A stretch of DNA of 64,000 bases from Rhizobium brockwellii (lineage in GTDB: Bacteria > Pseudomonadota > Alphaproteobacteria > Rhizobiales > Rhizobiaceae): contig NZ_CP053439.1 in the NCBI RefSeq assembly GCF_000769405.2, forward strand, positions 1,054,001 through 1,118,000, given 5' to 3'. A program made the position numbers and the translations under genes. The notes under the pieces are model-generated. The model searched no databases, was not told where the DNA came from, and worked only from the letters and a program-made list of their open reading frames with translations. Below are positions 1 through 64,000 of the stretch, piece after piece (within the stretch, counting starts at the first letter, position 1; each line of letters starts with the position of its first letter).

Positions 1-1364
1 CGGCACTCTACATCCTGCTTTTCGCCATCTGCGCCGCGACGCTCGTCTTCTATGTGACGGCGATGTCGGAGCGGCTGCTGACAGGCCAGATCCGCGACGC
101 CGTCAGGCAGGAGGTGGAGCAGGTGCAGCGCGCCTTTGACACCGGCGGCATGAACCTTCTGCTGCGCACGATGGAGCGACGTGCCCGCCAGCCGGGCGCC
201 AACCTCTACATCATCGCCGGTCCCTCGGGCGATATTCTCGCCGGCAACGTCGCCTCGGTGCAGCCGGGTGTCTTCGAGGAGATCGGCTGGACCTCCGCGC
301 CCTTCGGCTACCAGCGTTATACCGACAGCGGCGTCGAGCGCCGCCACAGGGCGATTGCCAATATCTTCGTGCTCGACAATGGTCTCAGAATCCTGATCGG
401 CCGTGACCTCGGCGATCCCGAGCGTTTCCGTCTGCTGGTGCGCCAGGCGCTGATGGTGGCCCTGGCGATCATGGGGCTCGGCGCCGTCATCATCTGGTTC
501 GCCATCGGCCGCAACGCGCTGAAACGCATCGACCGCATGTCGGATGCGAGCAAGAAGATCATGGCCGGCGACCTGTCACAGCGCCTGCCGGTGGGCGGAT
601 CCGGCGATGAATTCGACCGGTTGTCGATGTCTTTGAATACCATGCTGGAGCGCATCGAGAAGCTGAACGAGGGCCTGCGTCAGGTCTCCGACAACATCGC
701 CCACGATCTCAAAACGCCGCTGACGCGGCTGCGCAACAAGGCGGCCGATGCGCTCGATATCGCCGATGGCGAGACGCGGCGCACCGCGCTCGAAGGGATC
801 ATTTCCGAATCGGACCAGCTGATCCGCACCTTCAACGCCCTGTTGATGATCTCCCGCGTCGAGGCCGGATCGGTCGCAGCCGAGATGTCGCCGGTGGAGC
901 TTTCGGCCATCGTCTCCGATAGCGCCGAGCTTTACGAGCCGGCGGCGGAGGAGGCAGGGCTCGGCCTGAGCTTCAGCATCGAGCCCGATGTCGAGGTGCA
1001 GGGCAATCGCGAGCTGATCGGCCAGGCAATCTTCAACCTGCTCGACAATGCCATCAAATATTCCTCCGATACCGAAGGGGCGGGCAAGGTGTCGCTGAAG
1101 CTTTCCCGCCGCCCGGATGGCATCTGCCTCTCGGTCGCCGACCATGGGCCCGGCGTTCCGGCCGACAGGCGCGACGACGTGGTGAAGCGCTTCGTCCGCC
1201 TCGATGAAAGCCGGTCGAAGCCGGGAACGGGGCTCGGGCTTTCGCTGGTGGAAGCGGTGATGGAGTTGCACAACGGCCGGTTGGAACTCTCCGACACCGA
1301 TCCCGACAAACCCGAAAAGCGCGGATTGACCGTCAGCATGATCTTCCCCGCCAAGGCTGCCTGA
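1..1364 (+). CDS. Two-component sensor histidine kinase (5' end missing)
   Basis: The open frame already runs at the window edge. Codons from base 3 encode a hydrophobic transmembrane segment ahead of any start codon, so the true start lies upstream. A periplasmic stretch follows, then a second membrane helix (about bases 450-520), a HAMP linker and a HisKA box with the phospho-acceptor histidine codon at 702 (motif AHDLKTPLTRLR). The ATPase domain has an N box (LLDNAIKYS), a G1 box (DHGPGVP) and a G2 box (GTGLGLSL). This is the layout of a membrane-bound kinase that phosphorylates a response regulator, whose gene is probably just upstream and out of view. The signal sensed cannot be told from sequence. 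glnE follows after a 235-base gap containing a dispersed repeat. Confidence 0.9.
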   Translation, partial: ALYILLFAICAATLVFYVTAMSERLLTGQIRDAVRQEVEQVQRAFDTGGMNLLLRTMERRARQPGANLYIIAGPSGDILAGNVASVQPGVFEEIGWTSAPFGYQRYTDSGVERRHRAIANIFVLDNGLRILIGRDLGDPERFRLLVRQALMVALAIMGLGAVIIWFAIGRNALKRIDRMSDASKKIMAGDLSQRLPVGGSGDEFDRLSMSLNTMLERIEKLNEGLRQVSDNIAHDLKTPLTRLRNKAADALDIADGETRRTALEGIISESDQLIRTFNALLMISRVEAGSVAAEMSPVELSAIVSDSAELYEPAAEEAGLGLSFSIEPDVEVQGNRELIGQAIFNLLDNAIKYSSDTEGAGKVSLKLSRRPDGICLSVADHGPGVPADRRDDVVKRFVRLDESRSKPGTGLGLSLVEAVMELHNGRLELSDTDPDKPEKRGLTVSMIFPAKAA

Positions 1365-1477
1365 TTGCCGAGACCGATGATCGGCTGAATCGCGTATTGG
1401 CGGTTTTCCACCAAGACCCTAGTTTAATGCTGATCGAAGGAGGCGTTCCCGCGATTCTGCGTGGTCGTTTCCCTCGA

Positions 1478-1579
1478 GCATGTCGCGCAAAACTGTGCAG
1501 CGGTTTTGCGATAACGGCATGCGTAAAACAAAGGCTTAAAGCGCAAGGAGCGAATCTGAAAGATCGCGATGCGCTTTAG
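1478..1579 (+). repeat. Dispersed intergenic repeat, family A (copy 1)
   Basis: About 100 bases that recur, diverged, at 48253-48354. Shared blocks include a start like ATGTCGC-CAAAA-TGTGCAG, a middle like AAAG-CTTAAAGC and an end GCGATGCGCTTTAG. The copy contains small hairpins (for example around GCAAAACTGTGCAGCGGTTTTGC). It fits the short mosaic palindromic elements scattered between rhizobial genes. It occupies most of the gap between the kinase and glnE, and a 60-codon open frame here is not credible. Confidence 0.6.
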
Positions 1580-1599
1580 GTGCTAAAGCAGGAGAGCGC

Positions 1600-4557
1600 A
1601 TGCTGACGAAATCGACGCATGGTCTGAAGGATGTCGCTGAAGGGCTGCTGCGTCCGCTGAACCAGACGGAGCTGAAGCTGGCGCTGGCCGACCTTCAGGA
1701 GGCCGGCGGACACGAGCCGTCGGTGGCTGCGATGCTGAAGACGGAAGGGCCGCTTCGCGATTTCATCGCGGCCGTGCTGACGCTGTCGCCTTATCTGCGC
1801 GAAATCGTCAATCTCGATCCCGTCATCCTCGCTGGTGCCATCACCCAACCGTTGGAGCCGCAGATCGAGGCGCTGGTTGCCGAGGCGCGGCGCTGCTGGC
1901 AACGGGACGGCGAGGGGGCGGCGCCTTCGGAATCCGTGGTGATGAGCAGGCTGCGTATCATCAAGCGCAAGGTGGCCTTCCTGGTCGCTCTCGCCGATCT
2001 CGCGCGCATTTTCGACGGGCGGGCGACGACGGCCTGGCTGAGCGAGCTGGCCGAAGCTTCGGTTGCCGCCGCGATCGACCATTTGCTGCTTTCGGCGCAT
2101 GAGGGTGGAAAGCTGCGGCTGCGGGATGTGGCGGCGCCGAGCGATGGCTCCGGGCTGATCGTGCTCGGCATGGGCAAACTCGGCGCATCCGAACTCAACT
2201 ATTCCTCCGATATCGATCTCGTCGTCGTGTTCGACGAACAGGCTGGCATCGTGCCTGACCCCGATGACGCGATCGAGATCTTCCCCAGGATGATGCGGCG
2301 GCTGGTGCGCATCCTGCAGGAGCGGACAGCGGACGGCTACGTTTTCCGCACCGATCTCAGATTGCGCCCCGATCCCGGCTCGACGCCGCTGGCGATCCCG
2401 GTCGATGCGGCGATGATCTATTATGAGGGCAGGGGCCAGAACTGGGAACGGGCGGCCTTCATCAAGGCGCGCGCCGTTGCCGGCGACTTGACCGCGGGCG
2501 GAGATTTCCTGCGCGGGCTCGCCCCTTTCGTCTTCCGCAAATATCTCGACTACGCGGCGATTGCCGATATCCATTCGATCAAGCGGCAGATCCATGCGCA
2601 TAAGGGCCACGGTGCCATTGCGGTCAAAGGCCATAACGTCAAGCTCGGCCGTGGCGGCATTCGCGAGATCGAATTCTTCGTCCAGACGCAGCAGCTGATC
2701 GCCGGCGGCCGCATGCCGGCCTTGCGCGGCCGGGCGACCGAGGAAACGCTCGGTGAACTCACCAAGGCGAAATGGATCGATGCGGAGACCCGTGACGAAC
2801 TGACGGAGGCCTACTGGTTCCTGCGCGATGTCGAGCATCGCATTCAGATGGTGCGCGACGAGCAGACCCACCTGCTGCCTGAGACGGATGCCGACCTGAA
2901 GCGCATCGCCTTCATGATGGGCTTTTCCGACACGCCGAGCTTCTCCGAACGGCTGGTCGGCGTGCTGAAGACGGTCGAGCGGCGTTATGCCCATCTTTTC
3001 GAGCAGGAGAGCAGGCTTTCCACAGACACCGGAAATCTCGTCTTCACGGGCCAGGGCGACGACCCGGACACGCTGGAGACGCTAAAGAAACTCGGTTTTA
3101 CCAGACCGTCGGATATTTCCCGCATCATCCGCACCTGGCACTACGGCCGCTACCGGGCGACGCAATCGGTCGAGGCGCGTGAAAGGCTGACGGAGCTGGC
3201 GCCGCAGCTCCTGCGGGTCTTCGGCGAAAGCAAACGCGCCGACGAGGCGCTGTTGCGCTTCGACAGCTTCATCTCGGGCCTTCCCTCCGGCATCCAGCTG
3301 TTCTCGCTGCTCGGCAGCAACCCGGCGCTGCTGTCGCTGATCGTCAACATCATGTCCTCGGCACCCCGGCTTGCCGAGGTGATCGCCGCCAAGCCGCATG
3401 TCTTCGACGGCATGCTCGATCCCGGCCTGATGGCCGAGCTGCCGACGCGCGATTATCTCGGCGAGCGGCTGAAGGGCTCGCTTGCCCAGGCCCGCCACTA
3501 CGAAGAGGTGCTCGACCGGCTGCGCATCTTCGCCGCCGAGCAGCGCTTCCTGATCGGCATCCGCCTGCTCACAGGCGTGATCAACGGCGTGATGGCGGCA
3601 CGCGCCTTCACCCATCTCGCCGACCTCATCATTGCGGCGGCACTCGATGCCGTGGTCGGCGAGATGCGGGCCGCGCACGGCGACTATCCCGGCGGGCGTA
3701 TCGCGGTCGCCGGCATGGGCAAGCTCGGCAGCTTCGAGCTGACGGCCGGTTCCGACATCGATCTGATCCTGCTCTATGATTATGACGATGCGGCCTCGGA
3801 ATCCGATGGGCCGAAGCCGCTCGATGCGACGCGTTACTTCACCCGCATCACCCAGAGGCTGATGGCCGCCTTGTCGGCGCCGACCGCCGAAGGCGTGCTC
3901 TACGAGGTCGACATGCGGCTGCGCCCATCCGGCAACAAAGGGCCGGTCGCCACCCGCATCAATGCCTTCGGCAAATATCAGCGCGAAGAGGCATGGACCT
4001 GGGAGCATATGGCGCTCAGCCGCGCCCGGCTGATTTGCGGTAATGAGAGCCTGATCGCCGAGGCGGAACATATCGTCCGCGAGGTGCTGTCGGCCGATCG
4101 CGATATTGCCAAGGTGGCGCATGATGTCGCCGAGATGCGCGAACTGATCGACAAGGAAAAGCCGCCCTCCGGCCCGTGGGACCTGAAGCTCATTCCCGGC
4201 GGCGTCATCGATCTCGAATTCATCGCCCAATATCTCGCGCTGATCGCGCCGACCAGGGGCGTCGGCATTGCCGTCAATGGGATGAGTACAGGCGAGGCCC
4301 TGAAACTGCTGGGCGACCGGCTGATGGCAACAGTCGATCTCGACATATGCCTCGAGGCTTTCGCGCTTTATACCGGCCTTTCGCAACTGATCCGCCTCTC
4401 CATCGACGGCCTGTTCGATCCGCAGGAGGCGCCGGCGGGCCTCGTCGAACTCGTCTGCCGCGCCGGCGACTGCCCTGACATCAAGACGCTGGAAGCGGAG
4501 GTGAAGCGGCTTTCGAGAGCAGTTCGGAAAATATTCCTGAATGTCGTGAAGGCCTAG
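1600..4557 (+). CDS. glnE: Bifunctional glutamine synthetase adenylyltransferase/deadenylyltransferase
   Basis: GlnE adds AMP to, and removes it from, glutamine synthetase, tuning nitrogen assimilation together with PII proteins. The 985-residue product has the normal full length and the duplicated nucleotidyltransferase design. The first catalytic core carries GMGKLGASELNYSSDIDL (residues about 188-205) and the second GMGKLGSFELTAGSDIDL (about 705-722); each ends in the metal-binding SDID. The ATG at 1600 follows a good ribosome site (CAGGAG, 7 bases away). A glnE-pleC neighbourhood matches what I recall of the Sinorhizobium meliloti chromosome. Confidence 0.97.
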   Translation: MLTKSTHGLKDVAEGLLRPLNQTELKLALADLQEAGGHEPSVAAMLKTEGPLRDFIAAVLTLSPYLREIVNLDPVILAGAITQPLEPQIEALVAEARRCWQRDGEGAAPSESVVMSRLRIIKRKVAFLVALADLARIFDGRATTAWLSELAEASVAAAIDHLLLSAHEGGKLRLRDVAAPSDGSGLIVLGMGKLGASELNYSSDIDLVVVFDEQAGIVPDPDDAIEIFPRMMRRLVRILQERTADGYVFRTDLRLRPDPGSTPLAIPVDAAMIYYEGRGQNWERAAFIKARAVAGDLTAGGDFLRGLAPFVFRKYLDYAAIADIHSIKRQIHAHKGHGAIAVKGHNVKLGRGGIREIEFFVQTQQLIAGGRMPALRGRATEETLGELTKAKWIDAETRDELTEAYWFLRDVEHRIQMVRDEQTHLLPETDADLKRIAFMMGFSDTPSFSERLVGVLKTVERRYAHLFEQESRLSTDTGNLVFTGQGDDPDTLETLKKLGFTRPSDISRIIRTWHYGRYRATQSVEARERLTELAPQLLRVFGESKRADEALLRFDSFISGLPSGIQLFSLLGSNPALLSLIVNIMSSAPRLAEVIAAKPHVFDGMLDPGLMAELPTRDYLGERLKGSLAQARHYEEVLDRLRIFAAEQRFLIGIRLLTGVINGVMAARAFTHLADLIIAAALDAVVGEMRAAHGDYPGGRIAVAGMGKLGSFELTAGSDIDLILLYDYDDAASESDGPKPLDATRYFTRITQRLMAALSAPTAEGVLYEVDMRLRPSGNKGPVATRINAFGKYQREEAWTWEHMALSRARLICGNESLIAEAEHIVREVLSADRDIAKVAHDVAEMRELIDKEKPPSGPWDLKLIPGGVIDLEFIAQYLALIAPTRGVGIAVNGMSTGEALKLLGDRLMATVDLDICLEAFALYTGLSQLIRLSIDGLFDPQEAPAGLVELVCRAGDCPDIKTLEAEVKRLSRAVRKIFLNVVKA

Positions 4558-4652
4558 CAATTCCAGCGACTGCGAGGATTATCTCGAGCATGGCCTGTCG
4601 GATTCGCCTTCGGCCAGTCGTCTTCAGGACAGGCAAGCTAGGGAGAACGACA

Positions 4653-5303
4653 ATGACGATTACCATTACCGCCTTTGAACGGTCGCCCGATCGCGGCAGG
4701 GGTTTGGCGCGCGACATGCGCATTCGCTGGGCGCTCGAAGAAGTGGATCAACCTTACGACGTTCGTCTTGTTTCGTTCAAGACGATGAGAGAACCCGCGC
4801 ATCTGGCACTTCAGCCTTTCGGGCAGATCCCGACCTATGAAGAAGGCGATCTCGCTTTATTCGAGTCCGGCGCCATCGTCTTCCATATCGGCGAGCGCCA
4901 TGCGGGCCTGCTGCCGGACGACGCGAATGCCCGGGCACGCGCGCTCACATGGATGTTTGCCGCGCTCAACACGGTGGAACCACCGATCTTCGACCGCGCT
5001 CTCGTCATGATCCTCGAGCGCGACAAGCCTTGGTACGAGCATCGCCTTTCCGCCCTTGAGGACAGCATCCGGAAGCGGCTGATCGACCTCTCCCGCCGTC
5101 TTGGCGATGCCGACTGGCTCGATGGTGCGTTCAGCGCCGGCGACCTGCTGATGGTGTCGGTGCTGCTCAGGTTGAAGGGATCTGCCATACTGGAGGAATA
5201 TTCGAACCTCTCCGCCTATGTCGCCCGGGCCGAAGCGCGGCCGGCATATAAGCGTGCTTTCGCCGCTCAGCTGGCGGTTTTCACCGCCGCATCGGCCGGC
5301 TAA
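4653..5303 (+). CDS. Glutathione S-transferase family protein
   Basis: A 216-residue cytosolic protein. The N-terminal half has the thioredoxin-like GST fold pattern, ending in the PFGQIPTYEEGDLALFESGAI region typical of the glutathione site. The C-terminal half is an all-helical GST domain. I chose the ATG at 4653 because it follows AGGGAGAACG; an in-frame start at 4590 lacks this and would add residues unlike a GST. Substrate unknown: it may conjugate glutathione to electrophiles or act in stress protection. It is convergent with pleC (12-base gap). Confidence 0.88.
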   Translation: MTITITAFERSPDRGRGLARDMRIRWALEEVDQPYDVRLVSFKTMREPAHLALQPFGQIPTYEEGDLALFESGAIVFHIGERHAGLLPDDANARARALTWMFAALNTVEPPIFDRALVMILERDKPWYEHRLSALEDSIRKRLIDLSRRLGDADWLDGAFSAGDLLMVSVLLRLKGSAILEEYSNLSAYVARAEARPAYKRAFAAQLAVFTAASAG

Positions 5304-5315
5304 ATGAGGTCGGCT

Positions 5316-7625
<2,310 letters not shown>

Positions 7626-7817
7626 CTCTTCGCCTTGTCCCTCATGTGATTCGCGCGCCGCTCGCTCGAACCTGACCTAGAGAATCATGGGTGATTCGCC
7701 TTGTCCAGAGGCAAAGGTAAAAATCCGTTAACTATTTATAATTTCGGGCTTTTCCAGGTGATTCGAGATGCTGGGCGACCGGCCGCCGAATTTCTCGTGA
7801 TGGCCGGTCGAAGCAAA

Positions 7818-10466
7818 TTACCCTTTAAGCGTGCGCTCGACGATATCGCGCACGTCGGTCGAAAGATCGGCGGCTCGCTCGATCTCGATCAGCGCCGAGC
7901 GGGCGTGATCGGCTCGCACGGGTTCGAGCGACCGCCAGGAGCGCATCGAGGTGAGAATGCGGGCGGCAAGCTGCGGATTGCGCCCGTCGATATCGAGAAT
8001 CTGATCCGCGAGGAAACGATAGCCTTCGCCGTCGGCGCGGCCGAATCCGGTCGGGTTGGCAAAGGCGAAGGTGCCGACCAGCGATCGCATCCGGTTCGGA
8101 TTGGTGCGCTTGAAGAGTGGATCGTCCATCAGGGCGCGGACCCGTCCCAGGGTTTCTGCGCCCGGAATGCCGGCCTGGATCGCGAACCATTTGTCGATGA
8201 CGAGCGCGTTTTCCGCGAAGCGGTCACGGAAGGTGGCGAGCGCCTCGCTCGTCTCCGCGCTGTCGGGGAAGCGATGGGCGAGGATCATCAGCGCATGGCT
8301 GAGATCGGTCATGTTGTTGGCCGCATCGAAGGCAGCCTTGGCGCGCGCCGGCGTCTGTTCGGCATGCGAGAGGTAGGTGAGGGCGCTATTGCGCAGCGCC
8401 CGCAGGCCGGCGCTCTTCGCATCCGGGTTGAAATCGCCTGATGTCGTCATCGCTGCGTAGAGGCCGGCAAAGACATCCTTTCCGGCATCGGCGATCTGTT
8501 TCAGGACCGCCTGCCGGCCGGCATGGATGGCATCGGGATCGTTGTTGCCGCCAAGTTCCCGGGCGATATCGGATTCGCTCGGCAGAGCCAGCGCCTGGGC
8601 ACGGAAGGCAGGCTCGAGGCTCTCGTCGGCGGCGGCGGCAATCAGCGTCTCGACGAAGGTCGCCTCGCAGGCGACTGGCTTGCCCTCGCGGGCGTCGCGT
8701 GCCGCTTTCAGCAGGTTCGGCAGCGCCAGATCGGTTAGCGCCTGCCAGCGGGCGAAATGATCGGTCTCATGGCGGGCGAGATGGGCAAGATCGGCCGGGC
8801 TCTGATCGAAATGCAGGTTGATCGGCGCCGAGAAGCTGCGGTTGATCGAAACGACCGGCCGCGAGCCAATGCCATGGAACACGGCCGTCTGCGTGCGGCC
8901 GGTGAGATGCAGCACCTCGCCGGCATATTCCGCGCCGTCGACCGAGGTCGGCTCGATCTTGCCGCCGTTTTCGCCAAACAGCGCGAGGCTGAGCGGAATA
9001 TGCATCGGCTCCTTGCTCGCCTGGCCGGGCGTTGCCGGGATCATCTGTTCGAGCGACAGGGTGAAGCTCGCGGCCGCCGCATCATAGCTGCCCGATGCGG
9101 TGACGAGCGGCGTGCCGGCCTGATGGTACCAGAGCGAAAATTGCGTGAGGTCGCGTCCGCTTGCATCCTCGAAGCATTTGACGAAATCCTCGATCGTCAC
9201 GGCCTCACCGTCATGGCGGTCGAAATAGAGGTCCATGCCTTTCTTGAAGCCGTCCTTGCCGAGCAGCGTCGCGATCATGCGCGTGACTTCGCTGCCCTTT
9301 TCGTAGACGGTCGTCGTGTAGAAATTGTTGATCTCGCGATATGTCGTCGGCCGCACCGGGTGGGCGAGCGGGCCGCCATCTTCCGGGAACTGCTCCGATT
9401 TCAGGTGGCGCACTTCGGCGATGCGCTTGACGGCGCGCGAGCGTTGGTCGGAAGAGAATTCGTGGTCGCGATAGACCGTCAGGCCCTCCTTGAGGCACAG
9501 CTGGAACCAGTCCCGGCAGGTGATGCGGTTGCCGGTCCAGTTGTGGAAATATTCATGCGCGATGATTGTCTCGATATTGGCATAGTCGGCATCGGTGGCG
9601 ATCTCTGGATCGGCAAGGACGTATTTGTCGTTGAAGACGTTGAGGCCCTTGTTCTCCATCGCGCCCATGTTGAAGTCGGAGACGGCGACGATCATGAAGA
9701 TGTCGAGATCGTATTCGCGGCCGAACCTCTCTTCGTCCCACTTCATCGAGCGTTTCAGCGCGTCCATGGCATAGGCTGCGCGCGGCTCCTTGCCGTGCTC
9801 GACATAGATCTTCAGCACGACTTCGCGGCCGGACATGGTTGTGAACGTGTCTTCGACGACGCCGAGATCGCCGGCGACGAGCGCAAAGAGATAGCTCGGC
9901 TTCGGATGCGGATCGAACCAGGCGGCGAAATGTTTGCCGGGGCCGTAGCCGGCGCCGCCGAGGAAGTTGCCGTTCGACAAAAGCAGCGGGTTGGCGTCCT
10001 TGTCGGCGATGATGTTGACCGTGAACGGCGCAAGCACGTCGGGCCGGTCGGGGAAATAGGTGATGCGGCGGAAACCCTCCGCCTCGCACTGCGTGCAGTA
10101 GATGCCGCCGGTGCGGTAAAGACCCATCAGCTTGGTGTTGGCCTCAGGGTTGATGACGGTGGTGATCGTCAGTTCGAACGGCGCACTCTCCGGCAGATCG
10201 CGCACCGTCAGGTTTTCCGGTGCTGCGTCGTAACGCGAAGGGTCCAGCTCCACCTGGTCGAGCAGCAGCCCCGACAGCGTCAGTTCGTCGCCGTCGAGAA
10301 CGATCGGCGCTGCCGGATCGGCGCCCGGGCGACGATGAAAGATCAGACGCGCCTCGACCTTTGTCTCCGTCGGGTCGAGTTCGAAGGTCAGGTCCACACG
10401 TTCCAGCACGAAGTCGGTGGGACGGTAATCTGCCAGATGAATGACCTGGCCGGTATCTGTTCGCAT
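7818..10466 (-). CDS. pepN: Aminopeptidase N (M1 metallopeptidase)
   Basis: PepN is a cytosolic zinc enzyme that removes N-terminal residues from peptides in protein turnover. The 882-residue product is close to the usual length. The substrate-anchoring GAMEN motif is at 268-272. The zinc site is HEYFH at 304-308 with Glu327 as third ligand, giving the exact HEx2Hx18E spacing. The ATG at 10466 is preceded by CAGGAA. It lies downstream of the MCP-like gene on the same strand, but the 188-base gap suggests its own promoter. Confidence 0.97.
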   Translation of the reverse strand: MRTDTGQVIHLADYRPTDFVLERVDLTFELDPTETKVEARLIFHRRPGADPAAPIVLDGDELTLSGLLLDQVELDPSRYDAAPENLTVRDLPESAPFELTITTVINPEANTKLMGLYRTGGIYCTQCEAEGFRRITYFPDRPDVLAPFTVNIIADKDANPLLLSNGNFLGGAGYGPGKHFAAWFDPHPKPSYLFALVAGDLGVVEDTFTTMSGREVVLKIYVEHGKEPRAAYAMDALKRSMKWDEERFGREYDLDIFMIVAVSDFNMGAMENKGLNVFNDKYVLADPEIATDADYANIETIIAHEYFHNWTGNRITCRDWFQLCLKEGLTVYRDHEFSSDQRSRAVKRIAEVRHLKSEQFPEDGGPLAHPVRPTTYREINNFYTTTVYEKGSEVTRMIATLLGKDGFKKGMDLYFDRHDGEAVTIEDFVKCFEDASGRDLTQFSLWYHQAGTPLVTASGSYDAAAASFTLSLEQMIPATPGQASKEPMHIPLSLALFGENGGKIEPTSVDGAEYAGEVLHLTGRTQTAVFHGIGSRPVVSINRSFSAPINLHFDQSPADLAHLARHETDHFARWQALTDLALPNLLKAARDAREGKPVACEATFVETLIAAAADESLEPAFRAQALALPSESDIARELGGNNDPDAIHAGRQAVLKQIADAGKDVFAGLYAAMTTSGDFNPDAKSAGLRALRNSALTYLSHAEQTPARAKAAFDAANNMTDLSHALMILAHRFPDSAETSEALATFRDRFAENALVIDKWFAIQAGIPGAETLGRVRALMDDPLFKRTNPNRMRSLVGTFAFANPTGFGRADGEGYRFLADQILDIDGRNPQLAARILTSMRSWRSLEPVRADHARSALIEIERAADLSTDVRDIVERTLKG

Positions 10467-10654
10467 GGTGTTTCCTGAAGACCGTTATTTGACAACCGCG
10501 GAATACAGAGGCGGGCGCACTCTGCCATAAATTTTGCGGGGAATGATTACATTAAAGTCTGAACTAAAGTTAAAGCAAATTGCCCGCGAACACCAAGTTA
10601 GCGGGCAAAATATCTTATTGGAAACGAATGAACGCAGCTGAGGGGAGAAGATCT

Positions 10655-11764
10655 CTACTTCAGATTGAGCGCAGCCTTGATCGTCGCGTCATTTTCCGTC
10701 TGCTGCACGACGACACCGTACCAGCCGAGCCCGTCGTAATCCTCGTAGCCGAGGGTGCGCGCGAAGGCGACGATCGAGCCGTTATTGTCGTAGTAGCTGC
10801 CTTTCGCCTGACCGGACGGATTGGCGAGCGCGAAATGGGAAAAGAGCAAGGCGGGATTGGTGGTGGCGATGACCCGGCTTTTGCCGTCGAGCAGCATGAC
10901 CGTCGTTCTTTCCGCCAGCTGCGGCGGCAGGTTGGCCTCTTTCTCGACGATCGCCTGGCCCTGGTTCTGCCAGTCGAAATAGACGCCGAGCGTGCCGACC
11001 AGCCGACCGTCGAGCTTGCCCTCTTCGCGGATGCCTGTGGCATAGACGAGCGCATGCCTGGCGTCGTGGAGGGGGCTCGCTTTGACGTCATCGACGATAT
11101 AAGCGTCGCCGGAGGAGCAGGTCGACGCCGCGCGGAACCACGGATCGCCGGCAAGGCTCGTGCCTGCGATCTTGCGCTGGAACTTGGGATTGGCGGAAGC
11201 GATCACCTTGCCCGAGAGATCGGTCATGACGAGATCGAGATAGACGGTGTAGAAGCGGTTGATGGCGCCGAGACGCTCCGCCGCAAAGGCGACGGTTTCG
11301 CGGGCCGGGTTCTGCAGCGCCTGCCAGAGCGCCGGATCCGTCGCCCACCAGCGCACATCCGCCGTACGCTCGAAAAGATTGCGGACGATGAGCTGTACCA
11401 GCGTCTGTGCCAGATCGGTAAGGCGAACGCCCTCCATCTCCTCGACCAGCGAATCGGCCATGGCGCGGCTGAGGCCGATGCGGCCGAGCACATTGCTCTC
11501 GAACCTGCCGGTGATGTCGGTCGCGATCTGCGCCAGCCGCTGCACCTCGTTGGCAACGACCGCAAAGCCCTTTCCGGTCTCGCCGGCTCTGGCCGCTTCG
11601 ATCAGTGCATTGATCGCCAGCAGCTTGATCTGCTTGACGATATGGGTGTTGTCGGCGCTGAAGCGCTCGAGGTCGGTGCTGATGCCGTCGGTGACGACGC
11701 GCATGGAGCGCGGTGTCGCATTCTGCGACTGCGCAATGGTTTCGGCGCTAAGCGGCTTCATCAA
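10655..11764 (-). CDS. Soluble protein with partial MCP signalling hairpin and C-terminal cache-like sensor
   Basis: A 369-residue protein with no membrane segment or signal peptide. Residues about 40-90 match the descending half of a chemoreceptor signalling hairpin ([20 protein letters not shown] then [11 protein letters not shown]). The remaining ~230 residues look like a double-cache sensor (for example [20 protein letters not shown] and a late [11 protein letters not shown]). This reverses the usual receptor order, where the sensor comes first. The ascending half of the hairpin and the methylation helices are short or missing. It may signal to a CheA/CheW array from the cytoplasm or act as a decoy; the function is unknown. 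Confidence 0.7.
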
Positions 11765-12106
11765 ATGGGATCCTGGAAGGAGCGGGCAATTGTTCGTGTG
11801 GTGAAGAAAATTTCGAGATCAGCGATAAAAACGATGCTTGCCTATGGTTTTCAATTGGTTAACGCCGAGCGCCGCGAGACGAACATTTTCGGGGTGAATG
11901 GCTCAAAAAGGGAAATTTCACAGCCGTGGCGCATAAGCAGCACGGTTGAGCCTGCCGCCGAGGCGATTCGGCGATTCTCTGATGTTGCTTGCGGTTTTTT
12001 CGCCAATCGGATTTTTCTTTCGCTACGATGGATGACGTCACCCGCTGCGTTCCCGAGTCGAACGCGTCTCCCCGTTCCGGTTAAGTCAGTATCAAGAGCC
12101 AGGATC
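11765..12106. other. Divergent intergenic region (342 bases)
   Basis: Separates the MCP/cache gene (minus) from the DMT exporter (plus) and must hold both promoters. It is richer in A and T than the flanking genes. The only palindrome I note is TGACGTCA at 12033-12040. The plus frame stays open from 10580 to the exporter start, but that is an antisense shadow with no coding character of its own. Confidence 0.5.
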
Positions 12107-13045
12107 ATGCACTCGGTTCTCAGAAACCCGATGAGAGGCATTGCGCTGAAAGTCTCGTCGGTCGTGGTCTTCCTGGCCATGCAGACCTTCATCAAGCTGG
12201 CGGGCTCAGACATCCCGCCGGGTCAGGTCACCTTCTGCAGGTCGTTCTTCGCGCTCTTCCCGATCATGGCCTATCTCGCCTATAACAGGCAGCTGCGCGC
12301 CGCCTTCTACACGGCCAATCCAATCGGCCACCTGAAGCGCGGCACGATCGGCATCTTGTCGATGGCTTTCGGTTTCTACGGCCTCCTGCATCTGCCGCTG
12401 CCGGAGGCGATCGCACTCGGATACGCGTTGCCGCTCGTCGCCGTCATCTTCGCCGCCGTTTTTCTCGGCGAGACCGTGCGCGTCTATCGCTGGAGCGCCG
12501 TCCTGGTCGGCATCGTCGGCGTCGCCATCGTTTCCTGGCCGAAACTCACGCTGTTTCGCGATGGCGGCATGGAAGCAGACCAGGCCGTCGGCGCGCTCTG
12601 CGTGTTGTTCTCGGCCGTTCTCGGCGGCGTGGCGATGATCCAGGTGCGCCGCCTCGTCGAGGAAGAGAAGACGGCGACGATCGTGCTCTATTTCTCGATC
12701 ACCGCCTCGGTCTTCTCGCTGGCTTCTCTTCCTTTTGGCTGGCTCATCCTGGCATGGCCAACGGCGCTCTATCTGATCGCCGCCGGCTTTTGCGGCGGCG
12801 TCGCGCAGATCCTGCTGACGGAAAGTTACCGCCATGCCGACGTCTCCACCATCGCGCCGTTCGAATATACCTCGATCCTGCTCGGCGGCATCGTCGCCTA
12901 CCTCGTCTTCGGCGATGTGCCGAGCGTTTCCATGCTGATCGGCACCGTCATCGTCATCGCCGCCGGCATCTTCATCATCTATCGCGAGCATCAGCTGGGC
13001 ATCGAACAGAGAGAGGCGCGCAAGGCCACGACGCCGCAAGCCTGA
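12107..13045 (+). CDS. DMT-superfamily (EamA) exporter
   Basis: A 312-residue inner-membrane protein with about ten hydrophobic helices in two EamA repeats, each with the usual Pro/Gly-rich pattern (for example LPLPEAIALGYALPLVAVIF and later SYRHADVSTIAPFEYTSILL). Such proteins export small metabolites; the substrate cannot be predicted. The same frame is open far upstream, but the ATG at 12107 gives MHSVLRNPMRGIALK leading straight into helix 1 and the normal family length. A weak CAGGATC lies just before it. Confidence 0.88.
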   Translation: MHSVLRNPMRGIALKVSSVVVFLAMQTFIKLAGSDIPPGQVTFCRSFFALFPIMAYLAYNRQLRAAFYTANPIGHLKRGTIGILSMAFGFYGLLHLPLPEAIALGYALPLVAVIFAAVFLGETVRVYRWSAVLVGIVGVAIVSWPKLTLFRDGGMEADQAVGALCVLFSAVLGGVAMIQVRRLVEEEKTATIVLYFSITASVFSLASLPFGWLILAWPTALYLIAAGFCGGVAQILLTESYRHADVSTIAPFEYTSILLGGIVAYLVFGDVPSVSMLIGTVIVIAAGIFIIYREHQLGIEQREARKATTPQA

Positions 13046-13290
13046 CGCCTGCAAGCGCATATTTATCAAGGTTTTAACGCAGAGATTGCGGCGCTTTGAA
13101 ACTTGCGCTCAGAGAGTGAAAAGAATGGTGAATTCTTGGGATATCGCGGAACTGGGGAATATGGTTGTTGAACATGAGAGAGTATCATTTATTCCAAGCT
13201 GTGCATGTCTGAATGGCCGCTGATGCCGGAGGAGCTCTGGGTGTCGTTGCTCCGAACGCTGGCCGGCGAGCGGAGGTGGAGAAAAGCATA

Positions 13291-14163
13291 ATGGCATTCA
13301 CAGCGGAGCAATTGGTGGGGAACTCTTCCTTTCTGATGAGCATTCGCTTTTTGGCTGGGCAGATGCGCGGCATGTTCGACGCCGGTCCGCGGCTGGCGCG
13401 ACTGCTTGCCTCGCATCAACGCTGGCTTCTGACCCAGACTGCCTATGCTCTCCACCTGGAATATGATCCGCGCGACCCGACGTCGGGATTCACCGCCGTG
13501 CGGCTGACCGGGCGCATCACCGCGCACAAGGTGGCGAGCCGCAACACCGTGCTCGCCTTTATCGAAGAACTCTATACCTACCGCTTCATCACCCACACGC
13601 CCGGCGACGAGCGGCGGCGGCCACGTCATTTCGAACCGGCCGACGTCAGCCATCAGGGGATGTTTGCCTGGATTCACTCTAATCTCGGCGCGCTCGACCT
13701 GCTCGACGGCGGTGAAAGGGCAGCCTTTTTCCAGGCAAATCCATCACTGATGCGGCTCATTCAGCCCCGTATTGCCCGCCATTGCCTCGAAGATGCCGCC
13801 TGGCGCGAACCGCCGGATCAGGTGGCGTTGTTCCTCTGGACGGAGGCCGGCGGCCTCGTCGTCGACAACTTCATAGGCCGGATGGATATGGAAAGTAGCG
13901 AGCCGGGGCGGCTGTCCGTCGGCCGTGTCGAAACCCGCACGCTTGCGGCCGATTTCATGATGTCGCGCACCCATCTGCAGCGGCTGCTGGCAAAAGCGGC
14001 GCAACGCGGCTGCGTCGGCTGGTATGACGAGCCGCGCAAGGCGCACCTATGGATATCGCGGGATTTCGTCGAGGAATATTGCGCCTGGCAGGCGGTCAAG
14101 TTCGCCTATGTCGACGAAGCCTTCGAATGGGCGAAAGCCCGGATCGAGGAAATGGCCGTTTGA
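13291..14163 (+). CDS. Conserved protein of unknown function, winged-helix-like C-terminus
   Basis: A 290-residue soluble protein I cannot assign to a named family. The start at 13291 follows GGTGGAGAAAAG; an in-frame GTG-type start 26 codons upstream gives low-complexity residues. The middle part (about 180-230) contains SHQG and LFLWTEAGGLVVDN stretches. Residues about 225-270 (LAADFMMSRTHLQRLLAKA, then WISRDFVEEY) read like a helix-turn-helix plus wing, so a MarR-like transcription factor is possible. It stands alone between a DMT exporter and two small minus-strand genes. Confidence 0.6.
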   Translation: MAFTAEQLVGNSSFLMSIRFLAGQMRGMFDAGPRLARLLASHQRWLLTQTAYALHLEYDPRDPTSGFTAVRLTGRITAHKVASRNTVLAFIEELYTYRFITHTPGDERRRPRHFEPADVSHQGMFAWIHSNLGALDLLDGGERAAFFQANPSLMRLIQPRIARHCLEDAAWREPPDQVALFLWTEAGGLVVDNFIGRMDMESSEPGRLSVGRVETRTLAADFMMSRTHLQRLLAKAAQRGCVGWYDEPRKAHLWISRDFVEEYCAWQAVKFAYVDEAFEWAKARIEEMAV

Positions 14164-14322
14164 TCAGAGAACGATCGCCGCTGTACCTGCGCCATTGCAC
14201 GTGGCGACATCGACTGGCTTGACCGAAAGCTCGCGCTCATATTCCCGCGCGGCGCAGACCGCGACGCGGATATGTTCGAAGGTTTCGATGTTGCGCAGAA
14301 GCGATATCAGGATCGTCGACAT
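14164..14322 (-). CDS. Small hypothetical protein (52 aa)
   Basis: The ATG at 14322 opens MSTILISLLRNIETFEHIRV and the frame ends TGAGTAAIVL, directly abutting the preceding plus-strand stop codon. No family recognised. The frame continues upstream without a stop, but the upstream part is arginine/alanine shadow-like. It lies 46 bases downstream of another small minus-strand gene, so the two may form a tiny operon. The ribosome site is weak. Confidence 0.4.
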   Translation of the reverse strand: MSTILISLLRNIETFEHIRVAVCAAREYERELSVKPVDVATCNGAGTAAIVL

Positions 14323-14368
14323 GTTGGGTACTCGTGAAACGAAAGGGCAGGCGAAGTGTGCCTGCCGC

Positions 14369-14560
14369 TTAATATTGCTGGAAGTCCGAAAAAATGGCGT
14401 TCGGGCGCGCCGTACGGCTGTTGATGCCGGTGCCCCGGGCAATCATCTGTTCGTTCGTGGCAAAGCCGAAACGACTGTAGCCCTGAGTCGAACGAACTTG
14501 ATCGCCGGCGAGGCGAAGGGTTTCAAACCCGCAATGGATAGTACGAAAACGCTTGTTCAT
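14369..14560 (-). CDS. Small hypothetical protein (63 aa)
   Basis: The ATG at 14560 is preceded by a strong AGGAA (sequence CACAGGAACCAAGGCC before the start), which favours it over an in-frame start 18 codons upstream. The product begins MNKRFRTIHCGFETLRLAGD, contains TQGYSRFGFATNEQMIARG and ends with FSDFQQY. It is polar and has no membrane helix. The aromatic/Gly pattern looks like a real small protein rather than a shadow frame, but I know no family for it. The codon choice also differs from the GC-biased antisense frames. Confidence 0.5.
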   Translation of the reverse strand: MNKRFRTIHCGFETLRLAGDQVRSTQGYSRFGFATNEQMIARGTGINSRTARPNAIFSDFQQY

Positions 14561-14691
14561 GGCCTTGGTTCCTGTGATTCCTCCCAAGACACAGCTGATA
14601 TTGCGATGCAGCATAGATTCCGCAATGCGTCACGACGGGATGCAGCCATGCGAAAAACGCATGGATTGATTCACAAAATATTCAACCTTGG

Positions 14692-15591
14692 CTAATTTCT
14701 AAGCAAAGAGAGGGACTTAAGCTTCGCTTGAAAGGCGAGCAGGTCGTTCCAGGCCAGCCGCTTGTTTACAGGTGCGGTTAACAGATCCTGCGGATGCAGG
14801 CTGGCTATGGCAGGAATGACACAGTCCGCAGCCGCAATCTCCTTCCAACGGCCGCGTAGGCCATGAATCGTATCGTTTTCGCCGAAGAAGAAACGCGCCG
14901 AAAAATTGCCGAGCAGCAGGATCGCCTTCGGTTCGGCAAGCGCGATCTGCCGCTCGATGAAGGGTCGGCAGATGTCCATTTCCGCCGCCGAGGGCGCACG
15001 ATTGCCAGGTGGTCGCCAGGGGATGACCTGCGTCAACAGAATGGCTGAGCGCGTCAGTCCGATTGCCGCCAGCATCTTGTCGAACAACTGGCCGGATTTT
15101 CCGGAGAAGGGCAAACCCTCGCGATCGTCTTCGGCGCTCGGCGCCGAGCCGATCACCATGATGCCGCTTTCGGCATCGCCGCTGGCAAAGATGGTCGAGC
15201 GGGCGCTGTGTTTGAGGTTGCAGCCGTTGAAGGTTTCGATTGCGGTCTTGAGTTCGGCTAACGATCGCGCAGTTTCGGCGACGAAGCGCGCCTGCTGCAC
15301 CGCCTCGCCATCCGGGATAGCCGGTTGCGGACCGGACGCCGCGCGTTCGGCAGGTGCTGGGCGCGCCGCTGCATTCGGGCGCGCCGGTGACTGACCTGGG
15401 GCAGGGCGCTCCCCAGCGGCGGGACGTTGCTGCTGCGCCTGTGCCGCCGGGCGGCGGGCGGCCTTCATTGCCTCGAATTCGGCGAAGCGGTCGATCGCCT
15501 CTTCCTCCAGCAGCCAATCCACGCCAGCATCGGCATGGAAATGCAGAAGCGCTGCGAGCTCGGCTGGGGAAAGGTCGTTGGCGGAGATCAT
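14692..15591 (-). CDS. Uracil-DNA glycosylase family 4-like protein with lost Fe-S ligands
   Basis: A 299-residue protein. Residues 1-45 form a short helical start, 46-95 an Ala/Pro/Gln-rich linker, and 120-295 the UDG fold. The usual first motif (GEAPG) is GSAPSAEDD at 148-156, followed by GLPFSGKSG. PPGNR is kept at 194-198 and a late SLHPQDLL is present. Family 4 enzymes bind a 4Fe-4S cluster through four cysteines. Here only Cys124 and Cys208 remain, and the expected second and third sites are Lys127 and Trp192. I recall the same PWRPPGNR variant in other alphaproteobacteria, so this is probably a distinct clade. It may still excise uracil, but activity is unproven. Confidence 0.8.
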   Translation of the reverse strand: MISANDLSPAELAALLHFHADAGVDWLLEEEAIDRFAEFEAMKAARRPAAQAQQQRPAAGERPAPGQSPARPNAAARPAPAERAASGPQPAIPDGEAVQQARFVAETARSLAELKTAIETFNGCNLKHSARSTIFASGDAESGIMVIGSAPSAEDDREGLPFSGKSGQLFDKMLAAIGLTRSAILLTQVIPWRPPGNRAPSAAEMDICRPFIERQIALAEPKAILLLGNFSARFFFGENDTIHGLRGRWKEIAAADCVIPAIASLHPQDLLTAPVNKRLAWNDLLAFQAKLKSLSLLRN

Positions 15592-15661
15592 GTGGGTAAG
15601 CTTAACGGAGTGACAGGGGCATTGAAAGGGCGGGCGGCAGATTGCCCGTCCTTGTCTGCCT

Positions 15662-16954
15662 CTATTGCACTGTCCATTGCGCGATGTCGTCGCGTTCGCC
15701 GATCAGCGCTAGGCCATGGGCGATCGACAGCAGTTCGCCGCCGCTTTCGATCCGGTCGCGCTCGAAGCGTTCGGTGAAGATGCGACGCACCGCCGGCACG
15801 AAGGAGGTGCCGCCGGTCAAGAACACCTTGTCGATCTCCGACGGTTTCGTCTCGGTCTTGTCGAGTACGTCGTCGAGCGCGCCTTCGATTCGAGCGAGAT
15901 CATCGGCGATCCAGCCTTCGAAGTCGCTGCGCTTGATGCTGCGATGTCCACCGCGGCCAAGCGGCGCGAAATCGAAAGGCGCCTCCTCGGATGCCGAGAG
16001 CGCCATCTTCGTCGCCGACACCGCCTGATAAAGCGGGTAGCCCTCGTCGTGGTCGATGAGGTCGACGAAGGTTTCGAGCTTTTCCGGCTCCAGGCTGGTG
16101 CGCACCAGCTTCTTCAGATCCTCGAATTCGCGCGTCGTCTTGAAAATCGACAGCTGGTTCCAGCGGCCGAAGCTGGAATAGTAGTTGGACGGCACTTCGA
16201 GGATCTTGTCGAAGCTTTTGAAATGGCTGCCCTTGCCGATCAGCGGCGCGACGATGTTGTCGATCATTCGGTAGTCGAAATGGTCGCCAGCGACACCGAC
16301 GCCGGAATGGCCGATCGGCGTTGCCGTCAGCTTGCCGGCGACGGTCTCGAAGCGGATCAGCGAATAGTCGGTCGTGCCGCCGCCGAAATCGGCGACCAGC
16401 ACGGTGGCATCCCGCTTCAGGTTCTGCGCGAAATAGAAGGCGGCGGCGACCGGCTCGTAGACATAGTGGATTTCGGGAAAGCCGAAGCGCGACAGCGCCT
16501 CATTATAGCGCTCGGTCGCCAGCGCCGGATCGGGGCTGGCGCCGGCAAAATGCACCGGCCGACCGGTGACGATGCGGCTGACATCGGAAGGCCAATTGTC
16601 GCCGGCATAGTTGCGCAGCCGCCGCACGAAGACCTCCATCAGATCCTCGAAATTATGGCGCTTGGCGAAGATCAGCGTGCCCTGGAACAGCGCGCTCGCC
16701 GCAAAGGTCTTGATCGACTGCAGGAACCGACATTCGCCGGGATTGTCGATGAATTGGCGGATCGCCGCATGGCCCGCTTCCACCTTCAGCGCCGAAGCGC
16801 CGAGCTGGGCATCCTTCATGAAGGAAAGCGCCGTGCGCATGCTGTCGGCCGTACCCTCCGTGCTCGTGAACGCCATCGAGCGCGTCGCCCCGCCATCCGC
16901 CATGGCGAGAACCGTGTTCGTCGTGCCGAAGTCGAAACCCAGCGCCTGAGCCAT
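15662..16954 (-). CDS. Hsp70-family protein, YegD-like
   Basis: A 430-residue actin-like ATPase. It has the N-terminal phosphate loop FDFGTTNTVLA (residues 7-17), the second phosphate loop VADFGGGTTDYSL (about 190-202) and the adenosine motif FLTGGTSFVPAV near 390. It is shorter than DnaK because it has no substrate-binding or lid domain, which matches E. coli YegD. The client and partner are unknown. It lies downstream of the RND pump genes on the same strand, but a 218-base gap with a strong hairpin makes co-transcription unlikely. Confidence 0.88.
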   Translation of the reverse strand: MAQALGFDFGTTNTVLAMADGGATRSMAFTSTEGTADSMRTALSFMKDAQLGASALKVEAGHAAIRQFIDNPGECRFLQSIKTFAASALFQGTLIFAKRHNFEDLMEVFVRRLRNYAGDNWPSDVSRIVTGRPVHFAGASPDPALATERYNEALSRFGFPEIHYVYEPVAAAFYFAQNLKRDATVLVADFGGGTTDYSLIRFETVAGKLTATPIGHSGVGVAGDHFDYRMIDNIVAPLIGKGSHFKSFDKILEVPSNYYSSFGRWNQLSIFKTTREFEDLKKLVRTSLEPEKLETFVDLIDHDEGYPLYQAVSATKMALSASEEAPFDFAPLGRGGHRSIKRSDFEGWIADDLARIEGALDDVLDKTETKPSEIDKVFLTGGTSFVPAVRRIFTERFERDRIESGGELLSIAHGLALIGERDDIAQWTVQ

Positions 16955-17084
16955 GCCCGCACCTCTTCATGCCGATTGTCATTGGAGACGGAGCATCGCT
17001 CCGCGAAAGGGCGTAAGCACGCCCCGGAATCAGGAGGGCGGGTGATGCCACAGGGGCGTGACACATTCAAGAGGATTGAAGGCG

Positions 17085-17150
17085 CATATGTCGCGCAGAC
17101 ATCCTTCTCCTCCCGCCAGGGAGAAGAAGGATGCCGCACGCATATCAGCC
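17085..17150. repeat. Palindromic intergenic element, possible terminator
   Basis: A long hairpin. The arms 17100-17114 and 17119-17133 pair with one mismatch over 15 bases around a GCCA loop, and pairing continues imperfectly outward (CATATG...CATATC). It lies just downstream of the RND transporter stop (minus strand) and upstream of the YegD-like gene, so it may end the pump transcript. The TTCTCC/GGAGAA core resembles the dispersed palindromes near 59098 and 62253. Confidence 0.55.
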
Positions 17151-17172
17151 ACGAAGGTTCAACAGTCCGCCG

Positions 17173-20100
17173 TTATTCGGCGGCCATCGCCCTTGCCTCT
17201 TGCAGCTCCGGCTCCTCGACCTTCTTGTGGCCGATCAGGCGGCCGAGGAAATTGCCGAAGCGGTCCATCTCGACGAAGATGACCGGGGTGATGAAGAGCG
17301 TCAGCATCTGCGAGACGATCAGGCCGCCGACGACGGCGATGCCGAGCGGTTGACGCAGCTCCGAGCTTGCGCCGGTGCCGAGCGCGATCGGCAGGGCACC
17401 AAGCAGGGCACAGAAGGTCGTCATCATGATCGGCCGGAAGCGTCGCACGCAGGCTTCGTGGATCGCCGCCGTCGCCTTCTCGCCCGTCGTTCGCATGGTC
17501 TCCACCGCCACGTCGATCATCATGATCGCGTTCTTCTTGACGATGCCGATCAGCATCAAGAGGCCGATCAGGGCGATGATCGACAGGTCGAAGCCCATGA
17601 TCTTCAATGCCAGCAGCGCACCGAATGCCGCCGCAGGCAAACCGGAGAGAATGGTGAGCGGGTGGATGAAGCTTTCATAGAGCACGCCGAGCACGACATA
17701 GATGGTCAGCACCGCCGCCAGGATCAGATAGGGCGTATTGCCCTGCGACTGCTCGAAGATCTGCGCCGTACCGCCATAGGAGGTGAACACGTCGGCCGGC
17801 ACGCTGATGTCCTTTTTGATCTGGTCGATCGCTGCCGTGGCGTCGCTGAGCGAGACGCCTTCCGGCAGGTTGAAGGAAACGGTGGTCGAGACCAGCTGGC
17901 CCGTCTGGTTGATGGTAACCGGGCCTGTGGTGCGTTGGACATGCGCGAAGTTCGAAAGCGGCACCAGGCTGCCATTGGCCGAGGCGACACGGATCTCCGA
18001 GAGCTTTTGGTCGTCCCAGGGTTTGCTGGTGTCGTATTCGACGATGACGTCGTAGCTGTCGCCGGTCGACTGGATTTCCGCAGCGGAATATCCGCTGAAG
18101 GATTCCTGCAGCGTCGTGCGCAGCGTGTCGTTGTCGATCCCGTAGGCGGCTGCCCGTTCGGTATCGATGACGATATTGGCCTGCAGGGCGTTGTTCTGGG
18201 CGTCCGACGTCACGTCGGTGAACAGCCGGTCCTTGCGCATCGCCGCCTGGATCTTGCCGGCCCAGAGGTTGGTCTGGTCGACGTTCAGCGCCTGCACCAC
18301 CAGCTGATATTGGCTGGCAGTCTGGCGGCCGCCGAAGCGCAGGCTCTGGTTCGGCGTCACGAAGGCCTGCAAGCCGGGGATCTTGTTGATCGCCGTGCGC
18401 AGTTCGCGCAGCGTCTGGTCAAGCGGCGCACGCTGTTTCTTGTCCTTGAGTTCGACGAACATCGAGCCATTGTTCTGCGGCTTGTTGGGGTTGCCGCCGA
18501 TCGTCGACATCACATGGTTGACTGCCGGGTTCGCTTTCACGACGGCTGCCGCCTGCTGCTGCAGCGCCGACATTGCGGAATAGGAAATGTCCTGCCGGGC
18601 CTGCGTGCTGATCGTCAGGCGGCCGATATCCTCCTGTGGGAAGAAGCTCGTCGGCAGCGTCATGAAGAAATAGATCGTCAGCGCGACCGAGGCGAGGAAA
18701 ACGCCGAGGATCGTGGGGCGGTGGCGAAGGCACCAGCCGACAGCCCTGTCGTAGCCGCGCAGCGTCCGTTCGAAGCCGGCATCAAAGATGCGGATGATGA
18801 GCGGCGGGCGGCTCTGGTGGTTGGACAGGCGCGAGGCGAGCATCGGCGTCACGGTCAGCGAGACGATTGCCGAGGAGATGATCGCGATGGCGACCACCAT
18901 GCCGAATTCGTTGAACACGCGGCCGACGACGCCACCCATCAGCAGGATCGGGATGAAGACCGCGATCAGCGAAACCGACATGGAAATGATGGTGTAGCTG
19001 ACTTCGCCCGCACCCTTGATCGCCGCTTCCCGCACCGGCATGCCTTCCTCGACATGGCGCAGGATGTTCTCGAGCATGACGATGGCGTCATCCACTACGA
19101 GCCCCACCGCCAGCGTTAGCCCGAGCAGCGAGATGTTGTCGATACTGTATCCAAGCACATACATCATGCCGAAAGTCGAGATCAGCGACAGAGGAACGGC
19201 AAGCCCGGGAATGATCGTTGCGGTCGCATGGCCGGTGAAGAGGTAAATGACGAGAACGACGAGGCCGATCGTCAGGAGCAGCGTGAATTTCACATCGGAG
19301 ATGGCATCGCGAATCGGCTTTGCGGCGTCGTTCATGACGACCGTGTTGACCGAGGGCGGGATTTCGGCGTGAAGCTGCGGCAGCTTGGCGTTGATCGCAT
19401 CGACGACATCGACCGTATTGGCATCCGGCTGGCGCTGAATGGCGAGGATGATGCCACGCTGGCCGTCATACCAGCTGCCGGTATACTGGTTCTCGACGCT
19501 GTCCTGCACATCGGCAATATCGCCAAGGTGGATCGGCGCGCCGTTCGGATTGGCAATGACCAGCGAACGGAATTGCTCGGCGCTGGTGCGCTGCGTGTTC
19601 GCCGTTATGGTCATGCTCTGCGAATTGTTCTGCAGCGTTCCCACAGGTTGCTGGCTGTTGGCGGCAGCAAGCGCCTTGTTGACGGTGTCGATGCCGATGC
19701 CGCGGGTGAGCAGCTTGTTGGGATCGACCTCGACGCGTACGGCATAGGTCTGCGCACCGTAGACGCTGACCTGGGCGACGCCTGGAAGCGTCGAAAGCGA
19801 CGGCGAGATGATGTTCTCGGCGATGTCGTCAAGCTTGCTGCGCGGCATGGTGTTGCTCTGCACGGAGAGCAGCATGACGGGCGCATCGGCCGGGTTCGTC
19901 TTGCGATAACTCGGCGGCGTCGTCAGATTGTCGGGCAGTTGTCGGGTGGCATGCGAGATCGCCGCCTGCACGTCGGCTGCGGCCGCATCGATATTGCGAC
20001 TGAGGTCGAACTGCAGCACGATGCTGGTGCTGCCGAGCGAGCTGGAGGCGCTGATTTCGGTGATCCCGGGAATGGTCTCGAACTGTTTGATCAGCGGTGT

Positions 20101-20289
20101 CGAAACCGAGGTCGCCATCGTCTGCGGCGAGGCGCCGCTCAACTGCGCCGAAACGTTGATGGTGGGAAAATCGACCTGCGGCAGGGCCGCGACCGGCACG
20201 AGTTGATAACCGGCAAGACCGGCCAGAATGACGCCGATGGCAAGCAGCGTCGTCGCGACGGGACGCTGGATACAGAAATTCGGGATCAT
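17173..20289 (-). CDS. RND multidrug efflux permease (HAE1, MdtB/MdtC-like)
   Basis: A 1038-residue inner-membrane proton antiporter that pumps drugs or detergents through a tripartite channel. It has the normal length, with an N-terminal helix (FCIQRPVATTLLAIGVILAG), two large periplasmic loops and twelve expected helices. The proton-relay helix carries GLVVDDAIVMLEN. Sequence style is that of the MdtB/MdtC/MuxB branch. It overlaps the adaptor gene by four bases (ATGA), a sign of coupled translation. Only one permease is present, unlike E. coli MdtBC, and no outer-membrane channel gene is in the window. Confidence 0.95.
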   Translation of the reverse strand: MIPNFCIQRPVATTLLAIGVILAGLAGYQLVPVAALPQVDFPTINVSAQLSGASPQTMATSVSTPLIKQFETIPGITEISASSSLGSTSIVLQFDLSRNIDAAAADVQAAISHATRQLPDNLTTPPSYRKTNPADAPVMLLSVQSNTMPRSKLDDIAENIISPSLSTLPGVAQVSVYGAQTYAVRVEVDPNKLLTRGIGIDTVNKALAAANSQQPVGTLQNNSQSMTITANTQRTSAEQFRSLVIANPNGAPIHLGDIADVQDSVENQYTGSWYDGQRGIILAIQRQPDANTVDVVDAINAKLPQLHAEIPPSVNTVVMNDAAKPIRDAISDVKFTLLLTIGLVVLVIYLFTGHATATIIPGLAVPLSLISTFGMMYVLGYSIDNISLLGLTLAVGLVVDDAIVMLENILRHVEEGMPVREAAIKGAGEVSYTIISMSVSLIAVFIPILLMGGVVGRVFNEFGMVVAIAIISSAIVSLTVTPMLASRLSNHQSRPPLIIRIFDAGFERTLRGYDRAVGWCLRHRPTILGVFLASVALTIYFFMTLPTSFFPQEDIGRLTISTQARQDISYSAMSALQQQAAAVVKANPAVNHVMSTIGGNPNKPQNNGSMFVELKDKKQRAPLDQTLRELRTAINKIPGLQAFVTPNQSLRFGGRQTASQYQLVVQALNVDQTNLWAGKIQAAMRKDRLFTDVTSDAQNNALQANIVIDTERAAAYGIDNDTLRTTLQESFSGYSAAEIQSTGDSYDVIVEYDTSKPWDDQKLSEIRVASANGSLVPLSNFAHVQRTTGPVTINQTGQLVSTTVSFNLPEGVSLSDATAAIDQIKKDISVPADVFTSYGGTAQIFEQSQGNTPYLILAAVLTIYVVLGVLYESFIHPLTILSGLPAAAFGALLALKIMGFDLSIIALIGLLMLIGIVKKNAIMMIDVAVETMRTTGEKATAAIHEACVRRFRPIMMTTFCALLGALPIALGTGASSELRQPLGIAVVGGLIVSQMLTLFITPVIFVEMDRFGNFLGRLIGHKKVEEPELQEARAMAAE

Positions 20290-21596
20290 TGCTGAGCTCC
20301 CACCGCGATCGTCTCGGACGGCTGCTGTTGCCGAGGCTCTTCGGCGGAGGCGACATCAAGCGCCTTTTCGTCGAATTGCTCGTTGATCGCCTGCTGGTCG
20401 CTGAGCTGGCCCTGGCCCTCGACGACGACGTGATCGCCTGGCTGAAGACCCGATTCTATGGCGGTGAAGCCGCCATTTGCGCGGGCAATGGTGACGGGCG
20501 TCAGATGCGATTTGCCGTCCTTGGCGACGAAGGCGAAGAAACCCTCCGGACCAGGGCTGACGGCAACCGTCGGCACCACCACCTGCTGTTCGTCATTGTT
20601 GAAATGCACGACGATGTTGACTGACTGGCCGGGCCAGAGCGCGCCGGAGGCATTCTCGAATTTCGCCTTGGCGAGGATCGTGCCCGAGGCCGTATCGACC
20701 GTGTTGTCGTAGAAGCTGATCTCGCCCTTTCGCACCTGTCCCTTGGTGGAATTCGGGGCGGTGCTGACCTCGACTGGACCGCTTTCCAGAGCGCTCTTCA
20801 GCTCCCGCAGATATCGTTCCTGCAGGTGGAATTTCACATAGATCGGATCGTATTTCGCGATGGTGACGATTGCCGCCCCGGCACTGAGGAAAGCCCCCTT
20901 GCTGACAACGATATCGCCGAGCCGGCCGTCGAAGGGAGCGCGGATATCGGTGTGCTCGAGCAAGATCTGATCGGAGGCCAGCGACGCCTTGTCGGCGTCG
21001 ACAGTGGCTGCAGCGGTATCGCGGGCAGCGACCGCTTGGTCGAGGCTCTGCTGGGTGCCGGCCTTCTGGTTGAAGAGGTCCTGCGCGCGCGTCAATGCGG
21101 TCGCGGCTTCCGAAAGGGTTGCCGCGTCGCGCACGATCATCGCGTTGTCCTTGTCGACGGTCGCCTTGGCCGTCCGATCGTCCAGCTTGGCGATCAGGTC
21201 GCCGGCTTTGACGGTCGCCCCGTCCTGCGCATCGATGCTGACGATCAGGCCCTGTTCCTGTGCGGCAATGGTCGTATTGTCATCGGCATCGGCCCAGCCG
21301 GTCGCCGTCACGTCCATCGGCAGCGTCGTTTTCACGGCTGCGACTGTTTTGACGACGGTCGGGCCGCCGCCACCGCGTCTGCGCCCGCCGCCCTGATGTT
21401 GCCCACCATCCTGCCCCTGATTGGCCTGCCCCTGATCGGCCTGTGCCTGCTGCCCGCCGCCATCGCCGCCGGGCGGCTGCTTGATGAACTGCGAGAGGTA
21501 GGGAATGCGAGAGGCATAAGGGACCAGATTCCCGAATTGCCAGACGCCGATGGCGGCAATTGCGATAACGCTGACGGTGATCCAAAATTTCTTCAT
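20286..21596 (-). CDS. RND efflux periplasmic adaptor (MdtA-like)
   Basis: A 436-residue membrane-fusion protein. It has one N-terminal membrane anchor (about residues 4-22), an unusual Gln/Gly-rich linker (about 43-78), a lipoyl half-motif, an alpha hairpin (about 150-210), the second lipoyl half (DIRAPFDGRLGDIVVSKGAF) and beta-barrel domains. It links the inner-membrane permease to an outer-membrane channel. It is first in a two-gene operon with the permease. An AT-rich divergent region upstream separates it from the APH-like gene. Confidence 0.93.
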   Translation of the reverse strand: MKKFWITVSVIAIAAIGVWQFGNLVPYASRIPYLSQFIKQPPGGDGGGQQAQADQGQANQGQDGGQHQGGGRRRGGGGPTVVKTVAAVKTTLPMDVTATGWADADDNTTIAAQEQGLIVSIDAQDGATVKAGDLIAKLDDRTAKATVDKDNAMIVRDAATLSEAATALTRAQDLFNQKAGTQQSLDQAVAARDTAAATVDADKASLASDQILLEHTDIRAPFDGRLGDIVVSKGAFLSAGAAIVTIAKYDPIYVKFHLQERYLRELKSALESGPVEVSTAPNSTKGQVRKGEISFYDNTVDTASGTILAKAKFENASGALWPGQSVNIVVHFNNDEQQVVVPTVAVSPGPEGFFAFVAKDGKSHLTPVTIARANGGFTAIESGLQPGDHVVVEGQGQLSDQQAINEQFDEKALDVASAEEPRQQQPSETIAVGAQQ

Positions 21597-21741
21597 GGGC
21601 GATACCGGTCTTTGGGCAAGGTTGCGGGGGCAAGGTTGCGAATTTTATGCCCCGATTGAGCCACTTATATTGCGGCGCAAAAAAGACATAATTCCCGGCG
21701 GGTAATCACTAAGTGGTTATAATGGCTTAAATTTTTGTAAT

Positions 21742-21759
21742 GAATATTCCGTAATATTC
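21742..21759. promoter_or_regulatory. Perfect inverted repeat, candidate operator for the efflux operon
   Basis: GAATATT-CCGT-AATATTC, an 18-base perfect palindrome in an AT-rich stretch of the 295-base divergent gap between the RND adaptor and the APH-like gene. A looser pair, CCACTTA...TAAGTGG, lies nearer the adaptor. Position and symmetry suit a regulator binding site, but no regulator gene is adjacent. Confidence 0.4.
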
Positions 21760-21891
21760 AAACTATACTAATATAGAGCCAGTGTAGCCGGTGCCGTCTG
21801 ACGGCGGCGGCGAGGGTGGTTCGCAGGGCGACGATTTCGGCCCGTAAGCCGACCATCGCCCGGGAGGAAAAACTAGAGAAGGCAGGTCGTC

Positions 21892-22770
21892 ATGACTGAG
21901 TTGGACGCCAGCGAATTTCGCTCTCTCATAACAAGCGTGTTTCCTGAACTCACGGCCTCCGTCTTCAAGCTGGCGGCAAAAGGCTGGGATTCGCTTGCCG
22001 TCGACGTCGATGACACGCTGATCTTCAAGTTTCCCCGCAATCTCGGCGCAGAAAGAGCGCTTGAGAAGGAAGCCGCCTTGCTCGAGATCGTTCGGCCGTC
22101 GCTGTCGATGGCGGTTCCCGACATGCGTATTCACGACGGGCCGCCGATCTTCTCCAGCCATGCCAAGCTCGACGGCGAACATCTCATTGTCGAAGATTAC
22201 GATGCGCTTGGCGAAAGCGATCGTCAGCGCCTCGCGGAAGATCTCGCGCGTTTTTACGCCGAGCTGCATGTGCTCGATGCCGATCGCATACGATCGGCCG
22301 GTGCCGGGACTATCCAGCCATGGCAATCGCCCGAGACGGTACGAATAAAGGGTTTGCCGCTGCTGCCGCCGGACATCAGGAGTTTTGCGGAGGCCATTAT
22401 TTCGGATTTCGAAGCCTTGCCTGCCGATCCTTACGGCAACATCTACGGCTTCTTCGACGGTCATGGCTGGAATATGGCCTTCGACCATGCGCAAAGGAGG
22501 CTCAACGGCATCTATGATTTTGCCGATTCCGGCTTTGGCCCGTTGCACCAGGAATTCATATACTCGAACTTCATCTCGCCCGATCTGACCGCACGCATCG
22601 TATCGGCCTATGAAATGCTGACCGGACGCAGGCTCGACCGGCGCCGCATTGCGATCCTGACGGGTTTCCATCGTCTGTCCGAGCTCGCCGAACTTGCGGA
22701 CGATCCGGCGAACGTCGAACAGATGATCCGAAGTGTGGCGACATGGGCGGCGGGGGCCCGCGTCGGCTGA
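21892..22770 (+). CDS. Aminoglycoside phosphotransferase-like kinase
   Basis: A 292-residue protein with the APH/choline-kinase-like fold. The N-lobe has a lysine strand (DDTLIFKFPRN) and a glutamate-containing helix (ERALEKEAALLE). In the C-lobe, the catalytic HGDxxxxN loop is replaced by FFDGHGWN near residues 185-192: Asp and Asn keep their spacing but the histidine is Phe. The second metal site GIYDFADS is intact. It probably phosphorylates a small molecule; antibiotic resistance is not implied. It is convergent with the SDR gene (10-base gap). Confidence 0.75.
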   Translation: MTELDASEFRSLITSVFPELTASVFKLAAKGWDSLAVDVDDTLIFKFPRNLGAERALEKEAALLEIVRPSLSMAVPDMRIHDGPPIFSSHAKLDGEHLIVEDYDALGESDRQRLAEDLARFYAELHVLDADRIRSAGAGTIQPWQSPETVRIKGLPLLPPDIRSFAEAIISDFEALPADPYGNIYGFFDGHGWNMAFDHAQRRLNGIYDFADSGFGPLHQEFIYSNFISPDLTARIVSAYEMLTGRRLDRRRIAILTGFHRLSELAELADDPANVEQMIRSVATWAAGARVG

Positions 22771-22780
22771 GAGGGAATGC

Positions 22781-23569
22781 TCAGACGGATCGTGCCGCGC
22801 CGCCGTCGCAGCGGATGAGCGAGCCGGTGATGTAGCTTGCCGGCTGGCTGCACAGGAAGGCCGCGGTTGCGGCGAATTCCTCGACCCTGCCGTAGCGGCC
22901 GACCGGAATACGCGCTTCCTTGTCGGTACGGATCTCCTCGAGGCTCTTGCCGGTCCGCTTTGCCGCAGCGCCGTCGAGATCGTCGAGCCGTGCCGTCAGG
23001 ATGCTGCCCGGCAAGAGCAGGTTGGTGGTGACGCCGAAGCCCGCCACTTCGGAGGCAAGCGTCTTGCTCCAGCCGGCAAGGGCCGGGCGCAGCGTATTCG
23101 ACAGCGCCAGGTTGGCGATAGGTTCGATCACGCCGGATGAGGCAACCGTCAGGATGCGGCCCCAGCCCTGCGCCTTCATGCCGGGCAGCAGCGCATTGGT
23201 GAGCGTGATCACGCGCGCGACCATAGAGAGGAAATAGATTTCGAGCTTTTCGCCCGTCATGTCCTCCGTCGTGCCGGGTGTCGGCCCGCCGGTATTGTTG
23301 ACCAGGATATCGAGCCCGCCGAACTTTTCCTTTACCGCCGTCGTCACCATCTCGACGAAGCGTTCGTCCCCGAGATCGGCCCAGATCCAGTCGGCCCGGC
23401 CGTTGCCTTCGCCATTGATCGCCTTGCAATTGGCCTCCAGCTGGTCGCCGCTGCGCCCGCAGAGCAGCACGTTTGCGCCCTCACGCGCCAGCGCCACGGC
23501 GATGCCGAGGCCGAGGCCGCGCGAGGAGGCGAGGACGAGTGCTCGTTTGCCCTTGATGCCGAGATCCAT
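22781..23569 (-). CDS. SDR-family protein lacking the canonical YxxxK
   Basis: A 262-residue short-chain dehydrogenase/reductase fold. The cofactor loop is normal (ASSRGLGLGIA, residues 14-24), as is NNTGGP. Where SDRs place Tyr-x-x-x-Lys this protein reads LALSNTLRPALAGWSK, so both catalytic residues are replaced (Ser and Arg in my alignment). It belongs to the BKR-like subgroup often labelled 3-oxoacyl reductase but with a non-standard active site, so reaction and substrate are uncertain. The ATG at 23569 follows GGAGG. It is divergent from the ETF-ubiquinone oxidoreductase gene over 252 bases. Confidence 0.85.
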   Translation of the reverse strand: MDLGIKGKRALVLASSRGLGLGIAVALAREGANVLLCGRSGDQLEANCKAINGEGNGRADWIWADLGDERFVEMVTTAVKEKFGGLDILVNNTGGPTPGTTEDMTGEKLEIYFLSMVARVITLTNALLPGMKAQGWGRILTVASSGVIEPIANLALSNTLRPALAGWSKTLASEVAGFGVTTNLLLPGSILTARLDDLDGAAAKRTGKSLEEIRTDKEARIPVGRYGRVEEFAATAAFLCSQPASYITGSLIRCDGGAARSV

Positions 23570-23821
23570 GATTATCCTCCGATAGCTTTGAGCGATGTAT
23601 AAGGCGCAAGCGGCGGAAAAGGAAAGGGCATGTCAGCGGTTTGATGGCACTTGAAAATTGACGTTGACGTAAACGATATGTAATTCTGCCGCGCGAGGCG
23701 TTATCATTGTGCGAATCGGAAGATTGGCTGTCGTATCCCGGCTCGACAATGCTTTCTCGTTTTGACAAGAAAGTGCCATGACGGGGATGACGGCCGCGTG
23801 CCGCCAAGCGGAGACGAGTGA

Positions 23822-25486
23822 ATGACCGAGACGACTGAGCTGCCCGAACGCGAGAGCATGGAATTCGACGTTGTGATCGTCGGCGCCGGTCCTGCCGGTC
23901 TTGCGGCGGCGATCCGGCTGAAGCAGGTCAATCCGGAACTCTCGGTCGTCGTGCTGGAGAAGGGCGCTGAAGTCGGCGCGCATATCCTCTCGGGCGCCGT
24001 GGTCGATCCGATCGGCATCGACCGGCTGCTGCCCGGCTGGCGCGATGAGGCCGATCATCCGTTCAAGACCAAGGTCACCGCCGACCACTTCCTGCTGCTC
24101 GGCCCGGCCGGCTCCGTTCGCCTGCCGAATGCGCTGATGCCGCCGCTGATGAACAATCATGGCAACTACATCGTCTCGCTCGGGCTCGTCTGTCGTTGGC
24201 TGGCGACCAAGGCCGAAGAACTCGGCGTCGAGATCTATCCGGGTTTTGCCGCAACCGAGGTGCTCTACAATGACGAGGGTGCCGTCATCGGTGTCGCCAC
24301 CGGCGACATGGGCATCGAGAAGAACGGCGAGCCCGGCCCGAACTATACCCGCGGCATGGAACTGCTCGGCAAATATGTGCTGATCGGCGAGGGGGTGCGT
24401 GGCTCGCTCGCCAAACAGCTGATTGCCAAGTTTGATCTGCAGAAAGACCGTGAACCGCAAAAGTTCGGCATCGGCATCAAGGAGCTCTGGCAGGTCAAGC
24501 CGGAGAACCACAGGCCGGGCCTGGTGCAGCACTCCTTCGGCTGGCCGCTTGGCATGAAGACCGGCGGCGGCTCCTTCCTCTATCACCTGGAAGACAATCT
24601 GGTGGCCGTCGGCTTCGTCGTCCACCTCAATTACAAGAACCCCTATCTCTATCCCTTCGAGGAATTCCAGCGCTTCAAGACCCATCCGGCGATCCGCACC
24701 ACCTTCGAGGGCGGCAAGCGGCTGTCCTATGGGGCGCGTGCCATCACCGAGGGCGGCTACCAGTCGGTGCCGAAGCTTTCCTTCCCCGGCGGGGCGCTGA
24801 TCGGCTGTTCGGCCGGTCTCGTCAACGTGCCGCGCATCAAGGGCAGCCACAATGCGGTGCTGTCGGGCATGCTGGCGGCCGAGAAGATCGCCGCCGCGAT
24901 CGAAGCCGGCCGCAGTCATGATGAAGTGATCGAGATCGAGAATGAATGGCGCAAGGGCGACATCGGCAAGGATCTGAAGCGGGTCCGCAACGTCAAGCCG
25001 CTCTGGTCGAAGTTCGGCACGGCACTCGGCGTGGCGCTCGGCGGCTTCGACATGTGGACCAACACGCTGTTCGGCTTTTCCGTCTTCGGCACGCTGAAGC
25101 ATGGCAAGACCGATGCTGAGAGCCTGGAGCCGGCGTCGCAGCACAAGCCAATCGCCTATCCGAAGCCCGATGGCGTCTTGACCTTCGACCGGCTGTCCTC
25201 GGTGTTCCTGTCGAACACCAATCATGAGGAAGACCAGCCGGTGCATCTTCAGGTCAAGGACATGGCGCTGCAGAAGAGTTCGGAACACGACATCTATGCC
25301 GGTCCGTCGACGCGCTACTGTCCGGCCGGCGTCTATGAATGGGTGGAGAAGGATGGCAAGGACGTCTTCGTCATCAACGCCCAGAACTGCGTGCACTGCA
25401 AGACCTGCGACATCAAGGATCCCAACCAGAACATCAACTGGGTGCCGCCGCAGGGCGGCGAGGGGCCTGTTTATCCGAATATGTGA
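23822..25486 (+). CDS. Electron-transfer flavoprotein-ubiquinone oxidoreductase
   Basis: A 554-residue membrane-associated enzyme. It passes electrons from ETF (fatty acid, amino acid and choline-derivative oxidation) to ubiquinone. The FAD-binding start is VVIVGAGPAGLAAAIRL. The C-terminal 4Fe-4S ligands are Cys500, Cys523, Cys526 and Cys529 (NCVHCKTCDIKDP), and the family C-terminal pattern GGEGPVYPNM is intact. Length is standard. It stands as a single gene. Confidence 0.97.
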   Translation: MTETTELPERESMEFDVVIVGAGPAGLAAAIRLKQVNPELSVVVLEKGAEVGAHILSGAVVDPIGIDRLLPGWRDEADHPFKTKVTADHFLLLGPAGSVRLPNALMPPLMNNHGNYIVSLGLVCRWLATKAEELGVEIYPGFAATEVLYNDEGAVIGVATGDMGIEKNGEPGPNYTRGMELLGKYVLIGEGVRGSLAKQLIAKFDLQKDREPQKFGIGIKELWQVKPENHRPGLVQHSFGWPLGMKTGGGSFLYHLEDNLVAVGFVVHLNYKNPYLYPFEEFQRFKTHPAIRTTFEGGKRLSYGARAITEGGYQSVPKLSFPGGALIGCSAGLVNVPRIKGSHNAVLSGMLAAEKIAAAIEAGRSHDEVIEIENEWRKGDIGKDLKRVRNVKPLWSKFGTALGVALGGFDMWTNTLFGFSVFGTLKHGKTDAESLEPASQHKPIAYPKPDGVLTFDRLSSVFLSNTNHEEDQPVHLQVKDMALQKSSEHDIYAGPSTRYCPAGVYEWVEKDGKDVFVINAQNCVHCKTCDIKDPNQNINWVPPQGGEGPVYPNM

Positions 25487-25621
25487 GGCGGATTATCCCC
25501 ACCGCTACAATTCTTGCGTGCTGACGCCTTCGTGATCGCCTTCTGCCCGAGGCCGTTAGCCGTTCGTTAACCATAATTTCCTTAGCTTGCGACATCAAGT
25601 TGACGCACTAAGGACACATTC

Positions 25622-26236
25622 ATGACGATCTCCCGCCGGGGCTTTCTGATCGCTCTGCCGCTTTTCGTGGCCGGCTGCTCTTCGACCGGTCTGAACAGCC
25701 AGACCAATTATGCCGCACTTCCGGACGAAAAATTCCCGTTGAAGCAGGTGCCGATCGACAAGATCAAGCCGGAGCTCCGCCGCCAGGAAGTGGCCTACGA
25801 AACCACGCATGCTGCCGGCACCGTGATCGTCGATACACCCACGCGCCGCGCCTATTACGTCCTCGGCGACGGCAGAGCCGTGCGTTATGGCGTCGGTGTC
25901 GGTCGCGAGGGGCTGGCCTTTGCCGGCAATGCCTATATCGGCCGCAAGGCGGAATGGCCGAGCTGGACGCCGACCGAAAACATGCAGCGCCGCGAAGAGC
26001 GCTATCGCAAGCTTGCCGGCGGCATGCCGGGCGGCCCGAACAACCCGCTCGGCGCGCGGGCGATGTATCTCTATCGCGGTGGCGACGATACGCATTTCCG
26101 CATCCATGGCACCAACCAGCCGCAATCGATTGGTCTTGCCATGTCGAGCGGCTGTGTCCGCATGATGAACCACGACGTGATCGACCTCTATAGCCGCGTC
26201 GAGGTCGGCGCCAGGGTCGTTGTCATTCAGGCTTAA
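25622..26236 (+). CDS. L,D-transpeptidase (YkuD/ErfK family), likely lipoprotein
   Basis: A 204-residue envelope enzyme. The leader has a twin-arginine-like SRRGFL and a lipobox with Cys19 (FVAGCSS), so it may be a Tat-exported lipoprotein. The catalytic YkuD site is complete: His162 in HGTNQPQSIG and Cys178 in SSGCVRMMN. Such enzymes make 3-3 crosslinks in peptidoglycan or attach proteins to it, both important in Rhizobiales cell walls. It is followed by a strong hairpin shared with the convergent exporter gene. Confidence 0.93.
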   Translation: MTISRRGFLIALPLFVAGCSSTGLNSQTNYAALPDEKFPLKQVPIDKIKPELRRQEVAYETTHAAGTVIVDTPTRRAYYVLGDGRAVRYGVGVGREGLAFAGNAYIGRKAEWPSWTPTENMQRREERYRKLAGGMPGGPNNPLGARAMYLYRGGDDTHFRIHGTNQPQSIGLAMSSGCVRMMNHDVIDLYSRVEVGARVVVIQA

Positions 26237-26264
26237 GCTATAGAGAGACGGCATTTCTCACGAA

Positions 26265-26297
26265 AAAGCCGCCATAGCGATCGCTGCCGGCGGCTTT
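26265..26297. terminator. Bidirectional terminator hairpin
   Basis: AAAGCCGCC and GGCGGCTTT form a perfect 9-base stem. The loop contains the palindrome AGCGATCGCT. It is flanked by A-runs and T-runs on either strand and lies between two convergent genes, so it can end both transcripts. Confidence 0.75.
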
Positions 26298-26318
26298 CGA
26301 ATTGTCGGTCCTAGCTGG

Positions 26319-27224
26319 TTAGCGGCGCGGTGCAGCAATACCGGTCGAAAGCGCCACGCCGATGCCGGTGATCACGGCGGCGCTGATCTCGGTCATGCCG
26401 ATCGCTTCGCCAAGCAGGAAGCCGCCGCCGAGAGTTGCGAGCACCGGCGTCAGCGCCGTGAAGGCGGCAGCCTGTGTTCCGCCGAGTGTTCTGACGGCGG
26501 TGCCGTAGGCGACCATGGCGACGAGGCCGGAAAGAACGCCCTGGCTCAGCACCTGCAGGCCGATCTCGTGAAGAGGAACCTCTGGCAGCGAGATGCCGAA
26601 GATGAGGGCCAGCGTGCCCATGATCAGGAAGGACCAGACGGCGATCAGGGCGCTCGCCTGCACGGCGGTCAGACCGGAGCGGCGGAAGGCATGCGTATAG
26701 CTTGCCCAGAGGATGGCGCCGGCCGGCAGCAGGACGAAGCTTGTCCATGGCAGCGAGGCGTCGGCAAGGCTGCGCGTGAGCAGGATCAGCACGCCGGCGA
26801 CGATCGCGACCAGCCCCGCGATGCGCGTACCGTCGGGTCTTTCGCGAAACAGCGCAATCCCGATCAGCGCCGCGGCGAGCGGCATCGAGCCGCCGAGCAG
26901 AATCCCCGAAGAGGCAGCCGGCGTGGAATGGATTGCCAGCGTGGTCAGCAGGAAAAAGACGGCGCCCGAACCGGACACCATGATCGCCAGCAGGTGAAGC
27001 GGCAGGCCCTTTGGCAGTAGTCCGGTCTTCAGCCAGACAGGCGAAAGCACCAGCGCCGGAATTCCGAAGCGGATCAGCCCGATATCGATCGAGCCGAGCG
27101 GCGTTGCGGCGCTGTGGCGGGTGACAAGAAACCATGTCGCCCAGATCAGCACGGTAATAGTGCCGCCGGCATAACCCAGTACCTGCGACGGCGACTTGTC
27201 GTTCGTGAAAGCAATGGTGGTCAT
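26319..27224 (-). CDS. DMT-superfamily (EamA) exporter
   Basis: A 301-residue inner-membrane protein with ten predicted helices in two EamA halves. The start at 27224 has AAAGGACAGG ahead of it; the longer in-frame version adds 23 residues without membrane character. It is divergent, over 144 bases, from an Lrp/AsnC regulator, an arrangement common for amino-acid exporters controlled by that regulator. Substrate is therefore guessed to be an amino acid or related compound. Confidence 0.87.
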   Translation of the reverse strand: MTTIAFTNDKSPSQVLGYAGGTITVLIWATWFLVTRHSAATPLGSIDIGLIRFGIPALVLSPVWLKTGLLPKGLPLHLLAIMVSGSGAVFFLLTTLAIHSTPAASSGILLGGSMPLAAALIGIALFRERPDGTRIAGLVAIVAGVLILLTRSLADASLPWTSFVLLPAGAILWASYTHAFRRSGLTAVQASALIAVWSFLIMGTLALIFGISLPEVPLHEIGLQVLSQGVLSGLVAMVAYGTAVRTLGGTQAAAFTALTPVLATLGGGFLLGEAIGMTEISAAVITGIGVALSTGIAAPRR

Positions 27225-27368
27225 CGTCCTGTCCTTTCTTTCATCCGGAGCCTGTCCGGTTGAAGAGAAGACTAGCGCCAGAGGCCAGGGCATGTCCTTG
27301 CTATCTCTAGCTCAGAAATCATGCTATGCGCAATCTTCTGCCAATTGACGCCGACAGGGATCGCGAAA

Positions 27369-27842
27369 ATGCCAAATCTCGATAAATTCGATATTGCCAT
27401 CCTGAAGTGCCTGCAGGAGGATGCACGGGCCACCAATGTCGAGATCGCCGAGAAGGTGAACCTTTCGCCGTCGCCCTGCCTGCGCCGCATCCGCAATCTC
27501 GAACGCTCCGGCATCATCCGCGGTTATACCGCGGACATCGACCGCAAGGAGGTCGGTCTCGGCCTCACCGTCTTCGTCGAATTCAAGGTCGTCCAGCACA
27601 GCCGCGAAAATTCCGAGGCGCAGCAGAAGGCGCTGCTCGCCATCCCCGAGATCGTCTCCTGCTTCCTGATCTCAGGCACGGCCGATTTCCTCGCCGAAGT
27701 GGTGGTGGAGGATCTCGCCGCCTACGAACGGCTTCTGACGGAAACGCTGTTGACCCTGCCGAATGTCAGCGACATCCGCTCGAACTTCGCCATCCGCAGC
27801 ATGAAGACGCATGGGCCGTTGAAGTTGCCCGAGGGAAAATAA
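27369..27842 (+). CDS. Lrp/AsnC-family transcriptional regulator
   Basis: A 157-residue protein. The N-terminal helix-turn-helix is FDIAILKCLQEDARATNVEI then LSPSPCLRRIRNLERSGII; the C-terminal half is a RAM/AsnC effector-binding fold. The ATG at 27369 gives the usual MPNLDKFD start. It probably binds an amino acid and controls itself and the divergent exporter. The intergenic TTGC...GCAA ends around 27297-27332 could mark a site, but this is weak. Confidence 0.93.
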   Translation: MPNLDKFDIAILKCLQEDARATNVEIAEKVNLSPSPCLRRIRNLERSGIIRGYTADIDRKEVGLGLTVFVEFKVVQHSRENSEAQQKALLAIPEIVSCFLISGTADFLAEVVVEDLAAYERLLTETLLTLPNVSDIRSNFAIRSMKTHGPLKLPEGK

Positions 27843-27866
27843 TTCCCCTCGGGGCTTGCTTGCGGG

Positions 27867-29240
27867 TTAGAGCAGCGTCCCGCTGAGGATGAGCAGCGCC
27901 ACCGAGAAGTAGATGACGAGCCCGGTGACATCGACCAGCGTGGCGACGAAGGGGGCCGAGGCGCTGGCCGGATCGAGCCGGAGCTTCTGCAGCACGAAGG
28001 GCAGCATCGAACCGCAGATCGAACCGAAGGTGACGATCCCGATCAGGGCGGCAAACACCGTAACGGCGACCATCTGCCAGTGCGGGCCGTAATCGTAAAG
28101 CCCGGCCGACTGCCAGAAGACAATGCGGATGAAGCCGACGAGGCCGAGGATCGCGCCGAGCACGACGCCGGTCGGCAGTTCGCGCAAGAGCACCTTCCAC
28201 CAGTCCGAGAGCTTCAGCTCGCCGAGCGCCAGCGCCCGGATGATCAGCGACGTCGCCTGCGAACCGGAATTGCCGCCCGAGCTCATGATCAGCGGGATGA
28301 ATAGCGTCAGCACCACGGCCTTTTCCAGCTCGCCTTCGAAATGCTGCATGGCGCTTGCCGTCAGCATCTCGCCGAGGAACAGGGCGGCGAGCCAGCCGGC
28401 GCGCTTGCGGATCATGCCGGCGAAGCTGATCTTCATGTAGGGCTGGCCGAGCGCCTCCATGCCGCCGAACCTCTGAGCCGCTTCCGTCGTGTCCGATATC
28501 ATCGTGTCGATCACGTCGTCGACGGTGACGATGCCGAGAATCTGCCCCTGTTCGTCGGTGACGGGCAGGGCGAGCAGGTCGTGTTTGCGGATCAGCCTGG
28601 CGACATCCTCCTGCTTCATCAGCGGATCGGCCGAAACCGGCGCGCCCTTTTGCGCCACTGAGAGGATTGAAGCCTCCGGCTCGCCGGTGATGAGGCGACG
28701 CAGCGTCACCACATGCAGCAGCGCATGGCTGACCTCGTCCAGCACATAGATGGCGTAGACGGTCTCGCGCGAGCGTTCGACCTGGCGCACATGGTCGAGT
28801 GTGCGGGCGACGGTCCAGCTGTCAGGCACGCTGACGAACTCCGTCGTCATGATGCCGCCGGCCGTGCGCGGCGGATAGCCCATCAGGTGCTGGATCGCGA
28901 TGCGCACCGGTTCGTCGAGGCTGGAGAACAGCCGGGCGCGGGTCTCGCCGTCGAGTTCGAGCAGCACGTCGGCGACGCGGTCGTTCGACATGCCGTGCAG
29001 AAGCCGAGCGGCGTCCTCGGCGCTGATCAGCGCAAGGATCTGTGCGGCGTTGCGAAGCTCCGGCCGGTCGAGAATGTTGACGGCATAGTCGAGCGGCATG
29101 CCGGTCAGCACCCGCCCGGCGTCCTGGATGCTCAGCGCATTCAATGATTCGACGCGTTCGGCGATCGTTGCGCCGCGGCTGTTGTTGATGAAGGCACGGG
29201 CGGCATGGCCTGCCCGAAGAGGGAAGCGATTGATATTCAT
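27867..29240 (-). CDS. mgtE: Magnesium transporter MgtE
   Basis: A 457-residue magnesium channel. It has an N-terminal MgtE helical domain (about 30-135), a CBS pair (about 136-265; MTTEFVSVPDSWTVARTLDH and a later VTVDDVIDTM) and five C-terminal helices with the family signature PLIMSSGGNSGSQATSL in the pore region. CBS domains close the channel when internal magnesium is high. Convergent with the Lrp gene. A long upstream leader is described separately. Confidence 0.95.
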   Translation of the reverse strand: MNINRFPLRAGHAARAFINNSRGATIAERVESLNALSIQDAGRVLTGMPLDYAVNILDRPELRNAAQILALISAEDAARLLHGMSNDRVADVLLELDGETRARLFSSLDEPVRIAIQHLMGYPPRTAGGIMTTEFVSVPDSWTVARTLDHVRQVERSRETVYAIYVLDEVSHALLHVVTLRRLITGEPEASILSVAQKGAPVSADPLMKQEDVARLIRKHDLLALPVTDEQGQILGIVTVDDVIDTMISDTTEAAQRFGGMEALGQPYMKISFAGMIRKRAGWLAALFLGEMLTASAMQHFEGELEKAVVLTLFIPLIMSSGGNSGSQATSLIIRALALGELKLSDWWKVLLRELPTGVVLGAILGLVGFIRIVFWQSAGLYDYGPHWQMVAVTVFAALIGIVTFGSICGSMLPFVLQKLRLDPASASAPFVATLVDVTGLVIYFSVALLILSGTLL

Positions 29241-29551
29241 TTGAGGCTCGCCTTTCCGTCGATCCGCCGTAGCGTCCGATCGGGCGAGCCGACAGGAGTC
29301 GGTCAGCGCACGAGGGCCGCGTACGGCAAAGGCAATCGACTGCTACTGTCGCTTGGCATCGCTATGATGGCTCCGTTAAAATCCGTGGCTGACGAGTGTC
29401 ATTCACGTGTTGTGCTAGGTGGTCCCGAACGCGGAAAAAGTCAAGCGGGGTAGATGCTTAACGCCAGAATGTCGCACCCTGCGATGCGGCATTCCAGACA
29501 GGTATGGTTTATACGACCTTGCGGGAAACACCGGGCCTACTGGCTGCGATC
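29241..29551. other. mgtE upstream region (311 bases)
   Basis: Holds the mgtE promoter and probably a long untranslated leader. On the minus strand a CTTGAC (-35-like) occurs near 29440, and nearer the gene there is a small hairpin CCGAC-TCCT-GTCGG near 29285. I recognise no known magnesium riboswitch here. The rest, up to the stop of the oxidoreductase gene at 29552, shows no gene. Confidence 0.35.
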
Positions 29552-30565
29552 TCAGAATCCTGCAAGCACAGCCTTGCCCTTCATCCTGCCGCTTTCGACC
29601 ATGGCATGCGCCGTCTTGAGATTCGCAGCATTGATCGGCCCGACGATCTCTGAAAGCGTCGTGCGGATCTTTCCGGCGTCGACGAGTTCGGAAACCCTGT
29701 TCAACAGCTTGTGCTGCTCGATCATGTCAGGCGTGCCGTAGAGCGGGCGGGTGAACATCAGCTCCCAATGAACGGAGACGGCCTTGCGCTTGAAGGGCAT
29801 GATGTCGAGCGCCTTCGGATCGTCGATCAGCGCGAAGCGGCCTTGCGGCGCAATCGCTTCGACGATGTCGTCAATATGACTGTCGGAATTGGTGGTCGAG
29901 AATATGAATCCCGGCGCGCCAATGCCGAGCGCTGCCACCTGCGGCGCGATCGGTTTGGAATGGTCGACGACGTGATGCGCGCCGAGTTCCTTCACCCAGT
30001 CCTGCGTTTCCGGCCGGGAGGCCGTGGCGATCACGGTCAGGTCGGTCAATGCCCGGGCGATCTGAATGGTGATCGAGCCGACGCCGCCGGCGCCGCCGAT
30101 GATCAGGATGGAGCGTCCCGCTCCCGAAACCGCGTCCTGCACCTTCAGCCGGTCGAACAGCGCCTCGTAGGCCGTAATCGAGGTTAGCGGCAGGGCAGCT
30201 GCGGCCGCGAAATCGAGGCTCTTCGGTTTGGTGCCGACGATGCGCTCGTCGACGAGGTGGAATTCGGCATTGCTGCCCGGGCGGCTGATGACCCCGGAGT
30301 AGAACACCTCGTCGCCCGGCCTGAACAGGGTGACGTCAGCGCCGACGGCCTTGACGACGCCGGCGGCATCCCAGCCGAGCACCTTGAGCTCGTCCGCGGG
30401 CGGTGCGGAATGGGCGCGCACCTTGACGTCGACGGGATTGACCGAAACGGCTTTGATCTCGACGAGCAGATCGTGACCCTTGGCCTCCGGCATCGGCAGT
30501 TCGACATCGATCAGCGAGGTCTCGGCGGAGATCGGTTGGGGCGTTTTATAGGCGACGGCGCGCAT
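29552..30565 (-). CDS. Zinc-type alcohol dehydrogenase-like quinone oxidoreductase
   Basis: A 337-residue MDR-superfamily enzyme of the NADPH:quinone reductase branch. It has a GroES-like N-terminus (EIKAVSVNPVDVKVRAHSAP), a nucleotide-binding loop IIGGAGGVGSIT and no structural zinc cysteines. The start at 30565 has ACAGGAG eight bases upstream. It probably reduces quinones or enals using NADPH. It is divergent from an HxlR regulator, the classic arrangement for electrophile-induced oxidoreductases. Confidence 0.9.
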   Translation of the reverse strand: MRAVAYKTPQPISAETSLIDVELPMPEAKGHDLLVEIKAVSVNPVDVKVRAHSAPPADELKVLGWDAAGVVKAVGADVTLFRPGDEVFYSGVISRPGSNAEFHLVDERIVGTKPKSLDFAAAAALPLTSITAYEALFDRLKVQDAVSGAGRSILIIGGAGGVGSITIQIARALTDLTVIATASRPETQDWVKELGAHHVVDHSKPIAPQVAALGIGAPGFIFSTTNSDSHIDDIVEAIAPQGRFALIDDPKALDIMPFKRKAVSVHWELMFTRPLYGTPDMIEQHKLLNRVSELVDAGKIRTTLSEIVGPINAANLKTAHAMVESGRMKGKAVLAGF

Positions 30566-30623
30566 GGGAAACTCCTGTGTTCGTTGCACGGAAGCTAGAT
30601 GCGCACTATGTTCTGACAACGCA

Positions 30624-30639
30624 AGAATGCACAAATTCT
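30624..30639. promoter_or_regulatory. Inverted repeat between oxidoreductase and HxlR genes
   Basis: AGAAT-GCACAA-ATTCT, a perfect 5-6-5 palindrome midway in the 103-base divergent gap, with TACGTA at 30641-30646 beside it. It is the natural candidate operator for the HxlR protein encoded 30 bases away. Confidence 0.45.
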
Positions 30640-30668
30640 GTACGTAGTTCCCAAAAGGATACTGTAAA

Positions 30669-31073
30669 ATGTCGTTGCCGCGCGCCAAGCTCGTCAAGAA
30701 TTTCCCCGGCTGCCCGGTCGAAGCGACGCTGACCTACCTCGACGGGAAGTGGAAAGGCGTGATCCTCTTTCATCTGATGGAGGGAACCCTGCGCTTCAAC
30801 GAATTGCGCCGTAAGCTCCCGGCCGTGACCCAGCGCATGCTGACCAAGCAGCTGCGTGAACTGGAAGAGTCCGGCCTTGTATCACGCACCGTCTATCCGG
30901 TCGTGCCGCCGAGGGTCGAATATGCAATGACGCCGCTCGGCTTGACGCTCAAGCCCGTGATCCAGGCGTTGGCCGCCTGGGGTGACGATTATGTCTTCTG
31001 CAGCCCGGAAGGCCGCGAGCTGCGCTTGGCCTCAGACGGCCTGCGCGCTCCGGTCGCGGCGCTCGAGGCGTAG
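30669..31073 (+). CDS. HxlR-family transcriptional regulator
   Basis: A 134-residue winged-helix protein (CPVEATLTYLDGKWKGVILF, then FNELRRKLPAVTQRMLTKQL). Cys15 sits at the start of the DNA-binding domain, where YodB/QorR-type members carry a redox-sensing cysteine, and a second Cys is near residue 107. It probably represses the divergent quinone oxidoreductase until electrophiles modify the cysteine. Its last 42 bases overlap the 3' end of the convergent MFS gene. Confidence 0.92.
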   Translation: MSLPRAKLVKNFPGCPVEATLTYLDGKWKGVILFHLMEGTLRFNELRRKLPAVTQRMLTKQLRELEESGLVSRTVYPVVPPRVEYAMTPLGLTLKPVIQALAAWGDDYVFCSPEGRELRLASDGLRAPVAALEA

Positions 31074-32258
31074 CGAGGCTGCAAAGACGAACAGGCCGAG
31101 GAAGGACAGCGCCGCGCCGACATAACCGGTCGCCGCAAAACCGTAGCCCCCGGCGATGACGAGACCGCCGAGCCAGGCGCCGATCGCATTGGCGATGTTG
31201 AAGGCGGAATGGTTGGAAGCGGCCGCTAACGTCTGCGCGTCGGCGGCGACATCCATCAGCCGCGTCTGCAGCGCCGGGCCGGCGGCAAAACCGCAGCCGA
31301 CGAGGAAGACGGAGAGACCGAGCATATAGGGATTGGCGGCGGTCAGCGAGAAGATGGTCAGCACGACGATATTATAGACGAGCGACCCGCCGATCGTGCC
31401 GAGCAGCGATTTGTCGGCGAGCCAAGAGCCGATGAAATTGCCCGCATTCATGCCGACGCCGAAGAGGACCAGCATGATCGGAACGGCCGTCTCCGGCAGC
31501 ATCGCCACCTCAGTCGTCGTCGAGGCGATATAGCTGAACATCGCGAACATGCCGCCGTAACCGACAGCGGCAATGCCGAGCGTCAGCCACACCTGCGGCC
31601 GGCGGAAGGCGCCGAGTTCGCGCAGGAAACCCGCTTCCGCGGAAACCCTGTCCTTCGGAACGTAGAACCAGATCAGTGCCACCGTCAGCAGGCCGAGCAC
31701 GCCGACCGAGAAAAACGCCACCTGCCAGTCGAGCGACTGGCCGAAGAAGGTTGTCAACGGCGTGCCGAGAAGTGTCGCGACGGTCAGGCCGAGCATGACG
31801 CGGCCGACGGCACGGGCGCGGCGATGCACCGGCACCATCGAGGCGGCGACAAGGGCCGCGACGCCGAAATAGGCGCCGTGCGGCAGGCCGCTAACGAAGC
31901 GCAGCAGCGTGAAGCTTTCGAAGGTCGGCGCCATGGCGCTTGATATATTGCCGGCGGCAAAGATCAGCATCAGCGTCAAAAGCAGCGTGCGGCGCGCCAT
32001 CTTCGCGGCGAGCACGGCAATAACCGGTGCGCCGACGACGACGCCGAGCGCATAGGCGCTGATGACGTAGCCGGCTTGTGGCGTCGTGACCGAGAAGGTC
32101 TCGGCGACATTGGGCAGCAATCCCATGATCGCGAATTCGCCGGTGCCGATGCCGAAGCCGCCGCAGGCGAGCGCCAGCTGGACCAGCACCACGGTCATTG
32201 CCGACGGCAGCTCTTCATCCTGGCTATCGATGGAAATATTGGCGGCAATCTCACTCAC
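31032..32258 (-). CDS. MFS exporter (AraJ/YdhP-like)
   Basis: A 408-residue twelve-helix transporter of the drug/sugar efflux type (GIGTGEFAIMGLLPNVAETF in helix 1 and the loop after it, KMARRTLLLTLM between helices 2 and 3). I chose the GTG at 32258 because GAGGAGCTCTC stands directly before it and no ATG fits until inside helix 1. The frame is open further upstream but not membrane-like. It overlaps the HxlR gene tail-to-tail by 42 bases. Confidence 0.9.
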   Translation of the reverse strand: MSEIAANISIDSQDEELPSAMTVVLVQLALACGGFGIGTGEFAIMGLLPNVAETFSVTTPQAGYVISAYALGVVVGAPVIAVLAAKMARRTLLLTLMLIFAAGNISSAMAPTFESFTLLRFVSGLPHGAYFGVAALVAASMVPVHRRARAVGRVMLGLTVATLLGTPLTTFFGQSLDWQVAFFSVGVLGLLTVALIWFYVPKDRVSAEAGFLRELGAFRRPQVWLTLGIAAVGYGGMFAMFSYIASTTTEVAMLPETAVPIMLVLFGVGMNAGNFIGSWLADKSLLGTIGGSLVYNIVVLTIFSLTAANPYMLGLSVFLVGCGFAAGPALQTRLMDVAADAQTLAAASNHSAFNIANAIGAWLGGLVIAGGYGFAATGYVGAALSFLGLFVFAASLRLERRDRSAQAV

Positions 32259-32390
32259 GAGAGCTCCTCGAGGCGGTTTCTGCTTGGCAATGGCCCCTGG
32301 CGCAGGCGCAGCCGATCGGTGGAAATGGCGGGAGGTGGAGACGATGTCTCCGATAGACCATCTATCCGTGAGCTCTCGGCTGCCGTCGAG

Positions 32391-32447
32391 TGCATTTTTT
32401 GCAGTGCAGCGTCCTGCTATGTGCATACGTCTATTGCAATTTTTGCA
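32391..32447. promoter_or_regulatory. Paired TGCA-N5-TGCA elements, candidate operators
   Basis: Two 13-base near-identical palindromic elements, TGCATTTTTTGCA at 32391-32403 and TGCAATTTTTGCA at 32435-32447, start 44 bases apart (about four helical turns). They lie in the divergent gap between the MFS exporter and the lipid kinase. Same-face spacing suits cooperative binding of a dimeric regulator. Confidence 0.5.
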
Positions 32448-32550
32448 CTTCTGTCCTTTGTCAGGAAAGAAGGCTGCGCTTGAAATCGGCGATACCGCAA
32501 CCATCTCAGGGCAAGGCAGGAGCATTTCCGCGCCAGAGACGGGAGCTCTT

Positions 32551-33495
32551 ATGAAGCTTGTAGGCTTTTTCAATCGCGACGGCGGGACCTTCAAGACCAC
32601 CGACATGCTGGCCTATGAAAAAAGGGCGGAGGCGGCTTTCCGCGAAGCGGGGCACGATTTTGACGCCATCGTCTTCTCAGGAAAGGAAATCGTTCCCGCC
32701 ATGGAGCGGGCTGCCAAGCGCGACGATATCGACGGTATCGTTGCCGGCGGTGGTGACGGCACGATTTCGGCGGCGGCATCGATTGCCTGGAAAAACGGCA
32801 TTGCGCTCGGCGTCGTGCCGGCCGGCACGATGAACCTCTTTGCCCGCTCGCTGCGTGTGCCGCTCGATATCTGGCAGGCGCTCGATGTGCTTGCCTCTGG
32901 CGAGGTCGACAATGTCGATATCGCCAGCGCCAACGGCCGGCCCTTCATCCACCAGTTTTCCGCCGGCCTGCATGCCCGCATGGTGCGTTACCGCAACGCC
33001 TACAGCTATCGTTCCCGGCTGGGCAAGATCCGGGCGAGTACGAAGGCTGCCTTGGGCGTCATCTTCAACCCGCCGGAATTCGAGGTCGAGTTCGAAGCGA
33101 TCGGCATGCGCGAGCGCCGCAGGGTGTCGGCGATATCAGTCTCCAACAATCCCTTCGGAGAGAACGCGCTGCTTTACGCCGATAATTTGAGAAGCGGCGA
33201 ACTCGGCTTTTACACGGCAAATCCGCTGAAGCCGCTTGGTGTCGCCCGCCTCGCCATCGACATGCTGCGCGGCAAGGTCCGCGAGAATGCCGATGTCATG
33301 GTGATGCACCCGGCCGAAGTGCACCTGCATTTCCCGAAACTGCGCTCCAAGGCCAATTGCGTCATGGACGGCGAGTTGCTGCCGCTCGAACGCGACGTCT
33401 CGATCCGGCTGCATCCGGGCGAATTGAAGGTCCTCGTCAAGCAGGGTCTTGCGGCGCAGGTGGACGCCAGCGAACGCCGCGAGCCGGCTGCCTAA
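32551..33495 (+). CDS. Diacylglycerol kinase-family lipid kinase
   Basis: A 314-residue protein with the DAGK catalytic fold. It has the nucleotide loop IVAGGGDGTISAAA (residues 70-83), GVVPAGTMNLFARSL and a C-terminal beta domain with MDGELLPL. Members phosphorylate diacylglycerol, sphingoid or related lipids, and the substrate is open. The ATG at 32551 follows GGGAGCTCTT. It converges on the glutamine-synthetase-like gene. Confidence 0.88.
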   Translation: MKLVGFFNRDGGTFKTTDMLAYEKRAEAAFREAGHDFDAIVFSGKEIVPAMERAAKRDDIDGIVAGGGDGTISAAASIAWKNGIALGVVPAGTMNLFARSLRVPLDIWQALDVLASGEVDNVDIASANGRPFIHQFSAGLHARMVRYRNAYSYRSRLGKIRASTKAALGVIFNPPEFEVEFEAIGMRERRRVSAISVSNNPFGENALLYADNLRSGELGFYTANPLKPLGVARLAIDMLRGKVRENADVMVMHPAEVHLHFPKLRSKANCVMDGELLPLERDVSIRLHPGELKVLVKQGLAAQVDASERREPAA

Positions 33496-33513
33496 ATCGG
33501 CCCTGCATTGTCT

Positions 33514-34866
33514 TCAGAGCCGCGGCAGATAAGTGCGGTAGTCGAAATCCGAAACCGTGCGCAGATGCGCGAGCGCTTCCTTGCGCTTGGTATCGCCATA
33601 GAGCGCCTGGTAGCGCGCGCCGAAGATATCGGCGATGAAAGGCGAGGTGCGGAAGGTCTCGACGGCGCTGAGGAAATCATGCGTCAGTCGCGTCGTATTC
33701 ACCGGCGTGTGCGAGGGCGTCGCCTCTTCGCCGGGGTCGAGTTCGCCGCCGAGACCGGTGAGCATGCCGCCGAGGATCGCTGCGAGCAGCAGATAGGGAT
33801 TGGCGTCGGCGCCGGCGACGCGGTGTTCGATGCGTGCGGCCGGCCCATCCTTGTCGGGTATGCGGATCGCCGTGCCGCGATGACCGCTGCCCCAGGTCAG
33901 ATCGACAGGCGCAAACGAGCCCGGCTGGAAGCGCCGGTAGGAATTGGCGAAGGGAGCGAAGATCAGCTGCGCCGCGCGCATGGTGTTAAGCAGGCCCGCT
34001 GTCACTGATTTGAGCAGCTTCGGCTCGCCGCCCTTGGCATCGAGGATGTTGCGGCCTTGTCCGTCGATGATGCTCGCATGCACATGCAGGCCGGAGCCGG
34101 CATGTTCGGAATAGGGCTTGGCCATGCAGGTCGATTTCAGCCCGTGCCGGCGCGCCGCCTGTTCGGCGATGCGCTTGAGATAGAGGCAATCGTCGGCGGC
34201 TGCCAGCGCATCCGGGCGGTGCAGCAGGTTGACCTCGAACTGGCCCGGACCGAATTCCGCCGTCGTCGCATCCGCCGGCAGGTCCTGCGCTCTCGCATAG
34301 GCCCTCAGCGTCTGCAAATAGCCGTCGAGCGCGTCGACGGCGCTCATGTCGTAGAGCTGGAAACCGTTCGGTTGGCCGCGATAGGTGAGGCTTTCCGGCG
34401 GGGAGGGGCGTCCGGTCTCGCGCCAGTCTCCCGACATCACATAGAATTCCAGCTCGGTGGCGACGACGGGCGTCAGTCCGCGCGCCGAATAGCGCTCGAC
34501 CACCGAAGCAAGGATGGCGCGTGGATCCATGAAGCTCGGGCTGCCGTCGAATTCGTGCATGGTGGCGAGCACCTGCATCGAGCCCTCGGGCGCCCAGGGC
34601 ATCGGCGCCAGGCTGCGCCGGTCGGGGATGACCTTGCCGTCGGGATCGCCGATCGTCAGCGATAGGCCGGTGATATCGTCATTGTCGTCGCCCCAGATGT
34701 CGAGCGATTGCGTCGAGGTCGGCAGGCGGATGTCACCGGCCCAGACCTTGTCTTCGGTACCAGGTGGAAGCTGCTTGCCACGCAGGTCGCCATTCATGCC
34801 GACGATCAGGATCTCGAAGCGCGGATCGCCGCCGTCGGCCTTGCCGTCCATCCTGTCGCTCGCCAT
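33514..34866 (-). CDS. Glutamine synthetase-like ligase (possible gamma-glutamylpolyamine synthetase)
   Basis: A 450-residue GS-fold enzyme. Active-site signatures are ATELEFY, GPGQFEVNL, HAGSGLHVHASI and NSYRRFQPGSFAP. The N-terminal part departs from GlnA, as in PuuA/GlnA-like enzymes that glutamylate amines. I preferred ATG 34866 over a TTG ten codons earlier because GGAGG lies between them. It is divergent (83 bases) from a class-III aminotransferase, a combination seen in putrescine and other amine catabolism. The exact amine is inferred only. Confidence 0.85.
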   Translation of the reverse strand: MASDRMDGKADGGDPRFEILIVGMNGDLRGKQLPPGTEDKVWAGDIRLPTSTQSLDIWGDDNDDITGLSLTIGDPDGKVIPDRRSLAPMPWAPEGSMQVLATMHEFDGSPSFMDPRAILASVVERYSARGLTPVVATELEFYVMSGDWRETGRPSPPESLTYRGQPNGFQLYDMSAVDALDGYLQTLRAYARAQDLPADATTAEFGPGQFEVNLLHRPDALAAADDCLYLKRIAEQAARRHGLKSTCMAKPYSEHAGSGLHVHASIIDGQGRNILDAKGGEPKLLKSVTAGLLNTMRAAQLIFAPFANSYRRFQPGSFAPVDLTWGSGHRGTAIRIPDKDGPAARIEHRVAGADANPYLLLAAILGGMLTGLGGELDPGEEATPSHTPVNTTRLTHDFLSAVETFRTSPFIADIFGARYQALYGDTKRKEALAHLRTVSDFDYRTYLPRL

Positions 34867-34949
34867 GACCTTGAAAATCCTCCGGGACAAGGCCAAGCTC
34901 CTATCTCATCGACATCAGCCTTTCAATCCGCGAGGGTCTTTTACCAGTC

Positions 34950-36317
34950 ATGCCCGATACTTACCCACCCTCGAATCTTGCCGCGATCGACGCTGCGCAC
35001 CACCTGCATCCCTTCGCCGACATGAAGAAGCTGAATGCCGAGGGCGCGCGTATCATCCAACGCGGCGAGGGCGTCTACATCTTCGACAATCACGGCAGGA
35101 AATATCTCGATGGCTTCGCCGGCCTCTGGTGCGTCAATATCGGCTATGGCCGCCGGGAGATCGCCGATGCCGCCACCAGGCAGATGAATGAGCTGCCCTA
35201 TTACAACACCTTCTTCGGCACGACCTCGACGCCGGCGACGCTGCTTGCGCAGAAGGTCACCTCCCATGCCGGGGAGCGGTTCAACCACATCTTCTTCACC
35301 GGCTCCGGCTCGGAGGCGAACGACACCTGGTTCCGCATGGCGCGCGTCTATTGGAGCGCCATCGGCAAGCCGTCGAAGAAGATCGTCATATCGAGAAAGA
35401 ACGGCTATCACGGTTCGACCGTTGCCGGCGCCAGCCTCGGCGGCATGAAATACATGCATGAGCAGGGCGACTTGCCGATCCCCGGCATCGTCCACATCGG
35501 CCAGCCCTATTGGTACGGCGAGGGCGGCGATCTCTCACCCGCCGAATTCGGTCTCAAGGTTGCCCGAGAGCTCGAAGCGAAGATCGACGAACTCGGTGAG
35601 GAGAATGTCGCCGCCTTCGTCGCCGAGCCGGTGCAGGGCGCTGCCGGCGTCATCATCCCGCCCGAGACCTACTGGCCGGAGATCGACCGCATCTGCAAGG
35701 CGCGCAATATCCTGCTGGTGACCGACGAGGTGATCTGCGGCTTCGGCCGTCTGGGCGCCTGGTTCGGCCACCAGTATTTCGGCGTCGAGCCCGATCTGGC
35801 GCCGATCGCCAAGGGGCTTTCCTCAGGCTACCTGCCGATCGGCGGCGTGCTCGTCAGTGACCGCATCGCCGATGTGCTGATCAACGATGTCGGCGACTTC
35901 AATCATGGTTTCACCTACTCCGGCCACCCGGTCTGCGCCGCCGCCGCCCTCGAGAACCTGCGCATCATCGAGGAGGAAAGACTGGTTGAACGCGTGCGCG
36001 ACGATATCGGCCCCTATTTCGGCAGGCTCTGGGCAGCGCTGGCAGACCATGATCTGGTCGGCGAAGCCGTCAGCATCGGCCTGATGGGCGGCCTGCAGCT
36101 TGCCGCGGAGAAGAGCACACGCACCCGCTATGCCAAGCCCGATCAGGTCGGTGCGCTGGTGCGCAACCACGCGCTGGCGAACGGTCTGGTGCTGCGCGCC
36201 ACCGGCGACCGCATGCTCGCCTCGCCGCCGCTCATCATCAGCCATGAGGAGGTGGACGAGATGGCGAGGATTACCAAGCTGGCGCTGGATTTGGCCTGGA
36301 AGGATCTGAAGTCTTGA
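34950..36317 (+). CDS. Class-III PLP aminotransferase (putrescine/omega-amino acid:pyruvate type)
   Basis: A 455-residue enzyme. The PLP lysine is Lys288 in IAKGLSSGYLPIGG, and the cofactor-phosphate region has FTGSGSEANDTWFRMAR. Sequence style (YYNTFFGTTSTPA, VTDEVICGFGRLG) is that of SpuC-type putrescine-pyruvate and beta-alanine-pyruvate aminotransferases. It likely works with the divergent glutamine-synthetase-like enzyme in amine use. Its last ~110 coding bases are repeated, decayed, at 37055-37147. Confidence 0.92.
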   Translation: MPDTYPPSNLAAIDAAHHLHPFADMKKLNAEGARIIQRGEGVYIFDNHGRKYLDGFAGLWCVNIGYGRREIADAATRQMNELPYYNTFFGTTSTPATLLAQKVTSHAGERFNHIFFTGSGSEANDTWFRMARVYWSAIGKPSKKIVISRKNGYHGSTVAGASLGGMKYMHEQGDLPIPGIVHIGQPYWYGEGGDLSPAEFGLKVARELEAKIDELGEENVAAFVAEPVQGAAGVIIPPETYWPEIDRICKARNILLVTDEVICGFGRLGAWFGHQYFGVEPDLAPIAKGLSSGYLPIGGVLVSDRIADVLINDVGDFNHGFTYSGHPVCAAAALENLRIIEEERLVERVRDDIGPYFGRLWAALADHDLVGEAVSIGLMGGLQLAAEKSTRTRYAKPDQVGALVRNHALANGLVLRATGDRMLASPPLIISHEEVDEMARITKLALDLAWKDLKS

Positions 36318-36337
36318 TTGCTCTCAGCCCATTTTGC
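36207..36337 (+). repeat. Direct repeat, left copy (aminotransferase 3' end)
   Basis: This stretch, covering the last 36 codons and about 20 bases beyond the stop, is mirrored at 37055-37174. Shared landmarks are GACCGCATGCT, GCGAGGAT-AC, GCGCTGGAT-TGGCCTG and an AGCCC end. Between the copies lies the toxin-antitoxin module. Confidence 0.8.
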
Positions 36338-36386
36338 TGAGCCAGCCACAGGCAAAGCCTTATCTGTCTAGCGAAAGCCTTCGGGC

Positions 36387-36704
36387 CTAAAGCTCAAAAT
36401 CCTGCGGCTTGATATCTTCGGCGCCGTGTTTCACGCGTAGGACCACGATGCGGTCACGATAGGAGCGGAAATAGATGCAGCGGTTCCGATAGGGCAGGCC
36501 GCGCAGGCCTTCCGCAATGTGGTCGCGGGGAGATCCGGTAAAGTCCACTTCGGCGATCCAAGCGATCTTCGCGGTCAGATCGGCCAGGAACTCCTGCGCG
36601 TAGTGGGGGCTGCTCTCGGCGATATAGCGCCGAATATTCCGCAGATCCTCAATGGCGGATGGAGCGATAATCAGGCGTTTCGGTTTGATGGCCTTAGCTT
36701 TCGT
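36387..36704 (-). CDS. ParE/RelE-family toxin without a normal start codon
   Basis: The frame from 36704 to the stop at 36387 encodes up to 105 residues with the ParE pattern: RLIIAPSAIEDLRNIRRYIA near the start, GLRGLPYRNRCIYFRSY in the middle and IVVLRVKHGAEDI near the end. There is no internal stop. Upstream the frame is closed by a TGA that overlaps the antitoxin's last codons. No ATG, GTG or TTG occurs before about codon 49, so translation would need ACG, ATC, ATT or CTG. It is either a coupled non-standard start or a toxin silenced by loss of its start. It overlaps the antitoxin gene by 11 bases. Confidence 0.75.
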   Translation of the reverse strand, partial: TKAKAIKPKRLIIAPSAIEDLRNIRRYIAESSPHYAQEFLADLTAKIAWIAEVDFTGSPRDHIAEGLRGLPYRNRCIYFRSYRDRIVVLRVKHGAEDIKPQDFEL

Positions 36705-36945
36705 TCATGACGTCTTTGAGGAGATCCGCGCCGGTAGCGTACTCCTTGCCGAGGCCGGCTTCGATCTCGGCGTCCGCCGCCTGAATGTCCCTACGCAGCG
36801 CCTGTATTTTCAGCTCGTGGTCGGCGAGCATACGGATGCCTGCCCGCACGGCCTCGGTTTCGGTGCCGAACCGGCCATTGCGGACAAGATCCGATAGGAT
36901 CCCGTCATAGGTATCGCCAAGGGAAAAGGTCTTTGCTCGTGCCAT
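36694..36945 (-). CDS. ParD-like ribbon-helix-helix antitoxin
   Basis: An 83-residue protein. It has an N-terminal ribbon-helix-helix (KTFSLGDTYDGILSDLVRNG then FGTETEAVRAGIRMLAD) and a charged, probably flexible, toxin-binding tail ending DVMNES. The start is preceded by CGGGAG with good spacing. It comes first in the operon, with the toxin frame overlapping its end. It probably represses its own promoter through the repeated TACAAT sites upstream. Confidence 0.88.
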   Translation of the reverse strand: MARAKTFSLGDTYDGILSDLVRNGRFGTETEAVRAGIRMLADHELKIQALRRDIQAADAEIEAGLGKEYATGADLLKDVMNES

Positions 36946-36980
36946 GTAAATTTACTCCCGGCTTTTTACTATATGACAAA

Positions 36981-36997
36981 TACAATACTTTTACAAT
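36981..36997. promoter_or_regulatory. TACAAT direct repeats upstream of antitoxin gene
   Basis: TACAAT at 36981-36986 and again at 36992-36997, exactly one helical turn apart (11 bases), in the AT-rich promoter of the antitoxin gene. This arrangement suits binding of two ribbon-helix-helix dimers for autoregulation. Confidence 0.45.
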
Positions 36998-37054
36998 ATT
37001 CGACCGTGATGGATAGGCTAACGAACCGATGGTTCAGCTCGTCCGAGCACAGTA

Positions 37055-37147
37055 GACCGCATGCTGGCCTCGTCATCGCCGGTCATCAGCGACACTGATG
37101 TAAATGAGATAGCGAGGATCACGAAACTAGCGCTGGATGTGGCCTGA
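37055..37147 (+). pseudogene. Remnant of an aminotransferase 3' end
   Basis: Reads DRMLASSSPVISDTDVNEIA then RITKLALDVA and a TGA. It aligns with the C-terminus of the intact aminotransferase (DRMLASPPLIISHEEVDEMA, RITKLALDLAWKDLKS). Homology runs on to about 37174, up to the stop of the GT39 gene. No start or upstream coding part is left. It is the right copy of the direct repeat bounding the toxin-antitoxin module. Confidence 0.82.
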
Positions 37148-37170
37148 AGGAGTTGAAATCCTGATGCCGC

Positions 37171-38658
37171 TTAGCCCGGCTGATTGACCCAGGCGTAGCC
37201 GAAACGGTAGCTGTCGCCGCCGCGCCGATAGAAATAAGGCACGTCGATCACCGATGCCTCGGGTGCGGCAACGCCGAGGTTGGCCTGCAACCATTCAGCC
37301 ATATCAGGCGGAAGCGCTTGGCTTCCCCCCTTCTGCGGGAGGAGCCATACCAGGAGAAGTGGCCGCCGGCTGGAGAGATCCGGGTTGAAGCCGGGATAAT
37401 CCACGGAGAGGATCGGCACGCCGGGAATATCCTGCCTGAGATTGCCGGCAAGCAGGCTGTCGCCGGCAAGGATCGCCGCCGGTTCGAACTGTTTGCGCAG
37501 GATTTCCAGCATGCCGGCATAGGGCCTGTTCAGCCGCTCGTAATGGCCGGTGAAGCGTGCCGTCGCGACGCTGCCGTAGAGGGCCGACGGCACGCCGATC
37601 ATGATGACGGCGACGATGGGCATGAAACGCCGGAACGCCCTGTCTGTCGCGACGCCCACTGCCTCGATCTTCAGGCAGAAATAGAGCGGCAGGATGAAGA
37701 GCATCGGCACCAGCCAGCGATCCTTGATGCCGGCAGCACCCCCGAAGACGATCAGAAGCAGAATGCCGGCCAGGAAGACGAGCATCATCCGCTCGAGCAG
37801 CCGCGTCCATTCCGAACCGGAGCCGAGTGCCGGACGAAGGCTCTTGACGAAGACGAGCGCGAATACCGCCACAGTCAATCCGGCAAAGCTGATGGTGGCG
37901 AGAGCCAGTGAACTGACGCCCATGGCCACCTGCGTGAGATAGCTCGCATGGCCGCTCGCGGTCATCTTCTCCAGGGTGCGTGCGGTGGCGAAATCGAGAT
38001 TGTCCTTCAGCCAGAAGAGATGCGGCAGGGTGATGACGAGCGCCACCGCCGCCGTCAGCACCAGCCGCCAGTCGAAGATCCGTGGCCGCAGGCGCGCATC
38101 CGAAAGCGCGGCAATCAGGGCTGCCGCCGGCAGGATCGCGAAATTATATTTGGCAAGCAGGCCGAAACCGATGCCGATGCCTGCAATCAGATAGGAGGCA
38201 AGGCTCGGCTGCTTCAGGCTGCGGATGAAGCCGTAGAAGAAGATGCTGGCCGAGAAGAACACGGCGACCGTGTGCGTCAGGTCGCGCTGCATCTCGAAAG
38301 CCATCTGCGGGATCGTCAGCAGCCCGAGCGTGGCGATCGCCACCAGCGCCTTGTCGCGCAGGATAAGCCGCGCGGTCAGGCCGTAGAGCACGTAGGAGCT
38401 GAACAGCAGCAGGTTCTTCACCACCGAAAGCGCGGTTAGCGAGACGCCGGAAAACTGGAAGACGGTATATTGCAGCCAGTTGTAGAAGGGCGGCTGCGGA
38501 CCGTAGCCGGCGGCAAGCCATTGCGAGCGGAATGCCTGTTCGGCCTCGTCGAGATCGAGCGAATGCGAGGTTGCGAGCCGCACGCCGACCTGAAGCACGA
38601 AATAAGCGGCCAGCAGCACAAAGATCCAACTGATGTCGCGACGGTTGCTTTCGGTCAT
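37171..38658 (-). CDS. GT39 (ArnT-like) membrane glycosyltransferase, copy 1
   Basis: A 495-residue inner-membrane protein with about 11-12 hydrophobic helices and the PMT/ArnT signature [10 protein letters not shown] in the first periplasmic loop, where the acidic residues are catalytic in this family. It is expected to move a sugar, here probably galacturonic acid from a polyprenyl phosphate, to lipid A or core on the periplasmic face. It corresponds to the RgtA/RgtB/RgtC class described in R. leguminosarum; which of the three cannot be told. It starts one base after the copy-2 stop, so it is last in the GT2-GT39-GT39 operon. It is the most diverged of the three copies. Confidence 0.85.
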   Translation of the reverse strand: MTESNRRDISWIFVLLAAYFVLQVGVRLATSHSLDLDEAEQAFRSQWLAAGYGPQPPFYNWLQYTVFQFSGVSLTALSVVKNLLLFSSYVLYGLTARLILRDKALVAIATLGLLTIPQMAFEMQRDLTHTVAVFFSASIFFYGFIRSLKQPSLASYLIAGIGIGFGLLAKYNFAILPAAALIAALSDARLRPRIFDWRLVLTAAVALVITLPHLFWLKDNLDFATARTLEKMTASGHASYLTQVAMGVSSLALATISFAGLTVAVFALVFVKSLRPALGSGSEWTRLLERMMLVFLAGILLLIVFGGAAGIKDRWLVPMLFILPLYFCLKIEAVGVATDRAFRRFMPIVAVIMIGVPSALYGSVATARFTGHYERLNRPYAGMLEILRKQFEPAAILAGDSLLAGNLRQDIPGVPILSVDYPGFNPDLSSRRPLLLVWLLPQKGGSQALPPDMAEWLQANLGVAAPEASVIDVPYFYRRGGDSYRFGYAWVNQPG

Positions 38659-38659
38659 T

Positions 38660-40159
38660 CTATCTGGCCCCCGGCTGAACCCAGGCGTAGCCGAGCGCGA
38701 AATTGTCGCCCCGGCGGCCGAAATAATAAGGAAGCGACAGCGAGCCGATCTCCTGCAGCGCGATATCAGCCGTCGTCAGCGCCGAGGAAAACCGCTCCGG
38801 CATGACCGCATCGGCAGCCGTCGCCGTCCTCTTGCCGCGCCAGACGATCAGCACCGGCCCCTTGGCCTCGGCATAGGACGGAATGCCGGGTGCCGGAAAA
38901 TCCGGAATCACGACCGGCACATCGGGAAATTGCAACCGCATGTTTCCGCCGATATAGGTGTCGGAAGCGATCACCAGCGCCGGTTTCGCCTGTCGGGTCA
39001 TCTCGCGCGAAAAACCCGCCATCGGCACATTCGGCCGGCTGTAAGTGCCGATCAGCCCGGCGCCGACGACGCGAAAGCCGAGTGCGATCAGCACGCAGGC
39101 CATCAGCACCGGCAGCACCGGCCGGAAGCGGCGCAGCCCGGCGGAAAGGTCGAGCCCGGCAGCCTGCATTTTCGCCAGGAAATAGATCGGCAGCACCAGC
39201 AGGAACGGGTCGAGCCAGCGCTCGCGCACCGTGGTGGAGCCGGTGAACAGCACGATCAGAACGATGCCGGCAAGACTTGCGAGCATCATCCGCTCCATCA
39301 TCCCAGTCCAGCGGTTGCCGGCCGAAAGCGCCCGGATAAAATCCCGGCGGAAGGTGGCGGCGAAGATCGCGACCGGCAACGCCGCAAAGGCGATGATGGC
39401 GACGAGAAAGGCGAGAAGGCCTTTGCCGATCCGGCCGGCGCCGGCGGGTTCGCTGCCGGCGGCCATCTTGACCAGAGTGTCGGAGGAGGCGAATGCGAGA
39501 TTTCCCTGCAGCCAGATCGCGTGTGGCAGGACGATGACAAGCGCGACAGTGATCGCCGCCAGCATGCGCCAGTCGAGCGCCCTGCGCCGCCATTCGGCAT
39601 CGGGCAGGATGGCGATTAAGGCGACGACTGGCATCAGCGCGAAATTATATTTCGAGATCAGCCCGACGCCGGTCGCAAGCCCAAGCAGCAGGTAGCTCGC
39701 CATATCCGGCCGGTCGAGCGTGCGGAAGAAGCCGTAGAGAAACAGCGAGCTGGCAAAGAGCAGCGCCGTCGTGTGGGTCAGATCCTGCTGGGCCATGTAG
39801 GAGACCTGGGGCAGGGTGATCAGCGCCAGCATGCCGATAGCGGCAAGCGCCTCGTCCTTCAGCGCGCGCCGCCCGGCAAGGCCATAGAAGAGATAGGACA
39901 GGAAGAGCAGGATGTTCTTTGGAACGATCAGCGCGCCGATCGACATGCCCGTCACCGAAACGACGGCATATTGCATCCAGTTGTAGAAGGGCGGCTGCGG
40001 GCCGTAGCCCGCCAGCAGATATTGCGAGAAGAAGGATTGCTCGGCCTCGTCGAGTTCCAGCGAATGCGGAAGCACGATGCGCAGCACGATGTTGAGCACG
40101 AAGTAGGCTGCAAGCAGCAGGCCCGCGGTTCTGATCGTCCTCGTCGCGCGCTCCAGCAT
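38660..40159 (-). CDS. GT39 (ArnT-like) membrane glycosyltransferase, copy 2
   Basis: A 499-residue multi-pass transferase beginning [20 protein letters not shown] and carrying [20 protein letters not shown]. The C-terminal periplasmic part ends [20 protein letters not shown], a pattern shared with copies 1 and 3. It is closely similar to copy 3 along its length. It lies 12 bases downstream of the GT2 gene, so the donor synthase and the transferase are translated from one message. RgtA/B/C-type role in lipopolysaccharide galacturonosylation is inferred. Confidence 0.87.
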
Positions 40160-40171
40160 CGTGCTGCCGGC

Positions 40172-41188
40172 TTAGGCTTGGCTTTGATCGTCGAAGATCT
40201 GCCGCACGATATAATTCGGAGAGGCATCGTCGCGGTAATAGGTGCGCGCGATCATTTCCGCCAGGATGCCGGTGGTGATCATCTGTACCGACGACAGCAG
40301 CAGCACGACGCCGACCATCAGCATCGGTCGCGTGCCGATGTCGTTGCCCAGGATGAATTTGTCGAAGCCGAGATAGAGCAGGATCAGCATGGCGAGCGCG
40401 CCGAGGCCAAGACCCAGCGAACCGAAGAAATGCCCCGGCCGCGCCTTGTAGCGCATGAAGAACATCACCGACAGCAGATCGAGGATGACGCGGAAGGTGC
40501 GCGAAATGCCGTATTTCGATTGGCCGTGCTCGCGGGCATGGTGGGTGACGGCCATCTCGCCGATGCGCGAGCTCGGGACGACACCGGCGACCCAGGCGGG
40601 GATGAAGCGGTGCATCTCGCCCATCAGCTTCACCTGCTTGATGATCGAGGCACGGTAGATCTTCAGGCTGCAGCCATAATCATGCAGCTTGACGCCGGTG
40701 ATGCGGCCGATCAGGGAGTTGGCGCACCAGGAGGGGATCTTGCGCAGGAACAGACCGTCCTTGCGGTTCTTGCGCCAGCCGACCAGGAGGTCGAGTTCAC
40801 GCCGTTCCAGCTCGGAGACCATCGAAGGAATGTCCTTCGGGTCGTTCTGCAGGTCGCCGTCCATCGTCGCGATCAGACGCCCGCGGGCGGTATCGATGCC
40901 GGCCTGCATGGCGGCAGTCTGGCCAAAGTTGCGCTGCAGCTCGACGATCCTAAGCGCCAGCCCCTCGCCTCCGACGTATTTGCGGGCGTTGACCAGCGTC
41001 GCATCCGTGCTGCCGTCATCGACGAGGATCAGCTCCCAGCGATGGGGGTAGCTAACCATCGCAGCCACGACACGCTCGATAAGCGGGCCGACGCTTTCCT
41101 CTTCGTTGAAAATGGGCACGACCAGCGACAGTTCGAGCGATTGTACCGGATCATTCGTACCGCGAATGGGCTCTACGGTTGTCTGCAA
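40172..41188 (-). CDS. rgtE: GT2 polyprenyl-phosphate sugar synthase (DPM1/ArnC-like)
   Basis: A 338-residue protein. The GT-A domain has ELILVDDGSTDAT and the metal site IATMDGDLQNDP; two C-terminal membrane helices follow (about residues 235-260 and 270-300). It should charge dodecaprenyl phosphate with a uronic acid from UDP-sugar, supplying the GT39 enzymes. In R. leguminosarum this role is described for RgtE, hence the symbol, which rests on context. The start is TTG 41188: GGAG lies seven bases upstream, and an ATG nearby is out of frame. A relic of this start survives at 42909-42929. Confidence 0.85.
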   Translation of the reverse strand: MQTTVEPIRGTNDPVQSLELSLVVPIFNEEESVGPLIERVVAAMVSYPHRWELILVDDGSTDATLVNARKYVGGEGLALRIVELQRNFGQTAAMQAGIDTARGRLIATMDGDLQNDPKDIPSMVSELERRELDLLVGWRKNRKDGLFLRKIPSWCANSLIGRITGVKLHDYGCSLKIYRASIIKQVKLMGEMHRFIPAWVAGVVPSSRIGEMAVTHHAREHGQSKYGISRTFRVILDLLSVMFFMRYKARPGHFFGSLGLGLGALAMLILLYLGFDKFILGNDIGTRPMLMVGVVLLLSSVQMITTGILAEMIARTYYRDDASPNYIVRQIFDDQSQA

Positions 41189-41298
41189 CTTTCATCTCCA
41201 AAAGGCCGGACGGCCGAGCAAGCCTTACTGCTGCCGCCGCACTTGCGGAAGGCTACTACATGAAGTGTCCGCCGGTTGCCAGCCGGCAATGGCGGTTT
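41170..41298. repeat. Duplicated divergent promoter region, copy A
   Basis: Aligns with 42910-43056. Shared blocks are GTTGT--GCAAC-TTCAT, AAAAGGCC, then GGAA-GC-TACTACATGAAG and AGCCGGCAAT--GGTTT. In copy A the left-hand gene (GT2) is intact and the right-hand gene (flippase-like) is reduced to its first codons. The GT39 copy-3 gene lies between the two copies. Confidence 0.8.
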
Positions 41299-41313
41299 CC
41301 CGTAATCGGCTGA
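41260..41313 (+). pseudogene. Relic of the flippase-like gene start
   Basis: ATG at 41260 opens MKCPPVASRQWRFPVIG then TGA. The intact gene at 43018 begins MKSSIVESRQSWFMRNR, with an equivalent ribosome-site region before both. It is a 17-codon remnant in the gap between the GT2 gene and GT39 copy 3, unlikely to be functional. Confidence 0.75.
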
Positions 41314-41325
41314 TCTGCCGCGGCG

Positions 41326-42819
41326 CTATTTGGCGCCGCCTTCCACCCAGGAGTAACCTATGGAGAAGCTGCGTTTGCCGTCACCGAAGAGATAGGGCAG
41401 CGTCAGCGTCTTCAACTCCTGCAGATGAATGCCCGATCTCACGAGGTCATTGGCGAAACCGGGGGAAATTGTCGGGTCATCTGCGGTCTCGCCGCGCCAG
41501 ATAACCAGGACCGGTCCCTTCGCGTTCGCATATTCGGGAACCCCGGCATCCGGAAAGAACGGGATCACGACGGGAATGTCGGGAAACTCCAACCGCATGT
41601 TGCCTGCCACGAACTTGGTTCCCGCCACGATGAGAACCGGCTTGCGGGTCGCGGTCAATTCAGTCACGTAGCCGGAAAAGGGTACGTTCGTTCTCGTATA
41701 AGTGCCGATGTATTGAATGCCGACGATCCGGAAAAGAAGGATCGACAAGATGACGACCATGAAGACCGGCAACACGGGCCGGAAGCGCGCAAGACCAGCG
41801 GAAAGATCAAGGTCTGCGGTTTCCAGTTTCAGTAACAGATAGATCAGCAGGACGAGCAGGCATGGGTCGAGCCAGCGCTCGTGGATATCGCTGGCGCCCG
41901 CAAAGAAGACCACGCCGACGAAGGCGAGCAGGCTGATGACCATCATCCGCTCGATCACCCGGATCATCGGGCTGGAAGAGGAGAGCGCGCGAAAGAAGTC
42001 GCGCCGGAAGGCGGCCGCGATGAGAACGATCGGCAATGCGACGAAGCCGAGGACGGCGATGATGAGAGACAGCAGTCCTTGCGTGATGCGGGGGAGGCCG
42101 GCCGGGGCCAGGTGTTCGGCGGTCATCCGCTCAAGCGTCGGCGCAGAGGCGCTGGCGAGATTGTCAGGCAGCCAGAGCGCATGCGGCAGCACGATCAAAA
42201 TGGCAATGACGGCCGCCGGCAGCAAACGCCAGTCGATGAGACGGCTGCGCCATTCCCGCTCCGGCAGCACGGCGATCAGGGCTGCAAATGGCAGGATGGC
42301 GAAATTATACTTCGAGATGAGCCCGATGCCGGTGGCGATGCCGATGAGGAGATAGCTCCCGATCGTCGGCTGGCGCAGCGTGCGGAAAAAACCGAAGAGG
42401 AAGAGCGAGGTCGCAAACAGCAGGGCAACCGTATGGGTCAGTTCGCGCTGCGCCATCAGTCCGACCTGCGGCAGGGTAATCAGGCTGAGCATGGCGACGG
42501 CTGCGAGCGAACGGCTCTTCAGCACCTCGCGGGCAGCAAGCCCGTAGAAGATATAACAGCCGAAGAGAATGATGTTCTTGGGCACCGAGAGCACCCACAT
42601 CGATATGCCGGTCACCGAAACGATGGCATATTGGATCCAGTTGTAGAAGGGCGGCTGCGGTCCATAGCCGGCAAGCAGATATTGCGAGTAGAAGGATTGC
42701 TCCGCCTCGTCGAGATCGAGCGTATGCGGCAAGGCGATGCGAAGCGCGATGTTCAGCAGGAAATAGCCTGCCAGAAAGATGCTTGCGCTAGTAATGCTTC
42801 TGGTAATCCGCTCCAACAT
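41326..42819 (-). CDS. GT39 (ArnT-like) membrane glycosyltransferase, copy 3
   Basis: A 497-residue multi-pass protein, strongly similar to copy 2 (MLERITRSI at the start, [20 protein letters not shown] in the first loop). The ATG at 42819 matches the copy-2 start and has GTGGAGATCG before it; a TTG five codons earlier is less likely. It is separated from the GT2 gene by 137 bases that duplicate the region upstream of itself, so it seems to have entered this place as an insertion or tandem duplication. Role as for the other copies, with a different acceptor position likely. Confidence 0.87.
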
Positions 42820-42908
42820 CGATCTCCACGTCAAGCCGGCAAGGCGCCATCATGTACCGGTCGGCCGCTCCGATCGTCGGCGTGGAGGCGTTTTCACCGC
42901 CATCGCCA

Positions 42909-42929
42909 TCACTCCGCCGTTGTGCGCAA
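42909..42929 (-). pseudogene. Relic of the GT2 gene start
   Basis: On the minus strand TTG at 42929 opens (M)RTTAE then TGA. The intact GT2 gene opens (M)QTTVEP, and both are preceded by matching GAGA-ATGAA sequence. It is a six-codon remnant in copy B of the duplicated promoter region. Confidence 0.6.
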
Positions 42930-43056
42930 CCTTCATTTCTCTTAAAAGGCCTGGTCTCTTAAAAGGCTTGGCGACGGGACCGGGCCCATGCCGACCCAAG
43001 CGAGGAATGCCTACTACATGAAGAGTTCGATCGTTGAAAGCCGGCAATCCTGGTTT
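42910..43056. repeat. Duplicated divergent promoter region, copy B
   Basis: Counterpart of 41170-41298. Here the right-hand gene (flippase-like) is intact and the left-hand gene (GT2) is a six-codon relic. It now provides the upstream region of GT39 copy 3 on the minus strand. It is about 20 bases longer than copy A, with an extra tandem TCTTAAAAGG-C block. Confidence 0.8.
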
Positions 43057-43980
43057 ATGCGCAATCGCATGACCGTTCTGACGGTCGTCATCGTCGCAGC
43101 CTATGGTCTCTTCATCCAATGGTTCTGGGGTTGGCCTGTTATCATCAGGCAGTGGGCCGATGTCGGCGCGGGTCCTGTCATTGGTGCGCTGGTGCTGCTG
43201 ACGAGCACCTATTTCCTGCGCACCTGGCGCATCTATGATTATTTCCCGAAGGAAACGGCTGGCCGGTTCGCGGTCCTCTTCCGCGTCACGCAGATCCACA
43301 ACCTGCTGAACATCATGCTGCCCTTCCGCACCGGCGAGACCAGCTTTCCGCTGCTGATGCGCAGCGAATTCGGCATTCCGCTGACGCGCGGAACCTCGGC
43401 GCTGTTCGTCATGCGGCTGCTTGATCTGCACGCCCTTCTGGCCGCCGCCGGCATCGGTTTTGCCGTCGCTTCAGCCGATGCGGCTGTTGCCTGGTCGCTC
43501 TGGACGGTCTTCCTGTTGCTGCCGGTCGCGGCTTTCGCCGCCCGCAAGCCGCTGCTGCGCCTGGCCGCCAGACTGCTGCCGAAAAAGGCGCAGAGATTCG
43601 TCGCCGAGATCGAAAACGGCTTGCCGCTCGATGCCATCGCCTTTGCGCGCGCCTGGGCGATGACCATCGTCAACTGGCTGGTGAAGGTGATGGTGCTGGC
43701 CTGGGCGCTCGGCCTGATGGGTGTGCTGCCGATGGCCGCAAGTTTCGGCGGCGCGCTCGGCGGCGAGCTCTCCTCCGTGCTGCCGATGCATGCGCCAGGC
43801 GGCGTCGGCACTTATCCAGCCGGCATCACCGCCGGCGCCATCGCCTTGGGCGCCTCAAGCGAGCGGCTGGCCCTGGCCGCGCTGGCGCAGGCAAGCGTCA
43901 ATGCCCACCTGCTGATCATCGTCTCGGCACTGACAGGCACGGCGATTTCACTGCCGCTCGGGCGTCGCGGCAAGCTCTGA
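43018..43980 (+). CDS. Flippase-like membrane protein (LPG-synthase TM / UPF0104 family)
   Basis: A 320-residue protein with about eight hydrophobic helices and the family patterns LLNIMLPFRTGETSFPLLM and MHAPGGVGTYPAGITAG. Relatives include membrane halves of lipid-modifying enzymes and suspected lipid-carrier flippases. The start is ATG 43018: the relic at 41260 conserves this ATG and the bases just before it, not the ATG ten codons upstream. It is divergent from the GT39/GT2 genes, so a role in moving the lipid-linked sugar across the membrane is attractive but unproven. Its end overlaps the sigma-factor gene by 33 bases. Confidence 0.85.
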   Translation: MKSSIVESRQSWFMRNRMTVLTVVIVAAYGLFIQWFWGWPVIIRQWADVGAGPVIGALVLLTSTYFLRTWRIYDYFPKETAGRFAVLFRVTQIHNLLNIMLPFRTGETSFPLLMRSEFGIPLTRGTSALFVMRLLDLHALLAAAGIGFAVASADAAVAWSLWTVFLLLPVAAFAARKPLLRLAARLLPKKAQRFVAEIENGLPLDAIAFARAWAMTIVNWLVKVMVLAWALGLMGVLPMAASFGGALGGELSSVLPMHAPGGVGTYPAGITAGAIALGASSERLALAALAQASVNAHLLIIVSALTGTAISLPLGRRGKL

Positions 43981-45189
43981 AATCCGTTTTCTCAAAAACG
44001 CCTGCTCCGGCTCCTGCCGGCAGAGAGACAGCGCCGTTTCATAGGCCGCGATCGCCTCATCGGTCCGGCCCAGACGGCGCAGGAAATCGGCGCGCGCCGA
44101 ATGGGCGAGGTGATAGGCCTGCAGCTCCCGGCGTCCCAGAATGCTATCGACCAGATCCAGCCCCTTTGCCGGCCCTTCCGCCATCGCAATCGCCACGGCG
44201 CGGTTGAGCTCGACGATCGGGGAGGGCTGCGCCGCCAGAAGCAGATCGTAATAGAAAGCGATCCGCCGCCAGTCGGTCTCTTCGGCAGCCGGCGCTCGGG
44301 CATGCTCGGCAGCGATCGCCGCTTGCAGCGTATAGGTGCCGATCTCTCCCGCCTGCATCGCTTCCGTGAGCAGCGCGAGGCCTTCGGTAATCTTTGCATG
44401 ATCCCAGAGCGAGCGGTCCTGATCGGCAAGCAGCACCAGCGATCCCTGCTCGCCGCGGCGGGCGGTGCGGCGGGAATCCTGCAACAGCATCAGCGCCAGC
44501 AGGCCGCAGACGTCGGGATGCGGCAGCAGCGTCAGTAGCAGCCGCGCCAGCCGAATCGCTTCCGCCGTCAGATCGGCGCGGACCACCTCCTCGCCCGAGG
44601 AGGCCGAATAACCTTCATTGAAAACGAGATAGATGACGTGCAGCACCCGGTCTAGCCGCGGCGGCAGCGCCTCGCGGCCGGGCACCTCGTAGGGGATCTT
44701 TGCCGCCCGGATCCTGCTCTTGGCGCGCACGATCCGCTGGGCGACCGTCGGCGCTGGAATGAGGAAGGCATGGGCGATCTCTTCGGTGGTCAGCCCGCAG
44801 ATTTCCCGGAGCGCCATCGCCATCTGCGCATCGGCGGGAATAACAGGATGGCAGCAGGTGAAGATCAGCCGCAGCATGTCGTCCTCGATCGGTTCCATGT
44901 CGCCGATCTCCGTTGCATCGGGTGAGTAGAGGCTGTCCTCGATGTGATGCTGCGAAGCATCGAAACGCGCCCGCCGCCGGATCGTGTCGATCGCCTTGAA
45001 ACGGCCCGTGGAAACGAGCCAGGCGAAGGGATTGCCGGGAATACCGTCCGTTGGCCATGTCCGCGCGGCCGCGGCAAAGGCGTCGTGAAGCGCTTCCTCC
45101 GCCCGGTCGAAATTGCCGAGCAGGCGGATCAGCGTCGCCAGCACCCGGCGCGATTGCGTTCGGTAGATCTCCTCGATGACGCGTTCCAA
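43948..45189 (-). CDS. ECF42-type RNA polymerase sigma factor
   Basis: A 413-residue protein. The first ~170 residues hold sigma region 2 (FDRAEEALHDAFAAAARTWP, FAWLVSTGRFKAIDTIRR) and region 4 (LTTEEIAHAFLIPAPTVAQR). The long C-terminal extension has the family-specific VIYLVFNEGYSA and TPR-like repeats (LRRLGRTDEAIAAYETALSL). This extension and the three DGPF genes directly upstream are the known hallmarks of group ECF42. No anti-sigma gene is present, as usual for the group; the extension is thought to regulate activity. It is last of a tightly packed four-gene operon. Confidence 0.93.
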   Translation of the reverse strand: MERVIEEIYRTQSRRVLATLIRLLGNFDRAEEALHDAFAAAARTWPTDGIPGNPFAWLVSTGRFKAIDTIRRRARFDASQHHIEDSLYSPDATEIGDMEPIEDDMLRLIFTCCHPVIPADAQMAMALREICGLTTEEIAHAFLIPAPTVAQRIVRAKSRIRAAKIPYEVPGREALPPRLDRVLHVIYLVFNEGYSASSGEEVVRADLTAEAIRLARLLLTLLPHPDVCGLLALMLLQDSRRTARRGEQGSLVLLADQDRSLWDHAKITEGLALLTEAMQAGEIGTYTLQAAIAAEHARAPAAEETDWRRIAFYYDLLLAAQPSPIVELNRAVAIAMAEGPAKGLDLVDSILGRRELQAYHLAHSARADFLRRLGRTDEAIAAYETALSLCRQEPEQAFLRKRISELAATPERQ

Positions 45190-45198
45190 AGGGGCACC

Positions 45199-45558
45199 TC
45201 AGTCCGGCAGGCTCAGCATTCGCATGGGCCTCAGTTCGACCGCGCCGAAACGTGCCGAAGGGATCCGCCCGGCAATCTCCCTGACTTTCACCATGTCAGG
45301 CGCCTCGATGACGTAGAAGCCGGCCAGATGCTCCTTCGTCTCGACATAGGGGCCGTCGGTAGCTGACAGGCAGTTGTCTCGAACACGCAGCACGGTTGCC
45401 TTGTCGGGCATCTCAAGCGCATCGGCATGGATCATGATACCGTCGCGGCGCAGTTCCTCGTCGAAGGCGAAATGCGCTTTGATGAGTTCATCGGTCTCTT
45501 CCGATGTCAGCGTGCCGTCGGTGTCGGCGCTGTTATAAATCATGCAGATGTAGCGCAT
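45199..45558 (-). CDS. DGPF/YCII-domain protein 1
   Basis: A 119-residue ferredoxin-like-fold protein with the family core ATDGPYVETKEHLAGFYVIE. The ATG at 45558 follows GGGAAATAG and gives MRYICMIYNS; longer in-frame starts run into the preceding gene. DGPF proteins accompany ECF42 sigma factors, and their biochemical role is not known. It lies nine bases before the sigma gene. Confidence 0.88.
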   Translation of the reverse strand: MRYICMIYNSADTDGTLTSEETDELIKAHFAFDEELRRDGIMIHADALEMPDKATVLRVRDNCLSATDGPYVETKEHLAGFYVIEAPDMVKVREIAGRIPSARFGAVELRPMRMLSLPD

Positions 45559-45560
45559 GG

Positions 45561-45920
45561 CTATTTCCCATCCTGGATGGCGTAAGTCGGGCGCACTTCG
45601 ATTGAGCAATATTTGAGGATCGGAAAACTCGACACGATCGTCTTCGCCTCCTCGATATTCTCGGCTTCGATCAGCACAAAACCGCCGAGGTGCTCTTTGA
45701 TTTCGGCAAATGGGCCATCGGTCGAAAAGGCGTCGCCATTGCGCAGGTGGACCGTGATCGCCGTTGACGGTTCATGCAAGGCGAGCGCCACCAGCAGATG
45801 ACCGCTCTCGCGCCAGCGATTGTCGCTGGTGATGCACTCCTGTGTGAGCGCATCCCATTCGGTCTGAGGGACCAGCTTGCTTTTTTCCGTGTCGAACCAG
45901 ATCTGGCATAGAAATTTCAT
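45561..45920 (-). CDS. DGPF/YCII-domain protein 2
   Basis: A 119-residue paralogue with FSTDGPFAEIKEHLGGFVLI. The ATG at 45920 follows GAGGAGAGACC. It starts MKFLCQIWFD, like protein 3. The stop codon is two bases from the ATG of protein 1, consistent with coupled translation. Confidence 0.88.
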   Translation of the reverse strand: MKFLCQIWFDTEKSKLVPQTEWDALTQECITSDNRWRESGHLLVALALHEPSTAITVHLRNGDAFSTDGPFAEIKEHLGGFVLIEAENIEEAKTIVSSFPILKYCSIEVRPTYAIQDGK

Positions 45921-45930
45921 TGGTCTCTCC

Positions 45931-46287
45931 TCATTTAGCTCCGAATTCGTGGATTGGCCGCACTTCGATCGCGCCGAGTCTGGCGAGCGGGATGCCTGAC
46001 GCAATGCGGATCGCTTCGTTGAGATCCTTTGCCTCGATCAGGATGAAGCCCCCGAGCGCCTCCTTCGTCTCGGCGAAGGGACCGTCCGTCACCGACATCT
46101 CGCCGTTGCGCACTCGGACAGTCACCGCCGATTTCGGCGGCTGCAGTGCCTGGGCGACGATCATATGCCCGCTTTCGACGAGGTCCTTGTCATAATTCAA
46201 GGAATTGGTGTCGAGTTCGGTCTTCTCCTCTTTCGTCATGGCGTCGAGTACCCCGCCATCGAACCAGACCTGACAGAGATATTTCAT
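45931..46287 (-). CDS. DGPF/YCII-domain protein 3
   Basis: A 118-residue paralogue with SVTDGPFAETKEALGGFILI; it is first in the operon. GAGGAGG precedes the ATG at 46287. It is the closest relative of protein 2 (MKYLCQVWFD versus MKFLCQIWFD), suggesting local duplication. The sigma-type promoter is about 37 bases upstream. Confidence 0.9.
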   Translation of the reverse strand: MKYLCQVWFDGGVLDAMTKEEKTELDTNSLNYDKDLVESGHMIVAQALQPPKSAVTVRVRNGEMSVTDGPFAETKEALGGFILIEAKDLNEAIRIASGIPLARLGAIEVRPIHEFGAK

Positions 46288-46323
46288 CGCGGCAGCCTCC
46301 TCGTGAGCATTTCAATAACCCTG

Positions 46324-46350
46324 GACGACCGAACTCCACGCATTTCGACA
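46324..46350 (-). promoter_or_regulatory. Candidate ECF42 promoter of the DGPF-sigma operon
   Basis: On the minus strand: TGTCGA (46350-46345), a 17-base spacer, then CGTC (46327-46324), leaving a leader of about 30 bases before the DGPF3 start. This fits the TGTCGA/CGWC pattern I recall for ECF42 promoters and implies autoregulation. Confidence 0.65.
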
Positions 46351-46381
46351 CCGGTGGAAAAAAATCTTTGTGCCGGCCGGC

Positions 46382-46408
46382 TGTCGAAATCGCAAGGCAG
46401 CACTCGAC
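46382..46408 (+). promoter_or_regulatory. Candidate ECF42 promoter of the divergent small gene
   Basis: TGTCGA (46382-46387), a 17-base spacer, then CGAC (46405-46408), about 35 bases before the ATG at 46443. The spacing is identical to the minus-strand promoter, and the two -35 boxes lie 31 bases apart, back to back. Confidence 0.62.
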
Positions 46409-46442
46409 AAGGCTTCATCGAAACCTGTCGAGGAGAACGGAA

Positions 46443-46658
46443 ATGAGCATTCTTGAAATCGCCCTGGCAAGCCATATCTGGGCACGCCGTCGTGAAAAGC
46501 GTCAGCTGGTACCCGACGATACCGATGCGCTGAGGGTTCTTCTGCGCATCGTTTTCGTCGTCGTCGCCTTCACCCTGCTGATATCAGGGCTGAACCTTGC
46601 CGCCGGCAGGCCGCAGATGCTGGCCGAGGGGTCGGCGCCCGTCGTGACGGGCAGATGA
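46443..46658 (+). CDS. Small single-pass membrane protein (71 aa), putative ECF42 regulon member
   Basis: ATG 46443 is preceded by CGAGGAGAACGG. The product starts MSILEIALASHIWARRREKR and has one strong membrane helix (about residues 33-52, LRIVFVVVAFTLLISGLNLA) with a short polar tail. The basic residues before the helix suggest the N-terminus is cytoplasmic. I know no family. Its promoter matches that of the divergent DGPF-sigma operon. A hairpin follows the stop. Confidence 0.68.
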   Translation: MSILEIALASHIWARRREKRQLVPDDTDALRVLLRIVFVVVAFTLLISGLNLAAGRPQMLAEGSAPVVTGR

Positions 46659-46660
46659 TA

Positions 46661-46684
46661 AAACGGCCTATTGGAAGGCCGTTT
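46661..46684. terminator. Terminator hairpin between small gene and amn
   Basis: AAACGGCC and GGCCGTTT form a perfect 8-base stem around TATTGGAA. On the minus strand it overlaps the amn stop codon and is followed by TTTTATC, so it best serves amn; it can also stop the 71-residue gene. Confidence 0.7.
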
Positions 46685-48170
46685 CGAAGAAGCTGCGCAG
46701 CTTGCGTGAATGCAGCGCTTCCTTCGGCATGGCGGCCAGCTTCTGGACGGCGCGAATGCCGATCTGCAGATGCTGGTTGACCTGCGTGCGGTAGAAGGCC
46801 GTCGCCATGCCCGGCAGTTTCAATTCGCCGTGCAATGGTTTGTCGGAGACGCAGAGCAGCGTGCCGTAGGGCACGCGGAAGCGGAAGCCGTTGGCGGCGA
46901 TCGTTGCCGATTCCATGTCGAGCGCGATCGCGCGCGCCTGGGAGAGCCGCTTCACCGGCCCGCGCTGGTCGCGCAGTTCCCAGTTGCGGTTGTCGATCGT
47001 GCCGACGGTGCCGGTGCGCATGATGCGCTTCAGCTCGAAACCCTCATAACCGGTGATTTCGGCAACGGCAGCTTCCAGCGCCACCTGCACTTCGGCCAGC
47101 GCCGGGATCGGCACCCAGACCGGCAGGTCGTCGTCGAGGACATGGTCCTCGCGCATATAGGCATGGGCGAGTACATAGTCGCCGAGCCGCTGGCTGTTGC
47201 GAAGACCGGCGCAATGGCCGAGCATCAGCCAGGCATGCGGGCGCAGCACGGCAACATGGTCGGTAATCGTCTTGGCGTTGGAGGGGCCGACGCCGATATT
47301 GATCATGGTGATCCCGGCATGGCCCTTCTTCTTCAGATGGTAGGCTGGCATCTGTGGCAGGCGGGTAAGGGCGGAATCCGTTTCCGGTGCGTTCGAGCCG
47401 GGCAGGGTGACGACATTGCCGGGCTCGACGAAGGCAGTATAGCCGTCGCCGTCCTCCGCCATCAGCTTGCGCGCCCAGCTGCAGAATTCGTCGATATAGA
47501 ACTGGTAATTCGTAAACAGCACGAAATTCTGGAAATGCTCGGCATGCGTCGCCGTATAATGCGACAGTCGGGCGAGCGAGTAGTCGATGCGTTGCGCGGT
47601 AAATGGCGCAAGCGGCGAGGGCTCTCCCGGCGGCGGGATATATTCGCCGTTGGCAATCTCGTCGTCGGTGGTGTTGAGATCTGGTGTGTCGAAGATATCG
47701 CGCATCGGAACGTCGATGAAGGCGTTGGTCGATGCTTCCACATGCGCACCCTCGCCGAAGGCGAAGTGCAAGGGGATCGGCGTCGTCGATTCCGAGACGA
47801 TGACAGGCACATTGTGGCTCTTCATCAAGAGCGCCAGCTGCTCTTTCAGGTAATGCTTGAAGAGCTTCGGCCGGGTGACGGTCGTCGTATAGATGCCGGG
47901 TGCCGTGACATGACCATAGGAAAGCCGCGAATCGACATGGCCGAAGCTTGTCGTCTCGATGCTGACCTGCGGATAAAAAGCGCGGTAGCGCGAGGAGATC
48001 GGCGCGCCCTGTGCGAGTTCGGCGAAGCTCTGGATGAGAAACGCCGTATTGCGCTCGTAAAGCGCCGTCAGCGCCTCGACCGCCTTGGCGGGATCATCGA
48101 AACTCTCAGGCTGGAAAGGCGGTGGAGAGGAAATGTCGAGGGGCAACAAAGGGGGGATTCGTTTGTTCAT
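46668..48170 (-). CDS. amn: AMP nucleosidase
   Basis: A 500-residue enzyme that splits AMP to adenine and ribose-5-phosphate, adjusting the adenylate pool. It has the AMP-nucleosidase N-terminal domain (for example SRLSYGHVTAPGIYTTTVTR) and a C-terminal nucleoside-phosphorylase fold with INIGVGPSNAKTITDHVAVL and a late ALDMESATIAANGFRFRVPY. Length fits the family. It is transcribed alone; upstream lies a family-A repeat. Confidence 0.95.
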   Translation of the reverse strand: MNKRIPPLLPLDISSPPPFQPESFDDPAKAVEALTALYERNTAFLIQSFAELAQGAPISSRYRAFYPQVSIETTSFGHVDSRLSYGHVTAPGIYTTTVTRPKLFKHYLKEQLALLMKSHNVPVIVSESTTPIPLHFAFGEGAHVEASTNAFIDVPMRDIFDTPDLNTTDDEIANGEYIPPPGEPSPLAPFTAQRIDYSLARLSHYTATHAEHFQNFVLFTNYQFYIDEFCSWARKLMAEDGDGYTAFVEPGNVVTLPGSNAPETDSALTRLPQMPAYHLKKKGHAGITMINIGVGPSNAKTITDHVAVLRPHAWLMLGHCAGLRNSQRLGDYVLAHAYMREDHVLDDDLPVWVPIPALAEVQVALEAAVAEITGYEGFELKRIMRTGTVGTIDNRNWELRDQRGPVKRLSQARAIALDMESATIAANGFRFRVPYGTLLCVSDKPLHGELKLPGMATAFYRTQVNQHLQIGIRAVQKLAAMPKEALHSRKLRSFFETAFQ

Positions 48171-48252
48171 GACACATTATAGAGAGTTGTTCTTGACAAG
48201 CAAACGACGCGCGCCGGCGGATTCCGATTTTTTATCCTGCTGCCTGTCCGAT

Positions 48253-48354
48253 GCGATGTCGCCCAAAAGTGTGCAGCAGTTTTGTATGATGATCTGAATA
48301 AATCAAAGACTTAAAGCAAATTGCATGAATTCGGTTCGATGCGATGCGCTTTAG
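48253..48354 (+). repeat. Dispersed intergenic repeat, family A (copy 2)
   Basis: Counterpart of 1478-1579, in the same orientation and more decayed. It keeps ATGTCGC-CAAAAGTGTGCAG, AAAGACTTAAAGC and the end GCGATGCGCTTTAG. It abuts the stop codon of the small gene at 48355. Confidence 0.55.
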
Positions 48355-48534
48355 TCACCGCACCGCAGGCGCGCAGAAGGTGCCGTTTCTCTCCAGGCAG
48401 GTATAGCTCGCCCCGAAATGCGACTGCGCCCCGCCGCCGCCTTCGTGCACCACGACTGCCGAAAACGTGATCGCGAAGATCGCCGCAAACAGCGTGATGA
48501 TGCTAAAACGTCTTGCCAGAATATAGATGTTCAT
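48355..48534 (-). CDS. Small membrane or exported protein (59 aa)
   Basis: From ATG 48534 the product is MNIYILARRFSIITLFAAIF..., one hydrophobic helix followed by a glycine-rich turn and a tail containing two cysteines (YTCLERNGTFC). CGGGGATAAG before the start could serve as a ribosome site, and an in-frame TTG seven codons upstream is the alternative. The helix could be a signal peptide with the Cys pair outside the cytoplasm. Family unknown. Confidence 0.5.
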   Translation of the reverse strand: MNIYILARRFSIITLFAAIFAITFSAVVVHEGGGGAQSHFGASYTCLERNGTFCAPAVR

Positions 48535-48806
48535 CCCCTTATCCCCGATACGCAACTCTATCGTGACAAGAGTTTTGGCATGCGATGGCTGAACGAGTGC
48601 TGAGATGCCGGTTCATCAGCCGTTCAGCTTGCAGGAGAGGCTCGGCCAGGTTGCGGAGAGGATCAGGAAGGATTCGCCGGGCGAGTTCGACATCATTCGA
48701 CTTCGCCTGCTGGCGTAGCGGAGGAGACCGCAAAGGGCTCCGAAGATGCCGGCGCGTCGGCATGCTTCAGCGTTTGGGGTAATCGCTGCGCTGGCGCCTT
48801 ATGGCC

Positions 48807-49145
48807 TCAGAGCCGCGTCCAGGTCTGCGACTTGCAGAGGATCTTCATCACGCAGCCCTGCATCCTTAGCGAATTGCCGGAAACCTTGCCCGCGCCGCTA
48901 TAGGTCTTCTCGGCGGCCGGGTCGGTGATCTCGCCGGCGTAGCTGCCGCCGGTTCCCGCGAGTGTGCCGATCTTCCGGCCGGCATATTTACCGGTCTTCA
49001 GCGTCACGCAATAACTGCCGCCGCAGGATGAGATCACCGCCGTATCGCCGGCGGCCGTCCTCCAGTTGCCGACGATCGGCTCCTCGGCATGCGCGATACC
49101 CGCGATGACTGCTATGAAGCCGGCGAGAACGAAGCTGCGGATCAT
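48807..49145 (-). CDS. DUF2147-type exported protein
   Basis: A 112-residue protein with a clear signal peptide (MIRSFVLAGFIAVIAGIAHA) and a mature part starting EEPIVGNWRTAAGD, the usual DUF2147 opening. A Cys pair (SSCGGSYC) and GCVMKILCKSQTWTRL near the end could form disulfides in the periplasm. GGAGG precedes ATG 49145; another in-frame ATG four codons earlier is possible. The role of DUF2147 is unknown. The 272 bases between this gene and the 59-residue gene show nothing convincing. Confidence 0.82.
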   Translation of the reverse strand: MIRSFVLAGFIAVIAGIAHAEEPIVGNWRTAAGDTAVISSCGGSYCVTLKTGKYAGRKIGTLAGTGGSYAGEITDPAAEKTYSGAGKVSGNSLRMQGCVMKILCKSQTWTRL

Positions 49146-49587
49146 CTTTTCCTCCATGATGTCCTTGGGTCCCGCGAAAATAACTGACGCGAACGTAAAG
49201 GTAAACAGGGTCAATCGCTGTCATGCTGGCCGGCTGAAAAACGCGAGAAAAGCCGTGCGGCGAGCTTTCAAAGATATCGCCTGCTGATTTCATGATGAAC
49301 AATCCGTTTATTTCCAAATCTGAATATTTCGTAGAATCCACGCGAAAATCCTTAATTCGTAAGGGATCCGATGTTTAACAAAAATCCAATTTTACCAAGC
49401 GTTTGCACTTTGTTTGTCTCAAATTAATCATGCATTTTAGGCGTTTTTTGAAAGCCGTTTGGCATAGTGAACCCATCAAACGAGCGGGGCAAACCCGCCG
49501 GACCGAAAGGGCCGCAAGCCGCAACAGACGGCAAGGCCCCGAGGTAAAACAGGGTCAGTCATAAACAGGCTAACAGGGATAAAACCG
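49146..49587. other. AT-rich gap with structured leader of the Sel1-like gene (442 bases)
   Basis: Divergent promoters for the DUF2147 and Sel1-like genes. The first 300 bases are unusually AT-rich. A likely plus-strand promoter is TTGCAC-N17-AATCAT near 49403-49431. From about 49484 to 49541 the RNA could fold with CGGGGC (49485-49490) pairing GCCCCG (49536-49541) around inner GC-rich turns. It is not a tRNA: no anticodon arm or TTC loop fits. Confidence 0.4.
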
Positions 49588-49857
49588 ATGGCACGCTTTG
49601 AAATGCACAATGCTGAAACGGCCACCATGGGTGGCGACAACAACAGCGCCGATGTCTTCTGCGAAATGGGTCTGATGTATGCGACCGGCCGCGGCTGCGA
49701 AGTCGATCTCGTCTCAGCCCACAAGTGGCTGAACATTGCCGCAATCAAGGGCAACGATCGCGCCGCCGAGCTTCGTGCCGACGTGGCCGCCGCCATGGAC
49801 AAGATGCAGCTCGCAGCAGCGCTGCGCGCCGCCCGCGAGTGGATGACGGTCCACTAA
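49588..49857 (+). CDS. Short Sel1-repeat protein
   Basis: An 89-residue cytosolic protein with one recognisable Sel1-type repeat (ADVFCEMGLMYATGRGCEVD then LVSAHKWLNIAAIKGNDRAA) followed by a helix. Sel1 repeats are helical protein-binding modules. With little more than one repeat it is probably an adaptor or partner of another protein. The start has AACAGGGAT nine bases upstream, after an unusual structured leader. Confidence 0.85.
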   Translation: MARFEMHNAETATMGGDNNSADVFCEMGLMYATGRGCEVDLVSAHKWLNIAAIKGNDRAAELRADVAAAMDKMQLAAALRAAREWMTVH

Positions 49858-49993
49858 GACCGTCTCCGATCAGGAATTCGACAAGAGCAGCAATAACAAC
49901 CTCAAAAGAGGGGGCTGGCGGGGCGCTTGGACGGGGCCGACGCCGGGAGAACGGAACCGCGACCGGATCCTCCACCGGCCGCGGTTCTTCGCT

Positions 49994-51109
49994 TTATCGG
50001 CTGATCTGTTTCAGCACCTGCGGCAGCGTCTCTTCGAGCAGCGCCATATCCGCCTCCGGCCCGACGCTGATGCGGATGCAGCGATTGAGCGGCGCCACGC
50101 CAGGCATACGGATGAAAACCCCGTGCTCCATCAGCCCGTCAACGATCGCCCTGGCATAAGCACCGTCGCGGCCGGCATCGATCGCCACGAAATTCGTCGC
50201 CGAGGGCAGGGGCTCTAGACCGTTCGCCCGGGCGATACCGCCGATCCGCTCCCGCGCCGCATGGATTTTCCCGGCCACCTCGACGAGATAGGTCTGGTCC
50301 TTGAGGGCGGCGAGCGCTGCAGCCGTTGCCAGCCGGTTCATGCCGAAATGATTGCGGATCTTGTCGAAGGCCTGCGCCGTGCCTGCTGTCGAGATCACGT
50401 AGCCGGTGCGTGAGCCGGCAAGTCCGTAGGCCTTGGAGAAGGTGCGGGTGCGAACGACGTTCGGCAGCTCGATGAGCGAGGAGATCGACGGCAGCGAACC
50501 TGCCGGCCCCGTCTCGCTATAGGCTTCGTCGAGCACCATCAGCGTCGTCTCGGGCAGCGCCCGGGCGAAAGCGACGATGCTGTCGGCATCCCACCAGCTT
50601 CCCATCGGATTGTCGGGATTGGCGAAATAGACGAGCGGCGCATTCTCGCGTTTCACCGCATCGAGCAGCCCGTCGAGATCCTCGCGGTCGTTTGCGTAGG
50701 GAACGGTCACCAGCCGGCCGCCGAAACCGGCGACATGGAAATTGAAGGTCGGATAGGCGCCGAGGGACGTGACGACGGGCGCGCCCGGCTCGATCACCAG
50801 CCGGACGATCTGGCCGAGCAATTCGTCAATACCGGCGCCGATGGCGATATTGGCGGCCGAGACGCCGAGATGGGCGGCAAGCGCTTCCCGGAGCGCGAAA
50901 TTCTCAGGATCATTGTATTTCCAGATATTGCCGGCCTCCTCGCGCATCGCTGCAAACACGGAAGCGGCTGGGCCGAAGCCGTTCTCATTGGCGCCGATGC
51001 GCGCCGAAACGGCAAGCCCGCGCTGGCGCTCGATCGCCTCGGGGCCCACGAAAGGAACTGTGGAAGGCAGGGCGCTGGCAAGAGGTGTGAAGCGCGAAAA
51101 GGCGGACAT
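49994..51109 (-). CDS. HisC-family PLP aminotransferase
   Basis: A 371-residue fold-type I enzyme similar to histidinol-phosphate aminotransferase: ANENGFGPAASV near the start, VLDEAYSETGP, and the PLP lysine in RTFSKAYGLAGSRTGY. It is not in a his operon, so it may be a paralogue that uses aromatic or other amino acids. Length is normal. Confidence 0.88.
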   Translation of the reverse strand: MSAFSRFTPLASALPSTVPFVGPEAIERQRGLAVSARIGANENGFGPAASVFAAMREEAGNIWKYNDPENFALREALAAHLGVSAANIAIGAGIDELLGQIVRLVIEPGAPVVTSLGAYPTFNFHVAGFGGRLVTVPYANDREDLDGLLDAVKRENAPLVYFANPDNPMGSWWDADSIVAFARALPETTLMVLDEAYSETGPAGSLPSISSLIELPNVVRTRTFSKAYGLAGSRTGYVISTAGTAQAFDKIRNHFGMNRLATAAALAALKDQTYLVEVAGKIHAARERIGGIARANGLEPLPSATNFVAIDAGRDGAYARAIVDGLMEHGVFIRMPGVAPLNRCIRISVGPEADMALLEETLPQVLKQISR

Positions 51110-51207
51110 GCGACGACAGTTTCCCGGGAGATAATGACAACTGGCGAAACAATAGGCCCGGGCACGGCCAACGCAAGCAAGATTATTTCCGCAACGACTC
51201 GGCCTGT

Positions 51208-51609
51208 TCAGGCGCGGAAGATCGGCGCACGCCGAGCGGCAATTGCTTCCATGTTGCCGACGAGGAAATCGGTGCGGACGACGCGGCGCAGAACCTCGGG
51301 GTCCATGATGTTGATGAACCGCACCCCGATGCGTTCCTTATGGCGATAGACCTCGGCGCAGCCGATCCGATAGGCGAGGCCAAGAATGTTGAGATAATAG
51401 TGCTTCGGCAGGCCGGCCGTGGTCGAGACGATGAAGGTCGCGCCCCCCTGGGAGATATCGATGATCTCGGCGCTTCGCATGGAGACGCCTGTGAGGCACG
51501 GCCGGACGGCGACGATGCGGGCTGGCCGTTTGACGCTGAATTCTTCCCAGCGCAGGTCGTAGACAGCGGATTTGACCGTGGCAAGGTGTGTAGCGCGGAG
51601 CATAGTCAT
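51208..51609 (-). CDS. PilZ-like domain protein
   Basis: A 133-residue protein with the PilZ beta-barrel pattern: KRPARIVAVRP near residue 27 and IIDISQGGATFIV (the DxSxxG motif) near 50. The first motif is KxxxR rather than RxxxR, so cyclic di-GMP binding is likely but not certain. GGAG lies seven bases before ATG 51609. Possible role in motility or exopolysaccharide control. Confidence 0.8.
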   Translation of the reverse strand: MTMLRATHLATVKSAVYDLRWEEFSVKRPARIVAVRPCLTGVSMRSAEIIDISQGGATFIVSTTAGLPKHYYLNILGLAYRIGCAEVYRHKERIGVRFINIMDPEVLRRVVRTDFLVGNMEAIAARRAPIFRA

Positions 51610-51816
51610 TCACATTCTCCGTCAGACAGGGCACATTTGGGGTCTTGATCGCGAGCAAGCTGGCCTTGATCTCATTCAAGCTGGGGTCTTCCTCGAACCA
51701 AGGTCACATGAATGTTTTGCACATTCGTCAAATATAAAATTACAATTTTAACGAGTTCAAATTTTGTTCCCAAGCGGGACGCCCAGATGTTCATTATTGG
51801 GACGCGGCTTTCATCT

Positions 51817-51919
51817 CCTACAGCGCCGCCGTCTTTTCGAGAGCCGCAAAGCATACTGTAATGGTTTGAACTGCTGCATAATTCCTGAATTCCATTCCGG
51901 TTTAAGGAATTATACAGGA
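51817..51919. repeat. Dispersed palindromic repeat, family B (copy 1, decayed)
   Basis: Matches 60249-60361. Shared blocks are ACAGCGCCGC-CGTCTTTTC, CGCAAAG, GCTGCATAATT and TTTAAGGAATTAT-CAG. Pairing is partly lost by mutations. It fills most of the 320-base gap between the PilZ and DUF2177 genes; the rest is the AT-rich upstream region of the PilZ gene. Confidence 0.65.
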
Positions 51920-51929
51920 GGCTCCCGTC

Positions 51930-52331
51930 TCAGCCGAAAAATCTGACTACGAGATATCCGCCGGCGGCGGTCAGCGCCGTCAGAGCCGTGCCCCAGACCA
52001 TGTCGACCAGGCTCATGGCGAGCGGCCAGTTGCGAAGCGTGGCGAGATTGGTGATGTCATAAGTGCCATAGGCCGCCAGTCCAAGAATGGCACCGTGAAG
52101 AAACGCGGTGGCGATCGAGCCCGCCGACAGCGCCGGCAGCACGGCAAGCACAACCACCGCGACGGCGAAGAACAGGTAGAACAGAGCGGCGACCGCCAGA
52201 TTGGGCGAGGGCAGCATCAGCGCTCCCAGTTGGTCGCGATAGAAGTTGCGGGCGATGAGGCCGAGCCATATCCCGTCGCAGACGAGAAGGGTGAGAAAGG
52301 TGCCGGCATAGGCGAGCAGTGATGTCTTCAT
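51930..52331 (-). CDS. DUF2177-family membrane protein
   Basis: A 133-residue inner-membrane protein with four helices and the family features FLTLLVCDGIWLGLIARNFY at the start, GLAAYGTYDITNLATLRNWP in the third helix region and DMVWGTALTALTAA. Function unknown. The ATG at 52331 follows GGGAGATTG. It is divergent from the host-attachment-like gene. Confidence 0.88.
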   Translation of the reverse strand: MKTSLLAYAGTFLTLLVCDGIWLGLIARNFYRDQLGALMLPSPNLAVAALFYLFFAVAVVVLAVLPALSAGSIATAFLHGAILGLAAYGTYDITNLATLRNWPLAMSLVDMVWGTALTALTAAGGYLVVRFFG

Positions 52332-52493
52332 CGTCAATCTCCCGAACTTGGCTTTTCTACGCAGCAAAGGCCGGCCGGATCGCCGCCCCGTTCGATTTCG
52401 GCGCAATTTTCCCGAACTCTTTCAATGGCCGAGCGTTGTGCCTTGATCGATGAAGCACGGCGCGCTTCGAATGACGACAGCGAGGAGTTGAAG

Positions 52494-52940
52494 ATGACTG
52501 ATGTAAAAATCCCTTGGGAATCATGGGTCGTGGTCTGCGATGGAGCCAAGGCTCTGATCATGCAGAATGCCGGCGATGCCCAACTGGTGAATCTGAAGGT
52601 GCTGGAAACTCTTACACAGCCGAGCGCGCCGGATCGCGAGATTGGCGCCGATAAGCCTGGCCGAACCCATGCTGCAGACGGACTGAGCGGCAGCGCTGTC
52701 GAGGAGACCAGTTGGCAGGATCAGGCCGAAGCCGAATTTCTGAAACAGGTGGCGGGAAAGCTCGACGAGTTAGTGCAGGAAAAGAAGGCCCGTCGTATCG
52801 TCCTCGTTGCACCGCCGAAGGCGCTTGGCGCGCTGCGACCGGCACTCCGCGCCGATACGCAGGCGGTGATCACCGCGGAAGTGGCGAAAGACTATACCAA
52901 TATGCCGGTCGGCGAGATCGAGCGGCATCTCGCCGCCTGA
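52494..52940 (+). CDS. Host-attachment-like protein (AtsE family)
   Basis: A 148-residue soluble protein: WESWVVVCDGAKALIMQNAG opening, a charged middle (PGRTHAADG) and RRIVLVAPPKALGALRPALR near the end, as in the family named after Agrobacterium attachment genes and related to RNA-release-factor-like folds. ATG 52494 follows GAGGAGTTG. A direct role in host attachment is not established. Confidence 0.85.
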   Translation: MTDVKIPWESWVVVCDGAKALIMQNAGDAQLVNLKVLETLTQPSAPDREIGADKPGRTHAADGLSGSAVEETSWQDQAEAEFLKQVAGKLDELVQEKKARRIVLVAPPKALGALRPALRADTQAVITAEVAKDYTNMPVGEIERHLAA

Positions 52941-53005
52941 GCCGGCAAGAGCCTACCTATTAGTGAACGCGGGTCGAATGGCCCGCGTTTTCTCATGCCG
53001 GCGCG

Positions 53006-53872
53006 TCAAGCGGACGGTTTCTGCCCGGCAAACAGCTCTTCATGATCGGCAAAGAGCGCCGCCAGGCGGTCGATGACGATCCTGACCTCCGGCCGTTGCC
53101 GTTCGTCGTCATGCGCAACGATCCACATCTCGTAAGTCAGCTCCTCGATCACAGGCCCGGCGCGGACGAGCCTGCGCTCCTGATCGCCGATGAAACAGGG
53201 GAGCACGCCGCGGCCGGCACCGCCGCGGATGAGGTAAAACAGCATATGTGGCGTGTTCGTCCAGCTGGTGATCCAATAATCCGGCTGTTCGAAAGTCCAT
53301 TTGTCGGCCGGCGTGATCGCGGTATCGGTGCCGAGCGAGATCCAGTTGCAATTCGTCTCGTCATAGCCGGCTGCCTGGTAGGCCGCATGCGCCACCTTGA
53401 CCGACCGGCGGATCGCGACGTTGCCGCTCTCCGGCCGGCTGTGGCGAATGGCGATATGCGCCTCGCGATAGGTGAAATCGACGCTCGCGTCGCAGGTCTT
53501 GTAGCACATGCGGAAGATGTCCTTCGGCGTCCAGACGCTGGCCAGATGGTCGGCGACGAAGCGCGAGGTCCAGCTATCGGCGGCCGTCGAGACGATCGGC
53601 AGTGTCAGCACCTCGCCGCGCCAGTCGGAGATCGCACGCGCCGCATCCTGCATCAGCCGGACGCGATCGAGCAGCTCCTGCCCGTCCTTGGCCAGCAGAT
53701 AGCCGGTGGGGCCGCGGCTGAACAGCGATCGGCCCGTCACCCGTTCGAGTGCCAGCATGCGCCGGCCGATCGTCGGCGCGCTGAGCCCGGTGCGGCCCGC
53801 CGCCGCCGAAAGCCCGCCGCCGGTCGCGACATGGAAGAAAAGTTGTAGGTCGTCCCAGCTCGCATCTTTCAT
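53006..53872 (-). CDS. LysR-family transcriptional regulator
   Basis: A 288-residue protein with an N-terminal helix-turn-helix (LQLFFHVATGGGLSAAAGRT, APTIGRRMLALERVTGRSLF) and a LysR effector-binding domain. Divergent neighbour is a small hypothetical gene, which gives little clue to targets. Cys141, Cys145 and Cys194 are present in the effector domain, but no known redox pattern is evident. Confidence 0.9.
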   Translation of the reverse strand: MKDASWDDLQLFFHVATGGGLSAAAGRTGLSAPTIGRRMLALERVTGRSLFSRGPTGYLLAKDGQELLDRVRLMQDAARAISDWRGEVLTLPIVSTAADSWTSRFVADHLASVWTPKDIFRMCYKTCDASVDFTYREAHIAIRHSRPESGNVAIRRSVKVAHAAYQAAGYDETNCNWISLGTDTAITPADKWTFEQPDYWITSWTNTPHMLFYLIRGGAGRGVLPCFIGDQERRLVRAGPVIEELTYEMWIVAHDDERQRPEVRIVIDRLAALFADHEELFAGQKPSA

Positions 53873-53963
53873 GGATGAAAACCCCCTTTCCTCAGCGCCT
53901 CTACATCGGAAGGGCGCGAAGGCTTAGCTCAAGTGCTCCAGGAAATAGATGGAGGATGAAGCA

Positions 53964-54227
53964 ATGGATCTCAACTGGGTTGTTCTTTTCAGGGAAATCG
54001 AAATGCGCAATCGGCGGATCCGCCGCGGTCCCTTGGCCGACCCGCTTGCCGACCCGCTTGATCGTCCGGAATGGCGCGGATTTCTCTGGGCCGTTCCGAT
54101 CATCGCGCGCCTCGCCGCAAGACGGAGCGGCGAAACAAAGGCGACATGCCGCGATGATTCGCGGATCGGAAAAAGCCTCAGGTTTCGAAGTTCAATCGCA
54201 ACACGTGGTGCAGGAATTCCGGATTGA
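53964..54227 (+). CDS. Small hypothetical protein (87 aa), doubtful
   Basis: ATG 53964 has an excellent ribosome site (GGAGG, eight bases upstream) and gives MDLNWVVLFREIEMRNRRIR, followed by a short repeat PLADPLADPL. The last 50 bases overlap the convergent PilZ-like gene and read as arginine-rich shadow. A real protein of this start with a poorly conserved tail is plausible. No family recognised. Confidence 0.4.
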   Translation: MDLNWVVLFREIEMRNRRIRRGPLADPLADPLDRPEWRGFLWAVPIIARLAARRSGETKATCRDDSRIGKSLRFRSSIATRGAGIPD

Positions 54228-54510
54228 TCAGCATGTTGAAGCTGATCGTCACCAGTTCGCCTTCACGTTTGACCACGGTCGCGCCGATCTCGTCATGGAT
54301 GCCGAGGATTTCGAGGAAGAAATGGCTCGGCATTTCCAGGTTCGGGCTGACTTCGAGCAATGCGCCGGCAAGCGTGATCGTGCGGATCAGGCAGCGCACC
54401 TGCGTTCCGGTGCTGAGGTGATGGCCGACGAAGATGATGTTGCCGGGCCTGTCGAGATTGAATTCCCTGTAAGCACGTTCCGGCTTGGGGTGTTCTGTGT
54501 CGAGGTGCAT
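54178..54510 (-). CDS. PilZ-related protein without ligand motifs
   Basis: A 110-residue protein whose strand pattern parallels the PilZ protein at 51208: CLIRTITLAGALLEV aligns with AEIIDISQGGATFIV, and LEILGIHDEIGATVVKREGE with the barrel's later strands. The DxSxxG residues are replaced (Thr and Thr) and no RxxxR occurs, so it probably does not bind cyclic di-GMP. It may be a partner or allosteric subunit. Confidence 0.65.
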   Translation of the reverse strand: MHLDTEHPKPERAYREFNLDRPGNIIFVGHHLSTGTQVRCLIRTITLAGALLEVSPNLEMPSHFFLEILGIHDEIGATVVKREGELVTISFNMLINPEFLHHVLRLNFET

Positions 54511-54865
54511 CTGAAAGGCCCTTTTAGCCTCCGCTTGTTATACGACAGGATATTAGCGGAAGAATACTGACACTTGCTGAAGAACGTCGTTAAGATTGAA
54601 TGCTTCTGTGAAATCTGCGGGAAAATCGCACCGATTTCGCGCAGTTTTGCCCCAAAGTTGCGCATTCCCCAGCGCATCTGCGCCATTCTTGACATGTCGG
54701 CGGCGTTCGCGCATACAAAGGCTGGTTCGAGGCACCGGCCGCTCGCGGATGAAAATCCATGGTGAAGTCCTCGCGATCATGGTCACGGCCCCTTGTGCAT
54801 GCTGACTGGCGGCAATGCGAGCTCCCATCCGCAGTCGACGCGCATGCCTTGCGAAGGCTCACTCC
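54511..54865. promoter_or_regulatory. Divergent promoter region (355 bases) with a candidate promoter
   Basis: Contains upstream regions for the PilZ-related gene (minus) and the glyoxalase-like gene (plus). A good plus-strand match is TTGACA (54689-54694), 17 bases, CATACA (54712-54717), implying a leader of about 140 bases. I see no gene here; short frames lack ribosome sites. Confidence 0.4.
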
Positions 54866-55306
54866 ATGACGACCACCTATCCTGCCATTGACGAATTGAA
54901 GGCTCAGGCCAGGCGCCTGCGCCAGGCGTTGAACGAGCGCGGCACCCCGCTCACCCACAGTGCTGCTCTGGAAATGATTGCCCGCCAGCATGGCGCGCGC
55001 GATTGGAATACGCTTGCAGCCCTTGCGGCAAAGCCCAATGCTAGCCCGAAGACGCCGCTCTTCGTCGGCGCGCATATTCGCGGCCGTTATCTCAATCAGC
55101 CGTTCACCGGCGAAGTTTTGGCGCTTTCGGCCCTGCCGGGCGGCGATCTGCACAGGATCACCATCCATTTCGACGAGCCGGTGGATGTCGTCACCTTCGA
55201 GAGCTTTTCCGCCTTTCGCCAGCGTGTGAACGCGCAGATCGATGCCGACGGCATCTCGCCGAGGACGACCTCGAACGGCGTGCCGCATCTGGTGCTCGAT
55301 CTCTAA
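54866..55306 (+). CDS. Glyoxalase-superfamily-like protein
   Basis: A 146-residue protein beginning MTTTYPAIDELKAQARRLRQ, then LTHSAALEMIARQHGARDWN TLAAL in two helices and a beta-rich second half (HIRGRYLNQPFTGEVLALSA). I recall this pattern for small alphaproteobacterial proteins placed in the glyoxalase superfamily. No metal ligand set is clear and the activity is unknown. ATG 54866 has GCGAAGG upstream; an in-frame start 17 codons earlier is arginine-rich and unlikely. Confidence 0.72.
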   Translation: MTTTYPAIDELKAQARRLRQALNERGTPLTHSAALEMIARQHGARDWNTLAALAAKPNASPKTPLFVGAHIRGRYLNQPFTGEVLALSALPGGDLHRITIHFDEPVDVVTFESFSAFRQRVNAQIDADGISPRTTSNGVPHLVLDL

Positions 55307-55390
55307 ATTGCTTTCCATCCCTTTGAGGCGTCTCGATCCGGATGATTTCAAGCCGGATCAGGCTCTGCCTCACATCGCACGGATTTCTCC

Positions 55391-56758
55391 ATGACCGATC
55401 TTTCCGAAGGCAATGCCTTTCTCACCGGCTGGCTGCCGGGCGTTTTCATCAAAACGGCGGCACCGATCGTCGCGATCACCACCGTCAACGGCTTGTTCAC
55501 CGTCGTCGACGCCTATTTCCTCGGCGCCTATGTCGGCCCGGACGCGCTCTCTGCCGTCAGCCTGATTTTCCCCGGGCTGATGCTGCTGGTCGCTCTGCAA
55601 TCGCTGGTCTCGAACGGCATGGCGAGCATCCTCGCCCGCCGGCTGGGCGCCGGCAATCGCGTTGGGGCACGTCGGGTGTTTGCCGGCGCGCATGCGCTGG
55701 CGCTCGCCGTTACCCTCATCCTCAATCTGGTCTACTGGACGGTGGGCCGGCAGGTCATCGGTGCCGGTGCTGCCGGCAATGCCGCCGTAACCGACAGCGC
55801 CATGCTGTTCATGGGCGCGATGATCGCCTTTGCGCCGGTCAGCTTCTTCCTGTCGCTGCATCTCGATGGATTGCGCTGCGAAGGCAAGATCGGCTTCATG
55901 ACGCTGGTGACACTGTCGGCCTCGCTGCTCAACATCCTTGCCAACTGGCTGTTCATGGCGGTGATGCATTGGGGCGTGCTCGGTTCGGCGATCGGCTCCA
56001 TCGCATCGCAATTCGTCTGTCTCGCGGCCGTGCTCGCCTATCGTTGGCGTCGGCCGGCGGCACTTAGGCCTTCCCGAGGGCTGGCTCTTGCCGAATGGCG
56101 CGGCATCGTCGCCTTCGGCGCGCCGATGAGCCTCGGCTTCATCGGCATATCGTTGGCCTCGGCCGCCATTCTGATCAATGTCTCGCTCTGGAGCATGCAT
56201 GACTACGTCGCGACGGTGGCCGCCTACGGCATCATCACGAGGATCATGACCTTCACCTATCTGCCGCTGCTTGGACTGAGCATCGCCCTGCAGACGATCG
56301 CCGGCAACAATCACGGTGCCGGCCTCGGGCTCCGCGTCGGCCGCAGCCTTAAGATCGCCATGTTCGCTGCACTCGTCTATTGCACCCTGGTGGAGATCAC
56401 CGTCGAATTGCTGGCTAGCCGCCTCGGTGCGGTCTTCGTCACCGATCCTGTCATCATAGCCGAGGTCAGGCGAATTCTGCCCTGGACGATCGGCGCCTAT
56501 TTTCTCTTCGGGCAGATGCTGATCCTGTCGTCCTATTTCCAGTCGATCGGCGATGCGCCGCGCGCGGCGATCTTCGGCCTGTCGCGACCCTATCTGCTTA
56601 CCTTGCCGCTCACCTTCCTGCTGCCCTTCGTGTTCGGCGAGCAGGGGATCTGGATGGTGCCGGTCTTTGCCGAAGCAGGCATGTTCATCCTTGCCTTCCT
56701 GGTGCTGTCGCAGAACGCCAAACGCCGCGGCTGGCGCTACGGGCTTCTATCGACCTGA
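55391..56758 (+). CDS. MATE-family multidrug/toxin extrusion transporter
   Basis: A 455-residue protein with twelve helices in two MATE repeats (first repeat with VNGLFTVVDAYFLGAYVGPD, second with AFGAPMSLGFIGISLASAAI). It is a cation-coupled exporter; substrate unknown. The ribosome site is weak. A perfect hairpin follows the stop. Confidence 0.92.
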   Translation: MTDLSEGNAFLTGWLPGVFIKTAAPIVAITTVNGLFTVVDAYFLGAYVGPDALSAVSLIFPGLMLLVALQSLVSNGMASILARRLGAGNRVGARRVFAGAHALALAVTLILNLVYWTVGRQVIGAGAAGNAAVTDSAMLFMGAMIAFAPVSFFLSLHLDGLRCEGKIGFMTLVTLSASLLNILANWLFMAVMHWGVLGSAIGSIASQFVCLAAVLAYRWRRPAALRPSRGLALAEWRGIVAFGAPMSLGFIGISLASAAILINVSLWSMHDYVATVAAYGIITRIMTFTYLPLLGLSIALQTIAGNNHGAGLGLRVGRSLKIAMFAALVYCTLVEITVELLASRLGAVFVTDPVIIAEVRRILPWTIGAYFLFGQMLILSSYFQSIGDAPRAAIFGLSRPYLLTLPLTFLLPFVFGEQGIWMVPVFAEAGMFILAFLVLSQNAKRRGWRYGLLST

Positions 56759-56761
56759 GAC

Positions 56762-56792
56762 GGCAAAGCCGCGCCGGGAGCGCGGCTTTGCC
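56762..56792. terminator. Terminator hairpin after MATE gene
   Basis: GGCAAAGCCGCG and CGCGGCTTTGCC form a perfect 12-base stem with a 7-base loop. It lies between the MATE stop and the convergent small cysteine-rich gene, so it can stop both. Confidence 0.75.
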
Positions 56793-56801
56793 TGATGTCG
56801 T

Positions 56802-56963
56802 CTATTCCTTGCCGTGCGAAGCGGCCGATGTCGCGGCTTCCGCCTCATTCAGCGCCTCGGCGCATTCCTGGCAGCAGACCTCGACAGTCTTGCCGCCGAG
56901 CTTGACGGTGATGGTTTCCGCACCGAGTTCGCAGTCGCAGGCGGCGCATGTGGTCTTCTTCAT
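56802..56963 (-). CDS. Small cysteine-rich, metal-binding-like protein (53 aa)
   Basis: A short gene, 54 codons with stop. It starts MKKTTCAACDCELGAETITV and continues KLGGKTVEVCCQECAEALNE. Cysteines at 6, 9, 11, 30, 31 and 34 form CxxCxC and CCxxC clusters around a beta hairpin, as in TRASH/YHS-type zinc or copper modules. GGAGG stands eight bases before the ATG. It lies 102 bases downstream of an AraC regulator that also has an N-terminal cysteine cluster. Metal binding is inferred. Confidence 0.8.
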   Translation of the reverse strand: MKKTTCAACDCELGAETITVKLGGKTVEVCCQECAEALNEAEAATSAASHGKE

Positions 56964-57065
56964 CTGGTGATCCTCCGGTTGATCGTCCCGCGATCGGGAC
57001 AGGCTGATAAGATCATCGAAGACCGCATTGCCGCTGTCGAAATCTTTAGCGATCGATGACGACTT

Positions 57066-57902
57066 CTACCCGTGCCGCAGTTGCGCCGCCCGTTGGAATT
57101 CGGCCGGAGTCTGCCCGAAGGACTGCTTGAAGGAAGCGCTGAAATGGCTGTGGCTGGAAAAGCCGAGATCGAGACTGAGCGCGGTCAGATCCTCGTACTG
57201 GCCGAGCAGATCGAGCGCGCGGGCAAGCCGCAGCCGCAGCTGGTAGCGGTAAAGTGGCGTCGCCTCGACCTGCTGGAAGACCTGGGTGAGATAAACGGGC
57301 GAGACGCCCACTTCGGTGGCGATTTCCGATAGTGTCCAGCGCCGCGCGAGATCGGAGGAAAGCACCAGCTTTGCCCGGTCGACGAGTTTCTGCCGGCCGG
57401 CGCTGGCGCCCGCCGCATGCGATGTGCGCTCGCCGAGCGAGCGGCGCACCAGCGTCAGCGCCAATATCTCCGCCTCCAGCGTCTCGGCGACGTTGCGCCG
57501 CAGACCATGACGCAGGAGCGCGACCAGCGCCTGCGCGCGCGGATCGATCCGCCGGCGCTGACGGCGGAAGGAAAAGGGCGGGCCGGGCTGCGCCTGCTCC
57601 TTCGGCGTGAGCTCTTCGAGCATCGATTCGTCGATCGCCAGATCGATGCAGGCATCGCCGCCCTCGATAGGGTGGCTGATCCGATATCCCTGGCCGGCAT
57701 TGAAGAACAAGACTTGATTGGCTTCGGCCACCGTATCATTGCGGCCGACATGCCGCATGAAGACGCCGCGATAGGGATAGACGAGGCTTGTCCTGTGAGC
57801 GCATTCCTCGTCGCTCTTGTGGCGGCATTCGCCATTGCAGACGATGTCACGAATGGTGACCGTCTTCGTTTTCAGGAGCGGCGCTGTTGAAAACTGCGAC
57901 AT
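57066..57902 (-). CDS. AraC-family transcriptional regulator with N-terminal Cys/His cluster
   Basis: A 278-residue protein. The C-terminal ~100 residues are the AraC double helix-turn-helix (LARRWTLSEIATEVGVSPVY, LTALSLDLGFSSHSHFSASF). The N-terminal part is cupin-like. It carries Cys22, Cys26, His28, Cys34 and His36 (VCNGECRHKSDEECAH), a possible metal or redox sensor site. It may control the downstream cysteine-rich protein and itself. Confidence 0.9.
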   Translation of the reverse strand: MSQFSTAPLLKTKTVTIRDIVCNGECRHKSDEECAHRTSLVYPYRGVFMRHVGRNDTVAEANQVLFFNAGQGYRISHPIEGGDACIDLAIDESMLEELTPKEQAQPGPPFSFRRQRRRIDPRAQALVALLRHGLRRNVAETLEAEILALTLVRRSLGERTSHAAGASAGRQKLVDRAKLVLSSDLARRWTLSEIATEVGVSPVYLTQVFQQVEATPLYRYQLRLRLARALDLLGQYEDLTALSLDLGFSSHSHFSASFKQSFGQTPAEFQRAAQLRHG

Positions 57903-57968
57903 TGCATCTTCCGGGTCAGACAGGTCGCCCGATGAGGCGACCTAGCAGCACAATATCACGCTTAAGTT

Positions 57969-58178
57969 TCAGTAGCGACTGTAGACATGGACGTCGCTTT
58001 CGGTCTGCCCCCTGGAAAGGCCGATATCCTTCAACTGCTCGTCGGACAGCTCCATCAGCGCATTGCAGTTGCGCCGTTCGTTTATTTTGCGCGCCAGCCA
58101 CTGTGCTGCGGTGACTATAGCAAGGAACAGGCCGGGCCGCATAATGCGGGCCGAGATTGTGGAATTCGAGCTGTGCAT
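57969..58178 (-). CDS. DUF1127-domain small protein
   Basis: A 69-residue basic protein ending in the DUF1127 pattern LMELSDEQLKDIGLSRGQTE, after a short hydrophobic stretch and ARKINERRNC. GGAGG precedes ATG 58178. In related bacteria such proteins affect phosphate and carbon physiology or RNA turnover; here the role is open. It lies 66 bases from the AraC gene. Confidence 0.9.
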   Translation of the reverse strand: MHSSNSTISARIMRPGLFLAIVTAAQWLARKINERRNCNALMELSDEQLKDIGLSRGQTESDVHVYSRY

Positions 58179-58267
58179 GGTGATCCTCCATCCGTGTTTG
58201 GATGGAGGCAGTGAACCATCAGCGGCGGTTTCGCGCTGTCAGATTATTTAGCGATCGAACACGACGC

Positions 58268-59065
58268 TTACGCTTTCAGCAGCCACTCGTGTTCGGCGGC
58301 GTTGTGGAATTTCCAGATCCGCTGCGGTCCGGCCATGACGTTGAGGTAATAGAGGTCGTAACCATGGCAGGCGGCGCAGGGGTGATAGCCTTTCGGCACC
58401 AGCGTCACGTCGCCGTCCTCGAGCGCCATCGCCTCGTCGAGCGAGCGATCGTCGGTGTAGACGCGCTGGAAAGCGAAGCCCTGCGGCGGGTTGAGGCGAT
58501 GGTAATAGGTCTCTTCCAGGAAGCTCTCGTTCGGCAGGTCGTCCTGGTCGTGTTTGTGCGGTGGATAGGAGGAGGTGTGGCCGCCTGGCGTAATAACCTC
58601 AACGACCAGCAGCGAATGCGCCGAGCTGTCGTCTTCCGGCATGATATTGTTGACATAGCGCACATTCGTGCCCTTGCCGCGCGTCACCTGCGGATGCGTG
58701 CCGGGCGGGATTTCCTTCGCCTGATAGGTGCCGCCGCCGGGTGCGGAGCAGACCGCGAGCTCCAGATCGGTCTCCGCCGTCACCGACCATGTCGATTCCA
58801 TCGGGATGTAGAGCGCATGCGGGGCGCCCTCGAACGGGTTGATCCGGCCGCCGAGCGTGCCGAAATCCTTGGTGCCGGCAGACGCCTTGCCCTTGCCGGT
58901 CACCCAGACGAGGCAGACTTCGCGGTCGCCCGTCTCTCCCGAGACGGTTTCGCCCGGCTTCATCCGATGCAGATCGAAGCCGACATAGGTCCATCCGGCA
59001 TTTTCCGGGGTGACATGCGTGACGCGGCCGTGCGTGCCTGATGGTTTCACCTTGAGATTTGGCAT
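58268..59065 (-). CDS. iolB: 5-deoxy-glucuronate isomerase
   Basis: IolB converts 5-deoxy-D-glucuronate to 2-deoxy-5-keto-D-gluconate in myo-inositol breakdown. The 265-residue bicupin has GGHTSSYPPHKHDQDDLPNE with the metal histidines, and a later YHPCAACHGYDLYYLNVMAG. The start at 59065 follows GAGGAAAAAC; the longer frame adds residues from the upstream repeat. It is last in iolC-D-E-B, separated from iolE by a palindromic repeat. Confidence 0.96.
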   Translation of the reverse strand: MPNLKVKPSGTHGRVTHVTPENAGWTYVGFDLHRMKPGETVSGETGDREVCLVWVTGKGKASAGTKDFGTLGGRINPFEGAPHALYIPMESTWSVTAETDLELAVCSAPGGGTYQAKEIPPGTHPQVTRGKGTNVRYVNNIMPEDDSSAHSLLVVEVITPGGHTSSYPPHKHDQDDLPNESFLEETYYHRLNPPQGFAFQRVYTDDRSLDEAMALEDGDVTLVPKGYHPCAACHGYDLYYLNVMAGPQRIWKFHNAAEHEWLLKA

Positions 59066-59097
59066 TGGTGTTTTTCCTCGTAAGTTGGTGGACGCGG

Positions 59098-59210
59098 CCC
59101 CCTCATCCGGCTGCCGCCACCTTCTCCCCGAGGGGAGAAGGGACATGCTGCGCCGTTTCCATTCCCCTTCTCCCCGCCGGGGAGAAGGTGCCCGTAGGGC
59201 GGATGAGGGG
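59098..59210. repeat. Palindromic repeat in the iolE-iolB gap
   Basis: Outer arms CCCCTCATCCG (59099-59109) and CGGATGAGGGG (59200-59210) enclose two hairpins: CTTCTCCCC-GA-GGGGAGAAG (59121-59140) and CCTTCTCCCC-GCC-GGGGAGAAGG (59166-59188). This is a complete composite palindromic element of a kind common in alphaproteobacterial genomes, able to form a cruciform in DNA or a three-way stem in RNA. Confidence 0.8.
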
Positions 59211-59275
59211 CTTCTCGCTCCAGCAGTCCGGAAAGACGAACTCCTTGTGGAAAGAATCTCCGGACAAACAGTTTT

Positions 59276-60196
59276 TTACGACCCCTTGGGGAAGCCTTCC
59301 GTTTCCACGCTATAGCCCGCAGCCGTCATGACGCGCATCAACTCGGCGTGACCGATCTCGGCCATTTTCTGCGGCGGGGCCTTGCGCGGATCCTGTTCGG
59401 CCTCGACGACGAACCAGCCTTCATAGCCGTGATCGGCCAGCCGCTGGACGATGGCACCGAAATCGAGCGAGCCGTCACCCGGCACCGTGAAGGCACCAAG
59501 CGCCACCGCATCGAGGAAGGACTGCCGGCTCCGGTCCAGCCCATCCACGACAGGCTTGCGGATATCCTTGACGTGAACATGGTTGATGCGGGCGTGGTGG
59601 TTGTCGATGGCGCGCAGCACGTCGCCGCCGGCAAAAGCGAGATGGCCCGCATCGAGCAGCAGCGGGATGCCTTCGCCCGAATGGCGCATGAAGGCGTCGA
59701 GTTCCGGCTCGGTTTCGACGACGGCCGCCATGTGATGGTGGTAGGAGAGCGGCATGCCCTGCTCGGCGCACCATTCCCCGAACTGGGTGAGGCGGCGCCC
59801 ATAGGTCTTCATCTCGTCATCGGAAAGGCGCGGCTTGGTCGTGAGCGGCTTGGAGCGGTCGCCCTGGATGGAACGGCCGACTTCGCCATAAACGATGCAG
59901 GGCGCGGCGACGGCCTTGAACAGTTCGATCATCGGCGCGATGCGGTCCTTGTTGGCGGCAAGTTCCTCATCGACCAGCGTACCCGAGAACCAACCGCCGC
60001 ACAGCGTGACGTCGGCTGCACGGAGAATGGGCAGCATCACCTTTGGATCGTCGGGGAAGCGACGGCCCTTTTCCATGCCGGTAAAGCCGGCACCGCGCGA
60101 TTGCCGCAGGCATTCCTCCAGGGACACGTCATCGCTGAGCTCACGAAGATCGTCGTTCCACCAGGCGATGGGCGACATGCCGAGTTTAGCCTTCAT
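59276..60196 (-). CDS. iolE: myo-Inosose-2 dehydratase
   Basis: IolE dehydrates 2-keto-myo-inositol to the diketone used by IolD. The 306-residue TIM-barrel protein (xylose-isomerase-like fold) has LGMSPIAWWNDDLRELSDDV, metal-site stretches LSYHHHMAAVVETEPELDAF and LLLDAGHLAFAGGD, and WFVVEAEQDP. The ATG at 60196 has AAGGAG seven bases upstream, better placed than two earlier in-frame starts. Confidence 0.96.
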   Translation of the reverse strand: MKAKLGMSPIAWWNDDLRELSDDVSLEECLRQSRGAGFTGMEKGRRFPDDPKVMLPILRAADVTLCGGWFSGTLVDEELAANKDRIAPMIELFKAVAAPCIVYGEVGRSIQGDRSKPLTTKPRLSDDEMKTYGRRLTQFGEWCAEQGMPLSYHHHMAAVVETEPELDAFMRHSGEGIPLLLDAGHLAFAGGDVLRAIDNHHARINHVHVKDIRKPVVDGLDRSRQSFLDAVALGAFTVPGDGSLDFGAIVQRLADHGYEGWFVVEAEQDPRKAPPQKMAEIGHAELMRVMTAAGYSVETEGFPKGS

Positions 60197-60248
60197 CAAC
60201 ATTCTCCTTAAAAGCATTGCGGAAGAGCCGGGACGCTCTTCCGAGAAA

Positions 60249-60361
60249 TGGTAGCACCACAGCGCCGCGCGTCTTTTCAGACGCGCAAAGGACGCTGTAG
60301 CACTTCGAATTGCTGCATAATTTTGTCCTTAAATCGATCCCGATTTAAGGAATTATGCAGC
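60249..60361. repeat. Dispersed palindromic repeat, family B (copy 2) in the iolD-iolE gap
   Basis: Two hairpins. GCGCGTCT-TTTC-AGACGCGC (60267-60286) is enclosed by ACAGCG...CGCTGT. A long stem 60313-60360 has CTGCATAATT pairing AATTATGCAG and CCTTAAATCG pairing CGATTTAAGG. The element begins four bases beyond the iolD stop on the minus strand and matches the decayed copy at 51817-51919. It could stabilise or attenuate the iol message. Confidence 0.75.
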
Positions 60362-60364
60362 AGA

Positions 60365-62215
60365 TCAGCCGATACGCTGGGCGGCGCGTGCTTCGACATA
60401 GCCCTTGCGCGCTTCGTTGACCTCTTCGCGCGGGCTGACCTCGGGCACCGCGACATCCCACCAGTGGCCGCCGGCCTCCGTGGTGACAAGCGGATCGGTA
60501 TCGATGACGAAGACCGAGGTGCGGTCGTTCTTCTTCGAGTCGGCGATTGCCTGCTCCAACTCGGCGATCGAGGCGACCTTGACGGCGATGGCGCCCATGC
60601 TTTCGGCATGCGCCCGGAAATCGATCTCCGGCATCACCTCGTGGTAGGAGTCCTTGAGCAGATTGTTGAAGTTGGCGCCGCCGGTTCCCATCTGCAGCCG
60701 GTTGATGCAGCCATAGCCGCGATTGTCGAGCACGACGATGTTGAGCTTGAGGCCGAGCATGACCGAGGTGGCGATCTCGGAATTCATCATCATGTAGGAA
60801 CCGTCGCCGACCATGACGACGACGTCCCGTTCCGGATGCGCCATCTTGGCGCCGAGCCCACCGGCGATCTCGTAGCCCATGCAGGAAAAGCCGTATTCCA
60901 TGTGATAGCTGCCCGGCGCCGTCGTCGGCCAGAGCTTGTGCAATTCGCCGGGAAGGCCGCCCGCAGCGCAAAGCACCGTCGTATTCTCGCCGCCGATCGT
61001 ACGCGCCACCGCGCCGATCACCTGCGCATCGGAGGGCAGGGCGGCATTGGTCGTCGCCATCGCCCTGGCCGCGGCCTCCATCCAGACCTTCTTCTCCGCA
61101 GCCGCCTTCTCGGCGAGGGCTGCCGGCGCCTTCCAGCCCGAAAGTCCGGCCGAAAGCGCCTTCAGCCCTTCGCGGGCGTCTGTCACCAACGGATGGCTGT
61201 CGTGCTTCACCGCGTCATAGGCGGCGATATTGAGGCCGATCATCCTGAGGCTGTCGTTCTTGAACAGTGCCCAGGAGCCAGTGGTGAAATCCTGGCAGCG
61301 CGTGCCGACGGCGATGACGAGGTCTGTCTCTTCGGCGATCGCATTCGCCGCTGACGTGCCGGTGACGCCGACCGAGCCGAGCGCCAGCGGATGGGTCTCG
61401 TTGATCGCAGACTTGCCGGCCTGGGTGACGACGACGGGAATGCCGTGGGCCTCGGCAAAGGCAGCAAGCTCCTTCGTCGCCTGCGAATAAAGCACGCCGC
61501 CGCCGGCAACGATCACCGGCTTCTGCGACGCCTTGATCAGCGCGATGACATTCGCCAGCTCGTCCGCATCCGGCTGCGGCCGGCGGGTCGTCCAGACTTT
61601 TTCGTCGAACAGGCTTTCCGGATAATCGAAGGCTTCTGCCTGAACGTCCTGGCAGAGCGACAATGTCACCGGGCCGCAATCCAGGGGATCGGTCAGGACC
61701 TGCATGGCGCGCTTCAGCGCCGTGATGATCTGCTCGGGTCGGGTGATGCGGTCGAAATAGCGCGAAACCGAACGGAAGGCATCATTGGCCGAAACCGTGC
61801 CGTCGCCGAAATCCTCGATCTGCTGCAGCACCGGATCCGGCGCGCGGTTGGCGAAGACGTCGCCCGGCAGGAAGAGAACGGGAATACGATTGACATGCGC
61901 CACGCCGGCGGCCGTCACCATGTTAAGCGCGCCGGGGCCGATCGAACTGGTACAGGCCATGAAACGCGTGCGGAAATTCGCCTTGGCATAGGCGATCGCG
62001 GCATGCGCCATGCCCTGTTCGTTGTGGGCGCGATAGGTCGTCAATTCCCCGCGCACCTGATAGAGCGCCTCGCCGATGCCGGCGACGTTGCCGTGACCGA
62101 AGATCGCCCAGACGCCGCCGAAGATCGGCACTTTCTTGCCGTCGACGATCGTCATCTGTACTTTGAGGAAATGCGCGACGGCCTGCGCCATCGTCAACCG
62201 TATCGTCTTGCCCAT
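60365..62215 (-). CDS. iolD: 3D-(3,5/4)-trihydroxycyclohexane-1,2-dione hydrolase (ThDP-dependent)
   Basis: IolD opens the ring in inositol catabolism. The 616-residue acetolactate-synthase-like enzyme has the three expected domains: a Pyr domain (YRAHNEQGMAHAAIAYAKAN with the catalytic Glu), a middle domain, and a PP domain with the ThDP motif VVMVGDGSYMMMNSEIATSV followed by NRGYGCINRLQMGT. ATG 62215 follows CGGGAGGA; the longer in-frame start lies in a repeat. Confidence 0.96.
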   Translation of the reverse strand: MGKTIRLTMAQAVAHFLKVQMTIVDGKKVPIFGGVWAIFGHGNVAGIGEALYQVRGELTTYRAHNEQGMAHAAIAYAKANFRTRFMACTSSIGPGALNMVTAAGVAHVNRIPVLFLPGDVFANRAPDPVLQQIEDFGDGTVSANDAFRSVSRYFDRITRPEQIITALKRAMQVLTDPLDCGPVTLSLCQDVQAEAFDYPESLFDEKVWTTRRPQPDADELANVIALIKASQKPVIVAGGGVLYSQATKELAAFAEAHGIPVVVTQAGKSAINETHPLALGSVGVTGTSAANAIAEETDLVIAVGTRCQDFTTGSWALFKNDSLRMIGLNIAAYDAVKHDSHPLVTDAREGLKALSAGLSGWKAPAALAEKAAAEKKVWMEAAARAMATTNAALPSDAQVIGAVARTIGGENTTVLCAAGGLPGELHKLWPTTAPGSYHMEYGFSCMGYEIAGGLGAKMAHPERDVVVMVGDGSYMMMNSEIATSVMLGLKLNIVVLDNRGYGCINRLQMGTGGANFNNLLKDSYHEVMPEIDFRAHAESMGAIAVKVASIAELEQAIADSKKNDRTSVFVIDTDPLVTTEAGGHWWDVAVPEVSPREEVNEARKGYVEARAAQRIG

Positions 62216-62252
62216 CGGGTCCTCCCGCAATCTTTCTTTTCGCGTTTTTCTC

Positions 62253-62402
62253 TCCCCAACCCTCCCCACAAGGGGAGGGGTTAACCTGCCGGGCTGCCTT
62301 CATTCTCGCCGCAACGTCTTCTCCAGAGGGAAGCTTGCTGATGGGATGAGGCGGTGCTCCGGGTTAAGTCCCTCCCCCTTGTGGGGAGGGGTTGGGGAGG
62401 GG
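62253..62402. repeat. Inverted-repeat element in the iolC-iolD gap
   Basis: Arms of about 35 bases at 62253-62287 and 62362-62400 are near-perfect inverted copies (CTCCCCAACCC then CTCCCCACAAGGGGAGGG, and the reverse). Each arm contains its own hairpin CCCTCCCC/GGGGAGGG. About 75 bases of unrelated sequence lie between. It is a REP-like bipartite element filling the gap between iolC and iolD. Confidence 0.78.
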
Positions 62403-62416
62403 TCTTAATTCTAAGT

Positions 62417-64000
62417 CTACTGATGTCCGCGCGTCTTCAGCCACGCCTCTGTCAGTTGCCGGAAGCGGCCGGCCATGTCGGTGATCGCTTCCTCGTCGTT
62501 CATTTCTCCCGAAAGCCAGGCGCGCGCCGGATCGGCAAAGATCGTCCGCCCGACAGCAAAGCCCTTCACGGAGGGGGCAGCCAGCGTCGCCTCGAAGCAG
62601 GAGATCAGCTCGTCGGCGGGCGCCTCGAGCCCCAGGAGCACGATACCGCGGCACCATGGATCATTTTTGGCGATCACCGCATCGATCTTTTTCCAGGCCT
62701 CACGGGATGCCTGCGGCTCCAGCTTCCACCAGTCCGGCTTGATGCCGAGCGCATAAAGCTCTTCCAGAGCGGTCGCGATGGTATCGTCGGTCAGCGGCCC
62801 GTTCTTGCCTGCGATGATCTCCACCAGCAGCTCGCGGCCAACCTTGCGGGAGGCCTCGAACAGAGTGCGCAGCTTCTCCTGCTGCTCCGTCTTCAATTCA
62901 GCCGGATCATCAGGATGATAGAAGCACAGGCACTTGATGCAATGACTGAGCGGCCATTCGACGAGTTGCGAGCCGATATCCTGGCTGAATTCGAAGCGCA
63001 GCGGCTTCGAGCCCGGCAATTCCACCGGCCGGCCGATCCAGGAGAAATTCTTCGTCGCCGCATCGAAGAAAGCGTCGCGGCCGAAGCGTTCGTCGATCAG
63101 CATGCCGTAGCCGTCGCGGCCGTTCGAAACCCGCGCCGCTGCCGCCACCGCCAGCCGTTTGAAGGCGACGATCTTCTCATGGCCGACGCCGAGCTCATCG
63201 GCGACGCTGACGAGCTGCGAACGGTGGTCGATCGCCAGCGCCATCAAAAGCGGGATTTCGCCACGCCGGGTCGATGCCCAGTGGATATGGTTGAGCGCCT
63301 CGTCCTTGCGCAGCGCCCGGTGCTTGCTGCCGGTCGTCAGGAAGAAATCGAGTTCTGCCCAGGTCGGATATTCCGGCGAGCAGAGCAGGCGGGAGACGGC
63401 GAAGGCGCCGCAGGCATTGGCCCAGGTGGCGCAGGTCTTCAGCGGCTCGTCGCGCAGAAAGCCGCGCAGGAAGCCGGACATGAAGGCATCGCCGGCGCCG
63501 AGCACGTTGAAGACCTCGATCGGGAAACCCTGGCCGATGATGCCGGCCTCGAGATCGTCGGCGATCGGCCCGTCATAGACGATGCAGCCCATGGCGCCGC
63601 GCTTGAGCACGATCGTCGCCGGCGACAGCCGACGGATCTCCTTCAGCGCGCCGAGCACGTCGTCGGCGCCGGACGCGATCAGGATTTCTTCTTCGGTGCC
63701 GACGATGAGATCGCAGTCGGGCAGCGTCTCCTTCATCTTCGAGGAGACCCGGTCGGATTTCACATAGCGCTCGAAGCCTTCCGCATGCCCGGCAAGGCCC
63801 CAGAGGTTCGGTCGGTAATCGATGTCGAAGATCACCTTGCGGCCGTTCGCCTTGGCGATGCGGATAGCCTTGCGCTGCGCGGCCTCGGTATTCGGCCGTG
63901 AGAAATGTGTGCCGGAAACGAGAACGGCGCGCGACGATCTGATGAAATCCTCGTCGATATCACCTTCATCGAGCGCCATGTCGGCGCAGTCCGACCGATA
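62417..64000 (-). CDS. iolC: 5-dehydro-2-deoxygluconokinase, kinase-DUF2090 fusion (5' end beyond window)
   Basis: Codons run to the right edge upstream of the internal ATG at 63979 (YRSDCAD before MALDEGDID), so the gene starts outside the window. The PfkB-type kinase part has the late motif FNVLGAGDAFMSGFLRG with the catalytic Asp. From about base 63280 down to the stop it carries a DUF2090 domain (LLMALAIDHRSQLVSVADEL onward), an aldolase-like barrel fused to IolC in many bacteria. It phosphorylates 2-deoxy-5-keto-gluconate and comes first of the iol genes seen here. Confidence 0.95.
   Translation of the reverse strand, partial: YRSDCADMALDEGDIDEDFIRSSRAVLVSGTHFSRPNTEAAQRKAIRIAKANGRKVIFDIDYRPNLWGLAGHAEGFERYVKSDRVSSKMKETLPDCDLIVGTEEEILIASGADDVLGALKEIRRLSPATIVLKRGAMGCIVYDGPIADDLEAGIIGQGFPIEVFNVLGAGDAFMSGFLRGFLRDEPLKTCATWANACGAFAVSRLLCSPEYPTWAELDFFLTTGSKHRALRKDEALNHIHWASTRRGEIPLLMALAIDHRSQLVSVADELGVGHEKIVAFKRLAVAAAARVSNGRDGYGMLIDERFGRDAFFDAATKNFSWIGRPVELPGSKPLRFEFSQDIGSQLVEWPLSHCIKCLCFYHPDDPAELKTEQQEKLRTLFEASRKVGRELLVEIIAGKNGPLTDDTIATALEELYALGIKPDWWKLEPQASREAWKKIDAVIAKNDPWCRGIVLLGLEAPADELISCFEATLAAPSVKGFAVGRTIFADPARAWLSGEMNDEEAITDMAGRFRQLTEAWLKTRGHQ

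Follow-up and report, generated by a model that had tools for sequence, protein, structure and literature searches.

The gap between a DGPF-sigma operon and a small membrane gene in Rhizobium brockwellii is very probably the control region of an ECF42-type divergon

A gap of 155 bases in a 64,000-nucleotide stretch of Rhizobium brockwellii DNA (hereafter the window) separates a minus-strand operon of YCII/DGPF and sigma factor genes from a plus-strand ORF of 71 residues. We conclude that this gap is very probably the control region of an autoregulated ECF42-type divergon that includes a small bitopic membrane protein. The features of the locus are collected in Table 1. The small ORF stops 9 bases short of the end of the convergent amn gene, and the LPG_synthase_TM-family gene lies on the far side of the sigma gene in 131 of 133 orthologous loci. 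Farther out in the window, a tandem pair of similar, large membrane-type proteins, each about 500 residues long, is encoded around a glycosyltransferase-like gene (38660-40159 and 41326-42834); judged by eye, the pair looks like a duplication.

Table 1. Features of the divergent locus, in window coordinates
Feature	Position	Strand	Details
LPG_synthase_TM-family gene, other module boundary	42988..43980	+	PF03706
ECF42-type sigma factor (assigned from sequence), 413 aa	43948..45189	-	Sigma70_r2, Sigma70_r4_2, DUF6596, TPR
YCII/DGPF protein 3	45199..45561	-	PF03795, E 2.5e-18
YCII/DGPF protein 2	45561..45920	-	PF03795, E 1.2e-12
YCII/DGPF protein 1, first gene of operon	45931..46287	-	PF03795, E 5.8e-23
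Predicted ECF42-type promoter of DGPF-sigma operon	46324..46350	-	-35 TGTCGA 46350-46345, N17, -10 CGTC 46327-46324
A/T tract between the two -35 elements (AAAAAAATCTTT)	46358..46369	.	Possible shared UP element
Predicted ECF42-type promoter of small gene	46382..46408	+	-35 TGTCGA 46382-46387, N17, -10 CGAC 46405-46408
Inverted repeat CTCGACA...TGTCGAG	46403..46432	+	From plus -10 to Shine-Dalgarno; leguminosarum/etli clade
Shine-Dalgarno GAGGAG of small gene	46430..46435	+	Sequence
Predicted 71-residue bitopic membrane protein	46443..46658	+	dN/dS, hydropathy, AlphaFold2
amn (AMP nucleosidase), outer module boundary	46668..48170	-	PF10423

The initial annotation had placed back-to-back, identical ECF-type promoters in the gap, each about 35 bases from a start codon. 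Both motifs are found on the strands and at the positions claimed, with a 17-nt spacer each, and the distances agree as well: 36 nt from the minus -10 element to the ATG at 46287 and 34 nt from the plus -10 element to the ATG at 46443. The word identical applies to the -35 elements only, since the -10 elements differ, and this difference is nearly fixed in the genus (CGTC on the minus side and CGAC on the plus side, each in 132/133 loci). Between the two -35 elements there is an A/T run of at least 5 in 128 of the 130 loci measured, and the tract in the window is possibly a UP element shared by both promoters.

To judge the rarity of these elements, the whole 7.1-Mb genome was searched. The loose motif, with a spacer of 16-18, gave 498 matches, compared to 75 for a backwards control, so its mere presence in the gap says little. 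The extended motif TGTCGA-N16-TCGWC-N-A gave four matches (control, one), and two of the four are those in the gap. From four matches in 7.1 Mb, about 0.0001 would be expected by chance per 155 bases, a figure that is not fully independent because the alignment of relatives with this locus supplied the extension; conservation carries more weight. Neither a sigma70-type promoter (consensus scan) nor a terminator-like site was found in 46250-46750.

The third extended-motif match (G000:C1:820605-820633) has its -35 element starting 57 nt before a GFA-family gene (PF04828). Counting its own locus, the motif is exact in 7 of 25 homologue loci (23 of the 25 were readable); in the others it is partly altered or lacking. 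In another family, a GFA gene likewise stands opposite a DGPF/sigma operon as its divergent partner. A look just downstream of the fourth match (G000:C3:445202-445230) revealed no ORF with a ribosome site.

Conservation was measured within a genus sample of 148 genomes, from which 132 other loci were fetched, giving 133 orthologous loci together with that of the window. The minus promoter reads exactly TGTCGA-N17-CGTC in 132 of them and ends in CGAC in the remaining one, with a spacing of 17 in all 133. A lack of conservation of the plus motif in relatives had been set beforehand as the refuting condition, and the motif held: TGTCGA-N17-CGAC is exact in 114/133 loci, carries one mismatch in 17 and has a 16-nt spacer in 2. 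Two of the one-mismatch matches (L111 and L146) were first scored elsewhere in the gap; a recount restricted to the homologous position, 25-60 nt ahead of the small gene, gave the same outcome (of 131, 113 exact, 16 with a single mismatch and 2 with a different spacer). The plus -10 element lies 30-35 nt from the small-gene start in 128/131 loci. On the minus side, this distance is 136 nt in five loci and 82 nt in one, where the start of the first gene is probably misassigned; the motif counts are unaffected. Among the 86 plus promoters (83 distinct) outside the leguminosarum/etli clade, the -35 and -10 elements have mean pairwise identities of 0.95 and 0.99, and the spacer and flanks only 0.48 and 0.36-0.44. 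Two further conserved positions, a T before the -10 element and an A two bases after it, are common to both strands. Because it is conserved across orthologous loci, the promoter pair is beyond chance.

The sigma factor appears to be of the ECF42 type, an assignment made from its domains, its DGPF neighbours and its promoter type. It has sigma regions 2 and 4 (PF04542, E 2.7e-07; PF08281, E 1.2e-07). A C-terminal extension of about 200 residues is a criterion of ECF42, and here the extension carries DUF6596 at 178-278 and a TPR at 361-396 of the 413 residues. YCII/DGPF neighbours, another criterion, are represented by the three PF03795 genes of the operon, and the operon's own promoter is of the TGTCG-N17-CGWC type, exact in 132/133 loci. 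The ECF42 factors of Streptomyces venezuelae, in the work of Liu and colleagues from 2018, reportedly have DGPF neighbours and TGTCGA/CGWC promoters. We know of no small membrane protein in that system.

No such protein is mentioned in the portions of the S. venezuelae literature covered here either (PMC8999054); what these portions do describe for Sven_0747 and others is a TPR extension, as here, which is needed for activity (PMC8999054). The agreement with the ECF42 promoter, which the initial annotation had put forward, is borne out by the motif of RpoE10 from Sinorhizobium meliloti, TGTCGG-N17-CGTC, as given in the covered part of its description (PMC6180224). According to the same part, overexpression of RpoE10 (SMc01150) raises two operons behind this motif, SMc01149-48 and SMb20475-74, which include glyoxylase-like proteins (PMC6180224). 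A sigma factor that activates its own operon and the small gene would fit this result. As also described there, the gene beside rpoE10 did not respond to overexpression, although a motif overlaps its mapped start (PMC6180224), and positive autoregulation thus cannot be assumed here. RpoE10 resembles the present sigma factor in its long C-terminal TPR extension and in the YCII gene beside it; unlike here, no divergent small membrane gene is mentioned for its locus in the sections covered (PMC6180224). In the parts of the ECF42, YCII/DGPF and rhizobial ECF literature searched (including PMC6180224, PMC8999054, PMC8103513, PMC10880074, PMC3616915, PMC3188799, PMC9023288 and PMC6085468), no ECF42 locus with a divergent small membrane gene came up, and the covered ECF42 literature names no signal for this group.

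The initial annotation had also predicted that the 71-residue ORF encodes a membrane protein, and this part is supported. Purifying selection marks the small gene as genuinely coding: the median dN/dS is 0.32 in frame (697 pairs from 38 equal-length sequences), compared to 1.01, 1.32 and 1.06 for three alternative frames. Its product measures 52-77 residues in 131 loci, and 130 of the 131 homologues have a single strongly hydrophobic stretch (hydropathy of at least 1.6). Basic residues are more numerous before this stretch than after it in 120/131 homologues and equal in 10. The AlphaFold2 model of the 71-residue protein (mean pLDDT 78.2) has helices at 3-21 and 26-53, the latter putatively transmembrane, and we predict a bitopic protein with the N-terminus inside and the C-terminus outside. 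The protein itself has no Pfam or NCBIfam match, and 13 divergent homologues have no weak Pfam match in common; each of their 8 weak matches occurs in one homologue, and no recognised anti-sigma domain is among them or in the small protein. Its nearest named relatives are in genomes of the R. leguminosarum group, and it evolves much faster than the sigma factor. At the RNA level, the leader gave no hairpin signal (z -0.88 from the -10 element on, +1.10 from the predicted start on), and 45900-46800 has no Rfam match.

A single-sequence search with the 71-residue protein found it in 60/148 genus genomes and 2/151 family genomes. The view that the gene is confined to one clade was rejected, as the intergenic gaps and a profile search revealed the low sensitivity of this search. 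An iterated profile contains its own matches, so its E-values are not independent; a separate profile gave an independent count, with the small gene in 132/148 genus genomes. Four second matches in the genus (E 0.003-0.009) were treated as noise.

The sigma orthologue is present in 133/148 genus genomes (E at most 4.8e-177), the next matches being at about 1e-106 or weaker. Of the remaining 15 genomes, 12 have a distant sigma match only and 3 have none at E <= 1e-60. The 16 genomes without the small gene are these 15 and one more (G258), in which a contig ends inside the gap, 163 bases after the first DGPF start; in another genome (G266), the small-gene match has in-frame stops. In all 15 sigma-less genomes, amn stands 19-75 bp from the LPG_synthase_TM-family gene, and no loose-form motif occurs in the 900 bases behind amn. 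What these genomes lack is thus a single block of small gene, DGPF genes and sigma gene. Along an amn tree of 139 rows built with FastTree, the presence/absence state changes at least 3 times, as gain or loss. As the whole block is absent, this identifies the unit of gain and loss and does not by itself demonstrate regulation.

Outside the genus, a sigma search in a family sample (E at most 1e-130) found matches in 22/294 genomes, 17 of them from other genera. In one of these 17 loci (L232), no DGPF gene lay within reach, and the other 16 were readable. A divergent one-helix ORF is present in six of the 16; the plus motif before it is exact in L227, L229, L230 and L231 and has one base changed in the -10 or -35 element in L228 and L234. 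Two more (L233 and L235) combine the motif with an ORF that resembles the small protein at its start and has no clear helix, and seven (L236-L242) lack both the plus motif and a one-helix ORF. In L243, the divergent motif of the sigma/DGPF locus faces a glyoxalase-family gene (PF00903) rather than a small protein. The distance from the -10 element to the start varies from 29 to 73 nt outside the genus. Twelve of the 16 readable loci have CGAC as the last bases of the sigma operon's own promoter, and this sigma group thus seems to tolerate CGAC.

Homology of the small protein outside the genus is weak (E 1.5e-4 to 0.009 with a profile from the genus only). A family-wide profile search matched 15/297 genomes, 5 of them of the genus. 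Six of the ten non-genus matches were examined (L200, L203, L204 and L206 fell outside this set); the layout is present in L197, L198 and L205, and both a sigma/DGPF locus and the divergent layout are absent at L199 and L202. In the sixth (L201, G358:C1, near 3058925), a weak small-protein match lies between the sigma and DGPF genes of a second sigma/DGPF locus and is not divergent.

Order-wide, the DNA pattern of the divergent pair matched in 90/397 genomes, from which seven loci (L278-L284) were chosen by eye as intergenic-looking. Five of the seven, from two other families, are at DGPF genes, and four of these five (not L279) have a sigma match; L281 and L284 have neither a DGPF gene nor a sigma match. 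One of the five (L282, family f6) has the same layout with a divergent 70-residue one-helix protein, 36 nt behind the motif. The others have an ORF without a helix (L278), a short ORF before a larger gene (L279), a motif directed at the DGPF gene itself (L280) and a GFA-family enzyme gene as the divergent partner of the DGPF/sigma operon (L283). In total, five further genera of the family (g45, g62, g64, g86 and g84) and one genus of another family (g193, family f6) share the layout with a one-helix protein; in g86, the plus motif is exact in one genome and has one -10 base changed in the other, and in g84 one -35 base is changed.

An order-wide profile search for the small protein matched 35/249 genomes, including three of the genus and one (G563) whose sequence is in the profile. 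Among the 26 loci examined (L317-L342; five matches fell outside them), only two adjoin a DGPF gene, both from genus g73. In the two genomes of this genus (L343 and L344), an ORF like the small gene precedes a DGPF gene behind TGTCGG-N17-CGTC, and no sigma match occurs within the 8.5 kb fetched. The link to the small gene rests mainly on position because the profile scores are weak (E 0.0017 and 0.003), and the unit is possibly a detached target cassette.

The inverted repeat that runs from the plus -10 element to the Shine-Dalgarno sequence is specific to one clade. CTCGAC-N14-20-GTCGAG is kept in 44/47 leguminosarum/etli loci and, even as a looser pattern, in 0/84 loci in the rest of the genus. 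In this clade (45 loci), identity is 0.88 in the plus spacer and 0.92 in the 22 bases after the -10 element, compared to 0.71-0.74 at the neighbours' third codon positions and 0.73 in the minus spacer. As the left arm of the repeat lies within the -10 element, a transcript from the plus promoter would not contain it, and a putative DNA-binding site is the likelier reading.

These clade-specific features bear on whether the plus element is a sigma promoter at all. It might instead be an operator, the palindrome TGTCGA-N16-TCGACA being bound by a dimeric repressor or activator while the small gene uses another promoter. A third copy, TGTCGAG at 46426-46432, could join such a palindrome, the plus element also reads as a minus-strand promoter in many leguminosarum/etli loci, and the extra repeat and the unusual conservation of spacer and leader in that clade would suit it. 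We nevertheless consider an operator very unlikely: elsewhere in the genus, only 43/86 loci retain the A needed to complete the palindrome, whereas 84/86 retain the A two bases after the plus -10 element, as on the minus side (126/132), the extra repeat is absent there, and the consensus scan of 46250-46750 found no sigma70-type promoter for the small gene to use. Even further from credible, to the point of being negligible, is a chance match in GC-rich DNA before a spurious ORF. The frequency of the loose motif in the genome would allow it, but conservation, dN/dS and the four genomic occurrences of the extended motif already refute it. A genuine ECF-type promoter driven by another ECF42-like sigma factor of the same genome is a little less remote than an operator and still improbable. 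The genome has two further sigma matches at E <= 1e-60 (three in all), which might read the same motif, and the plus -10 element, CGAC, differs from the operon's own CGTC; against this, the small gene and the local sigma gene come and go together, 12 of the 15 genomes without both still keep a more distant sigma match, and CGAC is common in the own promoters of sigma operons elsewhere.

The function of the small protein is a separate matter. The locus resembles a classical ECF sigma factor with its membrane anti-sigma factor in that a membrane protein is encoded beside an autoregulated sigma gene under the same promoter type. It differs in that a separate, divergent promoter serves the membrane gene, its product shows no recognised anti-sigma domain, and only about 25-35 residues lie on the predicted cytoplasmic side. 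The protein might still act as the missing ECF42 regulator, keeping the sigma factor at the membrane by way of its own cytoplasmic helix and the sigma factor's TPR extension and so providing feedback control. The tight linkage and the common promoter type are in keeping with this, and the build of the protein, small and bitopic with a cytoplasmic helix, would suit a membrane regulator. In the sources covered in part, ECF42 is described as having no known anti-sigma factor (PMC6180224; PMC8999054 is cited for this as well), and a ligand of the TPR domain, possibly another protein, is proposed to control it (PMC9023288; PMC8999054), which makes the idea attractive. However, no sigma match lies in the 8.5 kb fetched around the g73 cassettes, which pair a similar ORF with a DGPF gene, the small protein is missing from 7/16 readable sigma loci in other genera, and it changes much faster than the sigma factor; a regulator is therefore an unlikely reading. 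The g73 cassettes and the several ECF42 loci without a small protein lead us to prefer a role in the DGPF response, as a membrane effector or accessory.

For the autoregulated divergon, we propose the following course. RNA polymerase with the local ECF42 sigma factor would read TGTCGAA-N15-TCG(T/A)C-N-A on both strands, and the A/T tract between the -35 elements may serve both sides. The leftward transcript would yield the three YCII/DGPF proteins and the sigma factor itself, which would amount to positive feedback; the rightward one would yield the small membrane protein, which is predicted to have one helix in the cytoplasm, one across the membrane and a short tail in the periplasm. The dependence of both promoters on this sigma factor, the start sites, the topology and the function at the membrane are inferred. 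Most likely, the small protein and the DGPF proteins belong to one response, in which the former acts at the membrane.

The small protein is tied to ECF42 by promoter, position and joint presence and absence, which makes it a candidate partner for the sigma factor. ECF42 is widespread and has no known anti-sigma factor, and the small protein offers a defined membrane component to test in these bacteria. The promoter rule from the 133 loci can be used for regulon prediction and already flags the GFA-family enzyme gene in the same genome. We would give only a low probability to the further possibility that the small protein couples ECF42 to the membrane via the TPR extension or the DGPF proteins; if this were true, the divergon would form a complete sensing loop, going beyond an effector regulon.
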